64,000 bases of DNA, taken from NCBI RefSeq assembly GCF_003340565.1, contig NZ_QPLK01000014.1, forward strand, positions 1-64,000, in the 5' to 3' direction. This document shows positions 1-64,000 of the stretch, one piece after another. A program made the translations under genes and the position numbers. The notes under the pieces are model-generated. The model was not told the DNA's origin. It was given only the letters and a program-made list of their open reading frames with translations, and did not search any database. Origin of the DNA: Rhodovulum sp. 12E13 (GTDB lineage Bacteria; Pseudomonadota; Alphaproteobacteria; Rhodobacterales; Rhodobacteraceae). Each line of letters begins with the position of its first letter. Positions within the stretch are counted from its first letter, which is position 1.

Positions 1-307
<307 letters not shown>

Positions 308-335
308 GCCCCCGCCGGATGTCAGGCGGTGCGCC

Positions 336-1520
336 TCATTCGGCCGCGATGGAATGGCCGAAGGAGCGGGCGAGCTCGCCGGCGAGGTCGGTCTTCTCCC
401 ACGAGAAAGCGCCGTCGTCCTCGGGTGTGCGGCCGAAATGCCCGTAGGCCGAGGTGCGGGCATAGATCGGGCGCTGCAGCCCCAGATGCTCGCGGATGCC
501 GCGGGGCGTGAGGCGCACCATCTCGCGCAGGCGCGTGCCGAGATCGTCCTCCGATACCTTGCCGGTGCCGAACGTGTCGACGTAGATCGCGATCGGCTCG
601 GGCATGCCGATGGCGTAGGCGAGTTGGATCTGGCAGCGGTCGGCCAGTTCCGCCGCGACGACGTTCTTGGCGAGGTACCGCGCGGCGTAGGCAGCCGAGC
701 GGTCGACCTTGGTCGGGTCCTTGCCCGAGAAGGCGCCGCCGCCGTGCAGCGCCGCGCCGCCATAGGTGTCGACAATGATCTTGCGGCCCGTCAGGCCGGC
801 GTCTCCCTCGGGCCCGCCGAGCACGAAGCGGCCCGTCGGGTTCACGTAGAGCCGATCCTCCGGCACCTCCCAGCCCTCGAGCGAGGCCTTGGTGAGATAC
901 TGCTTCACCAGTTCGCGCACCTGCTCCTGGCTCACGTCCTCGTCGTGCTGGGTGGAGACGACGACGGCGTCGATGCCCACGGGCTTGCCGTCCGCGTATT
1001 TCAGCGTGACCTGCGACTTCGAGTCGGGTCCGAACTCCGGCCTGTGGCCGGCCTTCCGGTCTTCCGCCATCAGGCGCAGGATGCGGTGGGCGAACTGGAT
1101 CGGCGCCGGCATCAGCTCGTCGGTCTCGTTGCAGGCATAGCCGAACATGATGCCCTGGTCGCCGGCGCCTTCCTCGCCCTTGTCGCCCTCGTCGACGCCC
1201 ATGGCGATGTCGGAGGATTGCGCGTGCAGGCGGTTGACGATCTGCACGTCCTTCCAGTCGAAGCCGAGCTGCTCGTAGCCGATGTCGCGGATCGTGGCGC
1301 GCACCATCTCCTCGACGTCGCGCAGGATCTTGTCGGGGCCACGCACCTCGCCGGCCACGGTGACGTGGTTGGTGGTGGCCAGCGTCTCGATCCCGCAGCG
1401 GCAGTTGATCGGGTCTTCGCGCAGATAGGCGTCGAGAAGGGTGTCGGAGATCCGGTCGCAGACCTTGTCGGGGTGCCCTTCGGACACCGACTCCGAGGTC
1501 ATCAGCCAGCTTCTTGCCAT
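336..1520 (-). CDS. metK: S-adenosylmethionine synthetase (methionine adenosyltransferase)
   Basis: It makes SAM from methionine and ATP in the cytoplasm. The 394 residues are of normal family length (380-400). Signature motifs are present: [12 protein letters not shown] near residue 15, the ATP loop [12 protein letters not shown] near 120, and [16 protein letters not shown] near 265. The ATG at 1518-1520 has an AGGGAGA Shine-Dalgarno about 8 bases upstream. Only 43 bases separate it from metH part 2, so the two are surely co-transcribed. Placement between methionine synthase and SAH hydrolase in an operon headed by a betaine methyltransferase makes this a SAM-recycling unit. I looked in the short gap for the Rhodobacterales SAM/SAH riboswitch and did not see it. 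Confidence 0.97.
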
Positions 1521-1563
1521 GGTGCGTCTCCCTGTGGGTTTCGGGGGTCGTGATCCCGGTGCG

Positions 1564-5264
<3,701 letters not shown>

Positions 5265-5371
5265 TGACGTCTCCTCGTTCTGCGGCTCCGCCTGGATGCG
5301 GGGCCGCAACTCCTTAGCGGCGCATCGGCTCGCCGCATAAGGAGAATGACTCATGAAGATCATGTGGACGG

Positions 5372-5393
5372 CGCCTGCCTCGCGCGGCAGGCG
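5372..5393 (-). terminator. Intercistronic hairpin after the betaine methyltransferase gene
   Basis: 8-bp GC-rich arms (5372-5379 and 5386-5393) with a 6-base loop begin about 10 bases after the methyltransferase stop. There is no T-run, so partial termination or 3'-end protection inside the operon is more likely than a full stop. Confidence 0.5.
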
Positions 5394-5402
5394 TGCGGCA
5401 GT

Positions 5403-7088
<1,686 letters not shown>

Positions 7089-7723
7089 CCTGTTCTCCCT
7101 GTACGGTCCGCGTCGTCCCGGCCGGTGCGCAGAGCGCAGCCGGACGCGGGCGCGGCCGTGCGCGCCCCGTAGATGATTTCGTGTCGTTCGGAACCGGCCC
7201 TTGTGGGCACGCCCGCGGCGCAACCCCTGACCGGTCGCTGGTTCTTGTCTTTGTTGCGCTGCGGGTCACGCAATCGGTGGACCCGAGCGAAAAGACTCGG
7301 ACGCACTAACGCACTTGTCGGGTACGGCGCCCGGCTGGCCTCATGCAAATGCAATCAGAACGACATTTCAATGCCTGTTTGCGACATCGCGTCGCCGAAT
7401 GGGCCAAGGTGTTATTTTCCGGGGCCAATTTCCTGATTTGGTGAGCGTGCCGAAGTGGGGCCGGCGTGCCGCCCGCCCGCGCCAGGGGGCGGGAGCCGCG
7501 GGCATGGGGGGATTCGCCGCCCCCCGGTCTCGTCCGGGCGGCGTCGCTCAGGCCGCGGAGGCCGTTCGAACGCGCGACGCATTCCCGGGAGTCAGCCTGA
7601 CGCGGAGCCCCGGTGGCGTGTCCGGAGACGAAATCATGCAGGGCTGGCAGGATGTTGCGAGGGACGGCTGGGCTCGGCGCCGGTCAGGATCGCGGCGCGG
7701 AGATCCCATATGTCAGCGCAATC
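7089..7723. other. Non-coding divergent region between betaine operon and puc operon
   Basis: No credible gene is seen. It must hold the promoter of the minus-strand betaine/SAM operon. The stretch around 7330-7440 is visibly A+T-richer than its surroundings and is the likeliest promoter zone, but I could not pick out a convincing -35/-10 pair. 7440-7690 is GC-rich with no recognisable signal. Confidence 0.5.
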
Positions 7724-7741
7724 TGTAAACTAAAATTGACA
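7724..7741. promoter_or_regulatory. PpsR/CrtJ-type palindrome 1 upstream of pucB
   Basis: The site fits the TGT-N12-ACA consensus of the photosynthesis repressor PpsR/CrtJ. TTGACA (7736-7741), a perfect -35 hexamer, is embedded in it, so binding would compete with RNA polymerase. A second site lies 8 bp downstream. Confidence 0.75.
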
Positions 7742-7749
7742 GTTGTGAT

Positions 7750-7767
7750 TGTCAACCTAATGTGACA
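7750..7767. promoter_or_regulatory. PpsR/CrtJ-type palindrome 2 upstream of pucB
   Basis: The extended form TGTCA...TGACA fits the PpsR/CrtJ consensus well. It is spaced 8 bp from site 1, the usual arrangement for cooperative tetramer binding, and is followed by TATTAT (7768-7773). The pucB start is 117 bp downstream. It predicts repression of LH2 by oxygen and light. Confidence 0.8.
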
Positions 7768-7883
7768 TATTATCGTTGTTCCCTGCCGGAAGGACTCGCC
7801 GGAAGGGAGCTTCACCAGTCGCGGAGGAAGACCCAGGTCGGAGCCTCCGAGGCTGCTCTGACGACCATGACTGGAGTGTTCAC

Positions 7884-8039
7884 ATGGCAGATGATGACGA
7901 CAAGGTCTGGCCAACCGGCCTGACGCTGGAGCAGGCCGAGGAGGTCCACAGCTATCTCATCGACGGCACGCGGGTGTTCGGGGCCATCGCCCTGCTCGCC
8001 CACCTGCTCGTCGCGGTCTCCACCCCCTGGCTCGGATAA
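7884..8039 (+). CDS. pucB: Light-harvesting LH2 beta subunit
   Basis: This 51-residue inner-membrane antenna apoprotein binds bacteriochlorophyll and carotenoid. The acidic N-terminus is followed by the EEVH motif with His22. His40 in ALLAH is the ligand to the long-wavelength bacteriochlorophyll, and the two histidines have the canonical 18-residue spacing. A single transmembrane helix ends in TPWLG. The ATG at 7884-7886 is preceded by GGAG. It is first in pucBA(C), 12 bases ahead of pucA, under the two PpsR-type sites. Confidence 0.95.
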
Positions 8040-8051
8040 GGGAGGCACGAC

Positions 8052-8402
8052 ATGAACAATGCGAAGATGTGGCTCGTCGTGCCGCCCGCCGTGGGCGTGC
8101 CGGTGTTTCTCGGCGCCGTCGCCGTGGGCTCTTTCGCCGTCCACGTGGCGGTGCTGAGCAACACGTCGTGGGTGTCCGACTTCCTGTCGGGCCAGCCGCT
8201 CGGCTCGGGTGACGCCCAGGCGGCTGCAGTGCTGCCGACGCAGGGCGACGCGGCGACCGCCAAGGCGTCCTACGTCGCGCCGACGCCCGAGGGCGAGAGG
8301 GTCACCGTGATCCTGCCCGACGGCACGACCGCGACGGCGATCCTGCAGGCGCCCGAGGTGCTCGCCTCGGCCGACGACCGCGCAAGGCTCGCCCTCGAGT
8401 GA
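8052..8402 (+). CDS. pucA: Light-harvesting LH2 alpha subunit with LH3-like residues and a long C-terminal tail
   Basis: The first 48 residues align without gaps to LH2 alpha chains: Met1, Lys5, Trp7, Pro12, Gly15, Pro17, His31 (bacteriochlorophyll ligand), Leu35 and Trp40. At positions 44 and 45, where ordinary LH2 (B800-850) has Tyr and Trp or Tyr hydrogen-bonding the acetyl groups, this protein has Phe and Leu, the pair found in Rhodoblastus acidophilus LH3 (B800-820). The total is 116 residues against the usual 50-60, so about 68 residues extend beyond the membrane helix on the periplasmic side. They are rich in Ala, Thr, Asp and Glu with no cysteine. R. sphaeroides puc2A also has a long tail, so this is not an obvious frameshift. 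A GGAGG site precedes the ATG. Confidence 0.93.
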   Translation: MNNAKMWLVVPPAVGVPVFLGAVAVGSFAVHVAVLSNTSWVSDFLSGQPLGSGDAQAAAVLPTQGDAATAKASYVAPTPEGERVTVILPDGTTATAILQAPEVLASADDRARLALE

Positions 8403-8411
8403 AGAGGGTCA

Positions 8412-8445
8412 GGCCCGCCGGGCGCGATCGACGCCCCGGCGGGCC
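8412..8445 (+). terminator. Intercistronic stem-loop between pucA and pucC
   Basis: Arms 8412-8424 and 8432-8445 pair with one bulge around a 7-base loop, starting 9 bases after the pucA stop. Such hairpins between pucBA and pucC in relatives reduce read-through and stabilise pucBA mRNA, giving an excess of structural subunits over PucC. That role is inferred here. Confidence 0.7.
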
Positions 8446-8514
8446 GCCCATCCTCCGTCTCGCCCCCCGCGCGGGCCGCCCCGGCCCCCGCCCAGGCAGC
8501 GCAGGTCGCCCGGA

Positions 8515-9933
8515 ATGCTGAACTATCGCCGCTTCGTCCTGAACAGGCTCGCCCGCATCAGCCCCCGCTGGCTGCCCTTCGCCGACGTCGCGACCGACGA
8601 GGTGCCGCTGTCGCGCCTGCTGCGCCTCTCGCTCTTTCAGGTCACCGTGGGCATGGCACTGGTGCTGCTGGTCGGCACGCTGAACCGCGTGATGATCGTC
8701 GAGCTCGACGTGCCCGCCTCGCTGGTCGCCGGAATGCTGGCGCTGCCGCTCGTCTTCGCGCCCTTCCGCACGCTGATCGGCTTCCGCTCCGACACGCATG
8801 TCTCGGCGCTCGGCTGGCGCCGCGTGCCCTACATCTGGAAGGGGACGCTGCTGCAATTCGGCGGCTTCGCCATCATGCCCTTCGCGCTTCTGGTGCTGTC
8901 GGGCTACGGCGAGGCGGTCGACGCGCCGCGCTGGATCGGCCTGTCTTCGGCCGCGCTCGCCTTCCTGCTCGTGGGGGCGGGCCTGCACACGGTGCAGACC
9001 GTGGGCCTTGCGCTCGCAACCGATCTCGTGGCCGAGGAGGACCAGCCCAAGGTGGTCGGCCTGATGTATGTCATGCTGCTGCTCGGCATGGTCGCGAGCG
9101 CGCTCGTCTTCGGCGCGCTTCTGGAGAACTACACGCCCGGCCGCCTCGTGCAGGTGATCCAGGGCGCCGCCGTCACGACCGTCGCGCTCAACATCCTCGC
9201 GATGTGGAAGCAGGAATCGCGCTCGTGGGCGCGGGCGCAGGCCCGAAAGCCAGACCGCGACTTCACCCGCGCCTGGCGCGCCTTTACCGGCCGGCCCGGC
9301 GCTCTGATGCTGCTCGGCGCGATCGGGCTCGGCACCTTCGGCTACGGCATGGCCGACGTGCTGCTCGAGCCCTATGGCGGGCAGGCGCTGGGCCTGACCG
9401 TGGCGCAAACGACCAAGCTGACCGCCGTACTCGCCTCCGGCACGCTGGCGGGCTTCGCCATCGCCTCCAAGGTGCTCTCCGGGCCCGCGCGCGCGACCTC
9501 GGTCGCGCTCTGGGGCGCGGCGATAGGGGTGCCGGGCTTCGCCGCGATCATCCTGTCCTCGGCGGCGGTGGGGCCCATGCTCTTCGTTGCGGGCACCTTC
9601 GCCACGGGCCTCGGCGCCGGCCTGTTCGGCCACGCCACGCTCACCGCGACCATGCGCGCCGCCCCGGCCGAGCAGGTGGGCCTCGCGCTCGGCGCCTGGG
9701 GCGCTGTGCAGGCCACGGCCGCCGGCATCGGCGTGGCGCTCGGCGGCGTTGTCCGCGACGTGCTGGTCGGCCTGCCCGGGCGTGACGGCGCCGCGGCCGA
9801 CCCGGCCTTGCCCTACAATGCCGTCTTCGGCATCGAGATGTTGTTCCTCGTTCTCGCCGTCGTCGCGCTGCTTGCCCTGCAGCGGACGGCCGCGCACGAC
9901 GCCCCCGACCCCGAACGCCTGGAGGTAGCATGA
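8515..9933 (+). CDS. pucC: PucC-type LH2 assembly / bacteriochlorophyll delivery protein (MFS fold)
   Basis: This 472-residue polytopic membrane protein is of the PucC/LhaA/Bch2 family, which is needed for assembly of the light-harvesting complex and is thought to deliver bacteriochlorophyll to nascent antenna chains. About 12 transmembrane segments are visible. The N-terminal leader LNYRRFVLNRLARISPRWLP and the FAPFRTLIGFRSDTHVSALG loop are typical of the family. It lies 112 bases behind pucA across a stem-loop. Its stop overlaps the start of the next gene as ATGA, so that product is made in proportion to PucC. Confidence 0.93.
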   Translation: MLNYRRFVLNRLARISPRWLPFADVATDEVPLSRLLRLSLFQVTVGMALVLLVGTLNRVMIVELDVPASLVAGMLALPLVFAPFRTLIGFRSDTHVSALGWRRVPYIWKGTLLQFGGFAIMPFALLVLSGYGEAVDAPRWIGLSSAALAFLLVGAGLHTVQTVGLALATDLVAEEDQPKVVGLMYVMLLLGMVASALVFGALLENYTPGRLVQVIQGAAVTTVALNILAMWKQESRSWARAQARKPDRDFTRAWRAFTGRPGALMLLGAIGLGTFGYGMADVLLEPYGGQALGLTVAQTTKLTAVLASGTLAGFAIASKVLSGPARATSVALWGAAIGVPGFAAIILSSAAVGPMLFVAGTFATGLGAGLFGHATLTATMRAAPAEQVGLALGAWGAVQATAAGIGVALGGVVRDVLVGLPGRDGAAADPALPYNAVFGIEMLFLVLAVVALLALQRTAAHDAPDPERLEVA

Positions 9934-10556
9934 CCACCATCATCACGCGGCTCTACGCCGACAGAAAGGCGGCGCGCGCCGTCCGCAAGAAACTGCTGAA
10001 GCAGAAGTTCCGCGAGGCCGATGTCGACCTGATCGCGGCGAAGGAGGGCGACGACGCCGCCCGCATCGAGGCCGCGCTGGAACGCGCGATGGCCCACGAG
10101 AGCGCGGCCAAGGCCTATGCCAGGCCGATCGCCGAGGGCGGCGCGGCGCTGGTCGTGCGGGCCGATTACCGTCCGCTCGGCGCCCGTCGCATCGCGCGCG
10201 AGATTCTCGCCGACAGCGGGGCGGTCGATGCCGGCGGCGCGGTCGAGGATCGCGATGTCAAGCTGCCGCCGAAGCCCGCGTACGAGACGCTGTTCCCGAA
10301 GGTGCTGAAGGACCATCCGCTGTTCTTTCGCATCGACAGCGATCCCGGATCGGGGCGCGAGCCGCAGACCTTCTCCGAGCTCACCGGCATTCCGCCGCTC
10401 ACGAACTGGCGCCCCGGCGGCCAGCGGCTGACCGAGCGGCCCGGCCCGATCCTGCCGTTCAAGACGATCGACGACCGCCCGCGCAAGAAGTCGGTGCTCG
10501 AGGACCATCCTCGTTTCTCCGAGCGCTTCGGCGTGGCGACGATCAAGCACCGCTGA
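9930..10556 (+). CDS. Uncharacterised protein translationally coupled to pucC
   Basis: I do not recognise this 208-residue soluble protein. Residues 1-95 (start TTIITRLYADRKAARAVRKK, later GGAALVVRADYRPLGARRIA) resemble the small alpha/beta domain of general stress protein 17M-like proteins. The C-terminal half is basic and proline-rich, with repeated short motifs such as DHPLFFRIDSDPG, NWRPGG and EDHPRFSERFG. There is no signal peptide or membrane segment. The ATG (9930-9932) overlaps the pucC stop (ATGA) and has its own GGAGG. The coupling and lack of another promoter imply a role in LH2 assembly, stability or pigment handling, by analogy with PucD/PucE of Rhodobacter capsulatus, which I cannot claim as homologues. 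Confidence 0.8.
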   Translation: MTTIITRLYADRKAARAVRKKLLKQKFREADVDLIAAKEGDDAARIEAALERAMAHESAAKAYARPIAEGGAALVVRADYRPLGARRIAREILADSGAVDAGGAVEDRDVKLPPKPAYETLFPKVLKDHPLFFRIDSDPGSGREPQTFSELTGIPPLTNWRPGGQRLTERPGPILPFKTIDDRPRKKSVLEDHPRFSERFGVATIKHR

Positions 10557-10798
10557 GCGATCCGGCCCGGGCGCCCCGGCTGCGCCCGGCCGCCCGCCTC
10601 TCTCGCTCCCCGGGCGCGTCCGGCGCGCGTCGCCCGGCAATCGCCGGGTGACTGGGTGCGCCCATCCGCGCAACGCGACACAGACCGGCGCAGACGCTCT
10701 CCGGCGCCTTGAGCCTACACTCGCAGTCATCGTGTGCAGTGCGCGCGGGCCGCGGCGCCACCCCTCGCCCCGCCGGTCGTCGCGCCGGTCTCTCCGCC

Positions 10799-12997
10799 CT
10801 ACCCGAGCAGGGCGCGGGCCGTCCGCACGATGCCGTCGGTCGAAGGTAGAGTCGCGGCGTGGGCCGGCCCCGTGGCGATGAAGCTGTCCTCGGCCGTCAG
10901 CCGCGCGACGGGCAGCCCCGGCGATCGCTCGGCCATGAGCGCCACCAGCCCCTCGGCCACCCCGCCCGACCGCCGCGTCTCGTCGACGATCAGCGCCGCG
11001 CCGCAGCCCGAGAGCGCGTCGAGCAGCGACGCCTCGGGCAGTGGCGCGAGCCAGCGCAGGTCGATCACCCGCGCCGCCACCCCCTCGTCCGCCAGGCGGG
11101 TCTGCGCCTGCCGGCAGAGGCGATGGCCGTTGCCATAGGTCACGAGCGCCAGGTCGCGGCCCTCGCCGTGCACACCCACCGCGCCGAGGGGCAGCCGCTC
11201 GGGCGGGGCGGGGTAGGGCGTGGCCCACCTGCCGTCGCCCTCGGTGTCGAGGTCGCGCATCGGGTAGAGCGCGATCGGCTCGAGAAAGACGCTGACCCGC
11301 TGTTCCTCCCGCGCGAGCCGCACGCATTCGCGCAGCATCCGCGCGGCGTCCTGCCCCGTCGAGGGGCAGGCCAGGATCAGGCCCGGAATGTCGCGCAGCA
11401 CCGCGAGCGCATTGTCGTTGTGGAAATGCCCTCCGAAGCCCTTCTGGTAGCCGAGCCCGGCGATGCGCACGACCATCGGATTGGCGAACTGGCCGTTCGA
11501 GAAGAAGGGCAGGGTGGCCGCTTCGCCGCGCAGCTGGTCCTCGGCGTTGTGCAGGTAGGCGAGAAACTGGATCTCGGGGATCGGCACGAACCCGTTATGC
11601 GCCATGCCGAGCGCGAGGCCGAGGATCGACTGCTCGTCGAGCAGCGTGTCGATCACCCGGTCGCGGCCGAACCGCTTCTGCAGGCCGCGCGTCGCGCCGT
11701 AGACGCCGCCCTTGGCGCCCACGTCCTCGCCCATCACGACGATCTCGGGATGCTCCAGCATCAGGTCGGCAAGCGCCCAGGCGACGTGGCGCACCATGGG
11801 CTGGGGCGCCGCCATCTGCTCGGCCTCGGCGCCGAAGGTGGCGGCCCGCGCCGCGGGGTCGGGGCCGTTCGAGGGCCGGCAGGGGCGCGGCGGCGGGATC
11901 AGCGAGGCCATCACCTCGCCCGCATCGCGCAGGTGCGGGCGGCGGCCGGCCTCTTCCGCCTTAGCGGCCACCTCGGCGCAGGCCGCGTCGTAGATCGCGA
12001 GCGCCGCGTCGGGCGCGAGCGCCCCCGCCTCGGCCAGCAGGCGGACGGAGTGCAGCAGCGGGTCGTTCGCCTCGTCCGCCTCGACCTCGGCGCGCGAGAG
12101 GTAGGCGGTCGGCACGTCGGCCCCGGCGTGGCCGTAGAGCCGCACTGTGCGCAGATGCAGGAAGACGGGCCGCCGGCGCGCCCGCACCCACTCGGCCGCC
12201 TCGCGCGCCGCGCGATAGGTATCGTAAAGGTCGAGCCCGTCGGCCGCGACGTAGCGCAGGCCGGGGCGGGAGGAGAACGCCGCCTCGATCCAGCCCGGCG
12301 GCGTCTTCACCGAGATGCCGATACCGTTGTCCTCGCAGACGAGCAGCAGCGGCATCGCTCCGCCCTGAAAGGCAGTCCAGCAGGCGGCGTTGATCGCGCC
12401 CAGCGCGGTGGAATGGTTCGCCGAGGCATCGCCGAACGAGGCCATCACCAGCGCGTCGTCGGCCAGCGCCGCGTGCTCGGGCCGGTGCCGCCGCGCCGCG
12501 CCGACCGCGTAGGCCGCGCCCATCGCCTTGGGCAGGTGGCTCGCGATGGTCGAGGTCTGCGGCGGGATCGTGAGCGCCTTCGAGCCCAGCACCTTGTGAC
12601 GGCCGCCCGAGATCGGATCGTCGGCCGCGCAGGCGAAGGAGAGCAGGATGTCCCGCGCCGGGTCCTGCCCCGCCACCTGCGCGGCGCGGGCGATCTGGAA
12701 TGCGGCGTCGCGGTAATGCAGGAACGCCATGTCGGTCGGGCGCAGGGCGTGGGCCACCGCCGCCATCCCCTCATGCCCCGACGAGCCGATCGTGTAGAAG
12801 CCGGTGCCGGCACGCTGCATCGCCCGCCCCTGCCGGTCGAGCGCGCGGCACAGGCACTGGGCGCGGAAAAGCGAAACGGCCTCGCCGGCCGAGAGCGGCG
12901 CCGCTGCCGCCCGGCCGGGCGGCAGGTCGCCCGCCGCCACCCGCGCACGGAACATCGCGTGCACGATCTCGGCCCGGTCCGCCTGCGCTCCGTCCAT
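10799..12997 (-). CDS. Fused alpha-beta E1 component of a thiamine-dependent 2-oxoacid dehydrogenase
   Basis: The 732 residues join an E1-alpha-like half (about 1-400) and an E1-beta-like half (about 415-732) of the branched-chain 2-oxoacid/acetoin dehydrogenase type. The thiamine diphosphate motif is GDASANHST...CEDNG near residues 200-235. The beta half has VMGEDVGAKGGVYGATRGL, PEIQFLAY and VTYGNGHRLC. The ATG at 12995-12997 has a strong GGGAGG upstream; longer reading frames add only low-complexity sequence. No E2 or E3 gene adjoins it, so it must use a lipoyl acyltransferase and E3 from elsewhere (lpdA is at 44718). The substrate is not clear. It converges on the puc operon with 242 bases between. 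Confidence 0.85.
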   Translation of the reverse strand: MDGAQADRAEIVHAMFRARVAAGDLPPGRAAAAPLSAGEAVSLFRAQCLCRALDRQGRAMQRAGTGFYTIGSSGHEGMAAVAHALRPTDMAFLHYRDAAFQIARAAQVAGQDPARDILLSFACAADDPISGGRHKVLGSKALTIPPQTSTIASHLPKAMGAAYAVGAARRHRPEHAALADDALVMASFGDASANHSTALGAINAACWTAFQGGAMPLLLVCEDNGIGISVKTPPGWIEAAFSSRPGLRYVAADGLDLYDTYRAAREAAEWVRARRRPVFLHLRTVRLYGHAGADVPTAYLSRAEVEADEANDPLLHSVRLLAEAGALAPDAALAIYDAACAEVAAKAEEAGRRPHLRDAGEVMASLIPPPRPCRPSNGPDPAARAATFGAEAEQMAAPQPMVRHVAWALADLMLEHPEIVVMGEDVGAKGGVYGATRGLQKRFGRDRVIDTLLDEQSILGLALGMAHNGFVPIPEIQFLAYLHNAEDQLRGEAATLPFFSNGQFANPMVVRIAGLGYQKGFGGHFHNDNALAVLRDIPGLILACPSTGQDAARMLRECVRLAREEQRVSVFLEPIALYPMRDLDTEGDGRWATPYPAPPERLPLGAVGVHGEGRDLALVTYGNGHRLCRQAQTRLADEGVAARVIDLRWLAPLPEASLLDALSGCGAALIVDETRRSGGVAEGLVALMAERSPGLPVARLTAEDSFIATGPAHAATLPSTDGIVRTARALLG

Positions 12998-13193
12998 GCC
13001 CCCCCTCCCGTTCCGGCCCGGTCTCGCGGGTGCGCCTCCCTTGCGCGCCCCGAAGCCGGCGTCAAGCAACCCTCGTCCCGCGCCCATGGCCGGCGGCCTG
13101 CAGGGGCACCCGGTGCCCGCACCCGCCGCTCCCGCCGCGCCCGCCCGGCCTGACCGGCGCGCAGGCGGCCGTCTGCCGCGCGCCGCGCCCCGC

Positions 13194-13215
13194 TTCTTTC
13201 TGGTCCAAATACGCA
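13194..13215 (-). repeat. Partial copy (E) of the intergenic hairpin repeat
   Basis: Read on the minus strand this has a GCGTATTTGGACCAGAAAGAAG-like tail related to the ends of copies A-D, without the flanking G-C hairpins. It lies just after the stop of the hydroxyacid dehydrogenase gene, the same kind of site as other copies. Confidence 0.45.
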
Positions 13216-13264
13216 TGCGACGTCGCCTCCGCGATCCTGCGGGGGGCGGCGGCGCGCAGCCGCG

Positions 13265-14218
13265 TCAGACCGGGTTCGGCGGGGTGCGGCCCTCGAGCAG
13301 GGCGCGGGCATTCTCGACGGCCATCAGGCCCATCGCCTCGCGCACCTCGAGCGCCGCCGTGCCGAGATGCGGCAGGAGCACCACGTTCTCCATCGCCATC
13401 AGCGCCTCGGGCACCTTCGGCTCGAACTCGTAGACATCGAGCCCCGCGCCGGCGATGCGGCCCGCCGAAAGCGCCTCGATCAGCGCCGCTTCGTCGACCA
13501 CGTCGCCGCGCGCGATGTTGACGAGCCGACCGCCGGATTTCATTGCCGATAGCGCGCCCGCGTCGATCAGGTGATGCGTCTCGGCCGTGGCAGGCACGGC
13601 CAGTACCACGACATCGGCGGCCCCCATCACCTCGTGCAGCGTGTCCAGCCGGCGGGCAGGCACGCCCGGATCGGGCACCGGCGAGCGGTTGTAGAACACG
13701 ACGTCCATGCCGAAGCCGTTGTGGGCGCGCGCCGCGATGGCCTTGCCGATCCGTCCCATGCCGACGATGCCGAGCGTCTTGCCGGTCATGTGCAGGCCGA
13801 GCATCTGGGTCGGCTGCCAGCCTGTCCACCGGCCCGCGCGCACCATCCGCTCGCCCTCGCCGGCGCGACGGCAGACCATCAGCATCAGCGTCAGCGCGAT
13901 GTCGGCGGTCGCGTCGGTGACGGCGCCAGGAGTGTTGGTCACCGCCACCCCCGCCGCCGCTGCGGCCGGCGCGTCGATATGGTTGTAGCCGACGCCGAAA
14001 TTGGCCAGCCCGCGGCAGCGGAACGGCCCGCCCTCGAACGCCTCGGCGCGGAAGCCGTCGCCGAGGGTGGGGATCACCACGTCGTAGGCCTGCATCGCCG
14101 CATGCGCCTCGGCCGGGGTCAGCGGCGTCTCTTCCTCGCGCACGGTGACGCTGGCGAAGCTCCGCGCGGCCGCGAGCACAGCGTCGGGCAGCATTCGGGT
14201 GATGAGCATGTCGGGCAT
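13265..14218 (-). CDS. D-isomer-specific 2-hydroxyacid dehydrogenase (glyoxylate/hydroxypyruvate reductase type)
   Basis: This 317-residue cytoplasmic NAD(P)H enzyme has the standard family layout. The Rossmann motif is GIVGMGRIGKAIA near residue 150. The catalytic Arg is in NIARGDVVDE, the Glu in YEFEPKVPEAL and the His in LLPHLGTA. The substrate is probably glyoxylate or hydroxypyruvate, judging from the GVGYNHID and TNTPG motifs of the GRHPR subgroup, but related 2-ketoacids are possible. The ATG at 14216-14218 has GGAGG 8 bases upstream. It is not obviously in an operon with its neighbours. Confidence 0.88.
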   Translation of the reverse strand: MPDMLITRMLPDAVLAAARSFASVTVREEETPLTPAEAHAAMQAYDVVIPTLGDGFRAEAFEGGPFRCRGLANFGVGYNHIDAPAAAAAGVAVTNTPGAVTDATADIALTLMLMVCRRAGEGERMVRAGRWTGWQPTQMLGLHMTGKTLGIVGMGRIGKAIAARAHNGFGMDVVFYNRSPVPDPGVPARRLDTLHEVMGAADVVVLAVPATAETHHLIDAGALSAMKSGGRLVNIARGDVVDEAALIEALSAGRIAGAGLDVYEFEPKVPEALMAMENVVLLPHLGTAALEVREAMGLMAVENARALLEGRTPPNPV

Positions 14219-14323
14219 GGCGCGTCCTCCCTGTGTCGCGGCGGCCTGCCGCTGCGCGAGGGTTAGCCGGGCCGACTTGCCGCCGCAACGGCAGCGGCGC
14301 GCCGCTGCCCGATCCGCCGGGCC

Positions 14324-14680
14324 TCAGTGCAGGCGCGCGCCGGGCGGCACCTCTGCGTCCGGCGCGACGAGCACGACCGCGCCATCGTCGTCAGACACGC
14401 CGAGCACCAGCACCTCGGACACGAACGGCCCGATCCTGCGGGGCGGGAAGTTGACCACCGCCAGCACCTGCCGCCCGACCAGCGCCTCGGGGGCGTAGCG
14501 GGCGGTGATCTGCGCCGAGCTGTTCCTCACGCCGATGTCGGGGCCGAAATCGACCCGCAGCTTCAACGCCGGCTTGCGCGCCTCGGGGAACGGCTCGGCC
14601 GCCACGACCCGCCCCGCGCGGATATCGACCGCGAGGAAGTCGTCGAGCGCGATCTGCGGAGCTGCCGGACCGTCGCTCAT
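14324..14680 (-). CDS. csaA: CsaA-like tRNA-binding domain protein
   Basis: The 118-residue stand-alone OB-fold (EMAP II/CsaA) protein has the family motifs DIRAGRVVAAEPFPEARKPA, LKLRVDFG, NSSAQIT and VVNFPPRRIGPF. Members bind tRNA and have been reported to have chaperone activity. Length is close to that of Bacillus CsaA (about 110). The ATG (14678-14680) overlaps the proC stop as ATGA, so the two are translationally coupled; I recall this pair in related genomes. Confidence 0.88.
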   Translation of the reverse strand: MSDGPAAPQIALDDFLAVDIRAGRVVAAEPFPEARKPALKLRVDFGPDIGVRNSSAQITARYAPEALVGRQVLAVVNFPPRRIGPFVSEVLVLGVSDDDGAVVLVAPDAEVPPGARLH

Positions 14681-15480
14681 CGGCCGAGCTCCCGCGAGCG
14701 GTCGGCGGCCGCGGCCACGGTGCGGCGCATCAGGTCGGGCAGCTCGTCGGTCAGCACGGCGAGGCCCGCCGCCGTGGTGCCCTTCTGCGAGGTGACGGAC
14801 TCGCGCAGCTCGGCCGCGCTCGCCTGAGACGCGTCGAGCAGCGCGCCCGCCCCCGCCACGGTGGCGCGTGCGAGCGCCATGGCCAGATCGGGGGCGAGAC
14901 CCTGCGCCTCGCCGGCCTGCGCGAGCGCCTCGACGAGGTGGAAGACGTAGCCGGGGCCGGACCCGGACACGGCCGTCACCGCATCCATCTGATCCTCGCT
15001 TTCGAGCCGCACCGTCGTGCCCACGGCCGACAGGAGCGCCTCGGCGAGCGCGAGCCCGGCCTCGCCGGCGGCGGCGTTGGCGATCAGCGCGGTCACGCCG
15101 CGGCCGACCGAGGCGGGCAGGTTCGGCATGGCGCGCACGATCGGCGTGCCCGGCGGCAGCGCGGCCTCGAAACGGCCGAGCGGCGTCCCGGCCGCGATCG
15201 ACACCACGAGCGTCTCCGGTCCGCCGAGATGGGCGACCTGCGGCAGAGCGGCGTCCATCATCTGCGGCTTGACGGCGAGCAGCAGAACGGCGGGCCGCTC
15301 GGGCAGGGAGCCGCCCAGATGCACGCCGGCGTCCCGGAGCCAGTCGGACGGGGCGGGGTCGATGACGTGGACGGCGGAGGGGGGCACGCCTTGCGCCAGC
15401 CACCCTTCGAGCATCGCTCCGCCCATCCGGCCGCAGCCGAGCAGCACCATCCCGCGCCGCGTCACCTCGTCGAGCGTCAT
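14677..15480 (-). CDS. proC: Pyrroline-5-carboxylate reductase
   Basis: This is the last step of proline synthesis, reducing pyrroline-5-carboxylate with NAD(P)H. The 267 residues are of normal length. The N-terminal Rossmann motif is LLGCGRMGGAMLEGW. RAMPNLPASVGRGVTAL and the C-terminal AVSGSGPGYVFHLVEAL and SQKGTTAAGL motifs are diagnostic. The ATG at 15478-15480 has GGGAGGGA upstream. It is followed by csaA with an ATGA overlap. Proline is also an osmolyte, but nothing here shows osmotic control. Confidence 0.95.
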   Translation of the reverse strand: MTLDEVTRRGMVLLGCGRMGGAMLEGWLAQGVPPSAVHVIDPAPSDWLRDAGVHLGGSLPERPAVLLLAVKPQMMDAALPQVAHLGGPETLVVSIAAGTPLGRFEAALPPGTPIVRAMPNLPASVGRGVTALIANAAAGEAGLALAEALLSAVGTTVRLESEDQMDAVTAVSGSGPGYVFHLVEALAQAGEAQGLAPDLAMALARATVAGAGALLDASQASAAELRESVTSQKGTTAAGLAVLTDELPDLMRRTVAAAADRSRELGR

Positions 15481-15540
15481 CGCGTCCCTCCCTGCGTGCC
15501 GGGCGACGCTAGAACCGCGGCCCGCAGACTGCAACCGGGG

Positions 15541-15605
15541 CGGGGGCGCTGCCCCCGTCGCCGCCTGCGCGGCGACTCCCCCGGGATACTTGGAGCAAGA
15601 AGAAG
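15541..15605 (+). repeat. Intergenic hairpin repeat, copy A
   Basis: The element has a GGGGGCGCTGCCCCC hairpin, a second hairpin with GTCGCC/GGCGAC arms, then TCCCCCGGGATACTTGG and a CAAGAAGAA tail. The second C-run can also pair with the first G-run, so two mutually exclusive folds exist. Related copies are at 22823, 44626 and 46138. Confidence 0.8.
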
Positions 15606-15937
15606 CCGGGGCGACCGGGGCGATGGGTCAAGGTGGCGCCCCGGCTCACGGTGCGTCGGCGCGCCTGCGGGCACGCCGGCGCATCGGCTGGGTGCCGGGG
15701 CCGTGCGGCCGCGGCGTTCGGTGGGGAAGGCGGGGAGGCTCGCGCGGGGCCTGGGACGGGGACACGGGCGGTGCCCGCGTCGCGGCGGCGGCGTGGTCGC
15801 GGCCTGCCCCGCCGCGCAGAGCGGGGATCGGAGCGACGGCGCAGGCTTCGGCGATCGTGGGCAGCCCGGCGCGGGGCGGGGACTGCTCCGTGCCACGGCG
15901 CCGCCCCCGGCCTTTCCCGTCCCTGGACCTCCGGCCC
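15606..15937. other. GC-rich non-coding stretch
   Basis: Between repeat copy A and the end of the Hint-domain gene I see no gene with recognisable protein features on either strand and no clear regulatory motif. Confidence 0.5.
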
Positions 15938-16777
15938 TCAGGCGGCGCGGAGACTGTCGAGTTCGAAGGCGGTCAGGCGCGGCACGGACAGCGGGCCGAA
16001 GCCGCCCGTTCCGTCATCCGCCGCCGGGTCGATGTGGGGGAAGAGCGCGAGGAAAAGCTCGAGCGTCTCGCGCGTCATCATCGAAGCGGGGTCGGCGCCG
16101 GGGTGATAGCTCTCGACCTCCATGCCGTTGGCGCGGATCACCTGCTGGCCGTGGAAGGCGAGGTGGAACACCCTGACCGGCGATACGGGCGTCACGCGGA
16201 TCGCCCCGTCGCCGTCGACGAAGGCGCGCGCCGGCGCGAAGGCCTCGGCCGCACCGACGAGGTCTCGGCAGGCGGCGGACCGGTAGAGCACCCGCGCCCG
16301 CGGCCCGAGCACAAGGTCGGGAGCGGGACGGCCGAAGCCGAAGGCATCGGCGGACATCCGGGTGAGACTGGCCGCCTCGAGCCCGCCCGGGGCCGCGCCC
16401 GGACCGAGACCGCGCATGTCGGGGTAGACCGTCATCGCGCCGACCCAGAGCAGGGGCTGCGGCCCGGCGTTGACGGTCTCGATCATCATGCCCGGCACGA
16501 GATCCTCCACCGCGACCGGCCCTTCGGCCGTGGCGACGAGGGTGCCGCGGGCAAGGGCGGCGAAGGCATCTTCGAAGACGGGTGTCGCAGGGGCGACGCG
16601 GGTGAATTCGTCGAGGGACCCGTCGCCGGCGAGGGCGCGGATGTCGTAGCGGCGCGTGAGAGGCTGGTCGCGCCCGATATCCGCGCCCCCGCGGGCGGGT
16701 CTGGAGAAGGGCCTGCTCGCGAGGGCCCTGGGACGTCCCGTCGCGCTGCGCGCGGCGGGGGAGAGAGGGGTCGCCAT
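15938..16777 (-). CDS. Hint (hedgehog/intein) domain protein, catalytic Cys absent
   Basis: The 279-residue protein has a basic, low-complexity N-terminus (1-65) and a Hint module typical of Rhodobacterales proteins from about residue 85 (ALARGTLVATAEGPVAVEDL, then LLWVGAMTV). Later HGQQVIRANGMEVESYHPG matches the C-terminal Hint part. The residue before the ARGT/TPGT motif, normally the nucleophilic Cys, is Ala, so protein self-cleavage is not expected. Related proteins are often secreted RTX-type products, but no RTX repeats or signal peptide are seen here. The ATG at 16775-16777 has AAAGGA upstream. A LuxR-box-like palindrome lies about 180 bp upstream. Confidence 0.8.
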   Translation of the reverse strand: MATPLSPAARSATGRPRALASRPFSRPARGGADIGRDQPLTRRYDIRALAGDGSLDEFTRVAPATPVFEDAFAALARGTLVATAEGPVAVEDLVPGMMIETVNAGPQPLLWVGAMTVYPDMRGLGPGAAPGGLEAASLTRMSADAFGFGRPAPDLVLGPRARVLYRSAACRDLVGAAEAFAPARAFVDGDGAIRVTPVSPVRVFHLAFHGQQVIRANGMEVESYHPGADPASMMTRETLELFLALFPHIDPAADDGTGGFGPLSVPRLTAFELDSLRAA

Positions 16778-16957
16778 GCGTCCGATCCTTTCGGGTCGGT
16801 CACGACTGCACGGCCCCCACCGGCTGCAGAAGGACGTTGTGTGAGCATGGTGATGCCGCAGGTCGATCGGCTTCGTCAAAAAGTCGTCGTCTTTCGATCG
16901 GCTCCCGTGTGCAATCCGCATCGCGGCGCAGGATCTGTTTCCGGGTGACGGTCCGAT

Positions 16958-16975
16958 CCTGCCACATTTGGCAGG
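16958..16975. promoter_or_regulatory. LuxR-box-like perfect palindrome upstream of the Hint gene
   Basis: CCTGCCA-CATT-TGGCAGG is an 18-bp perfect dyad closely resembling las/lux-type boxes (consensus with CTGCCA...TGGCAG arms and an AT-containing centre). It lies between pgeF (upstream on the same strand) and the Hint gene. No luxI/luxR gene is in the window, so a quorum-sensing role is only inferred. It could instead be a transcript hairpin after pgeF. Confidence 0.45.
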
Positions 16976-17075
16976 TGGCGATTCCGAATCGGGTGATCGC
17001 ACGGTCCCGCATGTGCCGGTCGCGATGGCTCCGACGCGGCGGGGCGGGTGACCGCGCGCTCCGGGGCGCGGCGCG

Positions 17076-17834
17076 CTAGAGCCGGATCGCGGTGATCAGG
17101 CGACCGTAATCGGCCTCTGCCCGGTGCACCGAGCGCCGGTAGGAGTAGAAGCGCGCCTCGTCGGCATAGGTGCACTGCCGGGTCCATTCGGCATGGCCGA
17201 TCCCGGCCGAGCGCAGGCGGTGGAGCGAGTAGCCGGGCAGGTCGAACTGCGACCTGTCGCCCTTGCCGCCCGCGAAGAAGCGGGCGTTCCCGCGATCCTC
17301 GTCGACGAAGCGTTCGACGAATTCCGGGCCGACCTCGTAGGCGCCCTGGCTGATCGTGGGGCCGATGACGGCGGCCACCCGCCCGCGCCCGGCGCCGAGT
17401 GCCTCCATCGCCTCGAGCGTCGCCTCCAGGATGCCGTCGAGAGCGCCGCGCCAGCCGGCATGGGCCGCGCCGATCACGCCTGCCTCGGCATCGGCGAAGA
17501 GCACCGGCTGGCAGTCGGCGGTGAGCACCGAGAGGGCGAGGCCCGGCACGTCCGTCACCATCGCGTCGGCGCGCTCCTGCCCGTGGCGGCCGCCCTCCGT
17601 GACCTGCACGACGTTGGCCGAGTGCACCTGCGTGACCGAGATCAGCGCCTCGGGCGCGACCCCCATCGCATCGGCCACGCGCGCCCTGTTGATCTCGACC
17701 GCGTGCGCCTGGTCGGACGAACCGCGCCCGCAGTTCAGCCCCGCGAAGATGCCCGACGAGGCGCCACCCCGCCGGGTGAAGAAGCCGTGGCGGAGGGGGG
17801 CAAGGGCGTCGGCTGTGAGGATCTCGAGCGTCAT
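17076..17834 (-). CDS. pgeF: PgeF/YfiH-type purine nucleoside phosphorylase / cell-wall editing protein (former laccase domain)
   Basis: The 252-residue protein has all family metal-site motifs: VTQVHSANV, TADCQPVLFAD and GAAHAGWRGAL, plus the N-terminal HGFFTRRGGAS and GLNCGRG. Members were long called multicopper polyphenol oxidases. They are now known as zinc-dependent purine nucleoside enzymes (FAMIN-like), or PgeF for peptidoglycan editing. It follows lgt and the MidA-like gene on the same strand with a 168-base gap, an order common in Rhodobacterales. The ribosome-binding site before the ATG at 17832-17834 is weak. Confidence 0.93.
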   Translation of the reverse strand: MTLEILTADALAPLRHGFFTRRGGASSGIFAGLNCGRGSSDQAHAVEINRARVADAMGVAPEALISVTQVHSANVVQVTEGGRHGQERADAMVTDVPGLALSVLTADCQPVLFADAEAGVIGAAHAGWRGALDGILEATLEAMEALGAGRGRVAAVIGPTISQGAYEVGPEFVERFVDEDRGNARFFAGGKGDRSQFDLPGYSLHRLRSAGIGHAEWTRQCTYADEARFYSYRRSVHRAEADYGRLITAIRL

Positions 17835-18002
17835 TCGATGTGCCGGGGCGGAAAGGTTGCGTGGCGGTGTCGTCGCGTGCGGGTCGGGTCGGTCTGTTCC
17901 TGGGCGGCGATCCGGCGCCGTGTCGTCGTCTGTCTGGTCTTTCCGGGCGGCGGGCCGGTCGTGGGAACGTGTGGGCCGGCCGGGCCTCGGCCGGCGGTCA
18001 TT

Positions 18003-19223
18003 CTACGCGCGGGGCCGGCCGTGGGAGGGCCGGGTGGTCGGATCGCCGGAGCCGGTCGCCGGTGCGCGGCCGGAGAAGCCGGCGGGCGGGGGAGCGCCGG
18101 GGGCGGTCAGCGCCATCGCCTTGAACACCGTCCCCATCCGGGCGGCGTCGGTCAAGCGGCGCGCGGCGTCGAGATGGCTTTCGCGCCCCGGCCCCGTCGG
18201 CAGGGCTCGGGCCAGCGCCTCGGTCCGCGGCCCCAGGCCGAGGCGCATCAGCCACTCGCCCTGCGGCTCGGGCCCCCAGGCCTCGGCTCCCTCGGCGCGG
18301 GCGGCACGCGCCACCGCTTCGAAATCGACATGGGCGGTGAGATCGGCGGCGCCCGGTGCGTCGAGGGGCTCGGCGGGTGCATGGGCGCGCACCGCCTGCA
18401 GCGTGTCGCCGCGCGAGCGCCAGCCGCCGTAGTCGACGAGGAGCGCGCAGCCGCCATGCGCCGCGACCCTGCGAGCGATCTCTCCGACGACGGCGGGCAG
18501 GGCGGGGCAGAGCTCGACCATCTCGCCCTCGGCGGTGTCCTCCAGCCGGGTCTCGAGCGCGTCGAGCCGTGCCGGGGGGGCGAGCGCGAAGACGAGCCGA
18601 CCGCCCTCTGCCGTGACCACCCTCTCGCGCCACCCCGTGCCGTCGCGGACGAACTGGCGGATCGGCAGCGCGTCGAGGAACTCGTTGGCGACGAGGAAGA
18701 GCGGGCGGCAGCGGGGGAGGGCGTCGGCGCGGTCGACCCAGCTCGCGCCCGCCACCCGCTCGGCCTGGGCCGCGCGCAGGCGAGGCGACGCCTCGACCAG
18801 CGTGATCGAGGCCGCGTCACGGAAGCCGGGCACCGCGGCTGTCGCGCGCAACAGGTCGGCCATCAGCGTGCCGCGGCCGGGGCCGAGCTCGGCCAGCGTG
18901 AACGGCGCCGGGCGGCCCTGGTCGAGCCAGGCCTGCGCCAGCGCGAGGCCGACGAGCTCTCCGAACATCTGGGTGATCTCGGGCGCAGTGGTGAAATCGC
19001 CCGCCGCGCCGAGAGGATCGCGGGTGGTATAGTAGCCGTGCGCCGGGTGCAGCAGCGCCTCGGCCATGAACTCTGCCACCGTGATCGGCCCTGTCGTGGC
19101 GATGCGGCGGAGCAGAAGGTCGGCGAGGCGGGTTTGCCCGGCATCCCGGTCGCCGTCGGGGCCGCCGTCCGGGCCGCCCTCCGATCCGGGCGCTGCGCCC
19201 CGATCCGCCGCGCCCCGGCTCAT
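18003..19223 (-). CDS. SAM-dependent methyltransferase of the MidA/NDUFAF7 family
   Basis: The 406-residue protein starts with a Gly/Asp-rich tail. The conserved segments follow: [39 protein letters not shown], the SAM-binding [23 protein letters not shown] and LLVDYGGW. Mitochondrial NDUFAF7 methylates an arginine of complex I subunit NDUFS2. Bacterial homologues may do likewise, but that is not shown here. The C-terminus (last 30 residues) is low complexity. The ATG overlaps the lgt stop as ATGA. Confidence 0.9.
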
Positions 19224-20101
19224 GCCGGACTAGGCCGCCGTGCCAGCGCCCAGCCGACCAGCGCCAGCCCCAGCGCCACCATCGGCAGCGACAGCAGCTG
19301 GCCCATGGTGACGCCGATCGCGCCCGAGCCGATGACGTGGCCCATCGGATTGTCGGCGGTGATGAATTGCGGGTCGGCCTGGCGGAAGATCTCCACCACG
19401 AAGCGCGCCGCCCCGTAGCCCGCGAAGAACAGGCCGGCGACCAGCCCGGGGCGGTGAAAGGCCCGGCGCCGCAGAGCGAGCCACAGCAGCGCCGCGCCGA
19501 GCACCAGCCCCTCGAGCGCCGCCTCGTAGAGTTGCGAGGGGTGGCGGGGCAGACCGAGCGGGTCGGTTGGAAAGACCATCGCCCAGGGGCCGTCCCACGG
19601 TCGGCCCCACAGCTCGGCGTTGACGAAGTTGGCGAGACGCCCCAGCAGCAGCCCCGGCGGCGTGGCGATGGCCAGCGCGTCGGCCGCGCTCAGCCGGTCG
19701 ATCCCGTGGCGGCCGGTGAAGATCCACACCGCCACGACGACGCCCAGCAGGCCGCCATGGAAGGCCATGCCGCCCTGCCAGAGCATGAGGATCTCGAGCG
19801 GATTCGCGAGGTAGTGCAGCGGCTGATAGAACAGCACGAAGCCGAGCCGCCCGCCGAGGATCACCCCGAGGATCACCCAGGTCAGCAGATCCTCGACCTG
19901 CTCCGGGCTCATCGGCGCGCGCCCGCCGGGCCAGAGCGCAGGGCGCCGGACCAGTGCCACGACCATGCGCCAGCCGATCAGGATGCCGGCGATGTAGGCA
20001 AGCGCATACCACCGCAGCGCGAACGACATGCCGAACAGCTCGACCGAGAAGAGATCGGGGCCGATGTCGGGGAAGGGGATGGTGGCCGCGAGTCCCGTCA
20101 T
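19220..20101 (-). CDS. lgt: Prolipoprotein diacylglyceryl transferase
   Basis: This 293-residue inner-membrane enzyme adds diacylglycerol to the lipobox cysteine of prolipoproteins, the first step in lipoprotein maturation. It has seven predicted membrane segments and the Lgt signature [26 protein letters not shown] carries the essential His, and [13 protein letters not shown] follows. The ATG at 20099-20101 is preceded by GGGACAGG. Its leader consists of 14-bp tandem repeats that create further ATGs. The downstream MidA-like gene is coupled by an ATGA overlap. It is divergent from ubiK. Confidence 0.97.
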
Positions 20102-20160
20102 GCCTGTCCCGTCCTGCCTGTCCTGTCATGCCTGCCCGGTCATGCCTGCCCGGTCATGAC
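20099..20160 (-). repeat. 14-bp tandem repeats forming micro-ORFs in the lgt leader
   Basis: Two exact 14-bp units (20127-20140 and 20141-20154) are flanked by degenerate units that run into the lgt start codon. On the lgt strand each exact unit reads ATG ACC GGG CAG GCA TGA, a five-codon ORF whose TGA overlaps the next ATG. The ATG at 20127-20129 opens a long frame out of phase with lgt. Each unit also carries a GGGCAGG Shine-Dalgarno-like stretch. Confidence 0.75.
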
Positions 20161-20297
20161 GGCCCAATCGTTCGGTCCCTGTCATGCCCGTGCGGCGCCG
20201 CGTTGGCCGCTTCTCGCCGGGCCGCCGCGGCGAAGTCAACCTTGAGCCGCCCGGCACGGCGGACCATATACCGGCCATGTAACGACGGAGTGCTCCC

Positions 20298-20549
20298 ATG
20301 CAGAGCCGCAACAAGATCCTCGACGACCTCTCGCAGCTCGCCACGAACGCGATGGGCGTGGCGCAGGGGGCCCGCGAGGAGGCCGAGAACGCCCTGAAAT
20401 CGATGATGGACCGCTGGCTCGCCGACCGCGACCTCGTCACGCGGGAAGAGTTCGACGCCGTGCGCGCCCAGGCCCAGAAGGCGCGCGAGGAGAACGAGGC
20501 CCTCAAGGCCCGCATCGAGGCGCTGGAGGCAGCCGGCAAGGCCGGCTGA
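20298..20549 (+). CDS. ubiK: UbiK/YqiC (BMFP) family ubiquinone-biosynthesis accessory factor
   Basis: This 83-residue protein matches the BMFP/UbiK family in length and pattern: an N-terminal amphipathic segment (QSRNKILDDLSQLATNAMG), the RWLADRDLVTREEFD motif and a C-terminal coiled coil (AREENEALKARIEALEA). E. coli UbiK helps the aerobic ubiquinone complex with UbiJ and binds membrane lipid. The ATG at 20298 has CGGAG upstream. It is transcribed away from lgt. Confidence 0.9.
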   Translation: MQSRNKILDDLSQLATNAMGVAQGAREEAENALKSMMDRWLADRDLVTREEFDAVRAQAQKAREENEALKARIEALEAAGKAG

Positions 20550-21161
20550 CGCCGCGCGTTGCGGCGTCCGCGCGCGGGTCGCGGGCGTGACCCGACCCGC
20601 CGGCCCGCTTTCGGGCGCACGCCTGCGCCCCGCGGTCGCTGCCCGGTCCCGCGGAGGGGCCGGAATCGGCCCTCGGCGAGGTCAGGGGCCGGGCCTTGTG
20701 GGGCGGCGTCGCGCGTCAGGCCCGAGCGACGCGCGCACGGCGGAATCGCCGCCCCGGCCCCGGGAGCGTGCGCGACACGCCATGCAACGGATCGCCCCGT
20801 CTGCTCCTGCGCGTCTGGCGCAGACCTCGCCCCCGGCGCGACCACCTCTTCGACCCGCCCACCTTTTCGGCCCGCCTGCCCCTTTTCAGGCCGTTTCGGC
20901 GGGGGTGCCACATTATTGCCACGATTGACCCCGCTCTGGCGCTGTCGCCACATTTTCGCCACCAAAACACCCCGCAGGCGCCCATGCCTCGCGCTTGACC
21001 GTGGGGCGCGCCCTCCATAGCCAAGATGCCCAGAGCGGCGGCCTGCCCCGCTCCCCGGGGCGCACGCCCCGCGCGCAGCCCAGAACGGCGCACTCCCACC
21101 CTTGGCCCGATCCCAGGCCAGCCCGCGGCCGGGCGCCGGATCGCTGCACGGAGGCATCGCG
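20550..21161. other. Non-coding region upstream of the response-regulator gene
   Basis: 612 bases without a credible gene. Most is GC-rich. 20905-20975 is A+T-richer and holds two GCCAC-N6-GCCAC direct repeats (separate entry). Confidence 0.55.
20907..20962. promoter_or_regulatory. Two pairs of GCCAC direct repeats spaced one helical turn
   Basis: GCCAC boxes occur at 20907, 20918, 20947 and 20958. Within each pair the period is 11 bp, the spacing used by OmpR/PhoB-type regulators on direct repeats. The two 16-bp sites match at 14 of 16 positions and are exactly 40 bp apart. They lie about 200 bp upstream of an OmpR-type gene, so autoregulation is an attractive inference. Confidence 0.5.
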
Positions 21162-21983
21162 ATGCGACTTCTGATCACTGACACGAGCTGGCCGATGATG
21201 GCCGCTGCCCATGATCTCGACGCGGCCGGGTTCCGCCTCAGCCGGGTGGAGGACGCAGAGAGCCTGTTCGACTTCGTCCGCCACGGACAACAGGACGCCG
21301 TGCTGGTCGCCGCGCCCCTGCCAGACGCCGAGGCCGATCGCGTGGTCGCGCGGGTCCGCGCGGCTGCGCCCCGCCTGCCGGTCGTGGCGCTGGCCGAGCC
21401 GGGCCTCGACTGGCCCGCGCGCCGCGCCCTCTATGCCGCAGGTGTCGACGCGGTGCTCGACCTGCCGATGCCGGCCGCGGAATTCGCCGCGCGCCTGCGC
21501 GCGATGATCATGGGCGCCGCCGGCTTCCACAGCGGGCGGCTCTGCGCCGGCGGGCTCGAGCTCGACCCCGCCAGCCGCACCGCCTGCGCCGGCCGCCGCC
21601 GCCTGCGTCTGCCGGGCGAGGGCGCCGACGGGCCGAAGCGCATCGCCCTGTCGCCGCGCGAATACGACGTGCTCGAGCTGCTGATGCTCGCCGGCGGCCG
21701 CACCGTGGCGCGCGACGAGGTGATGGACCGGCTTTACGGCTTCGAGGACGAGCCCGGCGCCCGTATCGTCGACGTCTATGTGGCGCGCATCCGCGCCAAG
21801 CTTGCCGCCGCCGGCCTGTCGCCCGGCCTCGTCGAATCGCAGCGTGCCAGGGGGCTGCGCTTCGCCGCCGCGCCCGAGACGCCCGCCGAGGAGCCGCGGG
21901 GCCAGCCCGTCGCCGCGCCCGTCGGAGCGTCGTGCGACCGCACCGACGCGGAGGTCGCCGCGGCCGGGCCAATCGCTGCCTGA
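21162..21983 (+). CDS. OmpR-type response regulator with a degenerate receiver domain
   Basis: The 273 residues hold an N-terminal receiver-like domain (1-115) and a winged-helix DNA-binding domain (about 120-232; LSPREYDVLELLMLAGGRTV, then VDVYVARIRAKL). A 40-residue low-complexity tail follows. In the receiver, the phospho-acceptor Asp is replaced by Ala50 (VLVAAPLPD), the second acidic residue at the N-terminus by Thr8, and the conserved Lys of the KPF loop by Leu. It therefore cannot be phosphorylated normally and is probably controlled by abundance or ligand binding. The ATG at 21162 has GGAGG 7 bases upstream. No histidine kinase adjoins it. Confidence 0.88.
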   Translation: MRLLITDTSWPMMAAAHDLDAAGFRLSRVEDAESLFDFVRHGQQDAVLVAAPLPDAEADRVVARVRAAAPRLPVVALAEPGLDWPARRALYAAGVDAVLDLPMPAAEFAARLRAMIMGAAGFHSGRLCAGGLELDPASRTACAGRRRLRLPGEGADGPKRIALSPREYDVLELLMLAGGRTVARDEVMDRLYGFEDEPGARIVDVYVARIRAKLAAAGLSPGLVESQRARGLRFAAAPETPAEEPRGQPVAAPVGASCDRTDAEVAAAGPIAA

Positions 21984-22191
21984 CCAATCCACAGATGCTG
22001 CGGCTGTCCCCAACATATTGCGGGCAGCCGCGCCGCTGTCACAAAAATTCACTTTACAGCGCCGTCGCGACCCCGCACCATATCTCGTGAGGGGGGCGCA
22101 AAGGCACGCCGTCCCTTGAGCAGGCACCGAGCCCTTGGTGCAATGGGGGCAATACGACCGATTGCGCCGGGGCCAACCCAAGAGGCCGGGC

Positions 22192-22692
22192 ATGTCGCTT
22201 TCCGAAAGCTATCTCACCGAGGACGTCCACCCCATCGACATCGTGGAGTCGCTCGCCGAACGCCACGCCTGGGAGTTCGACCGGATCGGCGACGACCAGA
22301 TCGCCATGGCCGTCGAGGGCCAGTGGAAGCACTATTCGATCACGCTCGCCTGGTCGGGCTACGACGAGACGCTGCGGCTGATCTGCACCTTCGAGATGGA
22401 GCCCCCCGAAGAGCGGCTGCCCGCCCTTTACGAATGCCTCAACGCGGTCAACGACGCCTGCTGGGCCGGGGCCTTCGCCTACTGGGCCGAGCAGCGGCTG
22501 ATGACTTATCGCTACGGCCTGGTGATGGCCGGGGGGCAGATGCCCTGCCCCGACCAGATCGACCGTCTGATCGGCACCGCCGTCGCCGCGGCGGAGCGCT
22601 ACTACCCCGCCTTCCAGCTGGTGATCTGGGGCGAGCGCACGGCCACGGACGCGATGCAGGTCGCCATCGCCGAGGCCTACGGCCGGGCCTGA
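22192..22692 (+). CDS. YbjN-domain protein
   Basis: The 166-residue protein matches the YbjN family, with motifs VESLAERHAWEFDRIGDDQI, LRLICTFEMEPPEERLPALY, NAVNDACWAGAF and the C-terminal YYPAFQLVIWG. The fold resembles type III secretion chaperones. E. coli YbjN affects stress and motility, but the molecular function is unknown. The ATG at 22192 (MSLSESY) is chosen over an upstream in-frame codon because AGAGG precedes it and conservation starts there. Repeat copy B follows 130 bases after the stop. Confidence 0.88.
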   Translation: MSLSESYLTEDVHPIDIVESLAERHAWEFDRIGDDQIAMAVEGQWKHYSITLAWSGYDETLRLICTFEMEPPEERLPALYECLNAVNDACWAGAFAYWAEQRLMTYRYGLVMAGGQMPCPDQIDRLIGTAVAAAERYYPAFQLVIWGERTATDAMQVAIAEAYGRA

Positions 22693-22822
22693 GCGGCCCG
22701 CCCGTCCCCCGGGCGACGGCGCCCCGATCCGCGCGGCGTGTCCTCGTCGCCGCAGCGGGCCGCGAGAAGCGCCGACCCCGGGGGATCGTTCCCGCCGCCG
22801 GGTCCCGCGGCGTCCGGGGAAA

Positions 22823-22884
22823 GGGGGCGCTGCCCCCGTCGCCTTGCGGCGACTCCCCCGGAGTATTTCAGCCAAGATGATGGG
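22823..22884 (+). repeat. Intergenic hairpin repeat, copy B
   Basis: Same architecture as copy A: a G-run/C-run hairpin, a GTCGCC...GGCGAC hairpin, CCCCCGGAGTATTTC and the tail CAAGATGATGGG. The tail overlaps the 3' end of the convergent VPxPA-CTERM gene and encodes its last residues and stop. Confidence 0.8.
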
Positions 22885-23623
22885 ACGAGGCGGCGCGTGG
22901 ATGGCGACGGGACGCGAGCAGGCCGAGGCAACCGATTCCGGCGAGCATCATCGGCACGGAGGCGGGAACGGGCATCACGGGGGGATCGGCCGCTTCCGAG
23001 AGCGGGAAACCGAACAGGGCGTTCAGGCTCGTGTCGGTCGCGCCGGTCCGGACCGTTAAGCCGTAGGCGCCCCCGAGGTTCAGCGTCTGAAGGCCCGGGA
23101 ACGGCACGTAATCCTCGCCCGCGGTGCCAGGCAACGATGGCGATGTCGCCCCGAACTTGCCGCTCGCCGCGGTGCCGGCGGCGTGAAGCACTTCGAAAGA
23201 GGACGACAGGGTGCGCGGGGCGTCCGGGTCCTGCCAGCCGTAGACGGCAAGGTCGTGTCTCGCGCCGGCGATCAGGCCGGCGAGGTCGTGACTGTCGCCG
23301 CCGGGATTGTTGCCAAGGCTCACAGATTGGGTGTCCTGGAAGAGAACCGGGCCCGATGGGGCCGCGGGCCCCGACCCCGCCGCCATGCTGCACTCGGGGA
23401 TGCTTACACCGGTCGGCGTGCCGAACTCGTCCACGAGGGGCAGCCCGTTTCCGTCGATCCGGGTCCAGACCGTGCCGGTCGTGCTGAGCACGCCCACGGC
23501 GCCGCTCTGCACATCGCCATTGAAGAGATCGTGGTCCGCGTTGATGACGGTCGCCGAGGCCGCTGCGCCGGCGCCGGAGGCGAGACAGGCCCTGCCCATG
23601 ACGCCGGGGATGGCGAAGGGCAT
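22868..23623 (-). CDS. Exported protein with VPxPA-CTERM sorting signal
   Basis: The 251-residue product ends in the C-terminal sorting tripartite signal used by exosortase/XrtE-type systems in Rhodobacterales: a VPASVPMMLAGIGCLG motif with hydrophobic helix, followed by the basic ASRRHPR. The N-terminus (PGVMGRACLASGAGAAASA) looks like a short signal peptide. The middle region is Gly/Ser/Thr-rich without a recognised domain. It is likely a secreted, surface-sorted protein. The last residues (SHHLG) and stop codon fall inside repeat copy B. The ATG at 23621-23623 has GAGGGG upstream. It is divergent from meaB. Confidence 0.8.
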   Translation of the reverse strand: MPFAIPGVMGRACLASGAGAAASATVINADHDLFNGDVQSGAVGVLSTTGTVWTRIDGNGLPLVDEFGTPTGVSIPECSMAAGSGPAAPSGPVLFQDTQSVSLGNNPGGDSHDLAGLIAGARHDLAVYGWQDPDAPRTLSSSFEVLHAAGTAASGKFGATSPSLPGTAGEDYVPFPGLQTLNLGGAYGLTVRTGATDTSLNALFGFPLSEAADPPVMPVPASVPMMLAGIGCLGLLASRRHPRAASSHHLG

Positions 23624-23797
23624 TTCGGTATCCCCTCGTCTTTACCCGGCGTCGGGCTTGGACAGCCGGGTGCGAAATGCCGGGCGGAGGCGCCGCCGGT
23701 CGCTGCGCCCGCGCGCAGCGGGCTGGACACGGCCGGCGCCGCGTCGCATCTCCCGGTGGTGCGCCCGCGGGCGGTCGGCAGTCGGGGAGGCGGCGAG

Positions 23798-24799
23798 ATG
23801 GACGCAGACGCTCTGGCGGAGGGCGTGGCCCGGGGTGACCGGCGGGCCCTGGCGCGCGCGATCACGCTGATCGAGAGCGGGCGGGCCGACCACCGTTCCG
23901 CAGCGGTGCGCCTGTCGGAGCGGCTGGCGGGCACGGGCCGGCAGGCGCTGCGCATCGGGCTGTCGGGGACGCCGGGTGTCGGCAAGTCGACCTTCATCGA
24001 GGCGTTCGGCCTGATGCTGACGGGGCAGGGCCTGCGGGTGGCAGTGCTGGCGGTCGATCCGTCCTCGGCCCGCTCGGGCGGCTCGATCCTGGGCGACAAG
24101 ACGCGGATGGAGCGGCTGTCGCGCGACCGATCCGCCTTCATCCGCCCCTCGCCCGCGCAATCGCAGCTGGGCGGGGTGGCGCGGCGCACGCGCGAGGCGG
24201 TGGCGCTGTGCGAGGCGGCGGGCTTCGACGTGGTTCTGGTCGAGACGGTGGGGGTGGGTCAGTCCGAGACGGTGGTGGCCGAGATGGCCGACCTGTTCGT
24301 GCTGCTGCTTGCGCCGGCGGGGGGCGACGAGCTGCAGGGCGTCAAGCGCGGCATCATGGAGATCGCCGACCTTATCCTCGTCAACAAGGCCGATGGCGAG
24401 CTGAAGCCCGCCGCGACCCGCACCTGCGCCGACTATGCCGGCGCGCTGAAGCTGTTGCGCAAGCGCCCGCAGGACCCCGAGGGCTTCCCCAGGGCGATGA
24501 CCGTCTCGGCCGTCTCGGGCGACGGGCTGGAGGCCGCCTGGGCCGAGATGCAAGCGCTCGCCGAGTGGCGCAAGGCGCACGGCCACTGGGAGCGGCGCCG
24601 CGCCGAGCAGGCCCGCGGCTGGTTCGACTACGAGGTGCGGCAGGGGCTCCTGGCGCGGCTCACCTCCGACCCCGACACCCGCGCCCGGATGGAGCGGCTG
24701 GGCGCCGCGGTCGCCGCCGGCGAGACCTCCGTCACCGCCGCCGCCGAGGAGATGCTGGGCGCGCTCGGGCTGGGCCTGCGCGGCGACGGCGCGGGCTGA
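23798..24799 (+). CDS. meaB: Methylmalonyl-CoA mutase-associated GTPase MeaB
   Basis: This 333-residue G3E-class GTPase loads and protects adenosylcobalamin-dependent methylmalonyl-CoA (or ethylmalonyl-CoA) mutase. Motifs are the Walker A GTPGVGKST near residue 58, VDPSSARSGGSILGDKTRM, ETVGVGQSE and the NKAD guanine-specificity loop. In Rhodobacterales this enzyme serves the ethylmalonyl-CoA pathway and propionate metabolism. The ATG at 23798-23800 has GGGGAGG 7 bases upstream. No mutase gene is in the window. Confidence 0.95.
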   Translation: MDADALAEGVARGDRRALARAITLIESGRADHRSAAVRLSERLAGTGRQALRIGLSGTPGVGKSTFIEAFGLMLTGQGLRVAVLAVDPSSARSGGSILGDKTRMERLSRDRSAFIRPSPAQSQLGGVARRTREAVALCEAAGFDVVLVETVGVGQSETVVAEMADLFVLLLAPAGGDELQGVKRGIMEIADLILVNKADGELKPAATRTCADYAGALKLLRKRPQDPEGFPRAMTVSAVSGDGLEAAWAEMQALAEWRKAHGHWERRRAEQARGWFDYEVRQGLLARLTSDPDTRARMERLGAAVAAGETSVTAAAEEMLGALGLGLRGDGAG

Positions 24800-24803
24800 G
24801 CCC

Positions 24804-26225
24804 TCAGAGCGCCCCCACCGGCACCTGCGCGATCCACGTCAGCCCCTCGAAATAGAGGGCGAGCGCGGCCAGAGCCAGATCGCCGCCCACGGCCCAGAGC
24901 CCCCAGATCCCGGCGCCGAGGACCACGAGCGGCACCCACCAGACGAAGGCCAGCGCGAGCGCGGCGCGGACGGCGCGCAGCGCGCTCCGGTCGGCCTCGC
25001 CGATCCAGTCCGCCACCGGCCGCCGCAGCCCGCGCGGCCACAGCCCCTGCACCCCCAGCAGGCTGACGGCGAAGTGCAGCGCCGTCGGCAGGATTGTGGA
25101 GAACAGCATCAGGTAGAGCCAGACGTAGTCCCACGGCGCCATGTAGACCCCCGCGAACAGCGCCCCGAGGTCGAGCAGGGGCGTGCCCGCCAGCAGGTTC
25201 AGCCAATGCATTACGGCGACGAGCGTCGCGCCCAGCGCGAGGAACAGGACGCAGGCCACCGCGAGGTCCGCCACCCCCCAGAGCAGCGGCAGCCGGGCGC
25301 GCAACCCCCGCCGCAGGAAGGTGAGCGTGACGGCGTAGGAGAGGGTGTCGAACAGCGCGTTGAGCAGGGGCAGGACGCCGAGGAAGAGGAAGATGGAGCG
25401 TCTCTCGTCCGACAACGCCGTCCAGTCGATCACGGCGGCGGACAGAGTAATGGCAGCCACCACTCCGATCGTCAGGCCCAGTCGCGCGATCAGCGGCCGG
25501 CGGTGGGCGTCCAGCCACAGAATGACGACTCCGAATGCGGCTGCGACTGCGATTGCGAGTGCGACTGCGCCTGCGACTGCGACTGCGACTGCGGCTGCGA
25601 GGACCAACAGCCAGTCCGCGGTCCTCCGAACCGCGTCACGCGGACTGGCTGCCGCCAGCGTCCGCCCAATGACGCCGAGGATCAGGATGACGAAGGCGCC
25701 GGAGAGGGCCGCGCGCTCCCACCAGAAGGGCGCCGGCTCCGCCAGCACGGCGCTGCCGACCCGCGCCGCCTCGCCGGTCACGATCCACTGCGCGATGGGC
25801 AGCGCGATGGGATAGGCCACCGCGATCAGCAGGGCAGCGTCGTAGAGGCGCCAGGTCATCGCGGCGCGGAACAGGGTCGGCACCGGGTCGCGATCATCGG
25901 CCGGGTCGCAGACGCGCCGCCAGACGGCCATCACGTTGCGGCGGGTGAGGGTGGTGTAGATCTGGGTGTAGGTCGACCTGCGCAGCGTGCCGGCGACGAA
26001 GGCGCGGCTCGCCCCGTCGGACAGGTTGAGCAGCGCCGTCACCCAGAGCAGCAGCCACGCGATGGCGCCCGCCCACACCCACCACGGCGCGGGCGTGTTG
26101 AACAGCGCCAGCAGCGTGCCGCCGGTGGCGACCCCCCAGATCGCGGCATTGATCCCGACATGCCCCGCCTCGCGCTGGCCCGCCTCGCGCTTGCCGGTCT
26201 CGCGCTGCCCGCTCTCGTCTCTCAC
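24804..26225 (-). CDS. Polytopic membrane protein of unknown function containing a 6-bp microsatellite
   Basis: About 473 residues with roughly 10-11 predicted membrane segments, starting from a GTG at 26223-26225 with GAGGGG close upstream. The N-terminus has short repeats (ETGKREAGQREAGH). I do not recognise the family. One membrane segment is encoded by eleven 6-bp units (25537-25602), giving an alternating Val/Ala helix. The stop lies only 4 bases from the convergent meaB stop. The long frame upstream of the GTG is low complexity and is not taken as coding. The start is uncertain. Confidence 0.75.
   Translation of the reverse strand: MRDESGQRETGKREAGQREAGHVGINAAIWGVATGGTLLALFNTPAPWWVWAGAIAWLLLWVTALLNLSDGASRAFVAGTLRRSTYTQIYTTLTRRNVMAVWRRVCDPADDRDPVPTLFRAAMTWRLYDAALLIAVAYPIALPIAQWIVTGEAARVGSAVLAEPAPFWWERAALSGAFVILILGVIGRTLAAASPRDAVRRTADWLLVLAAAVAVAVAGAVALAIAVAAAFGVVILWLDAHRRPLIARLGLTIGVVAAITLSAAVIDWTALSDERRSIFLFLGVLPLLNALFDTLSYAVTLTFLRRGLRARLPLLWGVADLAVACVLFLALGATLVAVMHWLNLLAGTPLLDLGALFAGVYMAPWDYVWLYLMLFSTILPTALHFAVSLLGVQGLWPRGLRRPVADWIGEADRSALRAVRAALALAFVWWVPLVVLGAGIWGLWAVGGDLALAALALYFEGLTWIAQVPVGAL
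25537..25602. repeat. Hexanucleotide microsatellite (11 units, TGCGAC-like)
   Basis: Eleven imperfect 6-bp units with consensus GCGACT lie inside the membrane-protein gene. A unit gain or loss changes the protein by two residues (Val-Ala) and keeps the frame, so it can vary the length of one membrane helix. Confidence 0.8.
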
Positions 26226-26589
26226 GGCCCCCTCGATCGCTGCTGAGCCCAGCGTGACCGGACGGCCCGTCGATGACAAGGCGGGGGCGGACCGTCGCGC
26301 CCGTCGCGGAATGGCCCAAGCGCTGTTCTCGCCGGAAGGGAATGGCGCGCGCAGGCCAGCGCCGGGCCTGCCGCGCCGTGCCCACCGAGCCGGAGACGGG
26401 CCGGGGACATCGGGGACCCCGCCGGGGGCGCCCCCGCCCGCCATGCACCGCGCCCCCGGCGCCGCACCCTCGGCCAGGGACAGGCCGGGGCGCAACGCGC
26501 CTACCGTCGGGCGCGCGCCCGCGCCCCCGTCGCCGGTCCGCGTGCGGCACGGTCGGGCGCGCAGGCGCACCCGCGGGTGGGGAGCCGCC
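26226..26589. other. Non-coding GC-rich gap
   Basis: 364 bases between the SseB-like gene and the membrane-protein gene. No gene, RNA or clear regulatory motif is seen; it should hold the promoter of the membrane-protein gene. Confidence 0.5.
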
Positions 26590-27381
26590 TCACCGCAGGC
26601 GCGGTGGCGCATCGGGATCGGTGCCGGGGGCGCGGGGGGGCTCGGGCGCCGCGGCGCGGGGCAGGTCGAAGCGCAGGGCGACGCGGGCGAGGCGCGCGGC
26701 CAGGATGTGGTCGGCAGGCAGGAAGGCCACGTCGAGCGTGCCCGCTTCGAGGCCGGAGAAGGTCAGCGCCTCGCCCACGGCGCGCGACAGAGCCCCTTCC
26801 GCCCCCGGCGCGGCGCCAATGAAGGCCAGCATGTGCGAGCGCGCGCCCCCCTCGTAGGCGACCGTGGCGAGGAAGGCGGCCTCGGCCATGCCCTCGGCCC
26901 GCGCGAGCTTGGCGTCGAGCGCGCGCAGGAGCCGCTCGGGCAGCGCGTCGGGCGGCGCGATCTCGCGCGGCTGGGCCACCGCCTCGGCCGGCCGCTGCGC
27001 CACGGTGCCGGCGAGCCACTCCACCGCCTCGGCCGGCAGCAGCATCTCCGAGGGGGCCTCGCCGAGGTTCACCCCCAGCCCGATGCCGCGCCCCGCCAGC
27101 ATCTCGACCGCCCGCCGCCCGGCCATCGCGGCATAGGGCGTCGGGCCACCGGCAAAGCGCGCCAGCCGGTCCTCGCGGTCGTAGGCCAGCACGAACGGCC
27201 CCTCGTCGAGCGGAAAGATGCGCGGCTCCACCGTGTCGGAGCCGGGCTCGGGGTCGCGCTGGAGCATCAGGAAAAGCTCTCCCTCGACGAGCCGGGCGTA
27301 GAAGGCGAGGCGGGCGGCGTCGTCGTCGGGCGCGGCCTCCATCGCGGCGGCGGCGATGTCGAGAGGGGTCGGCGCGCTCAT
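26590..27381 (-). CDS. SseB-like protein
   Basis: The 263-residue protein has an N-terminal SseB-type domain (DDDAARLAFYARLVEGELFLML, then GPFVLAYDREDRLARF and YAAMAGRRAVEML). The C-terminal half (about 150-250) resembles the SseB C-terminal domain, followed by a proline-rich tail. The function of bacterial SseB proteins is uncertain; E. coli SseB is named for enhanced serine sensitivity. The ATG (27379-27381) overlaps the stop of the uracil-DNA glycosylase-like gene as ATGA, so the two are translated together. Confidence 0.78.
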   Translation of the reverse strand: MSAPTPLDIAAAAMEAAPDDDAARLAFYARLVEGELFLMLQRDPEPGSDTVEPRIFPLDEGPFVLAYDREDRLARFAGGPTPYAAMAGRRAVEMLAGRGIGLGVNLGEAPSEMLLPAEAVEWLAGTVAQRPAEAVAQPREIAPPDALPERLLRALDAKLARAEGMAEAAFLATVAYEGGARSHMLAFIGAAPGAEGALSRAVGEALTFSGLEAGTLDVAFLPADHILAARLARVALRFDLPRAAAPEPPRAPGTDPDAPPRLR

Positions 27382-28019
27382 CCCATCACCTCGGCGACGC
27401 GGGCGCGCAGCGCCGGCAGCAGCTCGGCCTCGAACCAGGGGTTGCGCTTCAGCCAGGCCGTGTTGCGCCAGGACGGGTGGGGCAGGGGAAAGACGTCGGG
27501 GGCGAACTCCCGCCATCTGGCCACCGTGGCCGTCACGCCGCGCTTCGCCGCCACGCCGAGATGCCAGCGCTGGGCGTAGCCGCCGATCAGCAGCGTCAGG
27601 CGCACGGGGCCGGCATGGGCCAGCGCGTCGGCCCGCCACGTCTCGGCGCAGAGCCGGGGCGGCGGCAGGTCGGATCCCTTGGCGTCGTAGCCCGGAAAGC
27701 AGAAGGCCATCGGCACGATCGCAACGCGGGACCGGTCGTAGAAGGCCGCCTCGTCCAGCCCCAGCCATGCCCGCAGCCGCGTGCCCGAGGCATCCCAGAA
27801 GGGCGTGCCGGCGGCATGGACCCGCATCCCCGGCGCCTGGCTGGCGATCAGGAGACGCGCGCCCGGGCGAAACCAGATCACCGGGCGGGGCGCGTGGCCC
27901 GTGGCCGTCGCCGCGAAGCGCCCGGCGCAGAGCCGGCAGGCGGCCAGTCGCTCCGGCAGGGGGGGCTGGGCCGATGGGCCGGCCGGAGGGTCTTGGGGGC
28001 GGGGGGCGGACGCAGTCAT
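27378..28019 (-). CDS. Uracil-DNA glycosylase superfamily protein
   Basis: The 213-residue protein starts with LPERLAACRLCAGRF. The UDG-fold motifs follow: a glycine-rich ASQAPGMRVHAAGTPFWDASG, VAIVPMAFCFPGYD and the C-terminal PLPHPSWRN, equivalent to the HPSP-type motif. Relatives annotated as uracil-DNA glycosylase family proteins in alphaproteobacteria share this layout. Only one CxxC pair is present, so a 4Fe-4S cluster as in UDG families 4 and 5 is unlikely. The ATG at 28017-28019 has a weak GGGA upstream. It is coupled to the downstream SseB-like gene. Confidence 0.82.
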   Translation of the reverse strand: MTASAPRPQDPPAGPSAQPPLPERLAACRLCAGRFAATATGHAPRPVIWFRPGARLLIASQAPGMRVHAAGTPFWDASGTRLRAWLGLDEAAFYDRSRVAIVPMAFCFPGYDAKGSDLPPPRLCAETWRADALAHAGPVRLTLLIGGYAQRWHLGVAAKRGVTATVARWREFAPDVFPLPHPSWRNTAWLKRNPWFEAELLPALRARVAEVMG

Positions 28020-28713
28020 GTCCCTAGGGTATGGGACCACGCCGCGGGAGCAAGCGGTTGCGTGAGGGCAGCGGCCCGCGAGAGAGCCTACCGGTCGGGC
28101 CGGCGGAGCCGGCCCGACCGTGGTGCCCTCTCGTCGCGTCGGATGATCCAGGCGAGCCGACGCCATGGCGCTCGGGTGCGTTCGGTTCCTGTCGGGCGCG
28201 GCTCGGCGGTTCGGCGGCTCGGCTCCGGCCTCGCGTTCTGTGAGGGGCTGTGCTCCCGGCCTCACCCGTGCGCGAGCGTTGCGGGGCAGGGGGGAGGCAG
28301 CAGCGCCGGGCGGGGCCGCGCCGGAGCGCCCTCTACGGCGGGCGTCGATCATTGCGCCCGGTGAGCAGGCCGTAGCGCGTCCTGTGCGGCTCGCCGGGGC
28401 GGACCCCGCACCCTGGAGTCGCGTCTGCGAGCCGGGCCGGGGGCACCGGCGCGCGGCCGGGGCGGCGGCGCGCGCGACCCCCGGCATGTCGCCGACCGTC
28501 AGGACCGCCGATCCGGAACGCACCTGCGCCGCGCGCCCGGCGGGGCCGCGCCGTTCCGCTGCCGGTGCCGTCCCGTTCGGCCGACACGGCGCTCGCCCCC
28601 GGATCGGACGATGCCGAGATCCCTCCCCCCATCCATGGGGCGTCGGCGGGCATGGCGAGGGGGCTGCGCGCGCGGCAGGCAACCCGCACCCTGCAATGCC
28701 GCCGGGCGCGGCG
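28020..28713. other. Long GC-rich non-coding region with one strong hairpin
   Basis: 694 bases in which I see no protein with recognisable features on either strand. A perfect 12-bp-arm hairpin with a 5-base loop sits at 28092-28120, 73 bases upstream of the uracil-DNA glycosylase-like gene. The rest looks compositionally random. Confidence 0.5.
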
Positions 28714-29535
28714 TCAGCCCCGCAGGCGGACGAGGCGGTCGAGGTCGGCGCAGGCGGTCCGCGCGTCGTGGAACAGCAGGTCGATATCGACGATCTCGGT
28801 GATCTGCGCGTCATCGAGCTCCGCTCCGGGGGCGACACCGATGACGGCCCGCGGGACCGTCATGCGCAGCGCCACGACAAGGCGAATGAGATCCTGAAGG
28901 CGGTGATCGGTGCTCAGGGACAGCCCGATGATCTGCGGCTGCAGCGTCTCGACATGGGCGACGATCCCGTCGTGATCCCGGCCCACCTGCAGGTCGATAT
29001 CCCAGCCCGCCTCGCGGAACAGGTCCGCCGCCATGGTGATGCCGATGCCGTGCGTCTCGCCGGGAACGGTGGCGAAGAGCGCATGCCGACGCTCGTCATA
29101 GGGCTGCCCGCCCGGTGGCCCCTCGGCCCGCAGCGCCCGCATCAGGGCGTAGAGATGGCCGGTTCCGACGGTCACCTCCACGAAGGAGAGCCGCCCCTCG
29201 TCCCATCCTTCGCCCAGCTTCCGCGCGGCGGCACCGATATAGCCGAGATACACGCCCTGCCGTGTCAGGCCCGCGTCCCGGCGCTGCCGGATGAAGTCGA
29301 GCGCGGCGTCCGGCGCGGGCTGCACCAGGACGTCGCAGAAAGCGGCGAGGCTGCCGTCGTCGATCACCGGGTTCTCGAACCTGGCGCCCCGTTCCGCGAC
29401 CCGCGCGAGCCCCGCGACGATGTCGCTCGCGAGCGCCTCGACGGCCGACCGGTCGAACGTGCTCCGCTTGGCGGCGAAACGCGTGGCTGTACGAAGGAAG
29501 ACCTCCGCGTCGAGCAGAACGTCCTGGTTGCCCAC
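28714..29535 (-). CDS. Cobalamin-binding-domain regulator of the AerR/PpaA type
   Basis: The 273-residue protein has a helical region (about 60-140, with RQGVYLGYIGAAARKLGEGW and FVEVTVGTGHLYALMRALR). A Rossmann-like B12-binding domain follows (about 155-265; ALFATVPGETHGIGITM, GWDIDLQVG, PQIIGLSLST). The cobalt-ligand motif DxHxxG is present as ExHxxG. This layout is that of AerR/PpaA/AppA-C proteins, antirepressors that couple B12 and light to PpsR/CrtJ in purple bacteria. The start is a GTG at 29533-29535 with GGGAGGGG 7 bases before it; no good ATG fits. It could instead be an unrelated corrinoid sensor. Confidence 0.75.
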   Translation of the reverse strand: MGNQDVLLDAEVFLRTATRFAAKRSTFDRSAVEALASDIVAGLARVAERGARFENPVIDDGSLAAFCDVLVQPAPDAALDFIRQRRDAGLTRQGVYLGYIGAAARKLGEGWDEGRLSFVEVTVGTGHLYALMRALRAEGPPGGQPYDERRHALFATVPGETHGIGITMAADLFREAGWDIDLQVGRDHDGIVAHVETLQPQIIGLSLSTDHRLQDLIRLVVALRMTVPRAVIGVAPGAELDDAQITEIVDIDLLFHDARTACADLDRLVRLRG

Positions 29536-29940
29536 CTTGCGCCCCTCCCTCTCGACAGTGAAACTTCGCGGGGCCGCGCTTGCAAGAGCGAAGGCCAGGG
29601 TGACCCCTGCACATTTCGCCGCGGGCGCCATGCCGCGACCTGCATCCGGCCAGGCTCGACCTCGACGTTTCCCGGGTATGGCTGGCCCGCTGCCCCAGGG
29701 TCGCCCCTGCACTGCAGGCACAGCTAAGAGCGCCAGAGTCGCGCGGGCCGACTGCCGCCACACGGCTCTGATGGTGTGACCGTCGCCCGACGACATCTGG
29801 TGTGCCAAGGCGGGTTCAGACGTTCCTTGACTGGCGCGCGCGGCCCATTCCGAAGGCGGAACGACATGGGCTCGCCTTTCCTGGTCGACCAACTGGCAAG
29901 ACCGTTTCCCAGGGCCCGGAATACCAGCTAATTCGGACTT
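29536..29940. other. Divergent non-coding region
   Basis: 405 bases between the cobalamin-binding regulator and the antiporter, which face away from each other. It should hold both promoters. I find no PpsR-type site or other clear operator. Confidence 0.5.
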
Positions 29941-32478
29941 ATGGATATCGTTCTCGTCACCACGGTCATCGCGTCGCTGTTCCTCGTCATCGGTGCGGCG
30001 GAGCCGCTCGCCGCGCGCCTGAAGTTGCCCTACAGCGTGATCCTCGCCGTGCTCGGCGTTCTGATCGGCGCAGGGGCGATCTTCTTTCTGAGGACGGAGC
30101 TGACCGACGCGCTGAACCCGGTGGCCGAGGCGATCCTGGGGTTGCCGATCCGGTCCAACGTCTTCCTCTACGTCTTCCTGCCGACGCTGCTGTTCCAGGC
30201 GACGCTGGGTATGAACCTGCGCCGGATGCTCGACGACTGGGTGCCGATCCTCGTGCTGGCGGTCGTCGCCGTGGTGGTGGCGACGCTGAGCGTGGGCTAC
30301 GCCCTGTCCTGGGCGAGCGCGCTGCCGCTGGCGGCCTGCCTCTTGATCGGCGCGATCGTGTCCACGACCGACCCGTCCGCGGTCGTCACCATCTTCCGGT
30401 CGATCTCGGCGCCGCGCCGGCTGGCGCGGATCATCGAGGGCGAGAGCCTGCTGAACGACGCCGCGGCCATCGCGCTCTTTGGCCTGTTCATGGGCTTCGT
30501 GATGCTGGGGCTGCCCGATCCCGACCTCGGCGAGGCGCTGGCGCGCTTCCCCGTCCTGATCGGCGGCGGTGCGTTGATGGGCTGGCTCGCGGCGCGGGTG
30601 GCGGTCTGGATCATGGCGCTCTTCAGCCGGCACGAACTGGCGCAGATCTCGATCTCGGTCGCGCTGCCCTACCTTGCCTATATCGGGGCCGAGCAGAGCA
30701 TCGGCGCCTCGGGCGTCATCGCCGTGGTCGCCGCGGGGCTGACGCTGAACCTGACCGGGCCGGGCCGCCTGCCGCCGCAGGCCTGGGCGAACCTGCGCGA
30801 GATCTGGGACGTGCTGGCCCATTGGGCCGGGGCGCTGATCTTCGTCCTTGCCGCTCTGCTGATCCCGCGGCTGCTGGAGGAGGTCCGCGTCGAGGATTTC
30901 GTTCTGGTCGGCGTCGTGATCCTGGCCGCCATCGCGGCGCGGGCGGTGATCCTGTTCGGGCTCCTGCCGCTTCTGACGCTGCTCAAGCTCTCCCCGGCGG
31001 TGGAACGCCCCTACCGCGTGGCGATCCTCTGGGGCGGCCTGCGGGGCGCGGTCACCCTGGCGCTCGCCCTCGCCGTGACCGAAAGCTTCCGGGTGCCCGA
31101 CGACATCCAGCGCGTCGTGGGCATTCTCGCCACCGGCTTCACCCTCTTCACGCTGATCGTGCAGGGCACGACGCTGCGGCTCGTGATCGCCTGGCTCGGC
31201 CTCGACCGGCTCTCGCCCATCGACGAGGCGCTGTCGCGGCAGGTGGTGGCGGTGGCGCTCCAGACGGTGCGCGAGGACGTCGCGCGCACCACCGAGAACT
31301 ACGAGCTGAGCCACGACACGGTGCGCTCCGAGGCCAAGCGCTTCGGCGAGCGGCTGGATGCGGCGGTGAAGTCGGCCGAGGCGAGCGCCGACATCCTCGA
31401 CCGCGACCGCGTCACGCTGGGCCTGATCGCGCTCGCCGGCCACGAGCGCGACACGATCCTCGCCCGCGTGCGCGAGCGGACGATCTCGTCGCGCATGGCC
31501 GAGCAGGTGCTGTCCGACGCCGACCGGCTGATCGAGGGCGCCCGCAGCCAGGGGCGCAGCGGCTACAACCGCGCGGCGCGGCGCAGCGTCGCCTATGGCC
31601 GGGCTTTCCGCGTCGGCGCGGTTCTGAACGGCCGGCTTGGCCTGTCGGGTCCGCTGGCGCGCATGACGGCCGACCGGTTCGAGCTTCTGCTCTCGCAGCG
31701 GCTGATCCTGCGCGATCTCGGCGCCTTCATCGACGGGCGCATCCGGCGCATTCACGGGCGGCGCGTTGCCGAGCTGCTGCACGAGTTGCTCGCCCGGCGG
31801 ATCGAGATGGTGGAGACGGCGCTCGAGGGGCTGCGCCTGCAATATCCGGGCTATGCCGAGGAGCTGGAACGCCGTTTCATCCGGCGCACCGCGCTGCGGC
31901 TGGAAGAACGGGAATACACCGCCATGCGCGAGGACGGGCTGATCGGCGCCGAGGTCTACACCGCGCTGATGCAGGATCTCGACGCGCGCCGGGCCGCCGC
32001 CGAGGAACGCCCGCATCTCGACATCGCGCTGCAGCGGGCCGAGCTTGTCCGGCAGTTCCCGCTGTTCGCCGAGCTCGACGATGTGCGTCTCAAGCGCCTC
32101 GGCCGCGCGCTCGAGACGCGCTACGTCAATGCCGGCGACGTGATCATCCGCAAGGACAGCGTCGCGAGAAGCGTGTTCTTCATCGCCTCCGGCGCGGTGG
32201 AGCTGGAAAGCGCCGGCCAGACCTGGCGTCTGGGCCGCGGCGAGATGTTCGGTCAGGTGGCCATCCTGATGAAGAAGGCCCGCCGCGCCGAGGTGCGCGC
32301 CATCGCGCCTTCGACCATGCTGGTGCTGGACGAGGCGAGGTTCCGCCGCCTGCTCGACCGCAGCCAGGCCCTGCAGGACGCCGTGCGGGCAAGCGCCGAG
32401 AAGCGGGGCATCGAGCCGGACCACCTGTTCGAAGAGTCGCGCGCCCCACGCCCGGCACAGGACCGCGCGACCGCGTGA
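29941..32478 (+). CDS. CPA1-type cation/proton antiporter with C-terminal cyclic-nucleotide-binding-like domain
   Basis: The 845-residue protein has about 12 membrane segments in the first 415 residues, with the CPA1 motifs STTDPSAVV and ESLLNDAAAIALF (the ND pair of the ion site). A long helical cytoplasmic region follows (430-680). A cNMP-binding-like domain (about 690-810; FPLFAELDDVRLKRLGRAL, RYVNAGDVIIRKD, GEMFGQVAIL) ends it. The layout resembles plant SOS1 and bacterial NhaP-like exchangers and predicts Na+ or K+ efflux gated by ligand or voltage. No convincing Shine-Dalgarno precedes the ATG. It fits a salt-exposed lifestyle together with the betaine operon. Confidence 0.88.
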   Translation: MDIVLVTTVIASLFLVIGAAEPLAARLKLPYSVILAVLGVLIGAGAIFFLRTELTDALNPVAEAILGLPIRSNVFLYVFLPTLLFQATLGMNLRRMLDDWVPILVLAVVAVVVATLSVGYALSWASALPLAACLLIGAIVSTTDPSAVVTIFRSISAPRRLARIIEGESLLNDAAAIALFGLFMGFVMLGLPDPDLGEALARFPVLIGGGALMGWLAARVAVWIMALFSRHELAQISISVALPYLAYIGAEQSIGASGVIAVVAAGLTLNLTGPGRLPPQAWANLREIWDVLAHWAGALIFVLAALLIPRLLEEVRVEDFVLVGVVILAAIAARAVILFGLLPLLTLLKLSPAVERPYRVAILWGGLRGAVTLALALAVTESFRVPDDIQRVVGILATGFTLFTLIVQGTTLRLVIAWLGLDRLSPIDEALSRQVVAVALQTVREDVARTTENYELSHDTVRSEAKRFGERLDAAVKSAEASADILDRDRVTLGLIALAGHERDTILARVRERTISSRMAEQVLSDADRLIEGARSQGRSGYNRAARRSVAYGRAFRVGAVLNGRLGLSGPLARMTADRFELLLSQRLILRDLGAFIDGRIRRIHGRRVAELLHELLARRIEMVETALEGLRLQYPGYAEELERRFIRRTALRLEEREYTAMREDGLIGAEVYTALMQDLDARRAAAEERPHLDIALQRAELVRQFPLFAELDDVRLKRLGRALETRYVNAGDVIIRKDSVARSVFFIASGAVELESAGQTWRLGRGEMFGQVAILMKKARRAEVRAIAPSTMLVLDEARFRRLLDRSQALQDAVRASAEKRGIEPDHLFEESRAPRPAQDRATA

Positions 32479-32775
32479 CCGACGTCCGGCGGCGCGTCGA
32501 TCCCGATCACGCCGCGCCGGTCCTCGGTCGTGGGGGCGACGCTGATCTGCGTATTGCCGATGCCTGGCCCGGAAACCTCGATCGACCTGCCCGGCAGGTC
32601 GTCGGTGGCCTGCAGCACGGGTTATCCGTTATCGCTCAGGCTCTCTTCCCAAGCCTCGAACGGCGCATCGACATCAGCGGACGTCGCGCTCGAACCGGTC
32701 CGCACCGTCGATCCGATGGCGCGGCCCGCCACGATCCCGGCCTCGTCAGGGATCGTCAGGGGCAGCGCTCTCGGA

Positions 32776-34500
32776 TCACGACGCCTGCTTCTCTTCGGTT
32801 TCGATGGTCGGGATATCGGTCCGCTCTTCCTCGCGCGCGCCGCAGAGCAGGTCCACCGCGCGGTCGGCCGCGTCCTGGAACGGCTCCAGCACCATGTCGG
32901 CGCCGGCGGCGAAGAGTTCCTCGGTATCCTTGGGGTGATGCGAGGTCACGGCCACGCGCCCACGGAAGCCGGAGGCGCGGGTGAGCTGGATCAGCGTGGT
33001 ACGCGTGTCCTCGTGGCTGAGGCCGGTCGGATGGATCGGCACCGTCGAGGCGATCCATTCCGCCCGCGGCAGCGGAAGCTCGGCCACGAATTCAGGGTCG
33101 GTGGCGTCGCCGAACTCGGTCTCGAGCCCCAGTTCCCGCCACCGCCGCACCGCGAGCGGGTTGAAGTCGACCCCGAGCACCCGGACGCCTCGCTTCTTCA
33201 GCCGCATCCCGATGGCCGTGCCGAAGCGCCCCAGCCCGAAGACGATCACCTTGTAGCCGTCCTCCCGGTGCGCCCCGGCCTCGGACGGCTCGCGCGGTGT
33301 GCCCTTGCGTTCGAACATGCCGAGCAGCGGCTCGAACACGGCATAGAGCTGGTGCGAGTAGGTGATCATGTAGGTGGAGGCGGCGATCGTCACGAGGCCG
33401 ACCATGGTCACGAGGCCGAGCGCGTCGTCCTGCACATGGCCGAGCGACACGCCCATGGCGATGAAGATCAGGGAAAACTCGCTGATCTGCGCCACGGTCA
33501 GGCCGGCGAGGAAGCCGGTGCGCTTGCGGTAGCCCAACGCCCCCATGATCACCAGCACGATGAGCGGATTGCCGATCAGCACGAAGAGGGAGAAGATGAT
33601 CGCCCCGCTGACATGCGCGCCGAGAAGCGACAGGTCGAGCGCCGAGCCGAGCGCGATGAAGAAGAACAGAAGCAGGAAGTCGCGCAGCGGCGCCAGCCGT
33701 GCCGCAATGGTCTCGCGGTAGGGTGTGGAGGCCAGCGCGACGCCGGCCAGAAGGCCGCCCACCTCTTTGCCCAGCCCCACGATGTCGCCGGCCGCCGCGA
33801 ACATCGCCGCCATGGCGATGGCGAAGATCACCAGAAGCTCGGGCGCCCGCGCCAGCCGCTCGGTCAGCGGGTTGGCGACGTAGCGCACGAAGAGAACCAC
33901 CAGCGCCACCATCGCCACGCCCGAGGCCAGCACCAGCGGGACCGACCCGCCGCCATGGCCGCCGTCACCCGCCGCGCCGATGCCGATGGCCGAGAGCACG
34001 ATCATCGCCAGCACGACGACGAGATCCTGCACGATCAGGAAGCCGAGCGCGATCTGGCCGTGCAGGCTGTCGATCTCGCGCTTGTCAGACAACAGCTTCA
34101 CGATGATGATGGTGGAGGAAAAGGTCAGCGCCACGGCGATGTAGAGGCTGGTCACGTGCCCGAGCCCGAGCGCGAGACCGATGAAATAGCCGAAGATCGA
34201 GGTGAAGGCGACCTGCCCGAGCCCGGTCAGGAGCGACACGGCCCCGAGGGAGCGGATCAGCTTCACGTCGAGCTTGATGCCGACGAGGAACAGAAGCACC
34301 GCGATCCCGAGCTCGGACAAGAGGCTGATCTGCTCGTCCGATCGCACCAGGTCCAGCGCCGAGGGCCCCGCGATCAGGCCGACCGCGATGAAGCTGACGA
34401 TGAGCGGCTGGCGCAGGATGATCCCGAGGAACCCCACGACCGCCGCCAGCACGAGCAGCGCGGCGATCTCCGCAAACGGCGACTGAACGATAACGTCCAT
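32776..34500 (-). CDS. CPA2-type monovalent cation/proton antiporter with TrkA-N domain (KefB/YbaL-like)
   Basis: The 574-residue protein has about 12-13 membrane segments (1-390; GPSALDLV, SELGIAVLLFLVGIKLD, ALTFSSTIIIVKLL, FLIVQDLVVV). A cytoplasmic NAD-binding TrkA-N domain follows (about 415-550; VIVFGLGRFGTAIGMRL, LGVDFNP). It probably exports K+ or Na+ in exchange for protons. The ATG at 34498-34500 overlaps the stop of the small HTH gene by one base (TGATG); a TTG just upstream is an alternative start. Regulation by the coupled HTH protein is likely. Confidence 0.9.
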   Translation of the reverse strand: MDVIVQSPFAEIAALLVLAAVVGFLGIILRQPLIVSFIAVGLIAGPSALDLVRSDEQISLLSELGIAVLLFLVGIKLDVKLIRSLGAVSLLTGLGQVAFTSIFGYFIGLALGLGHVTSLYIAVALTFSSTIIIVKLLSDKREIDSLHGQIALGFLIVQDLVVVLAMIVLSAIGIGAAGDGGHGGGSVPLVLASGVAMVALVVLFVRYVANPLTERLARAPELLVIFAIAMAAMFAAAGDIVGLGKEVGGLLAGVALASTPYRETIAARLAPLRDFLLLFFFIALGSALDLSLLGAHVSGAIIFSLFVLIGNPLIVLVIMGALGYRKRTGFLAGLTVAQISEFSLIFIAMGVSLGHVQDDALGLVTMVGLVTIAASTYMITYSHQLYAVFEPLLGMFERKGTPREPSEAGAHREDGYKVIVFGLGRFGTAIGMRLKKRGVRVLGVDFNPLAVRRWRELGLETEFGDATDPEFVAELPLPRAEWIASTVPIHPTGLSHEDTRTTLIQLTRASGFRGRVAVTSHHPKDTEELFAAGADMVLEPFQDAADRAVDLLCGAREEERTDIPTIETEEKQAS

Positions 34501-34754
34501 CAATTCTTCGGTCCCTTCGTCTTGTCTGCCCCGGTCATTTCCGGGGCGGTGTTCGTGCCGCCATGGCCCGTCGCGGTGGGCCGCGTTGCGTGATCATCGA
34601 GGAAGGCGTCGAGGTCCTCCGGACCGATCCGCCACCCCTTGCCGATATCGATCGCCCTGAGCTCGCCGTCCTTGATCCAGCGTCGTACGGTGACCTCGTT
34701 GACCTGCAGGAGGTCCGCGACCTCGCGGACGGTTCGATACTGCTCGCGTGACAT
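34500..34754 (-). CDS. Small excisionase-type helix-turn-helix protein
   Basis: This 84-residue MerR/excisionase-family HTH (TVREVADLLQVNEVTVRRWIKDGELRAIDIGKGWRI, read in two parts) has the typical DLDAFL ending and a 25-residue disordered tail. Such single-domain proteins are transcription regulators; no integrase adjoins it, so an excision role is unlikely. The ATG at 34752-34754 has AAAAGG upstream. It overlaps the antiporter start by one base, so both are made from one message, and it probably controls that operon. Confidence 0.85.
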   Translation of the reverse strand: MSREQYRTVREVADLLQVNEVTVRRWIKDGELRAIDIGKGWRIGPEDLDAFLDDHATRPTATGHGGTNTAPEMTGADKTKGPKN

Positions 34755-35251
34755 GCTGGCGCCTTTTCACCGAGTTTGGCTCAATACACCGCAGCGTAGA
34801 GCAGATCAGCGGATTCAGACAGAGCCAGACGCGTCGCAGCGTGTCGCGCCCGGACGCGAGGCGATGACCCGCGACCGGGGACGATAGGGACCATGATCGC
34901 GGCCACGGATTCGTCCGCGGGATCGGACCGGGCGCCGCGGCGCGTGCGCCGTCCCGCGCGACAGGTCCAAGCCGCCATCCCCGCTACGGTCTCCGGCCGG
35001 CACTGCGCAGTCTTCAGTGCGTGCGCGTGCTCCGGGGTCGACGGCCGAAGGGCAACGCAGTGATTCCCGCTCCTCCGGCCCTCATGCCGTCAGGGCAGCA
35101 AAGAACGTGATCACACATTTTCCAAGTGTGATCACGAATGTGGATTTTGCGCCCGAAATGCCGGCGATGCGGCGAATTGGCCGTTTGAACGGGCAGGATG
35201 ACGTGCCAAGGACGCTGCAGCGCGCGATTGACACCACGACGGGACAGCCAC
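34755..35251. other. Divergent non-coding region upstream of sucC
   Basis: 497 bases between the HTH gene and sucC. No gene is seen. It contains a strong inverted repeat at 35106-35136 and must hold the promoters for the suc operon and the HTH-antiporter operon. Confidence 0.55.
35106..35136. promoter_or_regulatory. Perfect 11-bp inverted repeat upstream of sucC (candidate operator)
   Basis: CGTGATCACAC and its exact complement are separated by 9 A+T-rich bases. Each arm itself contains the palindrome GTGATCAC. It ends 115 bp before the sucC start. The form suggests a dimeric regulator bound to both arms; no T-run follows, so it is not a typical terminator. The regulator is unknown. Confidence 0.6.
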
Positions 35252-36445
35252 GTGAACATCCATGAGTACCAGGCGAAGGCGCTCCTTCGCAGCTACGGAG
35301 CCCCGGTCTCGGACGGCCGGGCGGTGACGAAGGCAGAAGAGGCGAAGACCGCCGCCGCCGAGCTTGACGGCCCCCTCTGGGTGGTCAAGGCGCAGATCCA
35401 TGCCGGCGGGCGCGGCAAGGGCCACTTCCAGGAGCCCGACGCGGGCGAGAAGGGCGGCGTGCGGCTGACCAAGTCGGTGGAGGAGGCGGCCGACGAGGCC
35501 AAGCGCATGCTCGGCCGGACGCTGATCACGCACCAGACCGGCCCGGCGGGCAAGCAGGTCAACCGCATCTACATCGAGGACGGCTCCGGCATCGAGCGCG
35601 AGCTCTACCTCGCCCTGCTGGTCGACCGCACCACGAGCCGCATCTCGTTCGTCTGCTCCACCGAGGGCGGCATGGACATCGAGGAGGTCGCCGCCTCCAC
35701 CCCGGAAAAGATCCTGTCGTTCTCGGTCGACCCGGCCACGGGCTACCAGCCGTTCCACGGGCGGCGCATCGCCTTCTCGCTGGGGCTGACGGGCCCGCAG
35801 GTGAAGCAGTGCGTGGCGCTGATGGGCACGCTCTATCGTCTCTTCGTCGAGAAGGACATGGAGATGCTCGAGATCAACCCCCTGATCGTGACCGACAAGG
35901 GGGATCTGAAGTGCCTCGACGCCAAGATGGGCTTCGATTCCAACGCGCTCTACCGCCACCCCGACATCCTCGCCCTGCGCGACGAGACGGAGGAAGACCC
36001 CAAGGAGTTGGCCGCGAGCAAGTTCGACCTCAACTACATTGCCCTCGACGGCGAGATCGGCTGCATGGTCAACGGCGCCGGGCTGGCCATGGCGACGATG
36101 GACATCATCAAGCTCTACGGCGCGGAGCCTGCCAACTTCCTCGACGTGGGCGGCGGCGCCTCCAAGGAGAAGGTGACGGAAGCCTTCAAGATCATCACCT
36201 CGGACAGCAACGTGAAGGGCATCCTCGTCAACATCTTCGGCGGCATCATGCGCTGTGACATCATCGCCGACGGCGTGATCGCGGCGGTGAAGGAAGTGGG
36301 CCTGCAGGTGCCGCTCGTGGTGCGCCTCGAGGGGACCAACGTGGAGAAGGGCAAGGAAATCATCGAGACCTCGGGCCTCAACGTGATCGCCGCCGACGAC
36401 CTCTCGGACGCGGCAGAGAAGATCGTGAAGGCGGTGAAGGGGTAG
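35252..36445 (+). CDS. sucC: Succinyl-CoA synthetase beta subunit
   Basis: This is the ADP-forming succinate-CoA ligase beta chain of the TCA cycle. The 397 residues match the family length exactly. Motifs are [11 protein letters not shown] at the N-terminus, the ATP-grasp [15 protein letters not shown] and the C-terminal [13 protein letters not shown] and [10 protein letters not shown]. The start is a GTG at 35252-35254, required by the conserved N-terminus; a weak GGGACAG lies upstream. It heads sucC-orf-sucD-(insert)-sucA-sucB. Confidence 0.97.
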
Positions 36446-36448
36446 GGC

Positions 36449-36973
36449 ATGCGCGCGCGCCTCGTATTCTGCGCCGCGCTTGTTGCGCTTTCCGGGCCGG
36501 CCGCCGCTCAGGGCGTTCTGGAAGATTCGGCCGCCTCTGGCGCTCTCCTGACGGGGGCGTGCGTGCCCGATACGCTCGACTTTCCCGCGCTGTTCGAGGC
36601 GGCAAAAGCGGGCGCCATGGAGGCGGGCTTGCCGGCGGCGATGGACAGCGACGAGGCGGCGATGTTCGGCGATCCGGGCGGGGCGCACCTGATGGTGGCG
36701 CGTACGGTCGACTCGCTGGCCTGCCGGCTGACCCTGCCCGCGCCCGCGGGGTCGCAGGAGTATTACGCCGCGCTCCGGGCCGAGATCGAGGCCGCGGTTG
36801 CGGCAGTCTACCCCGACGCGCTCTCGGTCGAGGCCGACACGCCCTCGCCGCACGAGGACAAGCACGAATGGGTGTTCCGGGTGCCGGCCGAGCGGCACTT
36901 CGCGGCCACGCTGACATGGCAGGTGGAGGACGGCGTGACGCTCGGGATCGGATACCGCCAGATTTACGACTGA
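36449..36973 (+). CDS. Exported protein of unknown function between sucC and sucD
   Basis: The 174-residue protein has a clear signal peptide ([19 protein letters not shown], cleavage before QG). The mature part is about 153 residues with two cysteines that could form a disulphide. I do not recognise a domain. The ATG lies 3 bases after the sucC stop and its stop is 46 bases before sucD, so it is translated from the suc message. A periplasmic protein inside a TCA operon is unexpected; I recall similar small genes there in related genomes but cannot confirm it. Confidence 0.8.
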
Positions 36974-37019
36974 CACGGCCCGCCTGGTGCGGCCGAGACG
37001 ACATCGCAAGGAAGACAAC

Positions 37020-37901
37020 ATGGCCATCCTCGTCGACGAAAATACCAAGGTGATCTGCCAGGGCTTTACCGGCTCGCAGGGCACCTTTCACTCCGAACAG
37101 GCCATCGCCTACGGCACGCAGATGGTGGGCGGCGTCACGCCCGGGAAGGGGGGGCAGGAGCACCTGGGCCTGCCCGTGTTCGACAGCTGCCACGAGGCGG
37201 TGGAGAAGACCGGCGCCAACGCCAGCGTGATCTACGTGCCGCCGCCCTTTGCGGCCGACTCGATCCTCGAGGCGATCGACGCCGAGATCCCGCTGATCTG
37301 CTGCATCACCGAGGGCATCCCGGTGCTCGACATGATGAAGGTCAAGCGCGCGCTGGAAGGCTCGGCCAGCCGCCTGATCGGGCCGAACTGCCCCGGCGTC
37401 ATCACCCCCGGCGCGTGCAAGATCGGCATCATGCCCGGCCACATTCACAGCCGCGGCCGGGTGGGCGTCGTCTCCCGCTCGGGCACGCTGACCTACGAGG
37501 CGGTCAAGCAGACCTCCGATTCCGGTCTCGGCCAGTCGACGGCGGTGGGTGTGGGTGGCGATCCGATCAAGGGGATGGAGCATATCGACGTGCTCGAGAT
37601 GTTCCTCGCCGACGACGAGACGCAGGCGATCATCATGATCGGCGAGATCGGCGGCTCGGCCGAGGAGGACGCGGCCGACTTTCTCGCCTCCGAGAAGAAG
37701 AAGGGGCGGTGGAAGCCGACCGCCGGCTTCATCGCCGGCCGCACCGCGCCCCCGGGCCGCAGGATGGGCCACGCGGGCGCCATCGTCGCGGGCGGCAAGG
37801 GCGGCGCCGACGACAAGATCGAGGCGATGAAGCGCGCCGGCATCGTTGTCGCCGACAGCCCCGCCCATCTGGGTCAAGCTGTGTTGGAAGCGATCGGGTG
37901 A
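37020..37901 (+). CDS. sucD: Succinyl-CoA synthetase alpha subunit
   Basis: The 293-residue CoA-binding alpha chain has [15 protein letters not shown], the CoA loop, [20 protein letters not shown] and the phosphohistidine region [14 protein letters not shown]; the active-site His is in [13 protein letters not shown]. The protein is complete. However, its last 22 codons and stop (37833-37901) are repeated at 39082-39150, and the final 28 bases here use codons unlike the rest of the gene (CAA, GCT, TTG, GAA). The 3' end therefore appears to have been replaced by incoming DNA at an integration event, without changing the protein. Confidence 0.97.
37833..37901 (+). repeat. attL-like direct repeat: sucD 3' end with imported tail
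   Basis: 69 bp shared with 39082-39150. The first 41 bp are identical. The last 28 bp differ at seven positions, all silent for GQAVLEAIG-stop. This copy carries the non-native codon choices, so it looks like the element-supplied restoration of sucD. Confidence 0.85.
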
Positions 37902-37908
37902 CACGACC

Positions 37909-39048
37909 ATGGCGCAAGATCCGAAGAGCGTCGTGATGTCCGAGGCGCAGCCCGTCGTGACCGGCGGTCTAACTTGGGGGCTTTGCGTGGCGACCCTCGA
38001 TCGCCCGCAGGTGTTAGAGTTGTGCGTTCAGCATGCCCTGGAGCAGTCGCGCCTGCCCTGCGAGATCGTAATCGTTGATGCCAGCGTTGCGTGGCAGCAG
38101 ACGAAAGACCGGATCGCCGCCCTAGTCCGCCCGCGCGGCATCCCGCTGCACTACATCGAGGCGCCGAAGCGCTCCTCTGCCGCCCAGCGCAATGCCGCCA
38201 TCCGTCTCGCCCAGGCCGACATCTTGTTCCTGATCGATGACGACAGTTTCCTGTTTCCAGATTGCGCCGCCCGCCTTCTCGCTGCTTACGAGTCGGACCC
38301 GACTGCATCCATTGCAGCAATTGCAGCCACTTCCGAGACGCAAGCCACCGCTCTGATGATACGCACATCATCTCCTACCGAAGGCGGCGCGCTCCACAGT
38401 AAGCGGCAGGCCAAGCAGAATTGGCAGCAGAGCGCTATCGCCCGGTCGCGGCTGGGTCAGTGGCTGCGCCGCGAGGTCCTCATGATGTCCATCGACCGCA
38501 TGTTCGTTCCCTACACCGACCGGCAACCGCGTCATCACGTGCCTAAAAACGCAGCGGCCACGGACGCCGCCCTTAAGCCCACCAATCAGATCGGCGGCGC
38601 GGTGATGACGGTGCGCCGTGACGTGGCGCTCAAGGAACCTTTCGAGGATTCGCTGCTCTCCTATTCGCCCACCGAGGATATCGAGGCGTCCTACCGCTTC
38701 CAGCGCCACGGCGCATTAATGCGGCACCCCGGCGCTCGCCTCTTCCATTTGGAGGCGGCTGCCGGGCGGGAGAAACGCCGCAAAACGGCTGAGCTCACGG
38801 CCATGAATTGGGCGTTCTTCATCCGCCGCCATTCCGTCGATCCCGTACGCGATCGCCGCAGCTATTATCGCTTTTTGGTCCGCAAGATCTTCGCCGAGTT
38901 TCTTAAGGACGGGCTCGCGGGTCGCTTCGCGTTCCCGCAGGCGCTCGGCATGGTGCATGGTGCCGTGGCCGCGCCCGCCATCTTCCGCCACGGCGACGAC
39001 GGCCTGGATGCCTTCTTTGCCGAGTTACAGAAAGAGGTGTTGCGATGA
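37909..39048 (+). CDS. Family 2-like glycosyltransferase carried by an insertion in the suc operon
   Basis: This 379-residue GT-A-fold glycosyltransferase has an N-terminal WGLCVATLDRP and EIVIVDAS, then AQRNAAIRLAQADILFLIDDDS with the DxD-type metal motif at about residue 115. A distal acidic motif YSPTEDIEASYRFQRHG fits a catalytic base. It probably works on a surface or capsular polysaccharide; the sugar is unknown. The DNA is visibly lower in G+C and uses codons rare nearby (TTA, TTG, CGT, AAT). It sits between duplicated sucD ends, reads in the operon direction and starts 7 bases after the sucD stop, so it can be expressed from the suc promoter. Confidence 0.85.
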   Translation: MAQDPKSVVMSEAQPVVTGGLTWGLCVATLDRPQVLELCVQHALEQSRLPCEIVIVDASVAWQQTKDRIAALVRPRGIPLHYIEAPKRSSAAQRNAAIRLAQADILFLIDDDSFLFPDCAARLLAAYESDPTASIAAIAATSETQATALMIRTSSPTEGGALHSKRQAKQNWQQSAIARSRLGQWLRREVLMMSIDRMFVPYTDRQPRHHVPKNAAATDAALKPTNQIGGAVMTVRRDVALKEPFEDSLLSYSPTEDIEASYRFQRHGALMRHPGARLFHLEAAAGREKRRKTAELTAMNWAFFIRRHSVDPVRDRRSYYRFLVRKIFAEFLKDGLAGRFAFPQALGMVHGAVAAPAIFRHGDDGLDAFFAELQKEVLR

Positions 39049-39081
39049 CTGCCGCTGCCTTCGGCCGCGGGTGCGTCCGTC
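39045..39081 (+). pseudogene. Truncated start of a second cargo gene
   Basis: An ATG overlapping the glycosyltransferase stop (ATGA) opens a frame of about 12 codons (TAAAFGRGCVR) that runs into the second sucD end and then into meaningless sequence. It looks like the beginning of a further gene cut off at the junction, implying that the inserted DNA was once longer. Confidence 0.45.
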
Positions 39082-39150
39082 CGCGCCGGCATCGTTGTCG
39101 CCGACAGCCCCGCCCATCTGGGCCAGGCCGTTCTGGAGGCGATCGGCTGA
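39082..39150 (+). repeat. attR-like direct repeat: displaced native sucD 3' end
   Basis: A second copy of the last 69 bp of sucD, in a non-translated position 85 bp before sucA. Its codons (GGC, CAG, GCC, CTG, GAG) match local usage, so this is the original end of the gene pushed 1,249 bp downstream. Confidence 0.85.
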
Positions 39151-39235
39151 GGGCCGGTCGCCCGGGTCGAGGCGGACGGAGCGCGACCCGTTCGCCCGGA
39201 AGGGTGGCGCGCATATCGAGACAGGAGCTCCGCTG

Positions 39236-42193
39236 ATGACCGAGCAAAGCCGCAACGACATCTTCCACGCCTCGTCCTTCCTGCAGGGGCAGAACGCCGA
39301 GTATATCGAGCAGCTCTACGCCCGGTATGCCGACGACTCGGATGCGGTCGATGCCGAGTGGGCGGAGTTCTTCCGCGCCCTCGGCGACCCCGAGCGCGAG
39401 GTCAGGGCCGAGGCGCAGGGCCCCTCCTGGGCGCGGGACGCGGCGCCGCAGGCCGACGAGATCATCGCGGCGATGACGGGCGAGTGGCCGGCTGCGGCGG
39501 CCGAGGTGAAGGAGGCTGGCACGAAGATCCGCGCCGAGGCCGACCGCCGCGGCGTCACCGTCACCGACGAGCAGGTCAAGCGGGCGGTGCTCGACTCGGT
39601 CCGCGCGCTCATGCTGATCCGCGCCTACCGCATCCGCGGGCACCTGGCGGCCGATCTCGACCCGCTGGGCATGCGCGAGCCAGAGGAGCGGCCGGAGCTC
39701 GACCCGAAATCCTACGGCTTCACCGAGGCCGACATGGATCGGCCGATCTTCATCGACAACGTGCTGGGCCTGCAGACAGCCACGATGCGCCAGATCGTGG
39801 AGATCGTGAAGCGCACCTATTGCGGCACCTTCGCGCTTCAGTACATGCACATCTCCGACCCCGAGCAGTCCGCCTGGCTCAAGGAGCGGATCGAGGGCTT
39901 CGACAAGGAGATCAAGTTCACCCGCGAGGGTCGGCGCGCGATCCTCAACAAGCTGGTCGAGGCGGAGGGCTTCGAGAAGTATCTGCACGTCAAGTACATG
40001 GGCACCAAGCGCTTCGGCCTCGACGGCGGCGAGGCGCTGATCCCCGCGATGGAGCAGATCATCAAGCGGGGCGGCGCGCTCGGCGTGAAGGAGATCGTGA
40101 TCGGAATGCCGCATCGCGGCCGCCTCAGCGTGCTGGCCAACGTGATGGGCAAGCCCTACCGCGCGATCTTCCATGAGTTCCAGGGCGGCAGCTTCAAGCC
40201 CGAGGACGTGGACGGCTCGGGCGACGTGAAATACCACCTCGGTGCCTCGTCGGACCGCGAGTTCGACGGCAATTCGGTGCACCTGTCGCTCACCGCCAAC
40301 CCCAGCCACCTCGAGGCGGTCAACCCGGTCGTGCTGGGAAAGGCGCGCGCCAAGCAGGATCAGCGCAACGACCCCGAGCGCAAGAAGGTGCTGCCGATCC
40401 TGCTGCACGGCGATGCGGCCTTCGCCGGGCAGGGCGTGGTGGCCGAGTGTTTCGGCCTGTCGGGGCTCAAGGGGCACCGCACGGGCGGCACGATCCACCT
40501 CGTGGTGAACAACCAGATCGGCTTCACCACGGCGCCGCACTTCTCGCGCTCCTCGCCCTATCCGACCGACATCGCGCTGATGGTCGAGGCGCCGATCTTC
40601 CACGTCAACGGCGACGATCCCGAGGCCGTGGTGCATGCCGCCAAGGTCGCCACCGAGTTCCGCCAGAAGTTCGGCAAGGACGTGGTGATCGACATGTTCT
40701 GCTACCGGCGGTTCGGCCACAACGAGGGTGACGAGCCGATGTTCACCAATCCGCTGATGTACAAGCGGATCAAGAAGCACAAGACCACGCTGTCGCTCTA
40801 CACCGAGCGGCTCGTGAGGGACGGGCTGATCCCCGAGGGCGAGATCGAGGACATGAAGGCGGCCTTCCAGAGCCACCTCGCCGACGAGTTCGAGGCCGGC
40901 AAGGACTACCGCCCCAACAAGGCCGACTGGCTCGACGGGCGCTGGTCGCATCTCGATCCCAACCGCGACGATTACCAACGCGGCGAGACGGCCATCGCGC
41001 CCGAGACGCTCGAGCAGGTCGGCCGGGCGCTCACGCGGTTGCCCGAAGGCTTCCCCGTGCACAAGACCGTCTCGCGCCTCCTCGAGGCGAAGGGCAGCAT
41101 GTTCGAGACGGGCCGCGGCTTCGACTGGGCGACGGCCGAGGCGATGGCCTTCGGCTCGCTGCTGATCGAGGGCTATCCCGTCCGTCTGGCGGGGCAGGAC
41201 AGCACGCGCGGCACGTTCTCGCAGCGCCATTCCGGCATCATCAACCAGGAGACGGAAGAGCGGTATTACCCGCTGAACAACATCCGCGAGGGGCAGGCGA
41301 AATACGAGGTCATCGACTCGATGCTCTCTGAATACGCCGTCCTCGGCTTCGAATACGGCTATTCGCTGGCCGAACCGAATGCGCTCACGCTCTGGGAGGC
41401 GCAGTTCGGCGACTTCGCCAACGGCGGTCAGATCATGTTCGACCAGTTCATCTCGTCGGGCGAGTCGAAATGGCTGCGCATGTCGGGCCTCGTCTGCCTG
41501 CTGCCGCACGGATACGAGGGGCAGGGGCCCGAGCACTCGTCGGCCCGGCTAGAGCGGTTCCTGACGATGTGCGGCGGCGACAACTGGATCGTGGCCAACT
41601 GCACGACGCCGGCCAACTACTTCCATATCCTGCGACGGCAGCTGCACCGGACGTTCCGCAAGCCGCTCATCCTGATGACGCCCAAGTCGCTGTTGCGGCA
41701 CAAGCTGGCGATCTCCGACGTCGACGACTTCACCACCGGCTCGTCGTTCCACCGCGTGCTGTGGGACGACGCCGAGAAGGGGCACAGCAGCACGACGCTG
41801 GCACCCGACGACCAGATCCGGCGCGTGGTGATGTGCTCGGGCAAGGTCTATTACGACCTGCTGGAAGAGCGCGACGCCCGCGGTATCGACGATGTCTACC
41901 TGCTCCGGATCGAGCAGTTCTACCCGTTCCCGGCGCTGTCGGCGGTCAAGGAGCTGGAGCGCTTCAAGAAGGCCGAGGTGATCTGGTGCCAGGAAGAGCC
42001 CAAGAACCAGGGCGCCTGGGCCTTCATCGAGCCGAACATCGAATGGGTGCTTACCCGCATCAAGTCGAGGCATTCGCGCCCCCGCTATGTCGGCCGGGCC
42101 GCCGCCGCCTCCCCCGCCACCGGCCTCGCCTCGCAGCACAAGGCCCAGCAAGCCGCCCTCGTCGACGAGGCGCTGACGATCGAAGGAAACTGA
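39236..42193 (+). CDS. sucA: 2-oxoglutarate dehydrogenase E1 component
   Basis: This 985-residue thiamine-dependent E1 of the 2-oxoglutarate dehydrogenase complex has the E2-binding N-terminus (SSFLQGQNAEYIEQLYARY). IGMPHRGRLSVLANV, HGDAAFAGQGVVAE and NNQIGFTTAP (thiamine diphosphate binding) follow, then RHSGIINQETEERYYPLNN, LLPHGYEGQGPEHSSAR and the C-terminal EEPKNQGAW. The ATG at 39236-39238 has AGGAG upstream. It now lies 1.3 kb from sucD because of the inserted glycosyltransferase segment. It is followed by sucB after 3 bases. Confidence 0.97.
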   Translation: MTEQSRNDIFHASSFLQGQNAEYIEQLYARYADDSDAVDAEWAEFFRALGDPEREVRAEAQGPSWARDAAPQADEIIAAMTGEWPAAAAEVKEAGTKIRAEADRRGVTVTDEQVKRAVLDSVRALMLIRAYRIRGHLAADLDPLGMREPEERPELDPKSYGFTEADMDRPIFIDNVLGLQTATMRQIVEIVKRTYCGTFALQYMHISDPEQSAWLKERIEGFDKEIKFTREGRRAILNKLVEAEGFEKYLHVKYMGTKRFGLDGGEALIPAMEQIIKRGGALGVKEIVIGMPHRGRLSVLANVMGKPYRAIFHEFQGGSFKPEDVDGSGDVKYHLGASSDREFDGNSVHLSLTANPSHLEAVNPVVLGKARAKQDQRNDPERKKVLPILLHGDAAFAGQGVVAECFGLSGLKGHRTGGTIHLVVNNQIGFTTAPHFSRSSPYPTDIALMVEAPIFHVNGDDPEAVVHAAKVATEFRQKFGKDVVIDMFCYRRFGHNEGDEPMFTNPLMYKRIKKHKTTLSLYTERLVRDGLIPEGEIEDMKAAFQSHLADEFEAGKDYRPNKADWLDGRWSHLDPNRDDYQRGETAIAPETLEQVGRALTRLPEGFPVHKTVSRLLEAKGSMFETGRGFDWATAEAMAFGSLLIEGYPVRLAGQDSTRGTFSQRHSGIINQETEERYYPLNNIREGQAKYEVIDSMLSEYAVLGFEYGYSLAEPNALTLWEAQFGDFANGGQIMFDQFISSGESKWLRMSGLVCLLPHGYEGQGPEHSSARLERFLTMCGGDNWIVANCTTPANYFHILRRQLHRTFRKPLILMTPKSLLRHKLAISDVDDFTTGSSFHRVLWDDAEKGHSSTTLAPDDQIRRVVMCSGKVYYDLLEERDARGIDDVYLLRIEQFYPFPALSAVKELERFKKAEVIWCQEEPKNQGAWAFIEPNIEWVLTRIKSRHSRPRYVGRAAAASPATGLASQHKAQQAALVDEALTIEGN

Positions 42194-42196
42194 GCG

Positions 42197-43729
42197 ATGT
42201 CCACCGAAGTCCGAGTGCCCACGCTGGGCGAGAGCGTCACCGAAGCGACGGTGGCGACGTGGTTCAAGAAGCCGGGCGAGAGCGTGTCGGCCGACGAGAT
42301 GCTGTGCGAGCTGGAGACCGACAAGGTAACCGTCGAGGTGCCCGCCCCCGCCGCCGGCACGCTGGGCGAGATCGTCGCCGGCGAGGGCGAGACGGTGGGC
42401 GTCGACGCCCTGCTCGCCACCATCGTCGAGGAGGCGGGCAAGGCCGCGCAGGCCGAGCGCGCCGCCGAGCCGAAGTCCGCGGCGTCCGAGACGCCGAAGG
42501 CCCCCGCCGGCGGCTCGGGCAAGACGGTCGACGTGATGGTGCCCGCGCTCGGCGAGAGCGTCAGCGAGGCCACCGTGGCGACGTGGTTCAAGACGGTGGG
42601 CGACACGGTTGCGCGCGACGAGATGCTGTGCGAGCTGGAGACCGACAAGGTGTCGGTCGAGGTGCCCGCCCCGGCGGCCGGCACGCTGTCGGAGATCCTC
42701 GCGCCAGAGGGCGAGACGGTCGCCGCCTCGGCCAGGCTCGCGGTGATCGCCGAAGGGGAGGGCGCCGCGCCTGCCCCCGCGGAGGAGGCCCCCGCGCCGG
42801 CGCAGGAGGCGGCGCACTCCCCTGCCGCGCCTGCCCCGGCGGCCGATGTCGAGCACGCCCCCTCGGCCAGGAAGCTCATGGAGGAGAAGGGCGTGTCGCC
42901 CGACCGCGTGCAGGGCACCGGCAAGGACGGCCGCATCATGAAGGAGGATGTGCTCAAGGCGTTGACCGCCCCGTCCGAGACGCCTGCGCCCCCCGCCCCC
43001 CCGCGCGCTCCCGTTCCGGCCGAGGACGCCGCCCGCGAGGAACGGGTCAAGATGACCCGCCTGCGCCAGACCATCGCCCGTCGCCTCAAGGACGCGCAGA
43101 ACAGCGCCGCGATGCTGACCACCTACAACGAGGTGGACATGACCGAGGTCATGGGCCTGCGCAGCGAATACAAGGACGCCTTCGAGAAGCGCCACGGCGT
43201 AAAGCTCGGCTTCATGTCGTTCTTCGTGAAGGCGTGCTGCCTCGCGCTCAAGGACGTGCCCGAGGTCAACGCCGAGATCGACGGCACCGACATCGTCTAC
43301 AAGAACTTCGTGCACATGGGCATCGCCGTCGGCACGCCCACCGGCCTCGTCGTGCCCGTGGTGCGCGACGCCGACCAGATGTCGTTCGCCGCCATCGAGA
43401 AGAAGATCAACGAGCTCGGCGCCCGCGCCCGCGACGGCAAGCTGTCGATGGCCGAGATGCAGGGCGGCACCTTCACCATCTCCAACGGCGGGGTGTACGG
43501 GTCGCTGATGTCATCGCCGATCCTCAACCCGCCGCAATCGGGCATCCTCGGCATGCACAAGATCCAGGAGCGGCCGATGGTGGTGAAGGGTCAGATCGTG
43601 GCCCGGCCGATGATGTATCTCGCGCTCAGCTACGACCACCGCATCGTCGACGGAAAGGGCGCGGTGACCTTCCTCGTCCGCGTCAAGGAGGCGCTGGAGG
43701 ATCCCCGCCGCATCCTGATGGATCTGTGA
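42197..43729 (+). CDS. sucB: Dihydrolipoyllysine succinyltransferase (E2) with two lipoyl domains
   Basis: The 510-residue E2 core enzyme has two tandem lipoyl domains (about 1-80 and 110-190), each with the ELETDKV lysine that carries lipoate. Ala/Pro linkers, a peripheral-subunit-binding domain (about 222-258, [13 protein letters not shown]) and the catalytic domain follow, with the active-site [10 protein letters not shown] near the C-terminus. E. coli SucB has one lipoyl domain, so the second is an expansion, which I recall as usual in Rhodobacterales. The gene lies 3 bases behind sucA and ends before a strong hairpin. Confidence 0.96.
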
Positions 43730-43736
43730 GCGCGCG

Positions 43737-43762
43737 GGGCGGGGCCCGGGCGGGCCCCGCCC
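43737..43762 (+). terminator. GC-rich hairpin after sucB
   Basis: 12-bp perfect arms (43737-43748 and 43751-43762) lie just after the sucB stop. There is no U-run; it may cause partial termination or protect the sucAB message before the cupin, MAPEG and lpdA genes. Confidence 0.55.
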
Positions 43763-43800
43763 GCGTTCCGCCCCTCCACGGATCCGCAAGGAGGACAGCC

Positions 43801-44190
43801 ATGACAGACCCCGTCCACATCCCCGCAGGCAGCCCCGACCTTCGGCGCTGGAACGACCGGCGCCACGGCCGGGTCCGCTACCGCCTCCTGGTCGACGCCG
43901 ATTTCGGCCCGAGCCGCGGCCTCACCCAGGGCACGGTGGAGTTCGCCCCGGGGGACCGGGAGAATCGCCACCGCCACCCCGACCATTCCGAAACGGTCCA
44001 CGTGCTCGACGGCCACGGCGAGGCCGAACTGCCCGGCCGCACCCTGCCGCTCGCGCCCGGCGACACGGTGTTCGTGCCCGCGGGCACGCCCCACGCCTGG
44101 TCGGCCCCGGAGGGCGCGATGCGTCTGCTGTTCACCTTCCCCGCCGACCGGCTGGGCGAGGTGACCTACGACTTCGAGGAGGACGGCTGA
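43801..44190 (+). CDS. Small cupin-domain protein
   Basis: The 129-residue protein has a single cupin fold with both metal motifs: HRHPDHSETVHVLDGHGEAE and GDTVFVPAGTPHAW. The substrate is unknown; such proteins may be small-molecule isomerases, dioxygenases or sensors. An AAGGAGG ribosome-binding site precedes the ATG at 43801. It lies between sucB and lpdA, probably on the same transcript, but nothing in the sequence ties it to 2-oxoglutarate metabolism. Confidence 0.85.
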   Translation: MTDPVHIPAGSPDLRRWNDRRHGRVRYRLLVDADFGPSRGLTQGTVEFAPGDRENRHRHPDHSETVHVLDGHGEAELPGRTLPLAPGDTVFVPAGTPHAWSAPEGAMRLLFTFPADRLGEVTYDFEEDG

Positions 44191-44219
44191 CCGGCCGCCT
44201 CCCTGCCCATGAAAGAGAC

Positions 44220-44624
44220 ATGATGAGCACCGAACTCACCGTCCTGATCCTCGCCGCGCTCCTTCAGGTCGTGCAATACGCCCTCTTCGCGATCCCCGCC
44301 AACATCGAGCTCGGCGTCGAGCGCACCTTGTCGCCGCGCGACGACCCCATCGACCCGTCCGAGGAATGCAGCCCAACCACCGCCCGGCTGGGCCGTGCGC
44401 TGAACAACCACTTCGAGGCGTTGATCCTCTTCACCGTCGCCGTCGTCGCGGTGGAGCTGTCGGGCAAGTCCTCGCTCGTCACCCAGCTGTCGGCGCATGC
44501 CTACCTGATCGCCCGCATCCTTTACGTTCCCGCCTATGCCTCGGGCGCGGTGCCCTGGCGCTCCGTCCTGTTCGGCGTGGGCTTCCTCGCCACGCTGGTG
44601 ATGCTGCTCGCCGCGCTCTTCTGA
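44220..44624 (+). CDS. MAPEG-family membrane protein
   Basis: 134 residues with four hydrophobic segments and the MAPEG-type pattern RALNNHFEALILFTVAVV and AHAYLIARILYVPAYASG. MAPEG proteins include glutathione-dependent enzymes, but the bacterial short forms are mostly uncharacterised. The start may be at 44220 or the adjacent ATG at 44223. Repeat copy C begins directly at the stop. Confidence 0.85.
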   Translation: MMSTELTVLILAALLQVVQYALFAIPANIELGVERTLSPRDDPIDPSEECSPTTARLGRALNNHFEALILFTVAVVAVELSGKSSLVTQLSAHAYLIARILYVPAYASGAVPWRSVLFGVGFLATLVMLLAALF

Positions 44625-44625
44625 C

Positions 44626-44691
44626 TTCTTCTTGCTTGAAATATCCCGGGGGAGTCGGCCCGGAACGGGCCGACGGGGGCAGCGCCCCCAG
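44626..44691 (-). repeat. Intergenic hairpin repeat, copy C
   Basis: Minus-strand orientation: GGGGGCGCTGCCCCC, then a longer second hairpin (GTCGGCCCG/CGGGCCGAC arms), TCCCCCGGGATATTTC and a CAAGAAGAA tail that abuts the MAPEG stop codon. It lies within the gap before lpdA. Confidence 0.8.
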
Positions 44692-44717
44692 ACCCCGCCA
44701 GACGGAAAGGACGACCC

Positions 44718-46112
44718 ATGGCCTCCTACGACGTGATCATCATCGGCTCGGGCCCCGGCGGCTATGTCTGCGCGATCCGCTGCGCGCAGCTCGGGCTGAA
44801 GACAGCCTGCGTCGAGGGGCGCGAGACACTCGGCGGCACCTGTCTGAACGTGGGCTGCATCCCGTCCAAGGCGCTGCTGCACGCCTCCCACCAGCTGCAC
44901 GAGGCCGAGCACAACTTCGAGAAGATGGGGCTCAAGGTCGCCGCGCCCAAGGTCGACTGGAAGGCGATGCTGGCCTACAAGGATGACACGATCGCCCAGA
45001 ACACCAAGGGCATCGAGTTCCTCTTCAAGAAGAACAAGGTCGACTGGCTGAAGGGCTGGGGTGCGATTCCCGAGGCGGGCAAGGTCAAGGTCGGCGACGA
45101 GGTGCACGAGGCGAAGCACATCGTGATCGCCACCGGCTCCGAAGCCGCCTCGATCCCGGGCGCCGAGGTGGAGATCGACGAGAAGGTGGTGGTGACATCC
45201 ACCGGCGCGCTGGAACTGGCCAAGATCCCCAAGCGGATGGTCGTGGTGGGCGGCGGCGTGATCGGGCTCGAGCTCGGCTCGGTCTATTCGCGCCTCGGCA
45301 CCGAGGTGACGGTGATCGAGTATCTCGACAAGGTCACGCCGACGATGGACGGCGAGGTCTCCAAGACCTTCCAGCGCATCCTCGGCCGGCAGGGCCTGTC
45401 CTTCGTGATGGGCGCGGCGGTGTCGAAGGTCGCGGCGACCAAGACCAAGGCGAAGGTCACCTATACCGACCGCAAGAAGGAGACCGAACACGAGATCGAC
45501 ACCGACGTGGTGCTCGTTTCCACCGGCCGCAAGCCCTTCACCGACGGGCTGGGGCTCGAGGCGCTCGGCGTGAAGATGACCGATCGCGGGCAGGTCGCGA
45601 CCGACGGGCACTGGAAGACGAACGTCGAGGGCGTCTGGGCGATCGGCGACTGCATCGAGGGCCCGATGCTGGCCCACAAGGCCGAGGACGAGGGGATGGC
45701 CGTGGCCGAGAGCATTGCCGGGCAGGCCGGCCATGTGAATTACGGCGTGATCCCCTCGGTCATCTACACCCATCCGGAGGTGGCGCTGGTGGGCGCGACC
45801 GAGGAAGAGCTGAAGGAGGCCGGCCGCGACTACAAGGTCGGCAAGTTCAACTTCATGGGCAACGGGCGGGCCAAGGCCAACTTCGCCGCCGACGGCTTCG
45901 TCAAGATCCTCGCCGACAAGGCCACCGACCGGGTGCTCGGCGCCCACATCATCGGCCCGATGGCGGGCGACCTGATCCACGAGATCTGCGTCGGCATGGA
46001 ATTCGGCGCGGCGGCCGAGGACATCGCGCGCACTTGCCACGCCCACCCGACCTATTCCGAGGCGGTGCGCGAGGCGGCACTGGCCTGCGGCGACGGCCCG
46101 ATCCATTCCTGA
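44718..46112 (+). CDS. lpdA: Dihydrolipoyl dehydrogenase (E3)
   Basis: This 464-residue FAD flavoprotein reoxidises lipoyl groups of 2-oxoacid dehydrogenase complexes with NAD+. It has the N-terminal FAD motif [15 protein letters not shown] and the redox disulphide [13 protein letters not shown]. The NAD motif is [19 protein letters not shown], and the C-terminal active-site pair is HAHPTYSEA. It completes the sucAB complex and could also serve the fused E1 at 10799. Copy C of the repeat is upstream and copy D downstream. Confidence 0.97.
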
Positions 46113-46137
46113 AGCGCCCGCATACGGCGCCGGCAGA

Positions 46138-46202
46138 GGGGGGCGTTGCCCCCCGTCGCCTTCGGCGCCTCCCCCGAGAGTATTTCGACCAAGATGATGG
46201 GG
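46138..46202 (+). repeat. Intergenic hairpin repeat, copy D
   Basis: G-run/C-run hairpin, GTCGCC...GGCGCC hairpin, TCCCCCGAGAGTATTTCG and the tail CAAGATGATGGGG, 26 bases after the lpdA stop. The tail is nearly identical to that of copy B, so copies A and C, and B and D, form two tail subtypes. Confidence 0.8.
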
Positions 46203-46229
46203 CAGGGCGCGCCCGGGCGGGCGCCGGTC

Positions 46230-46319
46230 TCAGATGAAGGGCACGAAGGGCACGCCGCACCCCGCGAGCGCGAGGAAGAGGGCGACGGGCGCGAGGCGGC
46301 GGAGTCGATCCGGGGTCAT
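46230..46319 (-). CDS. 29-residue lipoprotein
   Basis: The very short ORF has a complete lipoprotein signal: basic start (TPDRLRRL), hydrophobic stretch and lipobox LAGC at about residues 18-21. It leaves a mature peptide of only 9 residues (CGVPFVPFI). A GAGAGA ribosome-binding site precedes the ATG at 46317-46319. Similar tiny lipoproteins ending in VPFVPFI are something I associate with Rhodobacterales genomes, but that is from memory. It would be processed by Lgt (19220). Confidence 0.65.
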   Translation of the reverse strand: MTPDRLRRLAPVALFLALAGCGVPFVPFI

Positions 46320-46421
46320 GCGTCTCTCTCGCAGGGCTTCAATGTCGTGACGGTGCCTGCCTGCCCCGCGCGGCGCAAGAGCGTGGGAGTGCCGGCGGGC
46401 GGAGCGTTGCCATGTCGCCTC

Positions 46422-47426
46422 TCAGGGCAGCGCGGCCCGGCCGGGCCCGGCGACGGGCGCGGTCACGGAACCAGTCACCGGCCCGGGCACGGGACGAGTC
46501 ACCGCCCCCCCCGACTGCGCCGCCGCCGGTCCCTCGGGGGTGGGCCAGAGCGGGTGCGGCACCGGATCCTTCGCGCGGAGCAGGTGGCGGCGGATCACCT
46601 CGGCATAGCTCGCGTAACGGTAGCCGCGGTTGCGGCGCAGGTACCGGCCGGGCCGGGCGAAATAGAGGCCCGGCAGGCGATACCAGGGCAGCTCGGGGTG
46701 CATGTGGTGGACGAGGTGGAAGTTGTTGTTGAGAAACAGCAGCGCGAGCGGCCCGCGGTCCTCGATCACGACGGTGCGGCCGGCGGTGTGCTCGTGGGCC
46801 CGGTGCTCGAGGAAGGTGCGGATCTTGACGAGGCCGTGGCCGGCGTAGACCGCGACGAGGTAGGCCCAGAGCGGCATCGCCGAGAGGGTCACGAGGGTGA
46901 GCACAAGGCCGGCGGGGGCGACATGGGCCGCCCAGGCGCGACGCACCCGCACGTCGCCCGCGCGGATCCGCCGCCAGTCGCCTAGGACGAAGGCGACCTG
47001 CGCGATGGCCGGCCCGAGAAAGACGCGGCCGACAAGGGTGTTGTTGGCACGCAGGAGCGCGCGCACCGGGGCCGGCAGCCGCCAGAACACCGCCGGGTCC
47101 ATGTAGTTGCTTTCCGGATCGTCGTAGGGATCGGTCAGGTTGGCGTCGCGGTGGTGGGCGAGGTGATCGTCGCGGAACCGGCCGTAGGGCACCAGGAGAC
47201 CGAGCGCCGGCCAGACGAGGGCGGCGTTGAGCCACGGGTGGCGGGTCGGGTGGCCATGGATCGCCTCGTGCGTGAGCGAGGAATGGAGCGCGACGGTGAC
47301 GGCGGCGAGGCCGATGGCGGCGGGCAGGGAGAGCGCGGGGAGCAGCCAGACCGCCGCCCCCCAGAGCGCGTAGCAGGCGGCGAGCAGGAGCAGGGTCGGC
47401 CACTCGGCCGGGGCGCGCGAGGTCAT
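46422..47426 (-). CDS. Fatty-acid-desaturase-family membrane protein
   Basis: The 334-residue protein has the three histidine boxes of membrane di-iron desaturases and hydroxylases: HEAIHGH near residue 53, HLAHHRD near 88 and HLVHHMHPELPWY near 237. Hydrophobic segments lie between them. The last 40 residues are a Pro/Val/Gly-rich low-complexity tail. The substrate may be an acyl lipid or a carotenoid-type molecule; the sequence alone does not decide. The ATG at 47424-47426 has GGAGG upstream. Confidence 0.85.
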   Translation of the reverse strand: MTSRAPAEWPTLLLLAACYALWGAAVWLLPALSLPAAIGLAAVTVALHSSLTHEAIHGHPTRHPWLNAALVWPALGLLVPYGRFRDDHLAHHRDANLTDPYDDPESNYMDPAVFWRLPAPVRALLRANNTLVGRVFLGPAIAQVAFVLGDWRRIRAGDVRVRRAWAAHVAPAGLVLTLVTLSAMPLWAYLVAVYAGHGLVKIRTFLEHRAHEHTAGRTVVIEDRGPLALLFLNNNFHLVHHMHPELPWYRLPGLYFARPGRYLRRNRGYRYASYAEVIRRHLLRAKDPVPHPLWPTPEGPAAAQSGGAVTRPVPGPVTGSVTAPVAGPGRAALP

Positions 47427-47664
47427 CTTTCCTCCATGAGCGGGGGGCGGGCGCAGCGCGTCGGCGGCTCCGGCCGTTACGGACCCGTCATATCAATGGT
47501 CGGACAGGCGCGGGAATTGGGCGTCTGGGCACCAGACTCCGCAAATCCGGGAGAATAGTCGCGCCGCGTGGGGTTTTCCCTGCGCCTTGATCCGCGCCGC
47601 GCCGCCGAAGAAGGCAGGGGGCGGCGAGCCGGGGCGCTGCGACGCCTAGCCCGGCGCTGGCGGC

Positions 47665-49194
47665 TCAGACCCGCTCGCCCGCACTCATCCGTTCGAGGAA
47701 GCCGTTTGCCTCGGCGAGGATCGCGTCGCGCTTCGGCCCCGCCATGCGGTCCCACGTCGCGTACATCTGCGCCATGCGCGGGTTCTTCTCGAACCGGTCG
47801 CGGTGGCGGTGCAGGAAGGCCCAGTAGAGCAGGTTGAAGGGGCAGGCGCCGGCGCCGGTCTTCGTCTTGACCGAATAGGCGCAGTGGTCGCAGTAGTTCG
47901 ACATCTTCGCGATGTAGTTTCCCGACGAGACGTAGGGCTTGGAGGCGACGACCCCGCCGTCGGCGAACTGGGTCATGCCGATCGTGTTGCCGGCCATCAC
48001 CCAGTCGTAGGCGTCGACGAACGCGGCGAGATACCAGTCGTGCACCTCGCGCGGGGCGAGGCCGGCGAGCAGGGCGAAGTTGCCGGTGACCATCAGCCGC
48101 TGGATGTGGTGGGCGTAGCCCTCGTCGCGGACCTGGCCGACCGTCTCGGCGATACAGCGCATGTCCGTCGCCGCGCCCCAGAACATCGGCGGCAGCGGGC
48201 GGTCGTGCTGCAGCGCGTTGCGGTCGAGATAGGCGGGGCCGTGGTGGAAGTAGATTCCGCGGATGTATTCGCGCCAGCCGATGACCTGGCGGATGAAGCC
48301 CTCGACGGCATTGAGCGGTGCGTGGCCGTCGCGCCAGGCCTGTTCGGCCGCCTCGCAGACCTCGCGTGGGTCGAGCAGGCCGGCGTTCATGTAGAGGCCG
48401 ATGAACGAGTGGTAGAGGAACCGCTCGCCGGTCAGCATCGCGTCCTGGTAGTCTCCGAACTTCGGCAGGGCGCGCTTGATCCAGTGGGCGAGGTGCCGGC
48501 GGGCCTGTCCCCGGTCGGTTGCGAACCAGAAGGGACGCAAGCTGCCGAAGTTCGACGGGAAGCGCGCCGCGACCAGGTCAAGCACCTCCTCGACCGTGTC
48601 GTCGGGGGTGAACCGCATCGGGCCGGAGTAGTCGATGCCCTCGGGCGGCGGCTTGCGGTTCTCGCTGTCGTAGTTCCACCTGCCGCCGGCGGGCTCTCCC
48701 TTGTCCATCAGGTAGCCGGTCTTCTGCCGCATCTCGCGGTAGAAGTATTCCATCCGCAGCGACTTGCGCCCCTTGGCCCAGCGGTCGAACTCGGCGTGGC
48801 TGGCGAGGAAACGGTCGTCCTCGAGTTGCCGAACGGGCACGGGGCAGTCCGCCAGGGCCGCGATCAGGCGGAACTCGCCGGGCTCGGTCGCCAGCACCTC
48901 CCGCGCGCCGGTTTCCTCGGCGCGGCGGACGAGCTCGCCGGCGATCGAGCCGGTGTTGCCGTCGTCGTCGAGGCGGGTGTAGCGTACGGCCCAGCCGTCG
49001 TGCTCGAGTTCGGCGGCGAACTTGCGCATCGCCGCGAAGAGGAACGCGATCTTCCTGGGGTGATGGGGAACGTAGCTCGCCTCGCCGTCGACCTCGGCCA
49101 TCACCACGATGTCGCGCGCCTTGTCGGCCTCGCGCAGGGCCCGGATGCCGGGGCTCAGCTGGTCGCCGAGGATCAGCACGAGGCGGCTCACCAC
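47665..49194 (-). CDS. cryB: FeS-type (6-4) photolyase / cryptochrome B family protein
   Basis: The 509-residue protein is of the FeS-BCP family (PhrB of Agrobacterium, CryB of R. sphaeroides). LVLILGDQLSPGI starts the antenna domain. The catalytic FAD domain has QVIGWREYIRGIYFH and MRCIAETVGQ, and the 4Fe-4S cysteines include that Cys plus NYCDHCAY and GACPFN. It repairs (6-4) photoproducts, and R. sphaeroides CryB also affects photosynthesis gene expression. The start is one of two tandem GTG codons (49189-49194) that overlap the stop of the SDR gene, so they are coupled. Confidence 0.92.
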   Translation of the reverse strand: MVSRLVLILGDQLSPGIRALREADKARDIVVMAEVDGEASYVPHHPRKIAFLFAAMRKFAAELEHDGWAVRYTRLDDDGNTGSIAGELVRRAEETGAREVLATEPGEFRLIAALADCPVPVRQLEDDRFLASHAEFDRWAKGRKSLRMEYFYREMRQKTGYLMDKGEPAGGRWNYDSENRKPPPEGIDYSGPMRFTPDDTVEEVLDLVAARFPSNFGSLRPFWFATDRGQARRHLAHWIKRALPKFGDYQDAMLTGERFLYHSFIGLYMNAGLLDPREVCEAAEQAWRDGHAPLNAVEGFIRQVIGWREYIRGIYFHHGPAYLDRNALQHDRPLPPMFWGAATDMRCIAETVGQVRDEGYAHHIQRLMVTGNFALLAGLAPREVHDWYLAAFVDAYDWVMAGNTIGMTQFADGGVVASKPYVSSGNYIAKMSNYCDHCAYSVKTKTGAGACPFNLLYWAFLHRHRDRFEKNPRMAQMYATWDRMAGPKRDAILAEANGFLERMSAGERV

Positions 49195-49853
49195 GGGATC
49201 TCCCTGCCTTCGTAGTCGAGGAACCGGCCGGACTGCTCGGGCGTCAGGCCGTCGATCACCGCGATCAGGCGCGCCGCAGCCTCGGCCGGTTCGACCGTCG
49301 CGTGGCGGCCTGCGTACGGGGCGGTGAAGGCGGTGTGCACGGTGCCGGGGTGCAGGCAGACGGCGCAGGCCTGCTTGCGGGTGCGCCTCAGCTCGATGGC
49401 CGCGCCGTGGATCAGCTGGTTGAGCGCCGCCTTGGCCGCGCGGTAGCTGTGCCAGCCGCCGATCCGGTTGTCGCCGATCGAGCCCACCCGCGCCGACAGC
49501 ACGGCAAAGGTGGCAGGGCGATCCTTAGGGATCAGCGGCAGGGCGTGCTTGAGCAGCAGCATCGGGCCCATCGCGTTCACGCGGAACTGGTCCATGAGCG
49601 CTTCCGGCGTAACGGCCGAGACCGCCTTTTCCGGCGAGTGCCCGGCGCCGTCGAGCTTGCCGGTGGCGACGAAGACCAGATCGAAGGGCTTGGCGAGGCG
49701 ACCGAGCGTGGCCTCGATGCTGGCCTCGTCGGTCAGGTCGAGCCCGTCGGCCGAGCGCGAGAGGCCTGTCACCTCGACGCCTCGCTCGCGCAGGGCATGC
49801 GCGATGGCGCCGCCGATGCCGCCAGACGCTCCGATCACGAGTGCACTGTTCAT
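49188..49853 (-). CDS. Short-chain dehydrogenase/reductase (C-factor-like)
   Basis: This 221-residue NAD(P)-dependent SDR has the N-terminal VIGASGGIGGAIAHAL and the active site SYRAAKAAL (YxxxK). The HPGTVHTAFTAPY loop is typical of the C-factor/CsgA-like subgroup. The substrate is unknown. The ATG at 49851-49853 has GGAGGG upstream. The stop overlaps the start of cryB; SDR-photolyase pairs suggest stress co-expression, which is inferred. Confidence 0.88.
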   Translation of the reverse strand: MNSALVIGASGGIGGAIAHALRERGVEVTGLSRSADGLDLTDEASIEATLGRLAKPFDLVFVATGKLDGAGHSPEKAVSAVTPEALMDQFRVNAMGPMLLLKHALPLIPKDRPATFAVLSARVGSIGDNRIGGWHSYRAAKAALNQLIHGAAIELRRTRKQACAVCLHPGTVHTAFTAPYAGRHATVEPAEAAARLIAVIDGLTPEQSGRFLDYEGREIPW

Positions 49854-49955
49854 GGGCCCTCCTGTTCCGCACGGCCAGCTAGGGCCGGCGGGGCTGCGGG
49901 GAAGGGGCGGGGTGAGAGCGCTTGACCCTCCGCCTCGGTGACGCACCTTTCAGGG

Positions 49956-50729
49956 ATGCGACGCCTCGCCGCTCTCCTGCTCGTCTGCGCACTCGCCGCC
50001 CCCGCCCCGGCGATGCAGCTCACCTTGCGCGACAGTTTCGCCTTTCCCCGCCCCGCCTCGATGGAGTGGGATCCGGTCCTCTGCGGGCTGTGGGTGGCTG
50101 TCGATGGCCCGCAGGTCTTCCTGCTTACGCCGGCGGGACGGGTCATCCGCGACATCGCGCCGGGGATGCGCGTCATCCGTTCGCTGACGGTCGAGGAGGA
50201 CGGGCTGCTGCTCGTCGACGGGTGGGGCGGCGTCCAGCGCGTCACCCGCGAGGGCGAGACGCGCGGCGCCCCCTTCCGCCTGCATCCCGACCTGCGCGAC
50301 GTCGAGGGGATCACGCGCGACGCCTCGGGCGACTTCCTGTTGGTGCAGGACGACGTCTCGCGCCTTTTTCGCGTCTCGCCCGAGGGGGCGATCCGGCAGA
50401 TGCGCGAGGGCGCGGCCTACGAGCCTGCGCTGCACGAGATGCAGGGCATCGCCCGCGACCCCCTGACGGGCAACCTGCTGGTGGTCGACGACAACGAGGG
50501 CCTCAACGCGCTGGTGGAACTGACGCCGGATGGCGCCGAGGTGATCTCGGTCACGCCGCTGTCGGAATGGGGCCACGACGCCGAGGGGGTGGCCGTGCAC
50601 GCGCAGACCGGAACCCTCTACATCGGGTTCGAGGCGGGGCGGCGCATCGCGCTGTTCGACTATCTGCCGACGCGGCCCGAGGCGGGCCCGGAGGCGTTCG
50701 ACCAGGGGCCGGACTGCGCCTTTTCCTGA
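49956..50729 (+). CDS. Exported beta-propeller-like protein (SdiA-regulated / esterase-like family)
   Basis: The 257-residue protein has a signal peptide (RRLAALLLVCALAAPAPA, cleavage before MQL). The mature part has repeated D-x-EG(I/V) blades (RDVEGITRDASG, HEMQGIARDPLTG, HDAEGVAVHAQTG), each followed by an LxVxxD or LYIGF strand. This resembles the SdiA-regulated YjiK and phytase-esterase-like families. Function is unknown. A GTG at 49938 could add six residues; the ATG at 49956 gives the better signal peptide. Confidence 0.75.
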   Translation: MRRLAALLLVCALAAPAPAMQLTLRDSFAFPRPASMEWDPVLCGLWVAVDGPQVFLLTPAGRVIRDIAPGMRVIRSLTVEEDGLLLVDGWGGVQRVTREGETRGAPFRLHPDLRDVEGITRDASGDFLLVQDDVSRLFRVSPEGAIRQMREGAAYEPALHEMQGIARDPLTGNLLVVDDNEGLNALVELTPDGAEVISVTPLSEWGHDAEGVAVHAQTGTLYIGFEAGRRIALFDYLPTRPEAGPEAFDQGPDCAFS

Positions 50730-50760
50730 ACCGGCGGGCAGCGCCGGGCCACGCGGCGCC

Positions 50761-51606
50761 TCACACCAGCATGAGCGCGACGAGGATGCCGGAGCCCAGG
50801 GTCGCCGCGCCGAGCACCAGCGGCAGCAGCGCACGGCCGCTGTCCTCGTCGGCGCCCACCAGCGCCGCGAGGTCGTCGGCTTCGGTTTCCTGCGGCGCCG
50901 GGCCCGGCCGGCGCGGGGCGCAGCGCGGCGCCGCCCGGAGCGCGGCCGCCACAGCTTCGCGCAGGCCGGCCTCGAACGGTGAAGCGCGCCCGGCGGGCTC
51001 TAGCATGATCTCCACTGTCTCGGCGGGGCAGATCGTGCCGCAGCGCCGCGCCCGGCCGACGATCCACGCCGCGGTCTCGGCCACGTCGCCGGGCCGGCGC
51101 ACGATCGCGCTTTCCAGCCGGTAGCCGCCGGATTCGAGCGCGATGGCCACGGGGCGGCGCCGCCGCAGCCCCCGGCGCGGCCCGACCACCACGCGCAAGA
51201 TGGGGCCGGTCGTTGCCGGGGCCTCGGCCGTGCCCGGCGCGTCTGCGCCCGTCGCCACCGCGTCGTCCGGCCCGGGGGGCTGCGCCTCGTCCGCCACCCT
51301 GTTCGCCGCGCAGGGTGCGGCCGTGTCGTCCGGGCGAGGCAGCCGGGGCTCGGCGCGGGGCGGGCGTCGCCGTGCCGGGCGTGGGGGCTCGCCCGCGAGG
51401 GCGCGCCGAGAGGGGCGGGCCGTGTCCACTCGCGGGGCGCTCTCGCGGGGCGCGGCCCGCTCCGACACCGCCAGCGGCGCCGGGGGAGTGTCGGGCGGTA
51501 GCGAGGCTGTCTCCCGTTCGGCCGCGGCGCCCGCGATCATCTGCCGGATCAGGGCCTCGACCGACGTCTCGGGGTCGGTGTCGGGGGCGGTGGGCGATGC
51601 GGACAT
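50761..51606 (-). CDS. Proline/alanine-rich protein with a C-terminal membrane anchor, function unknown
   Basis: 281 residues, mostly low-complexity Pro/Ala/Arg up to about 130. A folded-looking segment (TGPILRVVVGPRRG to EIMLEPAGRA) follows, and a single C-terminal hydrophobic helix (LLPLVLGAATLGSGILVAL) suggests a tail-anchored protein. I do not recognise the family. The ATG at 51604-51606 has GGAGG upstream, which supports it as real. It converges on the propeller gene. Confidence 0.65.
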   Translation of the reverse strand: MSASPTAPDTDPETSVEALIRQMIAGAAAERETASLPPDTPPAPLAVSERAAPRESAPRVDTARPSRRALAGEPPRPARRRPPRAEPRLPRPDDTAAPCAANRVADEAQPPGPDDAVATGADAPGTAEAPATTGPILRVVVGPRRGLRRRRPVAIALESGGYRLESAIVRRPGDVAETAAWIVGRARRCGTICPAETVEIMLEPAGRASPFEAGLREAVAAALRAAPRCAPRRPGPAPQETEADDLAALVGADEDSGRALLPLVLGAATLGSGILVALMLV

Positions 51607-51912
51607 GGTCAACCTCCGGGCTCGGACACGCCTCAGAAACGGGCACGGCGCTGGAAGCGGCTGGGCCGGAAAACGGCGGAAGCTGGGCGATCGCGGAAAA
51701 TGCGCGACGCGCGCCGCCGGGCGGGGGCACTGCCAGCCGTTGTGCGGTGGCCCGAATGGGGCTATCGGCATGGGAGCGCCCGAGGGCGCCACCATGGAGA
51801 GTGGATGTCAGAGCTTGCGTGAGGGGGCTCTTCCCGAGGGAAGAGCCGACAGGACCTGAAAGGGCGCCCCCAGGGGCGATTGCTGTCATGCCTTCTGCTC
51901 AAGAGACATCCT
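51607..51912. other. Non-coding region with two hairpins ahead of the YjhX-like gene
   Basis: 306 bases. A perfect 10-bp inverted repeat lies at 51826-51847 and a second short GC hairpin at about 51863-51877, both on the leader side of the plus-strand YjhX-like gene. They may attenuate its expression. No other gene is seen. Confidence 0.5.
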
Positions 51913-52173
51913 ATGAACATCTCACGCACCGAACAGCGCGTCCTGCACGTGCTCTCGCTCGGCGGCCGCATCCTTCACGCCCGCGCAGACGGGGGAAAGG
52001 TCGTCGAGGTCACCTGCGTCACCCGAGAGGGCGCGATCCTTGCCGATTGCGATCTGGGTACGTTCCAGTCGCTGCGCCGCAAGAGGCTGATCGAGTCGCG
52101 GGGCGGCGCGCCCTACCGCATCTCGCTGAAGGGCCGGCGCTCTGTCCGCGCGCAACTCGACAACCAGGGCTGA
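51913..52173 (+). CDS. YjhX family (UPF0386) small protein
   Basis: The 86-residue protein matches the YjhX/UPF0386 family: NISRTEQRVLHVLSLGGRI, a middle ITREG-like segment (CVTREGAILADCDLGTF) and the C-terminal RRKRLIESRGGAPYRIS. E. coli YjhX is described as a putative toxin with YjhQ; no antitoxin-like gene adjoins here. The fold suggests a winged helix. The ATG at 51913 has AAGAGA upstream, behind two hairpins. Confidence 0.85.
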   Translation: MNISRTEQRVLHVLSLGGRILHARADGGKVVEVTCVTREGAILADCDLGTFQSLRRKRLIESRGGAPYRISLKGRRSVRAQLDNQG

Positions 52174-52197
52174 GCGCGCCGCCCCGGTGCCCCGCCC

Positions 52198-52815
52198 TCA
52201 CCGTGTTGTGCGGTCGGGATGGGCGGCGGCGAAGGCGGGCAGATCCGCCAGCGCCGCGTCGATCCGGCGTAGCTTCGGCAGGGGCGCGAGGTCGACCCCC
52301 CAGCGGCGGGCATTGTAGAGTTGCGGCACGAGGCAGATGTCCGCCAGCGTGACGGCATCGCCGTGGCACCGCGCGCCGTTCTCCACCATCGCCTCGAGCG
52401 CGGCGAGGCGGGGCCCGATGAACGCCCGCATCCACCCCTCGAGCGTGATCGCGCCGCCGGAGGCGTCGACGGCATGGCGCGCGACGCCGAGGTTGCAGAC
52501 GGGGTGGATCTCCATCGCCACGGCATGGGCGAGCGCCCGCACCCGCGCCCGCCCCGCGGCCTCGTCCGGCAGCAGGCCGAGGCGCCGCGTCTCGTCGAGG
52601 TATTCGCAGATGGCGAGCGACTGGGTGAGGCGCAGCCCGTCGATCTCGAGCACCGGCACCAGGCCCTGGGGGTTGCGCGCGAGGTGCTCCGGCCCCGCCT
52701 GCGCCCCCGCGGTCAGGTCGACCGGCACGCTCTCCCAGTCCAGCCCCGCGAGGCCCAGGGCGATCCGGACACGGTAGCTGGCCGACGATCGCCAGTAATC
52801 GAAGAGGCGGATCAT
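52198..52815 (-). CDS. maiA: Maleylacetoacetate isomerase (zeta-class glutathione transferase)
   Basis: This 205-residue GST-fold enzyme isomerises maleylacetoacetate, the product of HmgA, to fumarylacetoacetate using glutathione. The N-terminal active site is LFDYWRSSASYRVRIAL (the SSxxxR motif of the zeta class). RNPQGLVPVLEIDG and LTQSLAICEYLDE bind glutathione, and DICLVPQLYNARRWGVDL ends it. The ATG overlaps the stop of the marR gene as ATGA, so regulator and isomerase are co-translated, divergent from hmgA. Confidence 0.95.
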   Translation of the reverse strand: MIRLFDYWRSSASYRVRIALGLAGLDWESVPVDLTAGAQAGPEHLARNPQGLVPVLEIDGLRLTQSLAICEYLDETRRLGLLPDEAAGRARVRALAHAVAMEIHPVCNLGVARHAVDASGGAITLEGWMRAFIGPRLAALEAMVENGARCHGDAVTLADICLVPQLYNARRWGVDLAPLPKLRRIDAALADLPAFAAAHPDRTTR

Positions 52816-53288
52816 GCGGGCTCGTCCATCATGCGGTCGAGCGCCGCCTCCAGCGCGCCCAGATGATCGGCCAGCAGCGCTTCGAGCCGCTTCTGGTAGG
52901 CCAGCGCCAGCGGCAGCAGCTCGGCCATCAGGGCGTGCCCCTCTACCGTCAGCGACAGCGAGACCAGCCGCCGGTCGCCCGCGTTCGGCGTCTTGGCAAC
53001 GTAGCCTGCCGCCTCGAGCCGCGCCGCCGCGCGGCTGGCCTTGGATTTCTCGAGGTTCGCGCGCCGCTCGAGGTCGCGCACCGACTGCGCGCCGGCATGG
53101 GCCAGGTGCACCAGCACGCGCCATTCCGGCACCCCGATGCCGAACTGCGCGCGGTAGGCCCGGGCGAGCCCGGCGCTCAACCGCTCGGCCGCCACGCTCA
53201 TCCGGTAGGGCAGGAAGCGATCGAGATCGAAGGCGGGCAGGGGCGTTTCGACAGGCATATCGGGCAGAGAGGGCGGCGTGTCGTCCAT
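52812..53288 (-). CDS. MarR-family regulator of the homogentisate genes
   Basis: The 158-residue winged-helix regulator begins its conserved part with DRFLPYRMSVAAERLSAGL. WRVLVHLAHAGAQSVRDLERRANLEKSKASRAAARLEAAGYV (DNA-binding helices) and NAGDRRLVSLSLT (wing) follow. It is coupled to maiA and divergent from hmgA, with a perfect palindrome overlapping the hmgA promoter, so it probably represses the cluster and responds to a pathway aromatic acid. Start at 53288 is chosen; an upstream in-frame ATG at 53324 is possible. Confidence 0.88.
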   Translation of the reverse strand: MDDTPPSLPDMPVETPLPAFDLDRFLPYRMSVAAERLSAGLARAYRAQFGIGVPEWRVLVHLAHAGAQSVRDLERRANLEKSKASRAAARLEAAGYVAKTPNAGDRRLVSLSLTVEGHALMAELLPLALAYQKRLEALLADHLGALEAALDRMMDEPA

Positions 53289-53329
53289 CGGCGCGTCCTG
53301 GGCGGTTCGTATCATCTGCAACAACTAGC

Positions 53330-53358
53330 TTGACATCGTTGCCTTTGCAACGAATTGT
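53330..53358 (+). promoter_or_regulatory. hmgA promoter with MarR-type operator
   Basis: TTGACA (53330-53335) is a perfect -35. 17 bases on, AATTGT (53353-53358) is a plausible -10. Between them lies the perfect inverted repeat CGTTGC-CTTT-GCAACG (53337-53352), ideally placed for a repressor. The hmgA ATG is 33 bases after the -10. Confidence 0.7.
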
Positions 53359-53391
53359 GCGCACAGCACGCGAATCCGGGGGAGGAGCGAG

Positions 53392-54753
53392 ATGACGCGC
53401 CACGAATTGCCCAGCGGCATGGTCCGCGCGACCGACACGACCGGCACGCACGAGGGCTACATGCCCGGCTTCGGCAACGACTTCGAAACCGAGGCGCTGC
53501 CGGGTGCCCTGCCGCAGGGCATGAACTCGCCGCAGAAGGTGAATTACGGCCTCTACGGCGAGCAGCTGTCGGGCACCGCCTTCACCGCGCCCAGCCACCA
53601 GAACGAGCGGACATGGTGCTATCGCATCCGCCCGTCGGTGAAGCACACGAGTCGCTTCCGGCGGATCGACGTGCCCTACTGGAAATCGGCCCCGAACATC
53701 GACCCCGATGTCATCTCGCTCGGCCAGTATCGCTGGGATCCGGTGCCGACCACCGACGCCGGGCTGACCTGGATCACCGGCATGCGCACGATGACCACCG
53801 CCGGCGACGTGAACACCCAGGCGGGAATGGCCGCGCACATCTACCTCGTCACCGAGTCGATGGAGGACGCCTATTTCTACTCGGCCGACTCGGAGCTGCT
53901 GGTCGTGCCGCAGCAGGGGCGCCTGCGCTTCGCCACGGAGTTGGGCGTGATCGACGTCGCCCCGCAGGAGATCGCGCTGATCCCCCGCGGGCTGGTCTAC
54001 CGCGTCGAGGTGCTGGAGGGGCCGTGCCGCGGCTTCGTGTGCGAGAATTACGGCCAGAAGTTCGAGCTGCCGGGCCGCGGGCCGATCGGCGCCAACTGCA
54101 TGGCCAACCGGCGCGACTTCAAGACGCCGGTCGCGGCGTTCGAGGACCGCGACGCGCCCTCCACCGTGACGGTCAAGTGGTGCGGGCAGTTCCACGTCAC
54201 CGAGATCGGCCACTCGCCGCTCGACGTGGTGGCGTGGCACGGCAACTACGCGCCATGCAAGTACGACCTCTCCACCTACTGCCCCGTCGGCGCGATCCTG
54301 TTCGATCATCCCGACCCGTCGATCTTCACCGTGCTCACCGCGCCCTCGGGCGTGCCGGGCACGGCCAATATCGACTTCGTGCTGTTCCGCGAGCGCTGGA
54401 TGGTGATGGAGGACACGTTCCGCCCGCCCTGGTACCACAAGAACGTCATGTCCGAGCTGATGGGCAACATCTACGGGCAGTACGACGCCAAGCCGCAAGG
54501 CTTCGTGCCGGGGGGCATGTCGCTCCACAACATGATGCTTCCCCACGGGCCCGACCGCGAGGCGTTCGAGAAGGCGTCGAACGCCGATCTGAAGCCCGAG
54601 AAGCTCGACGACACGATGAGCTTCATGTTCGAGACGCGCTTCCCGCAGCACCTGACCGCCTTCGCCGCCAACGAAGCGCCGCTGCAGGACGACTACATCG
54701 ACTGCTGGGCCGACATCGAGAAGAAGTTCGACGGCACGCCGGGGGTGAAATGA
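53392..54753 (+). CDS. hmgA: Homogentisate 1,2-dioxygenase
   Basis: This 453-residue iron(II) dioxygenase opens the ring of homogentisate to maleylacetoacetate. It starts with [19 protein letters not shown]. The cupin core ends with the iron-site region [27 protein letters not shown] and [15 protein letters not shown]. Length is normal for the family (430-450). GGGGGAGGAG precedes the ATG. The stop overlaps the fahA start (ATGA). Confidence 0.97.
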
Positions 54754-55985
54754 CCCTGGCGAGCTGGGTGGAGTCGGCGAACGGCGACACCGATTTCCCG
54801 GTGCAGAACCTGCCGTATGGCGTCTTCGACGCCGGGCTGGGGCCACGCTGCGGCGTGGCGATCGGCGACCAGATCCTTGACATGACCGAGGTGGAGCTCG
54901 GCTTCGAGCCGGAACTGTTCTCCGAGCCGGCGTGGAACCGGGTGATGGAGGCGGGGCCGGCGCTCTGGGCCGACCTGCGCGCCAAGCTGACCGAGGTGCT
55001 CTCGGACGAAAGCTACCGCGAGAGGGTCGCACCCTGCCTCGTGCCCCAGCAGGGTGTGAAGATGCACCTGCCCTTCCGCGTCGCCGAATACACGGATTTC
55101 TACGCCGGCAAGCACCACGCGACCAATGTCGGCACCATGTTTCGCGGGGCGGAGAACGCCCTTCCGCCCAACTGGCTGTCGATCCCCATCGGCTACAACG
55201 GGCGGGCCTCGTCGGTCGTGGTGTCAGGTACGCCGGTGCACCGGCCGCTGGGCCAGCTCAAGGGGCCTGACGACGATCTGCCCCGCTTCGGGCCGTCGCA
55301 GCGCTTCGACATCGAGCTGGAAATGGGGGCGGTGGTCGGGCAGCCGTCGAGCGGACTGGTGTCGGTCGCGCAGGCCGAGGAGATGATCTTCGGCTATGTC
55401 CTGCTCAACGACTGGTCGGCGCGCGACATCCAGTCGTGGGAGTACCAGCCGCTCGGCCCCTTCCAGGCCAAGGCGACGGCGACGACGATCAGCCCCTGGA
55501 TCGTGACGGCGGCCGCGCTGGAGCCCTTCCGCGCCGAGGCGCCGCCGCGCGAGCGCCCCGTGCTGCCCTATCTGCGGCAGGAGGGGCCGGGCCTCTACGA
55601 CATCGCGCTGGAGGTGGCGATCGCCTCCGCGGGCCGCGACGAGACGGTGATCGCCCGCACCAACATGCGCGAGCTCTACTGGTCGGCCGCGCAGCAGCTG
55701 GCCCACCACGCAAGCTCGGGCTGCCCCATGCGGGTGGGCGACCTGCTCGGCTCGGGCACCATCTCGGGGCCGACGAGGGACAGCCGCGGCTCGCTGCTGG
55801 AGCTGAGCTGGGGCGGAAAGGAGCCGGTGGAGATCGGCGGCGGGCAGAGCCGCAGCTTCATCGAGGACAACGACACGCTCATCCTGCGGGGGCAGGCGCA
55901 GGGCGACGGCTACTGGGTCGGCTTCGGGCCCTGCACCGGCACCGTGCTGCCCGCCGCGCCCCTGCCCGACTGGGCGAAGGAGTAA
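54750..55985 (+). CDS. fahA: Fumarylacetoacetase
   Basis: The 411-residue enzyme splits fumarylacetoacetate into fumarate and acetoacetate, the last step of the homogentisate route. Motifs are [20 protein letters not shown] (catalytic His and metal Asp), [33 protein letters not shown] and the C-terminal [15 protein letters not shown]. Length matches mammalian and bacterial FAH (about 420). It is translationally coupled to hmgA and followed after 5 bases by the metallo-beta-lactamase-fold gene. Confidence 0.97.
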
Positions 55986-55990
55986 CGGAC

Positions 55991-56941
55991 ATGGCCAAGG
56001 CGTTCGCCTCTCAGGGCGATCTCACCGAAAAGCAGATCAGCTTCGGCCCCGTCGGCGAGGGGCTCTACGCCTTCACCGCCGAGGGCGACCCGAACACCGG
56101 TGTCATCGTCGGTGACGAGAGCGTGATGATCGTCGAGGCGCAGGCCACGCCGCGCCTTGCGCGCAAGGTGATCGAGTGTGTCCGCTCGGTCACCGACAAG
56201 CCGATCAGCCACCTCGTGATGACGCATTACCACGCCGTGCGCGTGCTCGGCGCCTCGGCCTACGGGGCGCGCGAGGTCATCATGTCGGACACGGCCCGGG
56301 CGATGGTGGCCGAGCGCGGGCAGGAGGACTGGGAGAGCGAGTTCGCCCGCTTCCCGCGCCTGTTCGAGGGGCACGAGGAGATCCCCGGCCTGACCTGGCC
56401 CACCACCACGTTCAGCGACCGCATGACCATCTACCTCGGCAACCGGCGCGTCGACATCATGACGCTCGGGCGCGCCCACACCGCGGGCGACGCGGTGGTG
56501 TGGGTGCCCGACGACGAGGTGATGTTCACCGGCGACATCGTGGAATACCACTCGGCCTGCTATTGCGGCGACGGCCATTTCGAGGACTGGCCCGAGACGC
56601 TGGCCAATATCGCGGCGTTCGAGCCGCGCGCCATCGCGCCGGGGCGCGGCGACGCGCTGGTGGGCGAGAAGAGGGTGGGCGAGGCCATCGCCAACACCGC
56701 CGATTTCGTCCGCTCCACCTACAAGCCGGCCGAGCGCGTCGCCGCCAAGGGCGGCACGCTGAAGGAGGCGTGGGACGCGGTGCGCGCCGAGTGCGACCCG
56801 AAGTTCTCCGACTACGCGATCTACGAGCACTGCCTGCCCTTCAACGTGGCCCGCGCCTACGACGAGGCGCGCGGCATCGACACCCCCCGCATCTGGACCG
56901 CCGAGCGCGACCGCCGGATGTGGGAGGCGCTGCAGGGCTGA
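55991..56941 (+). CDS. Metallo-beta-lactamase-fold protein lacking the canonical Asp-His pair
   Basis: The 316-residue MBL-fold protein has VMTHYHAVRVLGA where the usual motif is HxHxDH: the first two His are kept but Asp and the third His are replaced by Arg and Leu. Later positions are LGRAHTAGDAVVW and MFTGDIVEYHSACYCGDGH. It may bind one metal or none, or use other ligands such as the nearby Cys and His. Its place between fahA and the FAD monooxygenase gene implies a role in aromatic breakdown, perhaps a hydrolase for an ester, lactone or side product. Function is unknown. Confidence 0.85.
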   Translation: MAKAFASQGDLTEKQISFGPVGEGLYAFTAEGDPNTGVIVGDESVMIVEAQATPRLARKVIECVRSVTDKPISHLVMTHYHAVRVLGASAYGAREVIMSDTARAMVAERGQEDWESEFARFPRLFEGHEEIPGLTWPTTTFSDRMTIYLGNRRVDIMTLGRAHTAGDAVVWVPDDEVMFTGDIVEYHSACYCGDGHFEDWPETLANIAAFEPRAIAPGRGDALVGEKRVGEAIANTADFVRSTYKPAERVAAKGGTLKEAWDAVRAECDPKFSDYAIYEHCLPFNVARAYDEARGIDTPRIWTAERDRRMWEALQG

Positions 56942-56961
56942 GACGCGGCCGGGAGAGAGAC

Positions 56962-58581
56962 ATGAACAAGGTCTTCGAGGTTCCGCTCTACGCCTACACC
57001 CGCTCGCCCGACCAGGAGGCGGCGGTGCCGGTGCGGCATGCGGCGATCGTGGTGGGCGCGGGGCCGGTGGGGCTGGCCGCCGCGATTGACCTTGCGCAAC
57101 AGGGCGTCGAGGTCGTCGTGCTCGACGACAACGACAAGGTGTCCTCCGGCTCGCGGGCGATCTGCTTCGCCAAGCGCCCGCTCGAGATCCTCGACCGGCT
57201 GGGCTGCGGCCGCGAGACGGTCGAGAAGGGCGTGCAGTGGAACCTCGGCAAGGTGTTCTTCGACGCCCGCAAGGTGTTCGAGTTCGACCTGCTGCCCGAG
57301 GGCGGCCACGAGTTCCCCGCCTTCGTGAACCTCCAGCAATACCACCTCGAGGACTACCTCGTGCGCCGCGTCCGCCAGTTGCAGGCCGAAGGCGCCGAGA
57401 TCGAGATCCGCGGCGGCAACCGGGTGACGGCGGTCGAGGAGAGGGGCGACCGCGTGGCCCTGACCGTCGACACGCCAGGGGGGCCGTATGCCGTCGAGGC
57501 CGACTGGCTGATCGCCTGCGACGGGGCGGGCTCGCCGATCCGCTCGATGATGGGGCTCGATTTCGTCGGCCGCGTGTTCGAGGACAACTTCCTGATCGCC
57601 GACGTGGTGATGGAGGCCGATTTCCCGACCGAGCGGTGGTTCTGGTTCGACCCGCCGTTCAACCGCGGCCAGTCGGCGCTGCTGCACAAGCAGCCCGACG
57701 GCGTGTGGCGGATCGACCTGCAGCTGGGCCGGGACATCGACAAGGACGAGGAGAAGAAGCCCGAGAACGTGATCCCGCGGCTCAACGCGATGCTGGGCGA
57801 GGACGTGGCGTTCGAGCTGGAATGGGTGTCGATCTACACCTTCCAGTGCCGGCGGATGGAGCGGTTCCGCCACGGGCGCGTGATCTTCGCGGGCGATGCG
57901 GCTCACCAGGTCAGCCCGTTCGGGGCGCGCGGGGCCAACGGCGGGTTGCAGGATGCCGACAACCTCGCCTGGAAGCTCGCGCTGGTGATGAAGGGGCAGG
58001 CGCCCGACACCCTGCTCGACAGCTACGACGACGAGCGCATCTTTGGCGCCGACGAGAACATTCTCAACTCCACGCGCTCGACCGACTTCATCACGCCGAA
58101 ATCCGAGACGAGCCGCCTCTTCCGCGACGCGGTGCTCGATCTGGCCGAGCGCCACCCCTTCGCCCGGCCGCTGGTGAACTCGGGCCGGCTGTCGGTGCCC
58201 TGCACCTACGACGGCTCGCCCCTGAACGGCCCCGACGGGCTGCCCGGCGGGCCGGCTCGCACGCGGCCCGGGTCGCCCTGCCCAGACGCGCCCCTTGCTG
58301 GCGGCTATCTGCTGCGGCGGCTCGGAGACGGGTTCACCCTGCTGACCGTCAACGCCGAGGCCCCCGAGACGCTGGAGGAAGACGGGATCGTGGCGACGCG
58401 GCTGGCGCTGGCGGCGGCCGACGATCCCGAGGGCTATCTGCGCGAACGGTATCTGGGGGAGGCGGCGAGCGCCGTCTACCTGATCCGGCCCGACCAGCAC
58501 GTGGCCGCGCGGTTCGAGACATTCGACGAGGCCGCGCTGCGGCGTGCCCTGCGCCGCGCCACCGGCAGGGAGGCCGCATGA
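56962..58581 (+). CDS. FAD-dependent aromatic hydroxylase, MhaA-like
   Basis: The 539-residue flavoprotein monooxygenase is of the PHBH/MhpA class: AIVVGAGPVGLAAAIDLAQQG (FAD ADP site, residues about 29-49), ADWLIACDGAGSPIR and the FAD ribityl motif RVIFAGDAAHQVSPFGARG. Its partner is a 71-residue DUF2783-type protein. The same pairing is described in Pseudomonas putida as MhaA/MhaB, 3-hydroxyphenylacetate 6-hydroxylase, which makes homogentisate directly. Placement upstream of HmgA substrate supply fits that reaction. Other phenolic substrates are possible. GGGAGAGA precedes the ATG. Confidence 0.85.
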   Translation: MNKVFEVPLYAYTRSPDQEAAVPVRHAAIVVGAGPVGLAAAIDLAQQGVEVVVLDDNDKVSSGSRAICFAKRPLEILDRLGCGRETVEKGVQWNLGKVFFDARKVFEFDLLPEGGHEFPAFVNLQQYHLEDYLVRRVRQLQAEGAEIEIRGGNRVTAVEERGDRVALTVDTPGGPYAVEADWLIACDGAGSPIRSMMGLDFVGRVFEDNFLIADVVMEADFPTERWFWFDPPFNRGQSALLHKQPDGVWRIDLQLGRDIDKDEEKKPENVIPRLNAMLGEDVAFELEWVSIYTFQCRRMERFRHGRVIFAGDAAHQVSPFGARGANGGLQDADNLAWKLALVMKGQAPDTLLDSYDDERIFGADENILNSTRSTDFITPKSETSRLFRDAVLDLAERHPFARPLVNSGRLSVPCTYDGSPLNGPDGLPGGPARTRPGSPCPDAPLAGGYLLRRLGDGFTLLTVNAEAPETLEEDGIVATRLALAAADDPEGYLRERYLGEAASAVYLIRPDQHVAARFETFDEAALRRALRRATGREAA

Positions 58582-58793
58582 GCCCGCTCACGCTGGAGCC
58601 GAACATCGACCGGCCCGACGATTTCTACGCCGATCTGCTGGCTGCCCACGAGGGGCTGGGCAAGGCGCAGTCGGACGCGCTGAATGCGCGGCTCGTGCTG
58701 ATCCTCGCCAACCATGTCGGCGACAGAGAGGTGCTGCGGCAGGCGCTCGCCGCCGCGGCCGAGACCCATCCCAGGGAGGAGGACCCGAAATGA
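58578..58793 (+). CDS. DUF2783 small protein, MhaB-like coupling partner
   Basis: The 71-residue acidic, helical protein (DDFYADLLAAHEGLG, ALNARLVLILANHVGD) is typical of DUF2783. By size and position it corresponds to MhaB, the coupling protein of 3-hydroxyphenylacetate 6-hydroxylase. It overlaps the hydroxylase stop (ATGA), and its own stop overlaps the dctP start (ATGA). This gives a continuous coupled chain from the hydroxylase to the transporter. Confidence 0.82.
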   Translation: MSPLTLEPNIDRPDDFYADLLAAHEGLGKAQSDALNARLVLILANHVGDREVLRQALAAAAETHPREEDPK

Positions 58794-59827
58794 CCCGACC
58801 CGTGACCACGCTGACAAGGCTGATGGCGACCGCCGCCATTGCCGCCGGCACGCTTGCCGGCACCGCGGCCCAGGCCGACGTGACCCTGGTCATGTCGTCG
58901 TGGCTGCCGCCGCGCCACCCCATCGTCGTCAACGCCATGAAGCCCTGGGCGCGCGAGATCGCCGACGTGACCGAGGGCCGCGTCGCCGTGCGCGTGCTGG
59001 CCAAGCCGCTGGGCGCCCCGCCCGCCCATTACGACATGGCGCGCGACGGGGTGGCCGACATCACCTACGGCCTGCATTCGTTCACCACCGACGACCGGTT
59101 CGAGCGCTCGCGCATCGGCCAGTTCTCGTTCATCGGCGACGACGCGGTGTCGGGCTCGACGGCATTCTGGAACGTCTACACAGGCATGCTCGACGCCGAG
59201 GCCGAGCACGAGGGCACGCAGCTTCTGGGCCTGTTCGTCCACGGCCCCGGCGTGTTGCACAACAACGTCCGCAAGATCGAGAGCGTCGAGGATATCGAGG
59301 GCCTCAAGATCCGCACGCCGGGCGGCTACATCGCCGACCTGATGGAAGACCTGGGCGCCACGACCCTCTTCATGTCGTCGGGCGAGGTGTATGAAAAGCT
59401 CTCGCGCGGGGTGATCGACGGCGTCACCTTCACCTACGAGGCGCTGACCGCCTTCAACCTGACCGACGACCTGCAATACACGATGCGGGTGCCGGGCGGC
59501 CTCTACAATACCACCTGGTTTCTCGTGATGAACGGCGACAAGTGGGCCGAGATCTCCGAAGTGGACCAGGAAGCGATCATGTCGATCTCCGGCGAGGCCT
59601 TCGCGACGCGCGTCGGCGAGGCGTGGAACGCCGCCGACGAGGCCGCGCTGGAAGAGATCCGCGAGGCCGGCATCGAGATCCACGACGCCCCGGCCCCACT
59701 CCTCGACCAGATCAGGAGCCGCGCGGCCACCTACGAGCAGCAATGGGCCGACATGATCGCCGAAGACGGCTTCGACGGCACCGCCGCGCTCGAGGCGATG
59801 CGCGGGCAGACGGGCGTGGCGTTCTGA
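58790..59827 (+). CDS. dctP: TRAP transporter solute-binding protein
   Basis: The 345-residue periplasmic binding protein has a signal peptide (LMATAAIAAGTLAGTAAQA, cleavage before D). The DctP fold shows LVMSSWLPPRHPIVVNAMKPW, the ligand-Arg region GLKIRTPGGYIADLMEDLGA and SSGEVYEKLSRGVIDG. Since it is coupled to the MhaAB-like genes, the ligand is probably a phenolic or aryl acid such as 3-hydroxyphenylacetate; that is inference. Confidence 0.93.
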   Translation: MTRPVTTLTRLMATAAIAAGTLAGTAAQADVTLVMSSWLPPRHPIVVNAMKPWAREIADVTEGRVAVRVLAKPLGAPPAHYDMARDGVADITYGLHSFTTDDRFERSRIGQFSFIGDDAVSGSTAFWNVYTGMLDAEAEHEGTQLLGLFVHGPGVLHNNVRKIESVEDIEGLKIRTPGGYIADLMEDLGATTLFMSSGEVYEKLSRGVIDGVTFTYEALTAFNLTDDLQYTMRVPGGLYNTTWFLVMNGDKWAEISEVDQEAIMSISGEAFATRVGEAWNAADEAALEEIREAGIEIHDAPAPLLDQIRSRAATYEQQWADMIAEDGFDGTAALEAMRGQTGVAF

Positions 59828-59830
59828 TCC

Positions 59831-60376
59831 ATGGCCGACAGGCGTGACACCGGGGCCTCCCCTGCCAAGGGGGAGGCCTTTCTCGACATCCGCCCGCTCC
59901 TCGAGCGGTCGCTGGGCCTTGGCGCGGCGCTGATCCTGTTCGCGCTGGTGCTGATCACCTGCGTCGACGTGGTGGGGCGCTACTTCCTCGACGCGCCGCT
60001 CTCGGGCGCGTTCGAGCTGACCGAGGTGCTTCTGGCCGCGCTCGTCTTCGCCGCGCTGCCGCTGACGACAGAGCGGCGCGAGCATGTCGAGGTCGACCTC
60101 GTGACCGGCTTTCTCGGGCCGCGCGCGCGGCAGCTGCTGGCGGCCTTCGCCGGGTTGTTCTCGGCGGCGCTGCTGGCCACCTTCGCGTGGCGGCTTGCCA
60201 CCCACGCAATGCGCTCGATGCAGGACGGGGCGGTGACCAACGCGCTCGAGATCCCGCTGGCGCCCTTCGGCTTTCTCGCCGCCTTCTCCTGCCTCGTCAG
60301 CGCCTTCATCGCCTTCCTGCGGGGCATCCAGCCGCCCGCGCCCTCGGACCATCATGGCGAGGAGGGCGCGCTTTGA
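59831..60376 (+). CDS. dctQ: TRAP transporter small membrane subunit
   Basis: The 181-residue protein has four membrane helices and the DctQ motifs DVVGRYFLDAPLSGAFELTE and RREHVEVDL. It lies 3 bases behind dctP. A strong hairpin (59854-59878) falls in its first 20 codons and may lower expression of QM relative to P. It overlaps the dctM start (TTGA). Confidence 0.92.
   Translation: MADRRDTGASPAKGEAFLDIRPLLERSLGLGAALILFALVLITCVDVVGRYFLDAPLSGAFELTEVLLAALVFAALPLTTERREHVEVDLVTGFLGPRARQLLAAFAGLFSAALLATFAWRLATHAMRSMQDGAVTNALEIPLAPFGFLAAFSCLVSAFIAFLRGIQPPAPSDHHGEEGAL
59854..59878 (+). other. Hairpin inside the start of dctQ
   Basis: 9-bp perfect GC-rich arms (59854-59862 and 59870-59878) with a 7-base loop lie just downstream of dctP and inside dctQ codons 8-16. 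The position suits differential expression of the binding protein over the membrane subunits. Confidence 0.5.
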
Positions 60377-61689
60377 CAGAGTCGCTGATCGGCTTCGGCG
60401 TGCTGCTCGCGCTGATCCTCGCCCGCGTGCCCATCGCCTTCGCCATGGCCGCGGTGGGCGGGATCGGCTTCGCGCTCCTGCGCGGGTGGGAGCCGGCCTG
60501 GGCGATGACGGGGCAGGTGGCCTTCGACACCGCGCTCTCCTACTCGCTGTCGGTCATCCCGCTGTTCATCTTCATGGGGAACGTGCTGGCCGCCTCGGGC
60601 GTGGCGCACGGCCTGTTCGCGGGCGCCAACCGGCTGTTCGGGCGCACCAGGGGCGGGCTGGCGATGGCGTCGGTCTTTTCCTGCGGGGGGTTCTCGGCCG
60701 TCTGCGGCTCGTCGCTGGCCACGGCGGCGACGATGTCGAAGGTCGCCATGCCCTCGATGCGGCGCTTCGGCTACGACGACCGGATCGCCACCGGCTCGAT
60801 CGCCGCCGGCGGCACGCTCGGCATCCTGATCCCGCCCTCGGTGATCCTGATCATCTACGGCCTGCTGACCGAGACGAACATCGCCAAGCTGTTCATCGCC
60901 GGGATCATCCCCGGCATCATCGGCGTGATCCTCTACCTCGTGGCGGTGAAGGTGGCGGTGGCGCTGAACCCCGGCCTCGCCCCCGACACCGAGGCGCAGG
61001 AGCCCATGACGCGGGCCGACCTGATCGGCGTGCTCTGCGTGCTGGGGCTGTTCGTCTTCATCATGGCGGGCATTTACGGCGGATTCTTCACCCCCACCGA
61101 GGCCGCCGGCATGGGCGCGGGCGCGGCGGTTCTGATCGCCGTCGCGCTGCGCACCATGACCTTGCGCGACTTCTTCGTCGCCACCTACGACTCGATCCGG
61201 GCAACGGCGATGATCTTCGCCGTCATCATCGGGGCGGAGCTGTTCACCAACTTCGTCAACTTCGCCGGGCTTCCCGATGCGCTGGCGGTGACTGTGGCGG
61301 AGTATCAGCTGCCCGTCTGGGCGGTGATGGCCTTCATCGTGGTGGTCTACCTGATCCTCGGCTGCGTGCTGGAGAGCCTGTCGATGATCCTGCTGACCGT
61401 GCCCGTCTTCTACCCGCTGATGTTCGAGCTGCCCTTCGCCAACGAGCTGCTGCTCGATCCCGAGAACGCGCTGATCTGGTTCGCCATCGTCGTCGTCGTG
61501 GCGACCGAGATCAGCCTCATCACGCCGCCCGTGGGCATGAACGTGTTCGTCCTCAAGGGCGTGCTGCGCGACGTCTCGCTCGGCACGATCTTTCGCGGCG
61601 TCCTGCCGTTCTGGATGGCCGACATCGTGCGGCTGACGCTCCTGATCCTTGTGCCGGGCCTGTCCCTCTGGCTGGTCGGGGCCATGTAA
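60373..61689 (+). CDS. dctM: TRAP transporter large membrane subunit
   Basis: This 438-residue Na+-coupled permease has about 12 membrane helices. The family motifs are ILARVPIAFAMAAVGGIGFA, the substrate-gate FSAVCGSSLATAATMSKVAMP, GTLGILIPPSV and the C-terminal EISLITPPVGMNVFVL. The start is TTG at 60373-60375, overlapping the dctQ stop, which fixes the conserved N-terminus. It completes the transporter. Confidence 0.94.
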   Translation: MTESLIGFGVLLALILARVPIAFAMAAVGGIGFALLRGWEPAWAMTGQVAFDTALSYSLSVIPLFIFMGNVLAASGVAHGLFAGANRLFGRTRGGLAMASVFSCGGFSAVCGSSLATAATMSKVAMPSMRRFGYDDRIATGSIAAGGTLGILIPPSVILIIYGLLTETNIAKLFIAGIIPGIIGVILYLVAVKVAVALNPGLAPDTEAQEPMTRADLIGVLCVLGLFVFIMAGIYGGFFTPTEAAGMGAGAAVLIAVALRTMTLRDFFVATYDSIRATAMIFAVIIGAELFTNFVNFAGLPDALAVTVAEYQLPVWAVMAFIVVVYLILGCVLESLSMILLTVPVFYPLMFELPFANELLLDPENALIWFAIVVVVATEISLITPPVGMNVFVLKGVLRDVSLGTIFRGVLPFWMADIVRLTLLILVPGLSLWLVGAM

Positions 61690-61806
61690 GGGGGGCAGGG
61701 GATGGTCACGGGCGCCGCGCGAGTGGCGCCCGCACAACCCCGCGGGCCGGGGCACTGGAACGCGCGTGGAGGGCACGCAAGCCACGCGCAGATCAGGAGG
61801 TTTCCG

Positions 61807-62922
<1,116 letters not shown>

Positions 62923-62928
62923 TCGTGC

Positions 62929-62960
62929 GCTCCGGGGCCGGGCCGGGGCGGCCCCGGAGC
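62929..62960. terminator. Bidirectional hairpin between hpd and the convergent hydrolase gene
   Basis: 12-bp perfect GC-rich arms (62929-62940 and 62949-62960) with an 8-base loop lie between two convergent genes. There is no T-run on either side, but the position suits a shared terminator. Confidence 0.6.
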
Positions 62961-62983
62961 GGCGCAGCCCGCGCAGGTGCGGG

Positions 62984-63667
62984 TCAGGTCACCGTCACCG
63001 TCAGGGGCGCGAGGCCGGCGATTGTCAGGTCCATCACGTCGCCGCGTGCCACCGGCCCGACGCCCGCCGGCGTGCCCGACAGGATGACGTCGCCTGCGGC
63101 AAGCTCGAAATACTCCGACAGATACGCGATCATCTCGGGCACCTTCCAGATCATCTGGGCCAGATCGCCCTGCTGCCGCATCTCGCCGTTCACCCTGAGC
63201 GCGATCTCGCCCTCGGAGGGGTGGCCGATGGCAGATACCGGGTGGACCGGGCCGACCGGGGCCGAGTGCTCGAACGCCTTGCCGATCTCCCACGGCCGGC
63301 CCGCACGCTTCATCTCGCCCTGCAGGTCGCGCCGCGTCATGTCGAGTGCGGCGGCGTAGCCGAAGACATGGTCGAGCGCCCGCTCCACCGGGATGTCGGT
63401 GCCGCCGGAGCGGAGAAACACCGCCAGTTCGGCCTCGTGGTGAACGTCCGCGCTGCGCGGCGGATAGGGGAAGCGGCCCGAGGCGTCGAGGTTCGAGGGG
63501 TTCTTCTGGAAGAAGAAGGGCGGCTCGCGGGTCGGGTCGTGGCCCATCTCGACGGCATGCGCGGCATAGTTGCGCCCGATGCAGTAGACGCGCCGCACCG
63601 GAAAGGCGCCGCCCCCGGATACGGGCACGGCCGGGGCGGGGTGCGGGTCGATCACGAATTCCGTCAT
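62984..63667 (-). CDS. FAH-superfamily hydrolase, fumarylpyruvate-hydrolase-like
   Basis: The 227-residue protein is of the short FAH type. Motifs are [28 protein letters not shown], the metal site [12 protein letters not shown] and a C-terminal [14 protein letters not shown]. It resembles fumarylpyruvate hydrolase of the gentisate pathway or an acylpyruvase more than true fumarylacetoacetase, which is already present (fahA). It is divergent from a MarR-type regulator. Gentisate genes may lie beyond the right edge. The ATG at 63665-63667 has GGAGCC upstream. Confidence 0.85.
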
Positions 63668-63800
63668 GGATGGCTCCTCGGTGACACTCCTCCCCCTGCT
63701 AGACCGTCTTGCCGCCAGGATCGACGGTGCCTGTGGCGACACAGGCGCCAGCGCCGCGCGCCTTCCCCCTTGCGGCGCGGCGCGACTTCGCCATGATCAG

Positions 63801-63819
63801 ATCGTTGCATGCGAAACGA
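63801..63819. promoter_or_regulatory. Candidate MarR operator in the divergent promoter region
   Basis: An imperfect dyad TCGTT...AACGA contains GCATGC and begins ATCGTTGC, the same eight bases that start the operator in the hmgA promoter. It lies 18 bp before the partial marR gene. This suggests related MarR proteins with related sites. Confidence 0.45.
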
Positions 63820-63836
63820 CAGGAGGTGCATGCCCC

Positions 63837-64000
63837 ATGTCCGCCGCCGACCGCACCGGCCTCGACTCGTTCTTTCCCTACCGGCTCGCCGTCGCGGCCG
63901 AAGCGTTTTCGCGCAACCTCGCGGAAGTCTACGGCCGCGCCTACGGCCTCTCGCGAGAGGAATGGCGGCTCCTGTTCCTGCTCGCGGGCACGCCGAGCAT
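63837..64000 (+). CDS. Second MarR-family regulator, N-terminal part (cut by window edge)
   Basis: 54 residues are visible. SFFPYRLAVAAEAFSRNLAEVYGRAYGLSREEWRLLFLLAG (read in parts) is clearly related to the start of the MarR protein at 52812 (FLPYRMSVAAERL...WRVLVHLA), so these are paralogues flanking the aromatic cluster. AGGAGG lies 10 bases before the ATG; an in-frame check of ATG at 63830 gives no better site. It probably controls the divergent hydrolase gene and genes beyond the window. Confidence 0.85.
   Translation, partial: MSAADRTGLDSFFPYRLAVAAEAFSRNLAEVYGRAYGLSREEWRLLFLLAGTPS

Follow-up and report, generated by a model that had tools for sequence, protein, structure and literature searches.

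A pucBAC operon of Rhodovulum sp. 12E13 with the F44L45 motif probably encodes a single-peak peripheral antenna

The DNA analysed here (hereafter the window, a stretch of 64,000 nucleotides from Rhodovulum sp. 12E13) contains an ordinary pucBAC operon for a peripheral light-harvesting antenna, from a phototroph of the Rhodobacteraceae close to Rhodobacteraceae bacterium HLUCCA09. We consider it probable, at roughly 75%, that this antenna is a monomodal LH2 (LH4 or High-800 type) with one merged absorption peak at ~804-806 nm. Sequence, operon structure, gene copy number and conservation across the family were established directly, whereas ring assembly, pigment geometry, the position of the peak and repression by PpsR are inferred. 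A preliminary description had pointed out the Phe44/Leu45 pair of the alpha chain and had expected a blue-shifted antenna by analogy with the LH3 of Rhodoblastus acidophilus. The observation is true and the expected direction is right, but the analogy with LH3 is imperfect and the motif had already been described.

All genes of the operon lie on the forward strand. The gene pucB (7884-8039) encodes an LH2 beta chain of 51 amino acids (PF00556, E = 2.9e-10), for which the best matches in the PDB were 7zdi_B (E = 9e-20) and 7pbw_BA. It is followed by a ribosome site (GGGAGG, 8040-8045) and by pucA (8052-8402), which starts with ATG and encodes an LH2 alpha chain of 116 amino acids (PF00556, LHC, E = 3.5e-11). 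Residues 1-48 of PucA (8052-8195) form the LH2 alpha core, as indicated by PF00556, by an ungapped match to 1ijd_A and by the family alignment. The remaining residues 49-116 and the stop codon (8196-8402) form a C-terminal extension, recognized by family conservation, predicted strands and omega values. Further downstream, pucC (8515-9933) encodes an LH2 assembly protein of 472 amino acids (PF03209, E = 3.4e-148), and its stop codon is overlapped by a gene for 208 amino acids (9930-10556), which tblastn showed to be conserved after pucC. The match of both chains to PF00556, the adjoining pucC and the location of pufBA elsewhere identify the gene pair as the pucBA of an LH2. The product of pucB (7884-8039) also matched the NCBIfam model NF040862 (LH1 beta, pufB) above its cut-off, so that automatic annotation may label pucB as an LH1 gene. 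We rejected this label, since the best PDB matches were LH2 beta chains and pufBA lies elsewhere.

A search of the genome assembly yielded four LHC matches, consisting of pucBA on contig C34 and pufBA on contig C62, where pufBA adjoins two reaction-centre genes. Further copies of pucBA, for which the preliminary description had recommended a search, were not found in this assembly, which was scored as 100% complete, and a search of the plasmid collection for PucA gave no match. A single pucBA agrees with an exclusive peripheral antenna of the LH4 type. Given the completeness of the genome, it also implies that the operon, if expressed, sets the only LH2 spectrum, and that the PucBA antenna cannot be exchanged for another LH2.

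Residues 1-47 of PucA gave an ungapped alignment with 1ijd_A, the alpha chain of LH3 (E = 9.8e-13), with the segment TSWVSDFLSG of PucA opposite TTWYAAFLQG of 1ijd_A. Position 44 is Phe (TTC, 8181-8183) and position 45 is Leu (CTG, 8184-8186); the two usual hydrogen-bond donors to the C3-acetyl groups are thus absent, and a blue shift is to be expected. Position 41 is Val (codon 8172-8174), which leaves PucA with no C3-acetyl donor at positions 41, 44 and 45, in line with the LH4/High-800 type. The same holds for F44L45 itself, as this is the motif named for the roseobacter LH4. The chain further carries His31 (codon 8142-8144), which was invariant among the aligned PucA chains, as well as Gly26 and Ser27 (codon 8130-8132). 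Work by Duquesne from 2011 on the origin of the High-800 LH2 is said to tie the spectrum to the environment of the C13 keto group and to a serine of the alpha chain. Compared with LH3 (B800-820), PucA shares Phe44 and Leu45, but has Val41 instead of Tyr41. The PucD-type LH4 of Rhodopseudomonas is defined by M26, F44 and M45 (PMC5069747 Table 2), whereas PucA reads G26, F44 and L45, and Gly at the position of the M26 marker counts against the LH4 reading.

In a comparison of nine LH2 structures, complexes absorb at ~850 nm when both B850 C3-acetyl groups are hydrogen-bonded, at ~825 nm when one is bonded, and at 803 nm when none is bonded (PMC9618040). LH3 keeps one C3-acetyl bond, donated by alpha-Tyr41, and absorbs at ~820 nm, and the PucD-LH2 of Rhodopseudomonas palustris, which lacks the B850 hydrogen bonds, has a single peak at 803 nm (PMC9618040). 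According to our alignment, the alpha chain of PucD-LH2 (7ze3) reads TTWVAKFMNG, i.e. V41/F44/M45. Because PucA has Val41 where LH3 has its Tyr41 bond, PucD-LH2 is the better template. Both PucD-LH2 (7ZE3) and the window PucA have Val41, Phe44 and no donor at positions 41, 44 and 45. They differ in that PucD-LH2 has Met45 and Met26 instead of Leu45 and Gly26, is made in low light beside other LH2 genes whereas the window pucBA is the only copy, and has a short alpha C terminus (59 versus 116 amino acids). The LH3 of Rhodoblastus acidophilus 7050 (1IJD) has Phe44 and Leu45 in common with PucA and aligns over residues 1-47, but its Tyr41 makes one C3-acetyl bond, and it is a low-light form of 53 amino acids without the long C-terminal extension.

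According to a 2025 review, Roseobacter denitrificans, R. litoralis, Dinoroseobacter shibae and others use a monomodal LH4 as exclusive peripheral antenna and have F44L45 in common; the peak lies at 804 nm for D. shibae and at 806 nm for both R. litoralis and R. mahoneyensis (PMC12654162). The window antenna resembles this roseobacter LH4 in its F44L45, in being the sole, constitutive peripheral antenna, and in belonging to the same family. The likeness to the strains with measured spectra runs via the named motif. The preliminary description had also mentioned a B800-806-like antenna, and this alternative turned out to be the better supported one, given Val41 as in PucD-LH2 (803 nm) and the 804-806 nm of the roseobacter LH4. 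Counted against a single peak is Roseicyclus elongatus, an aerobic phototroph of the same group compared by its spectrum alone, which absorbs at 802 nm with an 850-nm shoulder (PMC12654162).

In the mechanism that we propose, the alpha and beta chains would assemble into an LH2 ring that holds both rings of bacteriochlorophyll. With no donor at alpha positions 41, 44 and 45, the C3-acetyl groups of the B850-type bacteriochlorophylls would presumably not be held in plane, and the B850-type Qy band would rise in energy and merge with the B800 band into a single peak near 804-806 nm. Such a band would overlap poorly with the ~868-nm core antenna of aerobic phototrophs. Rhodovulum sulfidophilum is a possible counterexample to the rule that connects the motif with a blue shift.

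The F44/L45 pair alone is insufficient to choose between 804 and 826 nm, because the R. sphaeroides double mutant at positions 44 and 45 is a B800-826 complex in which Ser27 still bonds (PMC9618040), and because F44/M45 is found in LH3 and LH4 of Rhodopseudomonas alike (PMC5069747). The window antenna could accordingly be an LH3-like complex with two bands, at ~800 and 820-826 nm, if losing the bonds at 44 and 45 shifts absorption only so far; PucA has the same F44/L45 pair as 1ijd and, like the mutant, Ser27. We consider this unlikely, since the 820-nm band of LH3 is due to alpha-Tyr41 (PMC9618040), which is Val in PucA, and roseobacters reported with F44L45 peak at 804-806 nm (PMC12654162). 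The proposed analogy with LH3 thus holds for the shared pair but fails at position 41, where PucD-LH2 and the roseobacter LH4 are closer.

Far less probable still is a normal B800-850 LH2 in which the missing bonds are made up for elsewhere, for example by Ser27 or by a beta-chain donor. The Ser27 of R. sphaeroides does bond the C13 keto group of beta-B850, but the C3-acetyl group takes no part in this bond, and replacement of Ser27 by Ala left B850 absorption unaffected (PMC9618040). Similarly, a Trp of the beta chain bonds the acetyl group in Phaeospirillum molischianum and Marichromatium purpuratum (PMC9618040), but the C-terminal part of the window beta chain (AVSTPWLG) is of the R. sphaeroides type, without such a bond, and relatives with the motif are blue-shifted (PMC12654162).

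PucC of the window is 97% identical to that of HLUCCA09, which belongs to the Hot Lake unicyanobacterial consortia and is reported to carry the genes for making bacteriochlorophyll a and for assembling the photosystem (PMC5468372). The pucA of HLUCCA09 (locus L005, about 4540-4890; also L088, a same-genus genome that seems to be the same assembly) lacks one base in codon 13, within a GC-rich stretch. This deletion is probably an assembly error, because the protein 3' of the deletion is nearly identical to the window PucA. A decaying or silent operon that makes no antenna, as the deletion in this close relative and the missing peripheral antenna peak of several related aerobic phototrophs (PMC12654162) might suggest, is equally improbable as a normal B800-850 LH2, since the window pucA is intact, differs from that of HLUCCA09 by 12 silent and only 4 replacement codons, and retains operator-like sites upstream of the operon.

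Returning to the F44L45 motif of the LH4 reading, F44/L45 was present in 66 of the 80 PucC-linked PucA proteins, all 66 of which also have S27 and V41. On the PucC tree, 93 of the 108 Rhodobacteraceae loci read V41/F44/L45. When 296 genomes from across the family were sampled, PucA was matched in 38 of them; the 38 readable chains from this sample comprised 30 with V41/F44/L45, five with Y44/Y45 and three with Y41/Y44/L45. The PucC-linked set, the 296-genome sample and the 108-row tree overlap and their rows are related by descent, so that what is counted is a trait shared within the family rather than independent events. Named Roseobacter loci (L012, L020 and L032) combine V41/F44/L45 with the C-terminal extension, and the PucA of Rhodobacter capsulatus and R. 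viridis has Y44/W45. Given its frequency among the 80 proteins and the 108 rows, the pair in the window PucA is not due to chance. The trait highlighted by the preliminary description is therefore real but not unusual: F44/L45 is the norm in Rhodobacteraceae, and neither unusual nor new, as the motif had already been named (PMC12654162). Hence, roseobacter-type Rhodobacteraceae carry the blue-shifted residue pair by default, and it is no reason to flag a locus as an oddity. Beyond that description lie Val41, Ser27, the extension at residues 49-116 and the status of the pair as a family norm.

Tyr41 occurred in five rows of the PucC tree, each of which also has Tyr44, with at least five changes for Tyr41 and at least eight for Tyr44. 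An independent-pairs test of positions 41 and 44 gave 3-4 informative pairs, all in one direction and none opposed (p = 0.125-0.25, too few for significance). In Marivita, close species have either SNTSWVADFLSGQ or SKVDWYNNYLVGE in PucA. The latter segment is found in L030 (3471-3785), L052 (PucA at 4574) and L063 (PucA at 2294), which sit among near neighbours with V41/F44 (L049, L054, L061 and L062 were the neighbours compared). As a lead only, this pattern suggests repeated joint switching from Val/Phe to Tyr/Tyr, or else local recombination. In Marivita, the change may naturally toggle the antenna between a blue-shifted and a red form, or again reflect local recombination. Close Marivita with V41/F44 or Y41/Y44 would provide a natural experiment on hydrogen-bond tuning.

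The C-terminal extension of PucA comprises 68 residues past residue 48 (49-116; 8196-8399) with a conserved VTVILPDGT-type motif. A loose form of this motif was present in 76 of 80 chains, and missing from three short Rhodobacter chains and from L022. Omega of the extension was 0.03-0.18 in most close pairs; distant pairs gave higher, unreliable values, and the median of all pairs used was 0.58 for the extension and 0.09 for the core. The extension is apparently under purifying selection. AlphaFold2, run on 42 sequences, returned a mean pLDDT of 75.9 and a pTM of 0.34, a low value that leaves the placement of the extension undefined. Three strands were predicted with moderate confidence (71-78, 81-87 and 93-98; block pLDDT 73-84). 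Matching LH2 alpha chains in the PDB have lengths of 48-71 residues. A search of the PDB with the extension profile yielded no convincing relative (best E = 0.017, a designed protein over 11 positions), and Foldseek with the predicted structure returned no match with an E value of 0.001 or lower. Short Foldseek matches to MOP-like beta hairpins were discounted as relatives, and homology to the Puc2A-like extension of L127 was not supported, as the extension profile search gave no match. Like the window PucA, the alpha chains of Rubrivivax gelatinosus, PucAb and PucAc of Rhodopseudomonas and Puc2A of R. sphaeroides have extra residues past the alpha core; those of Rhodopseudomonas are Pro/Ala-rich, whereas the roseobacter extension is marked by a conserved motif of its own. 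By analogy with Rubrivivax, the extension most likely has a role in assembly or ring packing. More tentatively, and with considerable doubt, we suggest that it might fold into a periplasmic beta domain and remain part of the mature ring, as a crown on every ring that acts in assembly, packing or contact with the core complex. Such a crown, if real, would be a structural element that none of the LH2 alpha chains found in the PDB possesses.

A pattern search detected two TGT-N12-ACA sites upstream of pucB (7724-7741 and 7750-7767, forward strand), a pattern that we take to be the PpsR/CrtJ-type operator. Within 260 nt upstream of pucB, 73 of 78 relatives had at least one such site and 57 of 78 at least two, compared with a background of 0.03 per 260 nt in the remainder of these loci. 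Over the whole window the pattern is not rare (5 found versus 2.65 expected). It is the position upstream of pucB, rather than the window-wide count, that makes the sites telling. The conserved pattern suggests binding and repression by PpsR.

Searches of Pfam and NCBIfam with the product of the 208-amino-acid gene gave no match. Its tblastn relatives were present in 62 of 80 loci and, among the matches listed, directly 3' of pucC; the gene is kept after pucC in Rhodobacter viridis as well. It presumably occupies the place of pucDE in R. capsulatus, and its product is possibly a PucDE/gamma-type protein. On the reverse strand, 5403-7223 encodes a protein of 606 amino acids that contains two methyltransferase domains. 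It may be a glycine/sarcosine N-methyltransferase fusion that serves the synthesis of betaine, which, if true, would suit a hypersaline habitat. Also on the reverse strand, a single open reading frame (10799-13216) fuses the alpha and beta parts of an E1 dehydrogenase (PF00676, PF02779 and PF02780).
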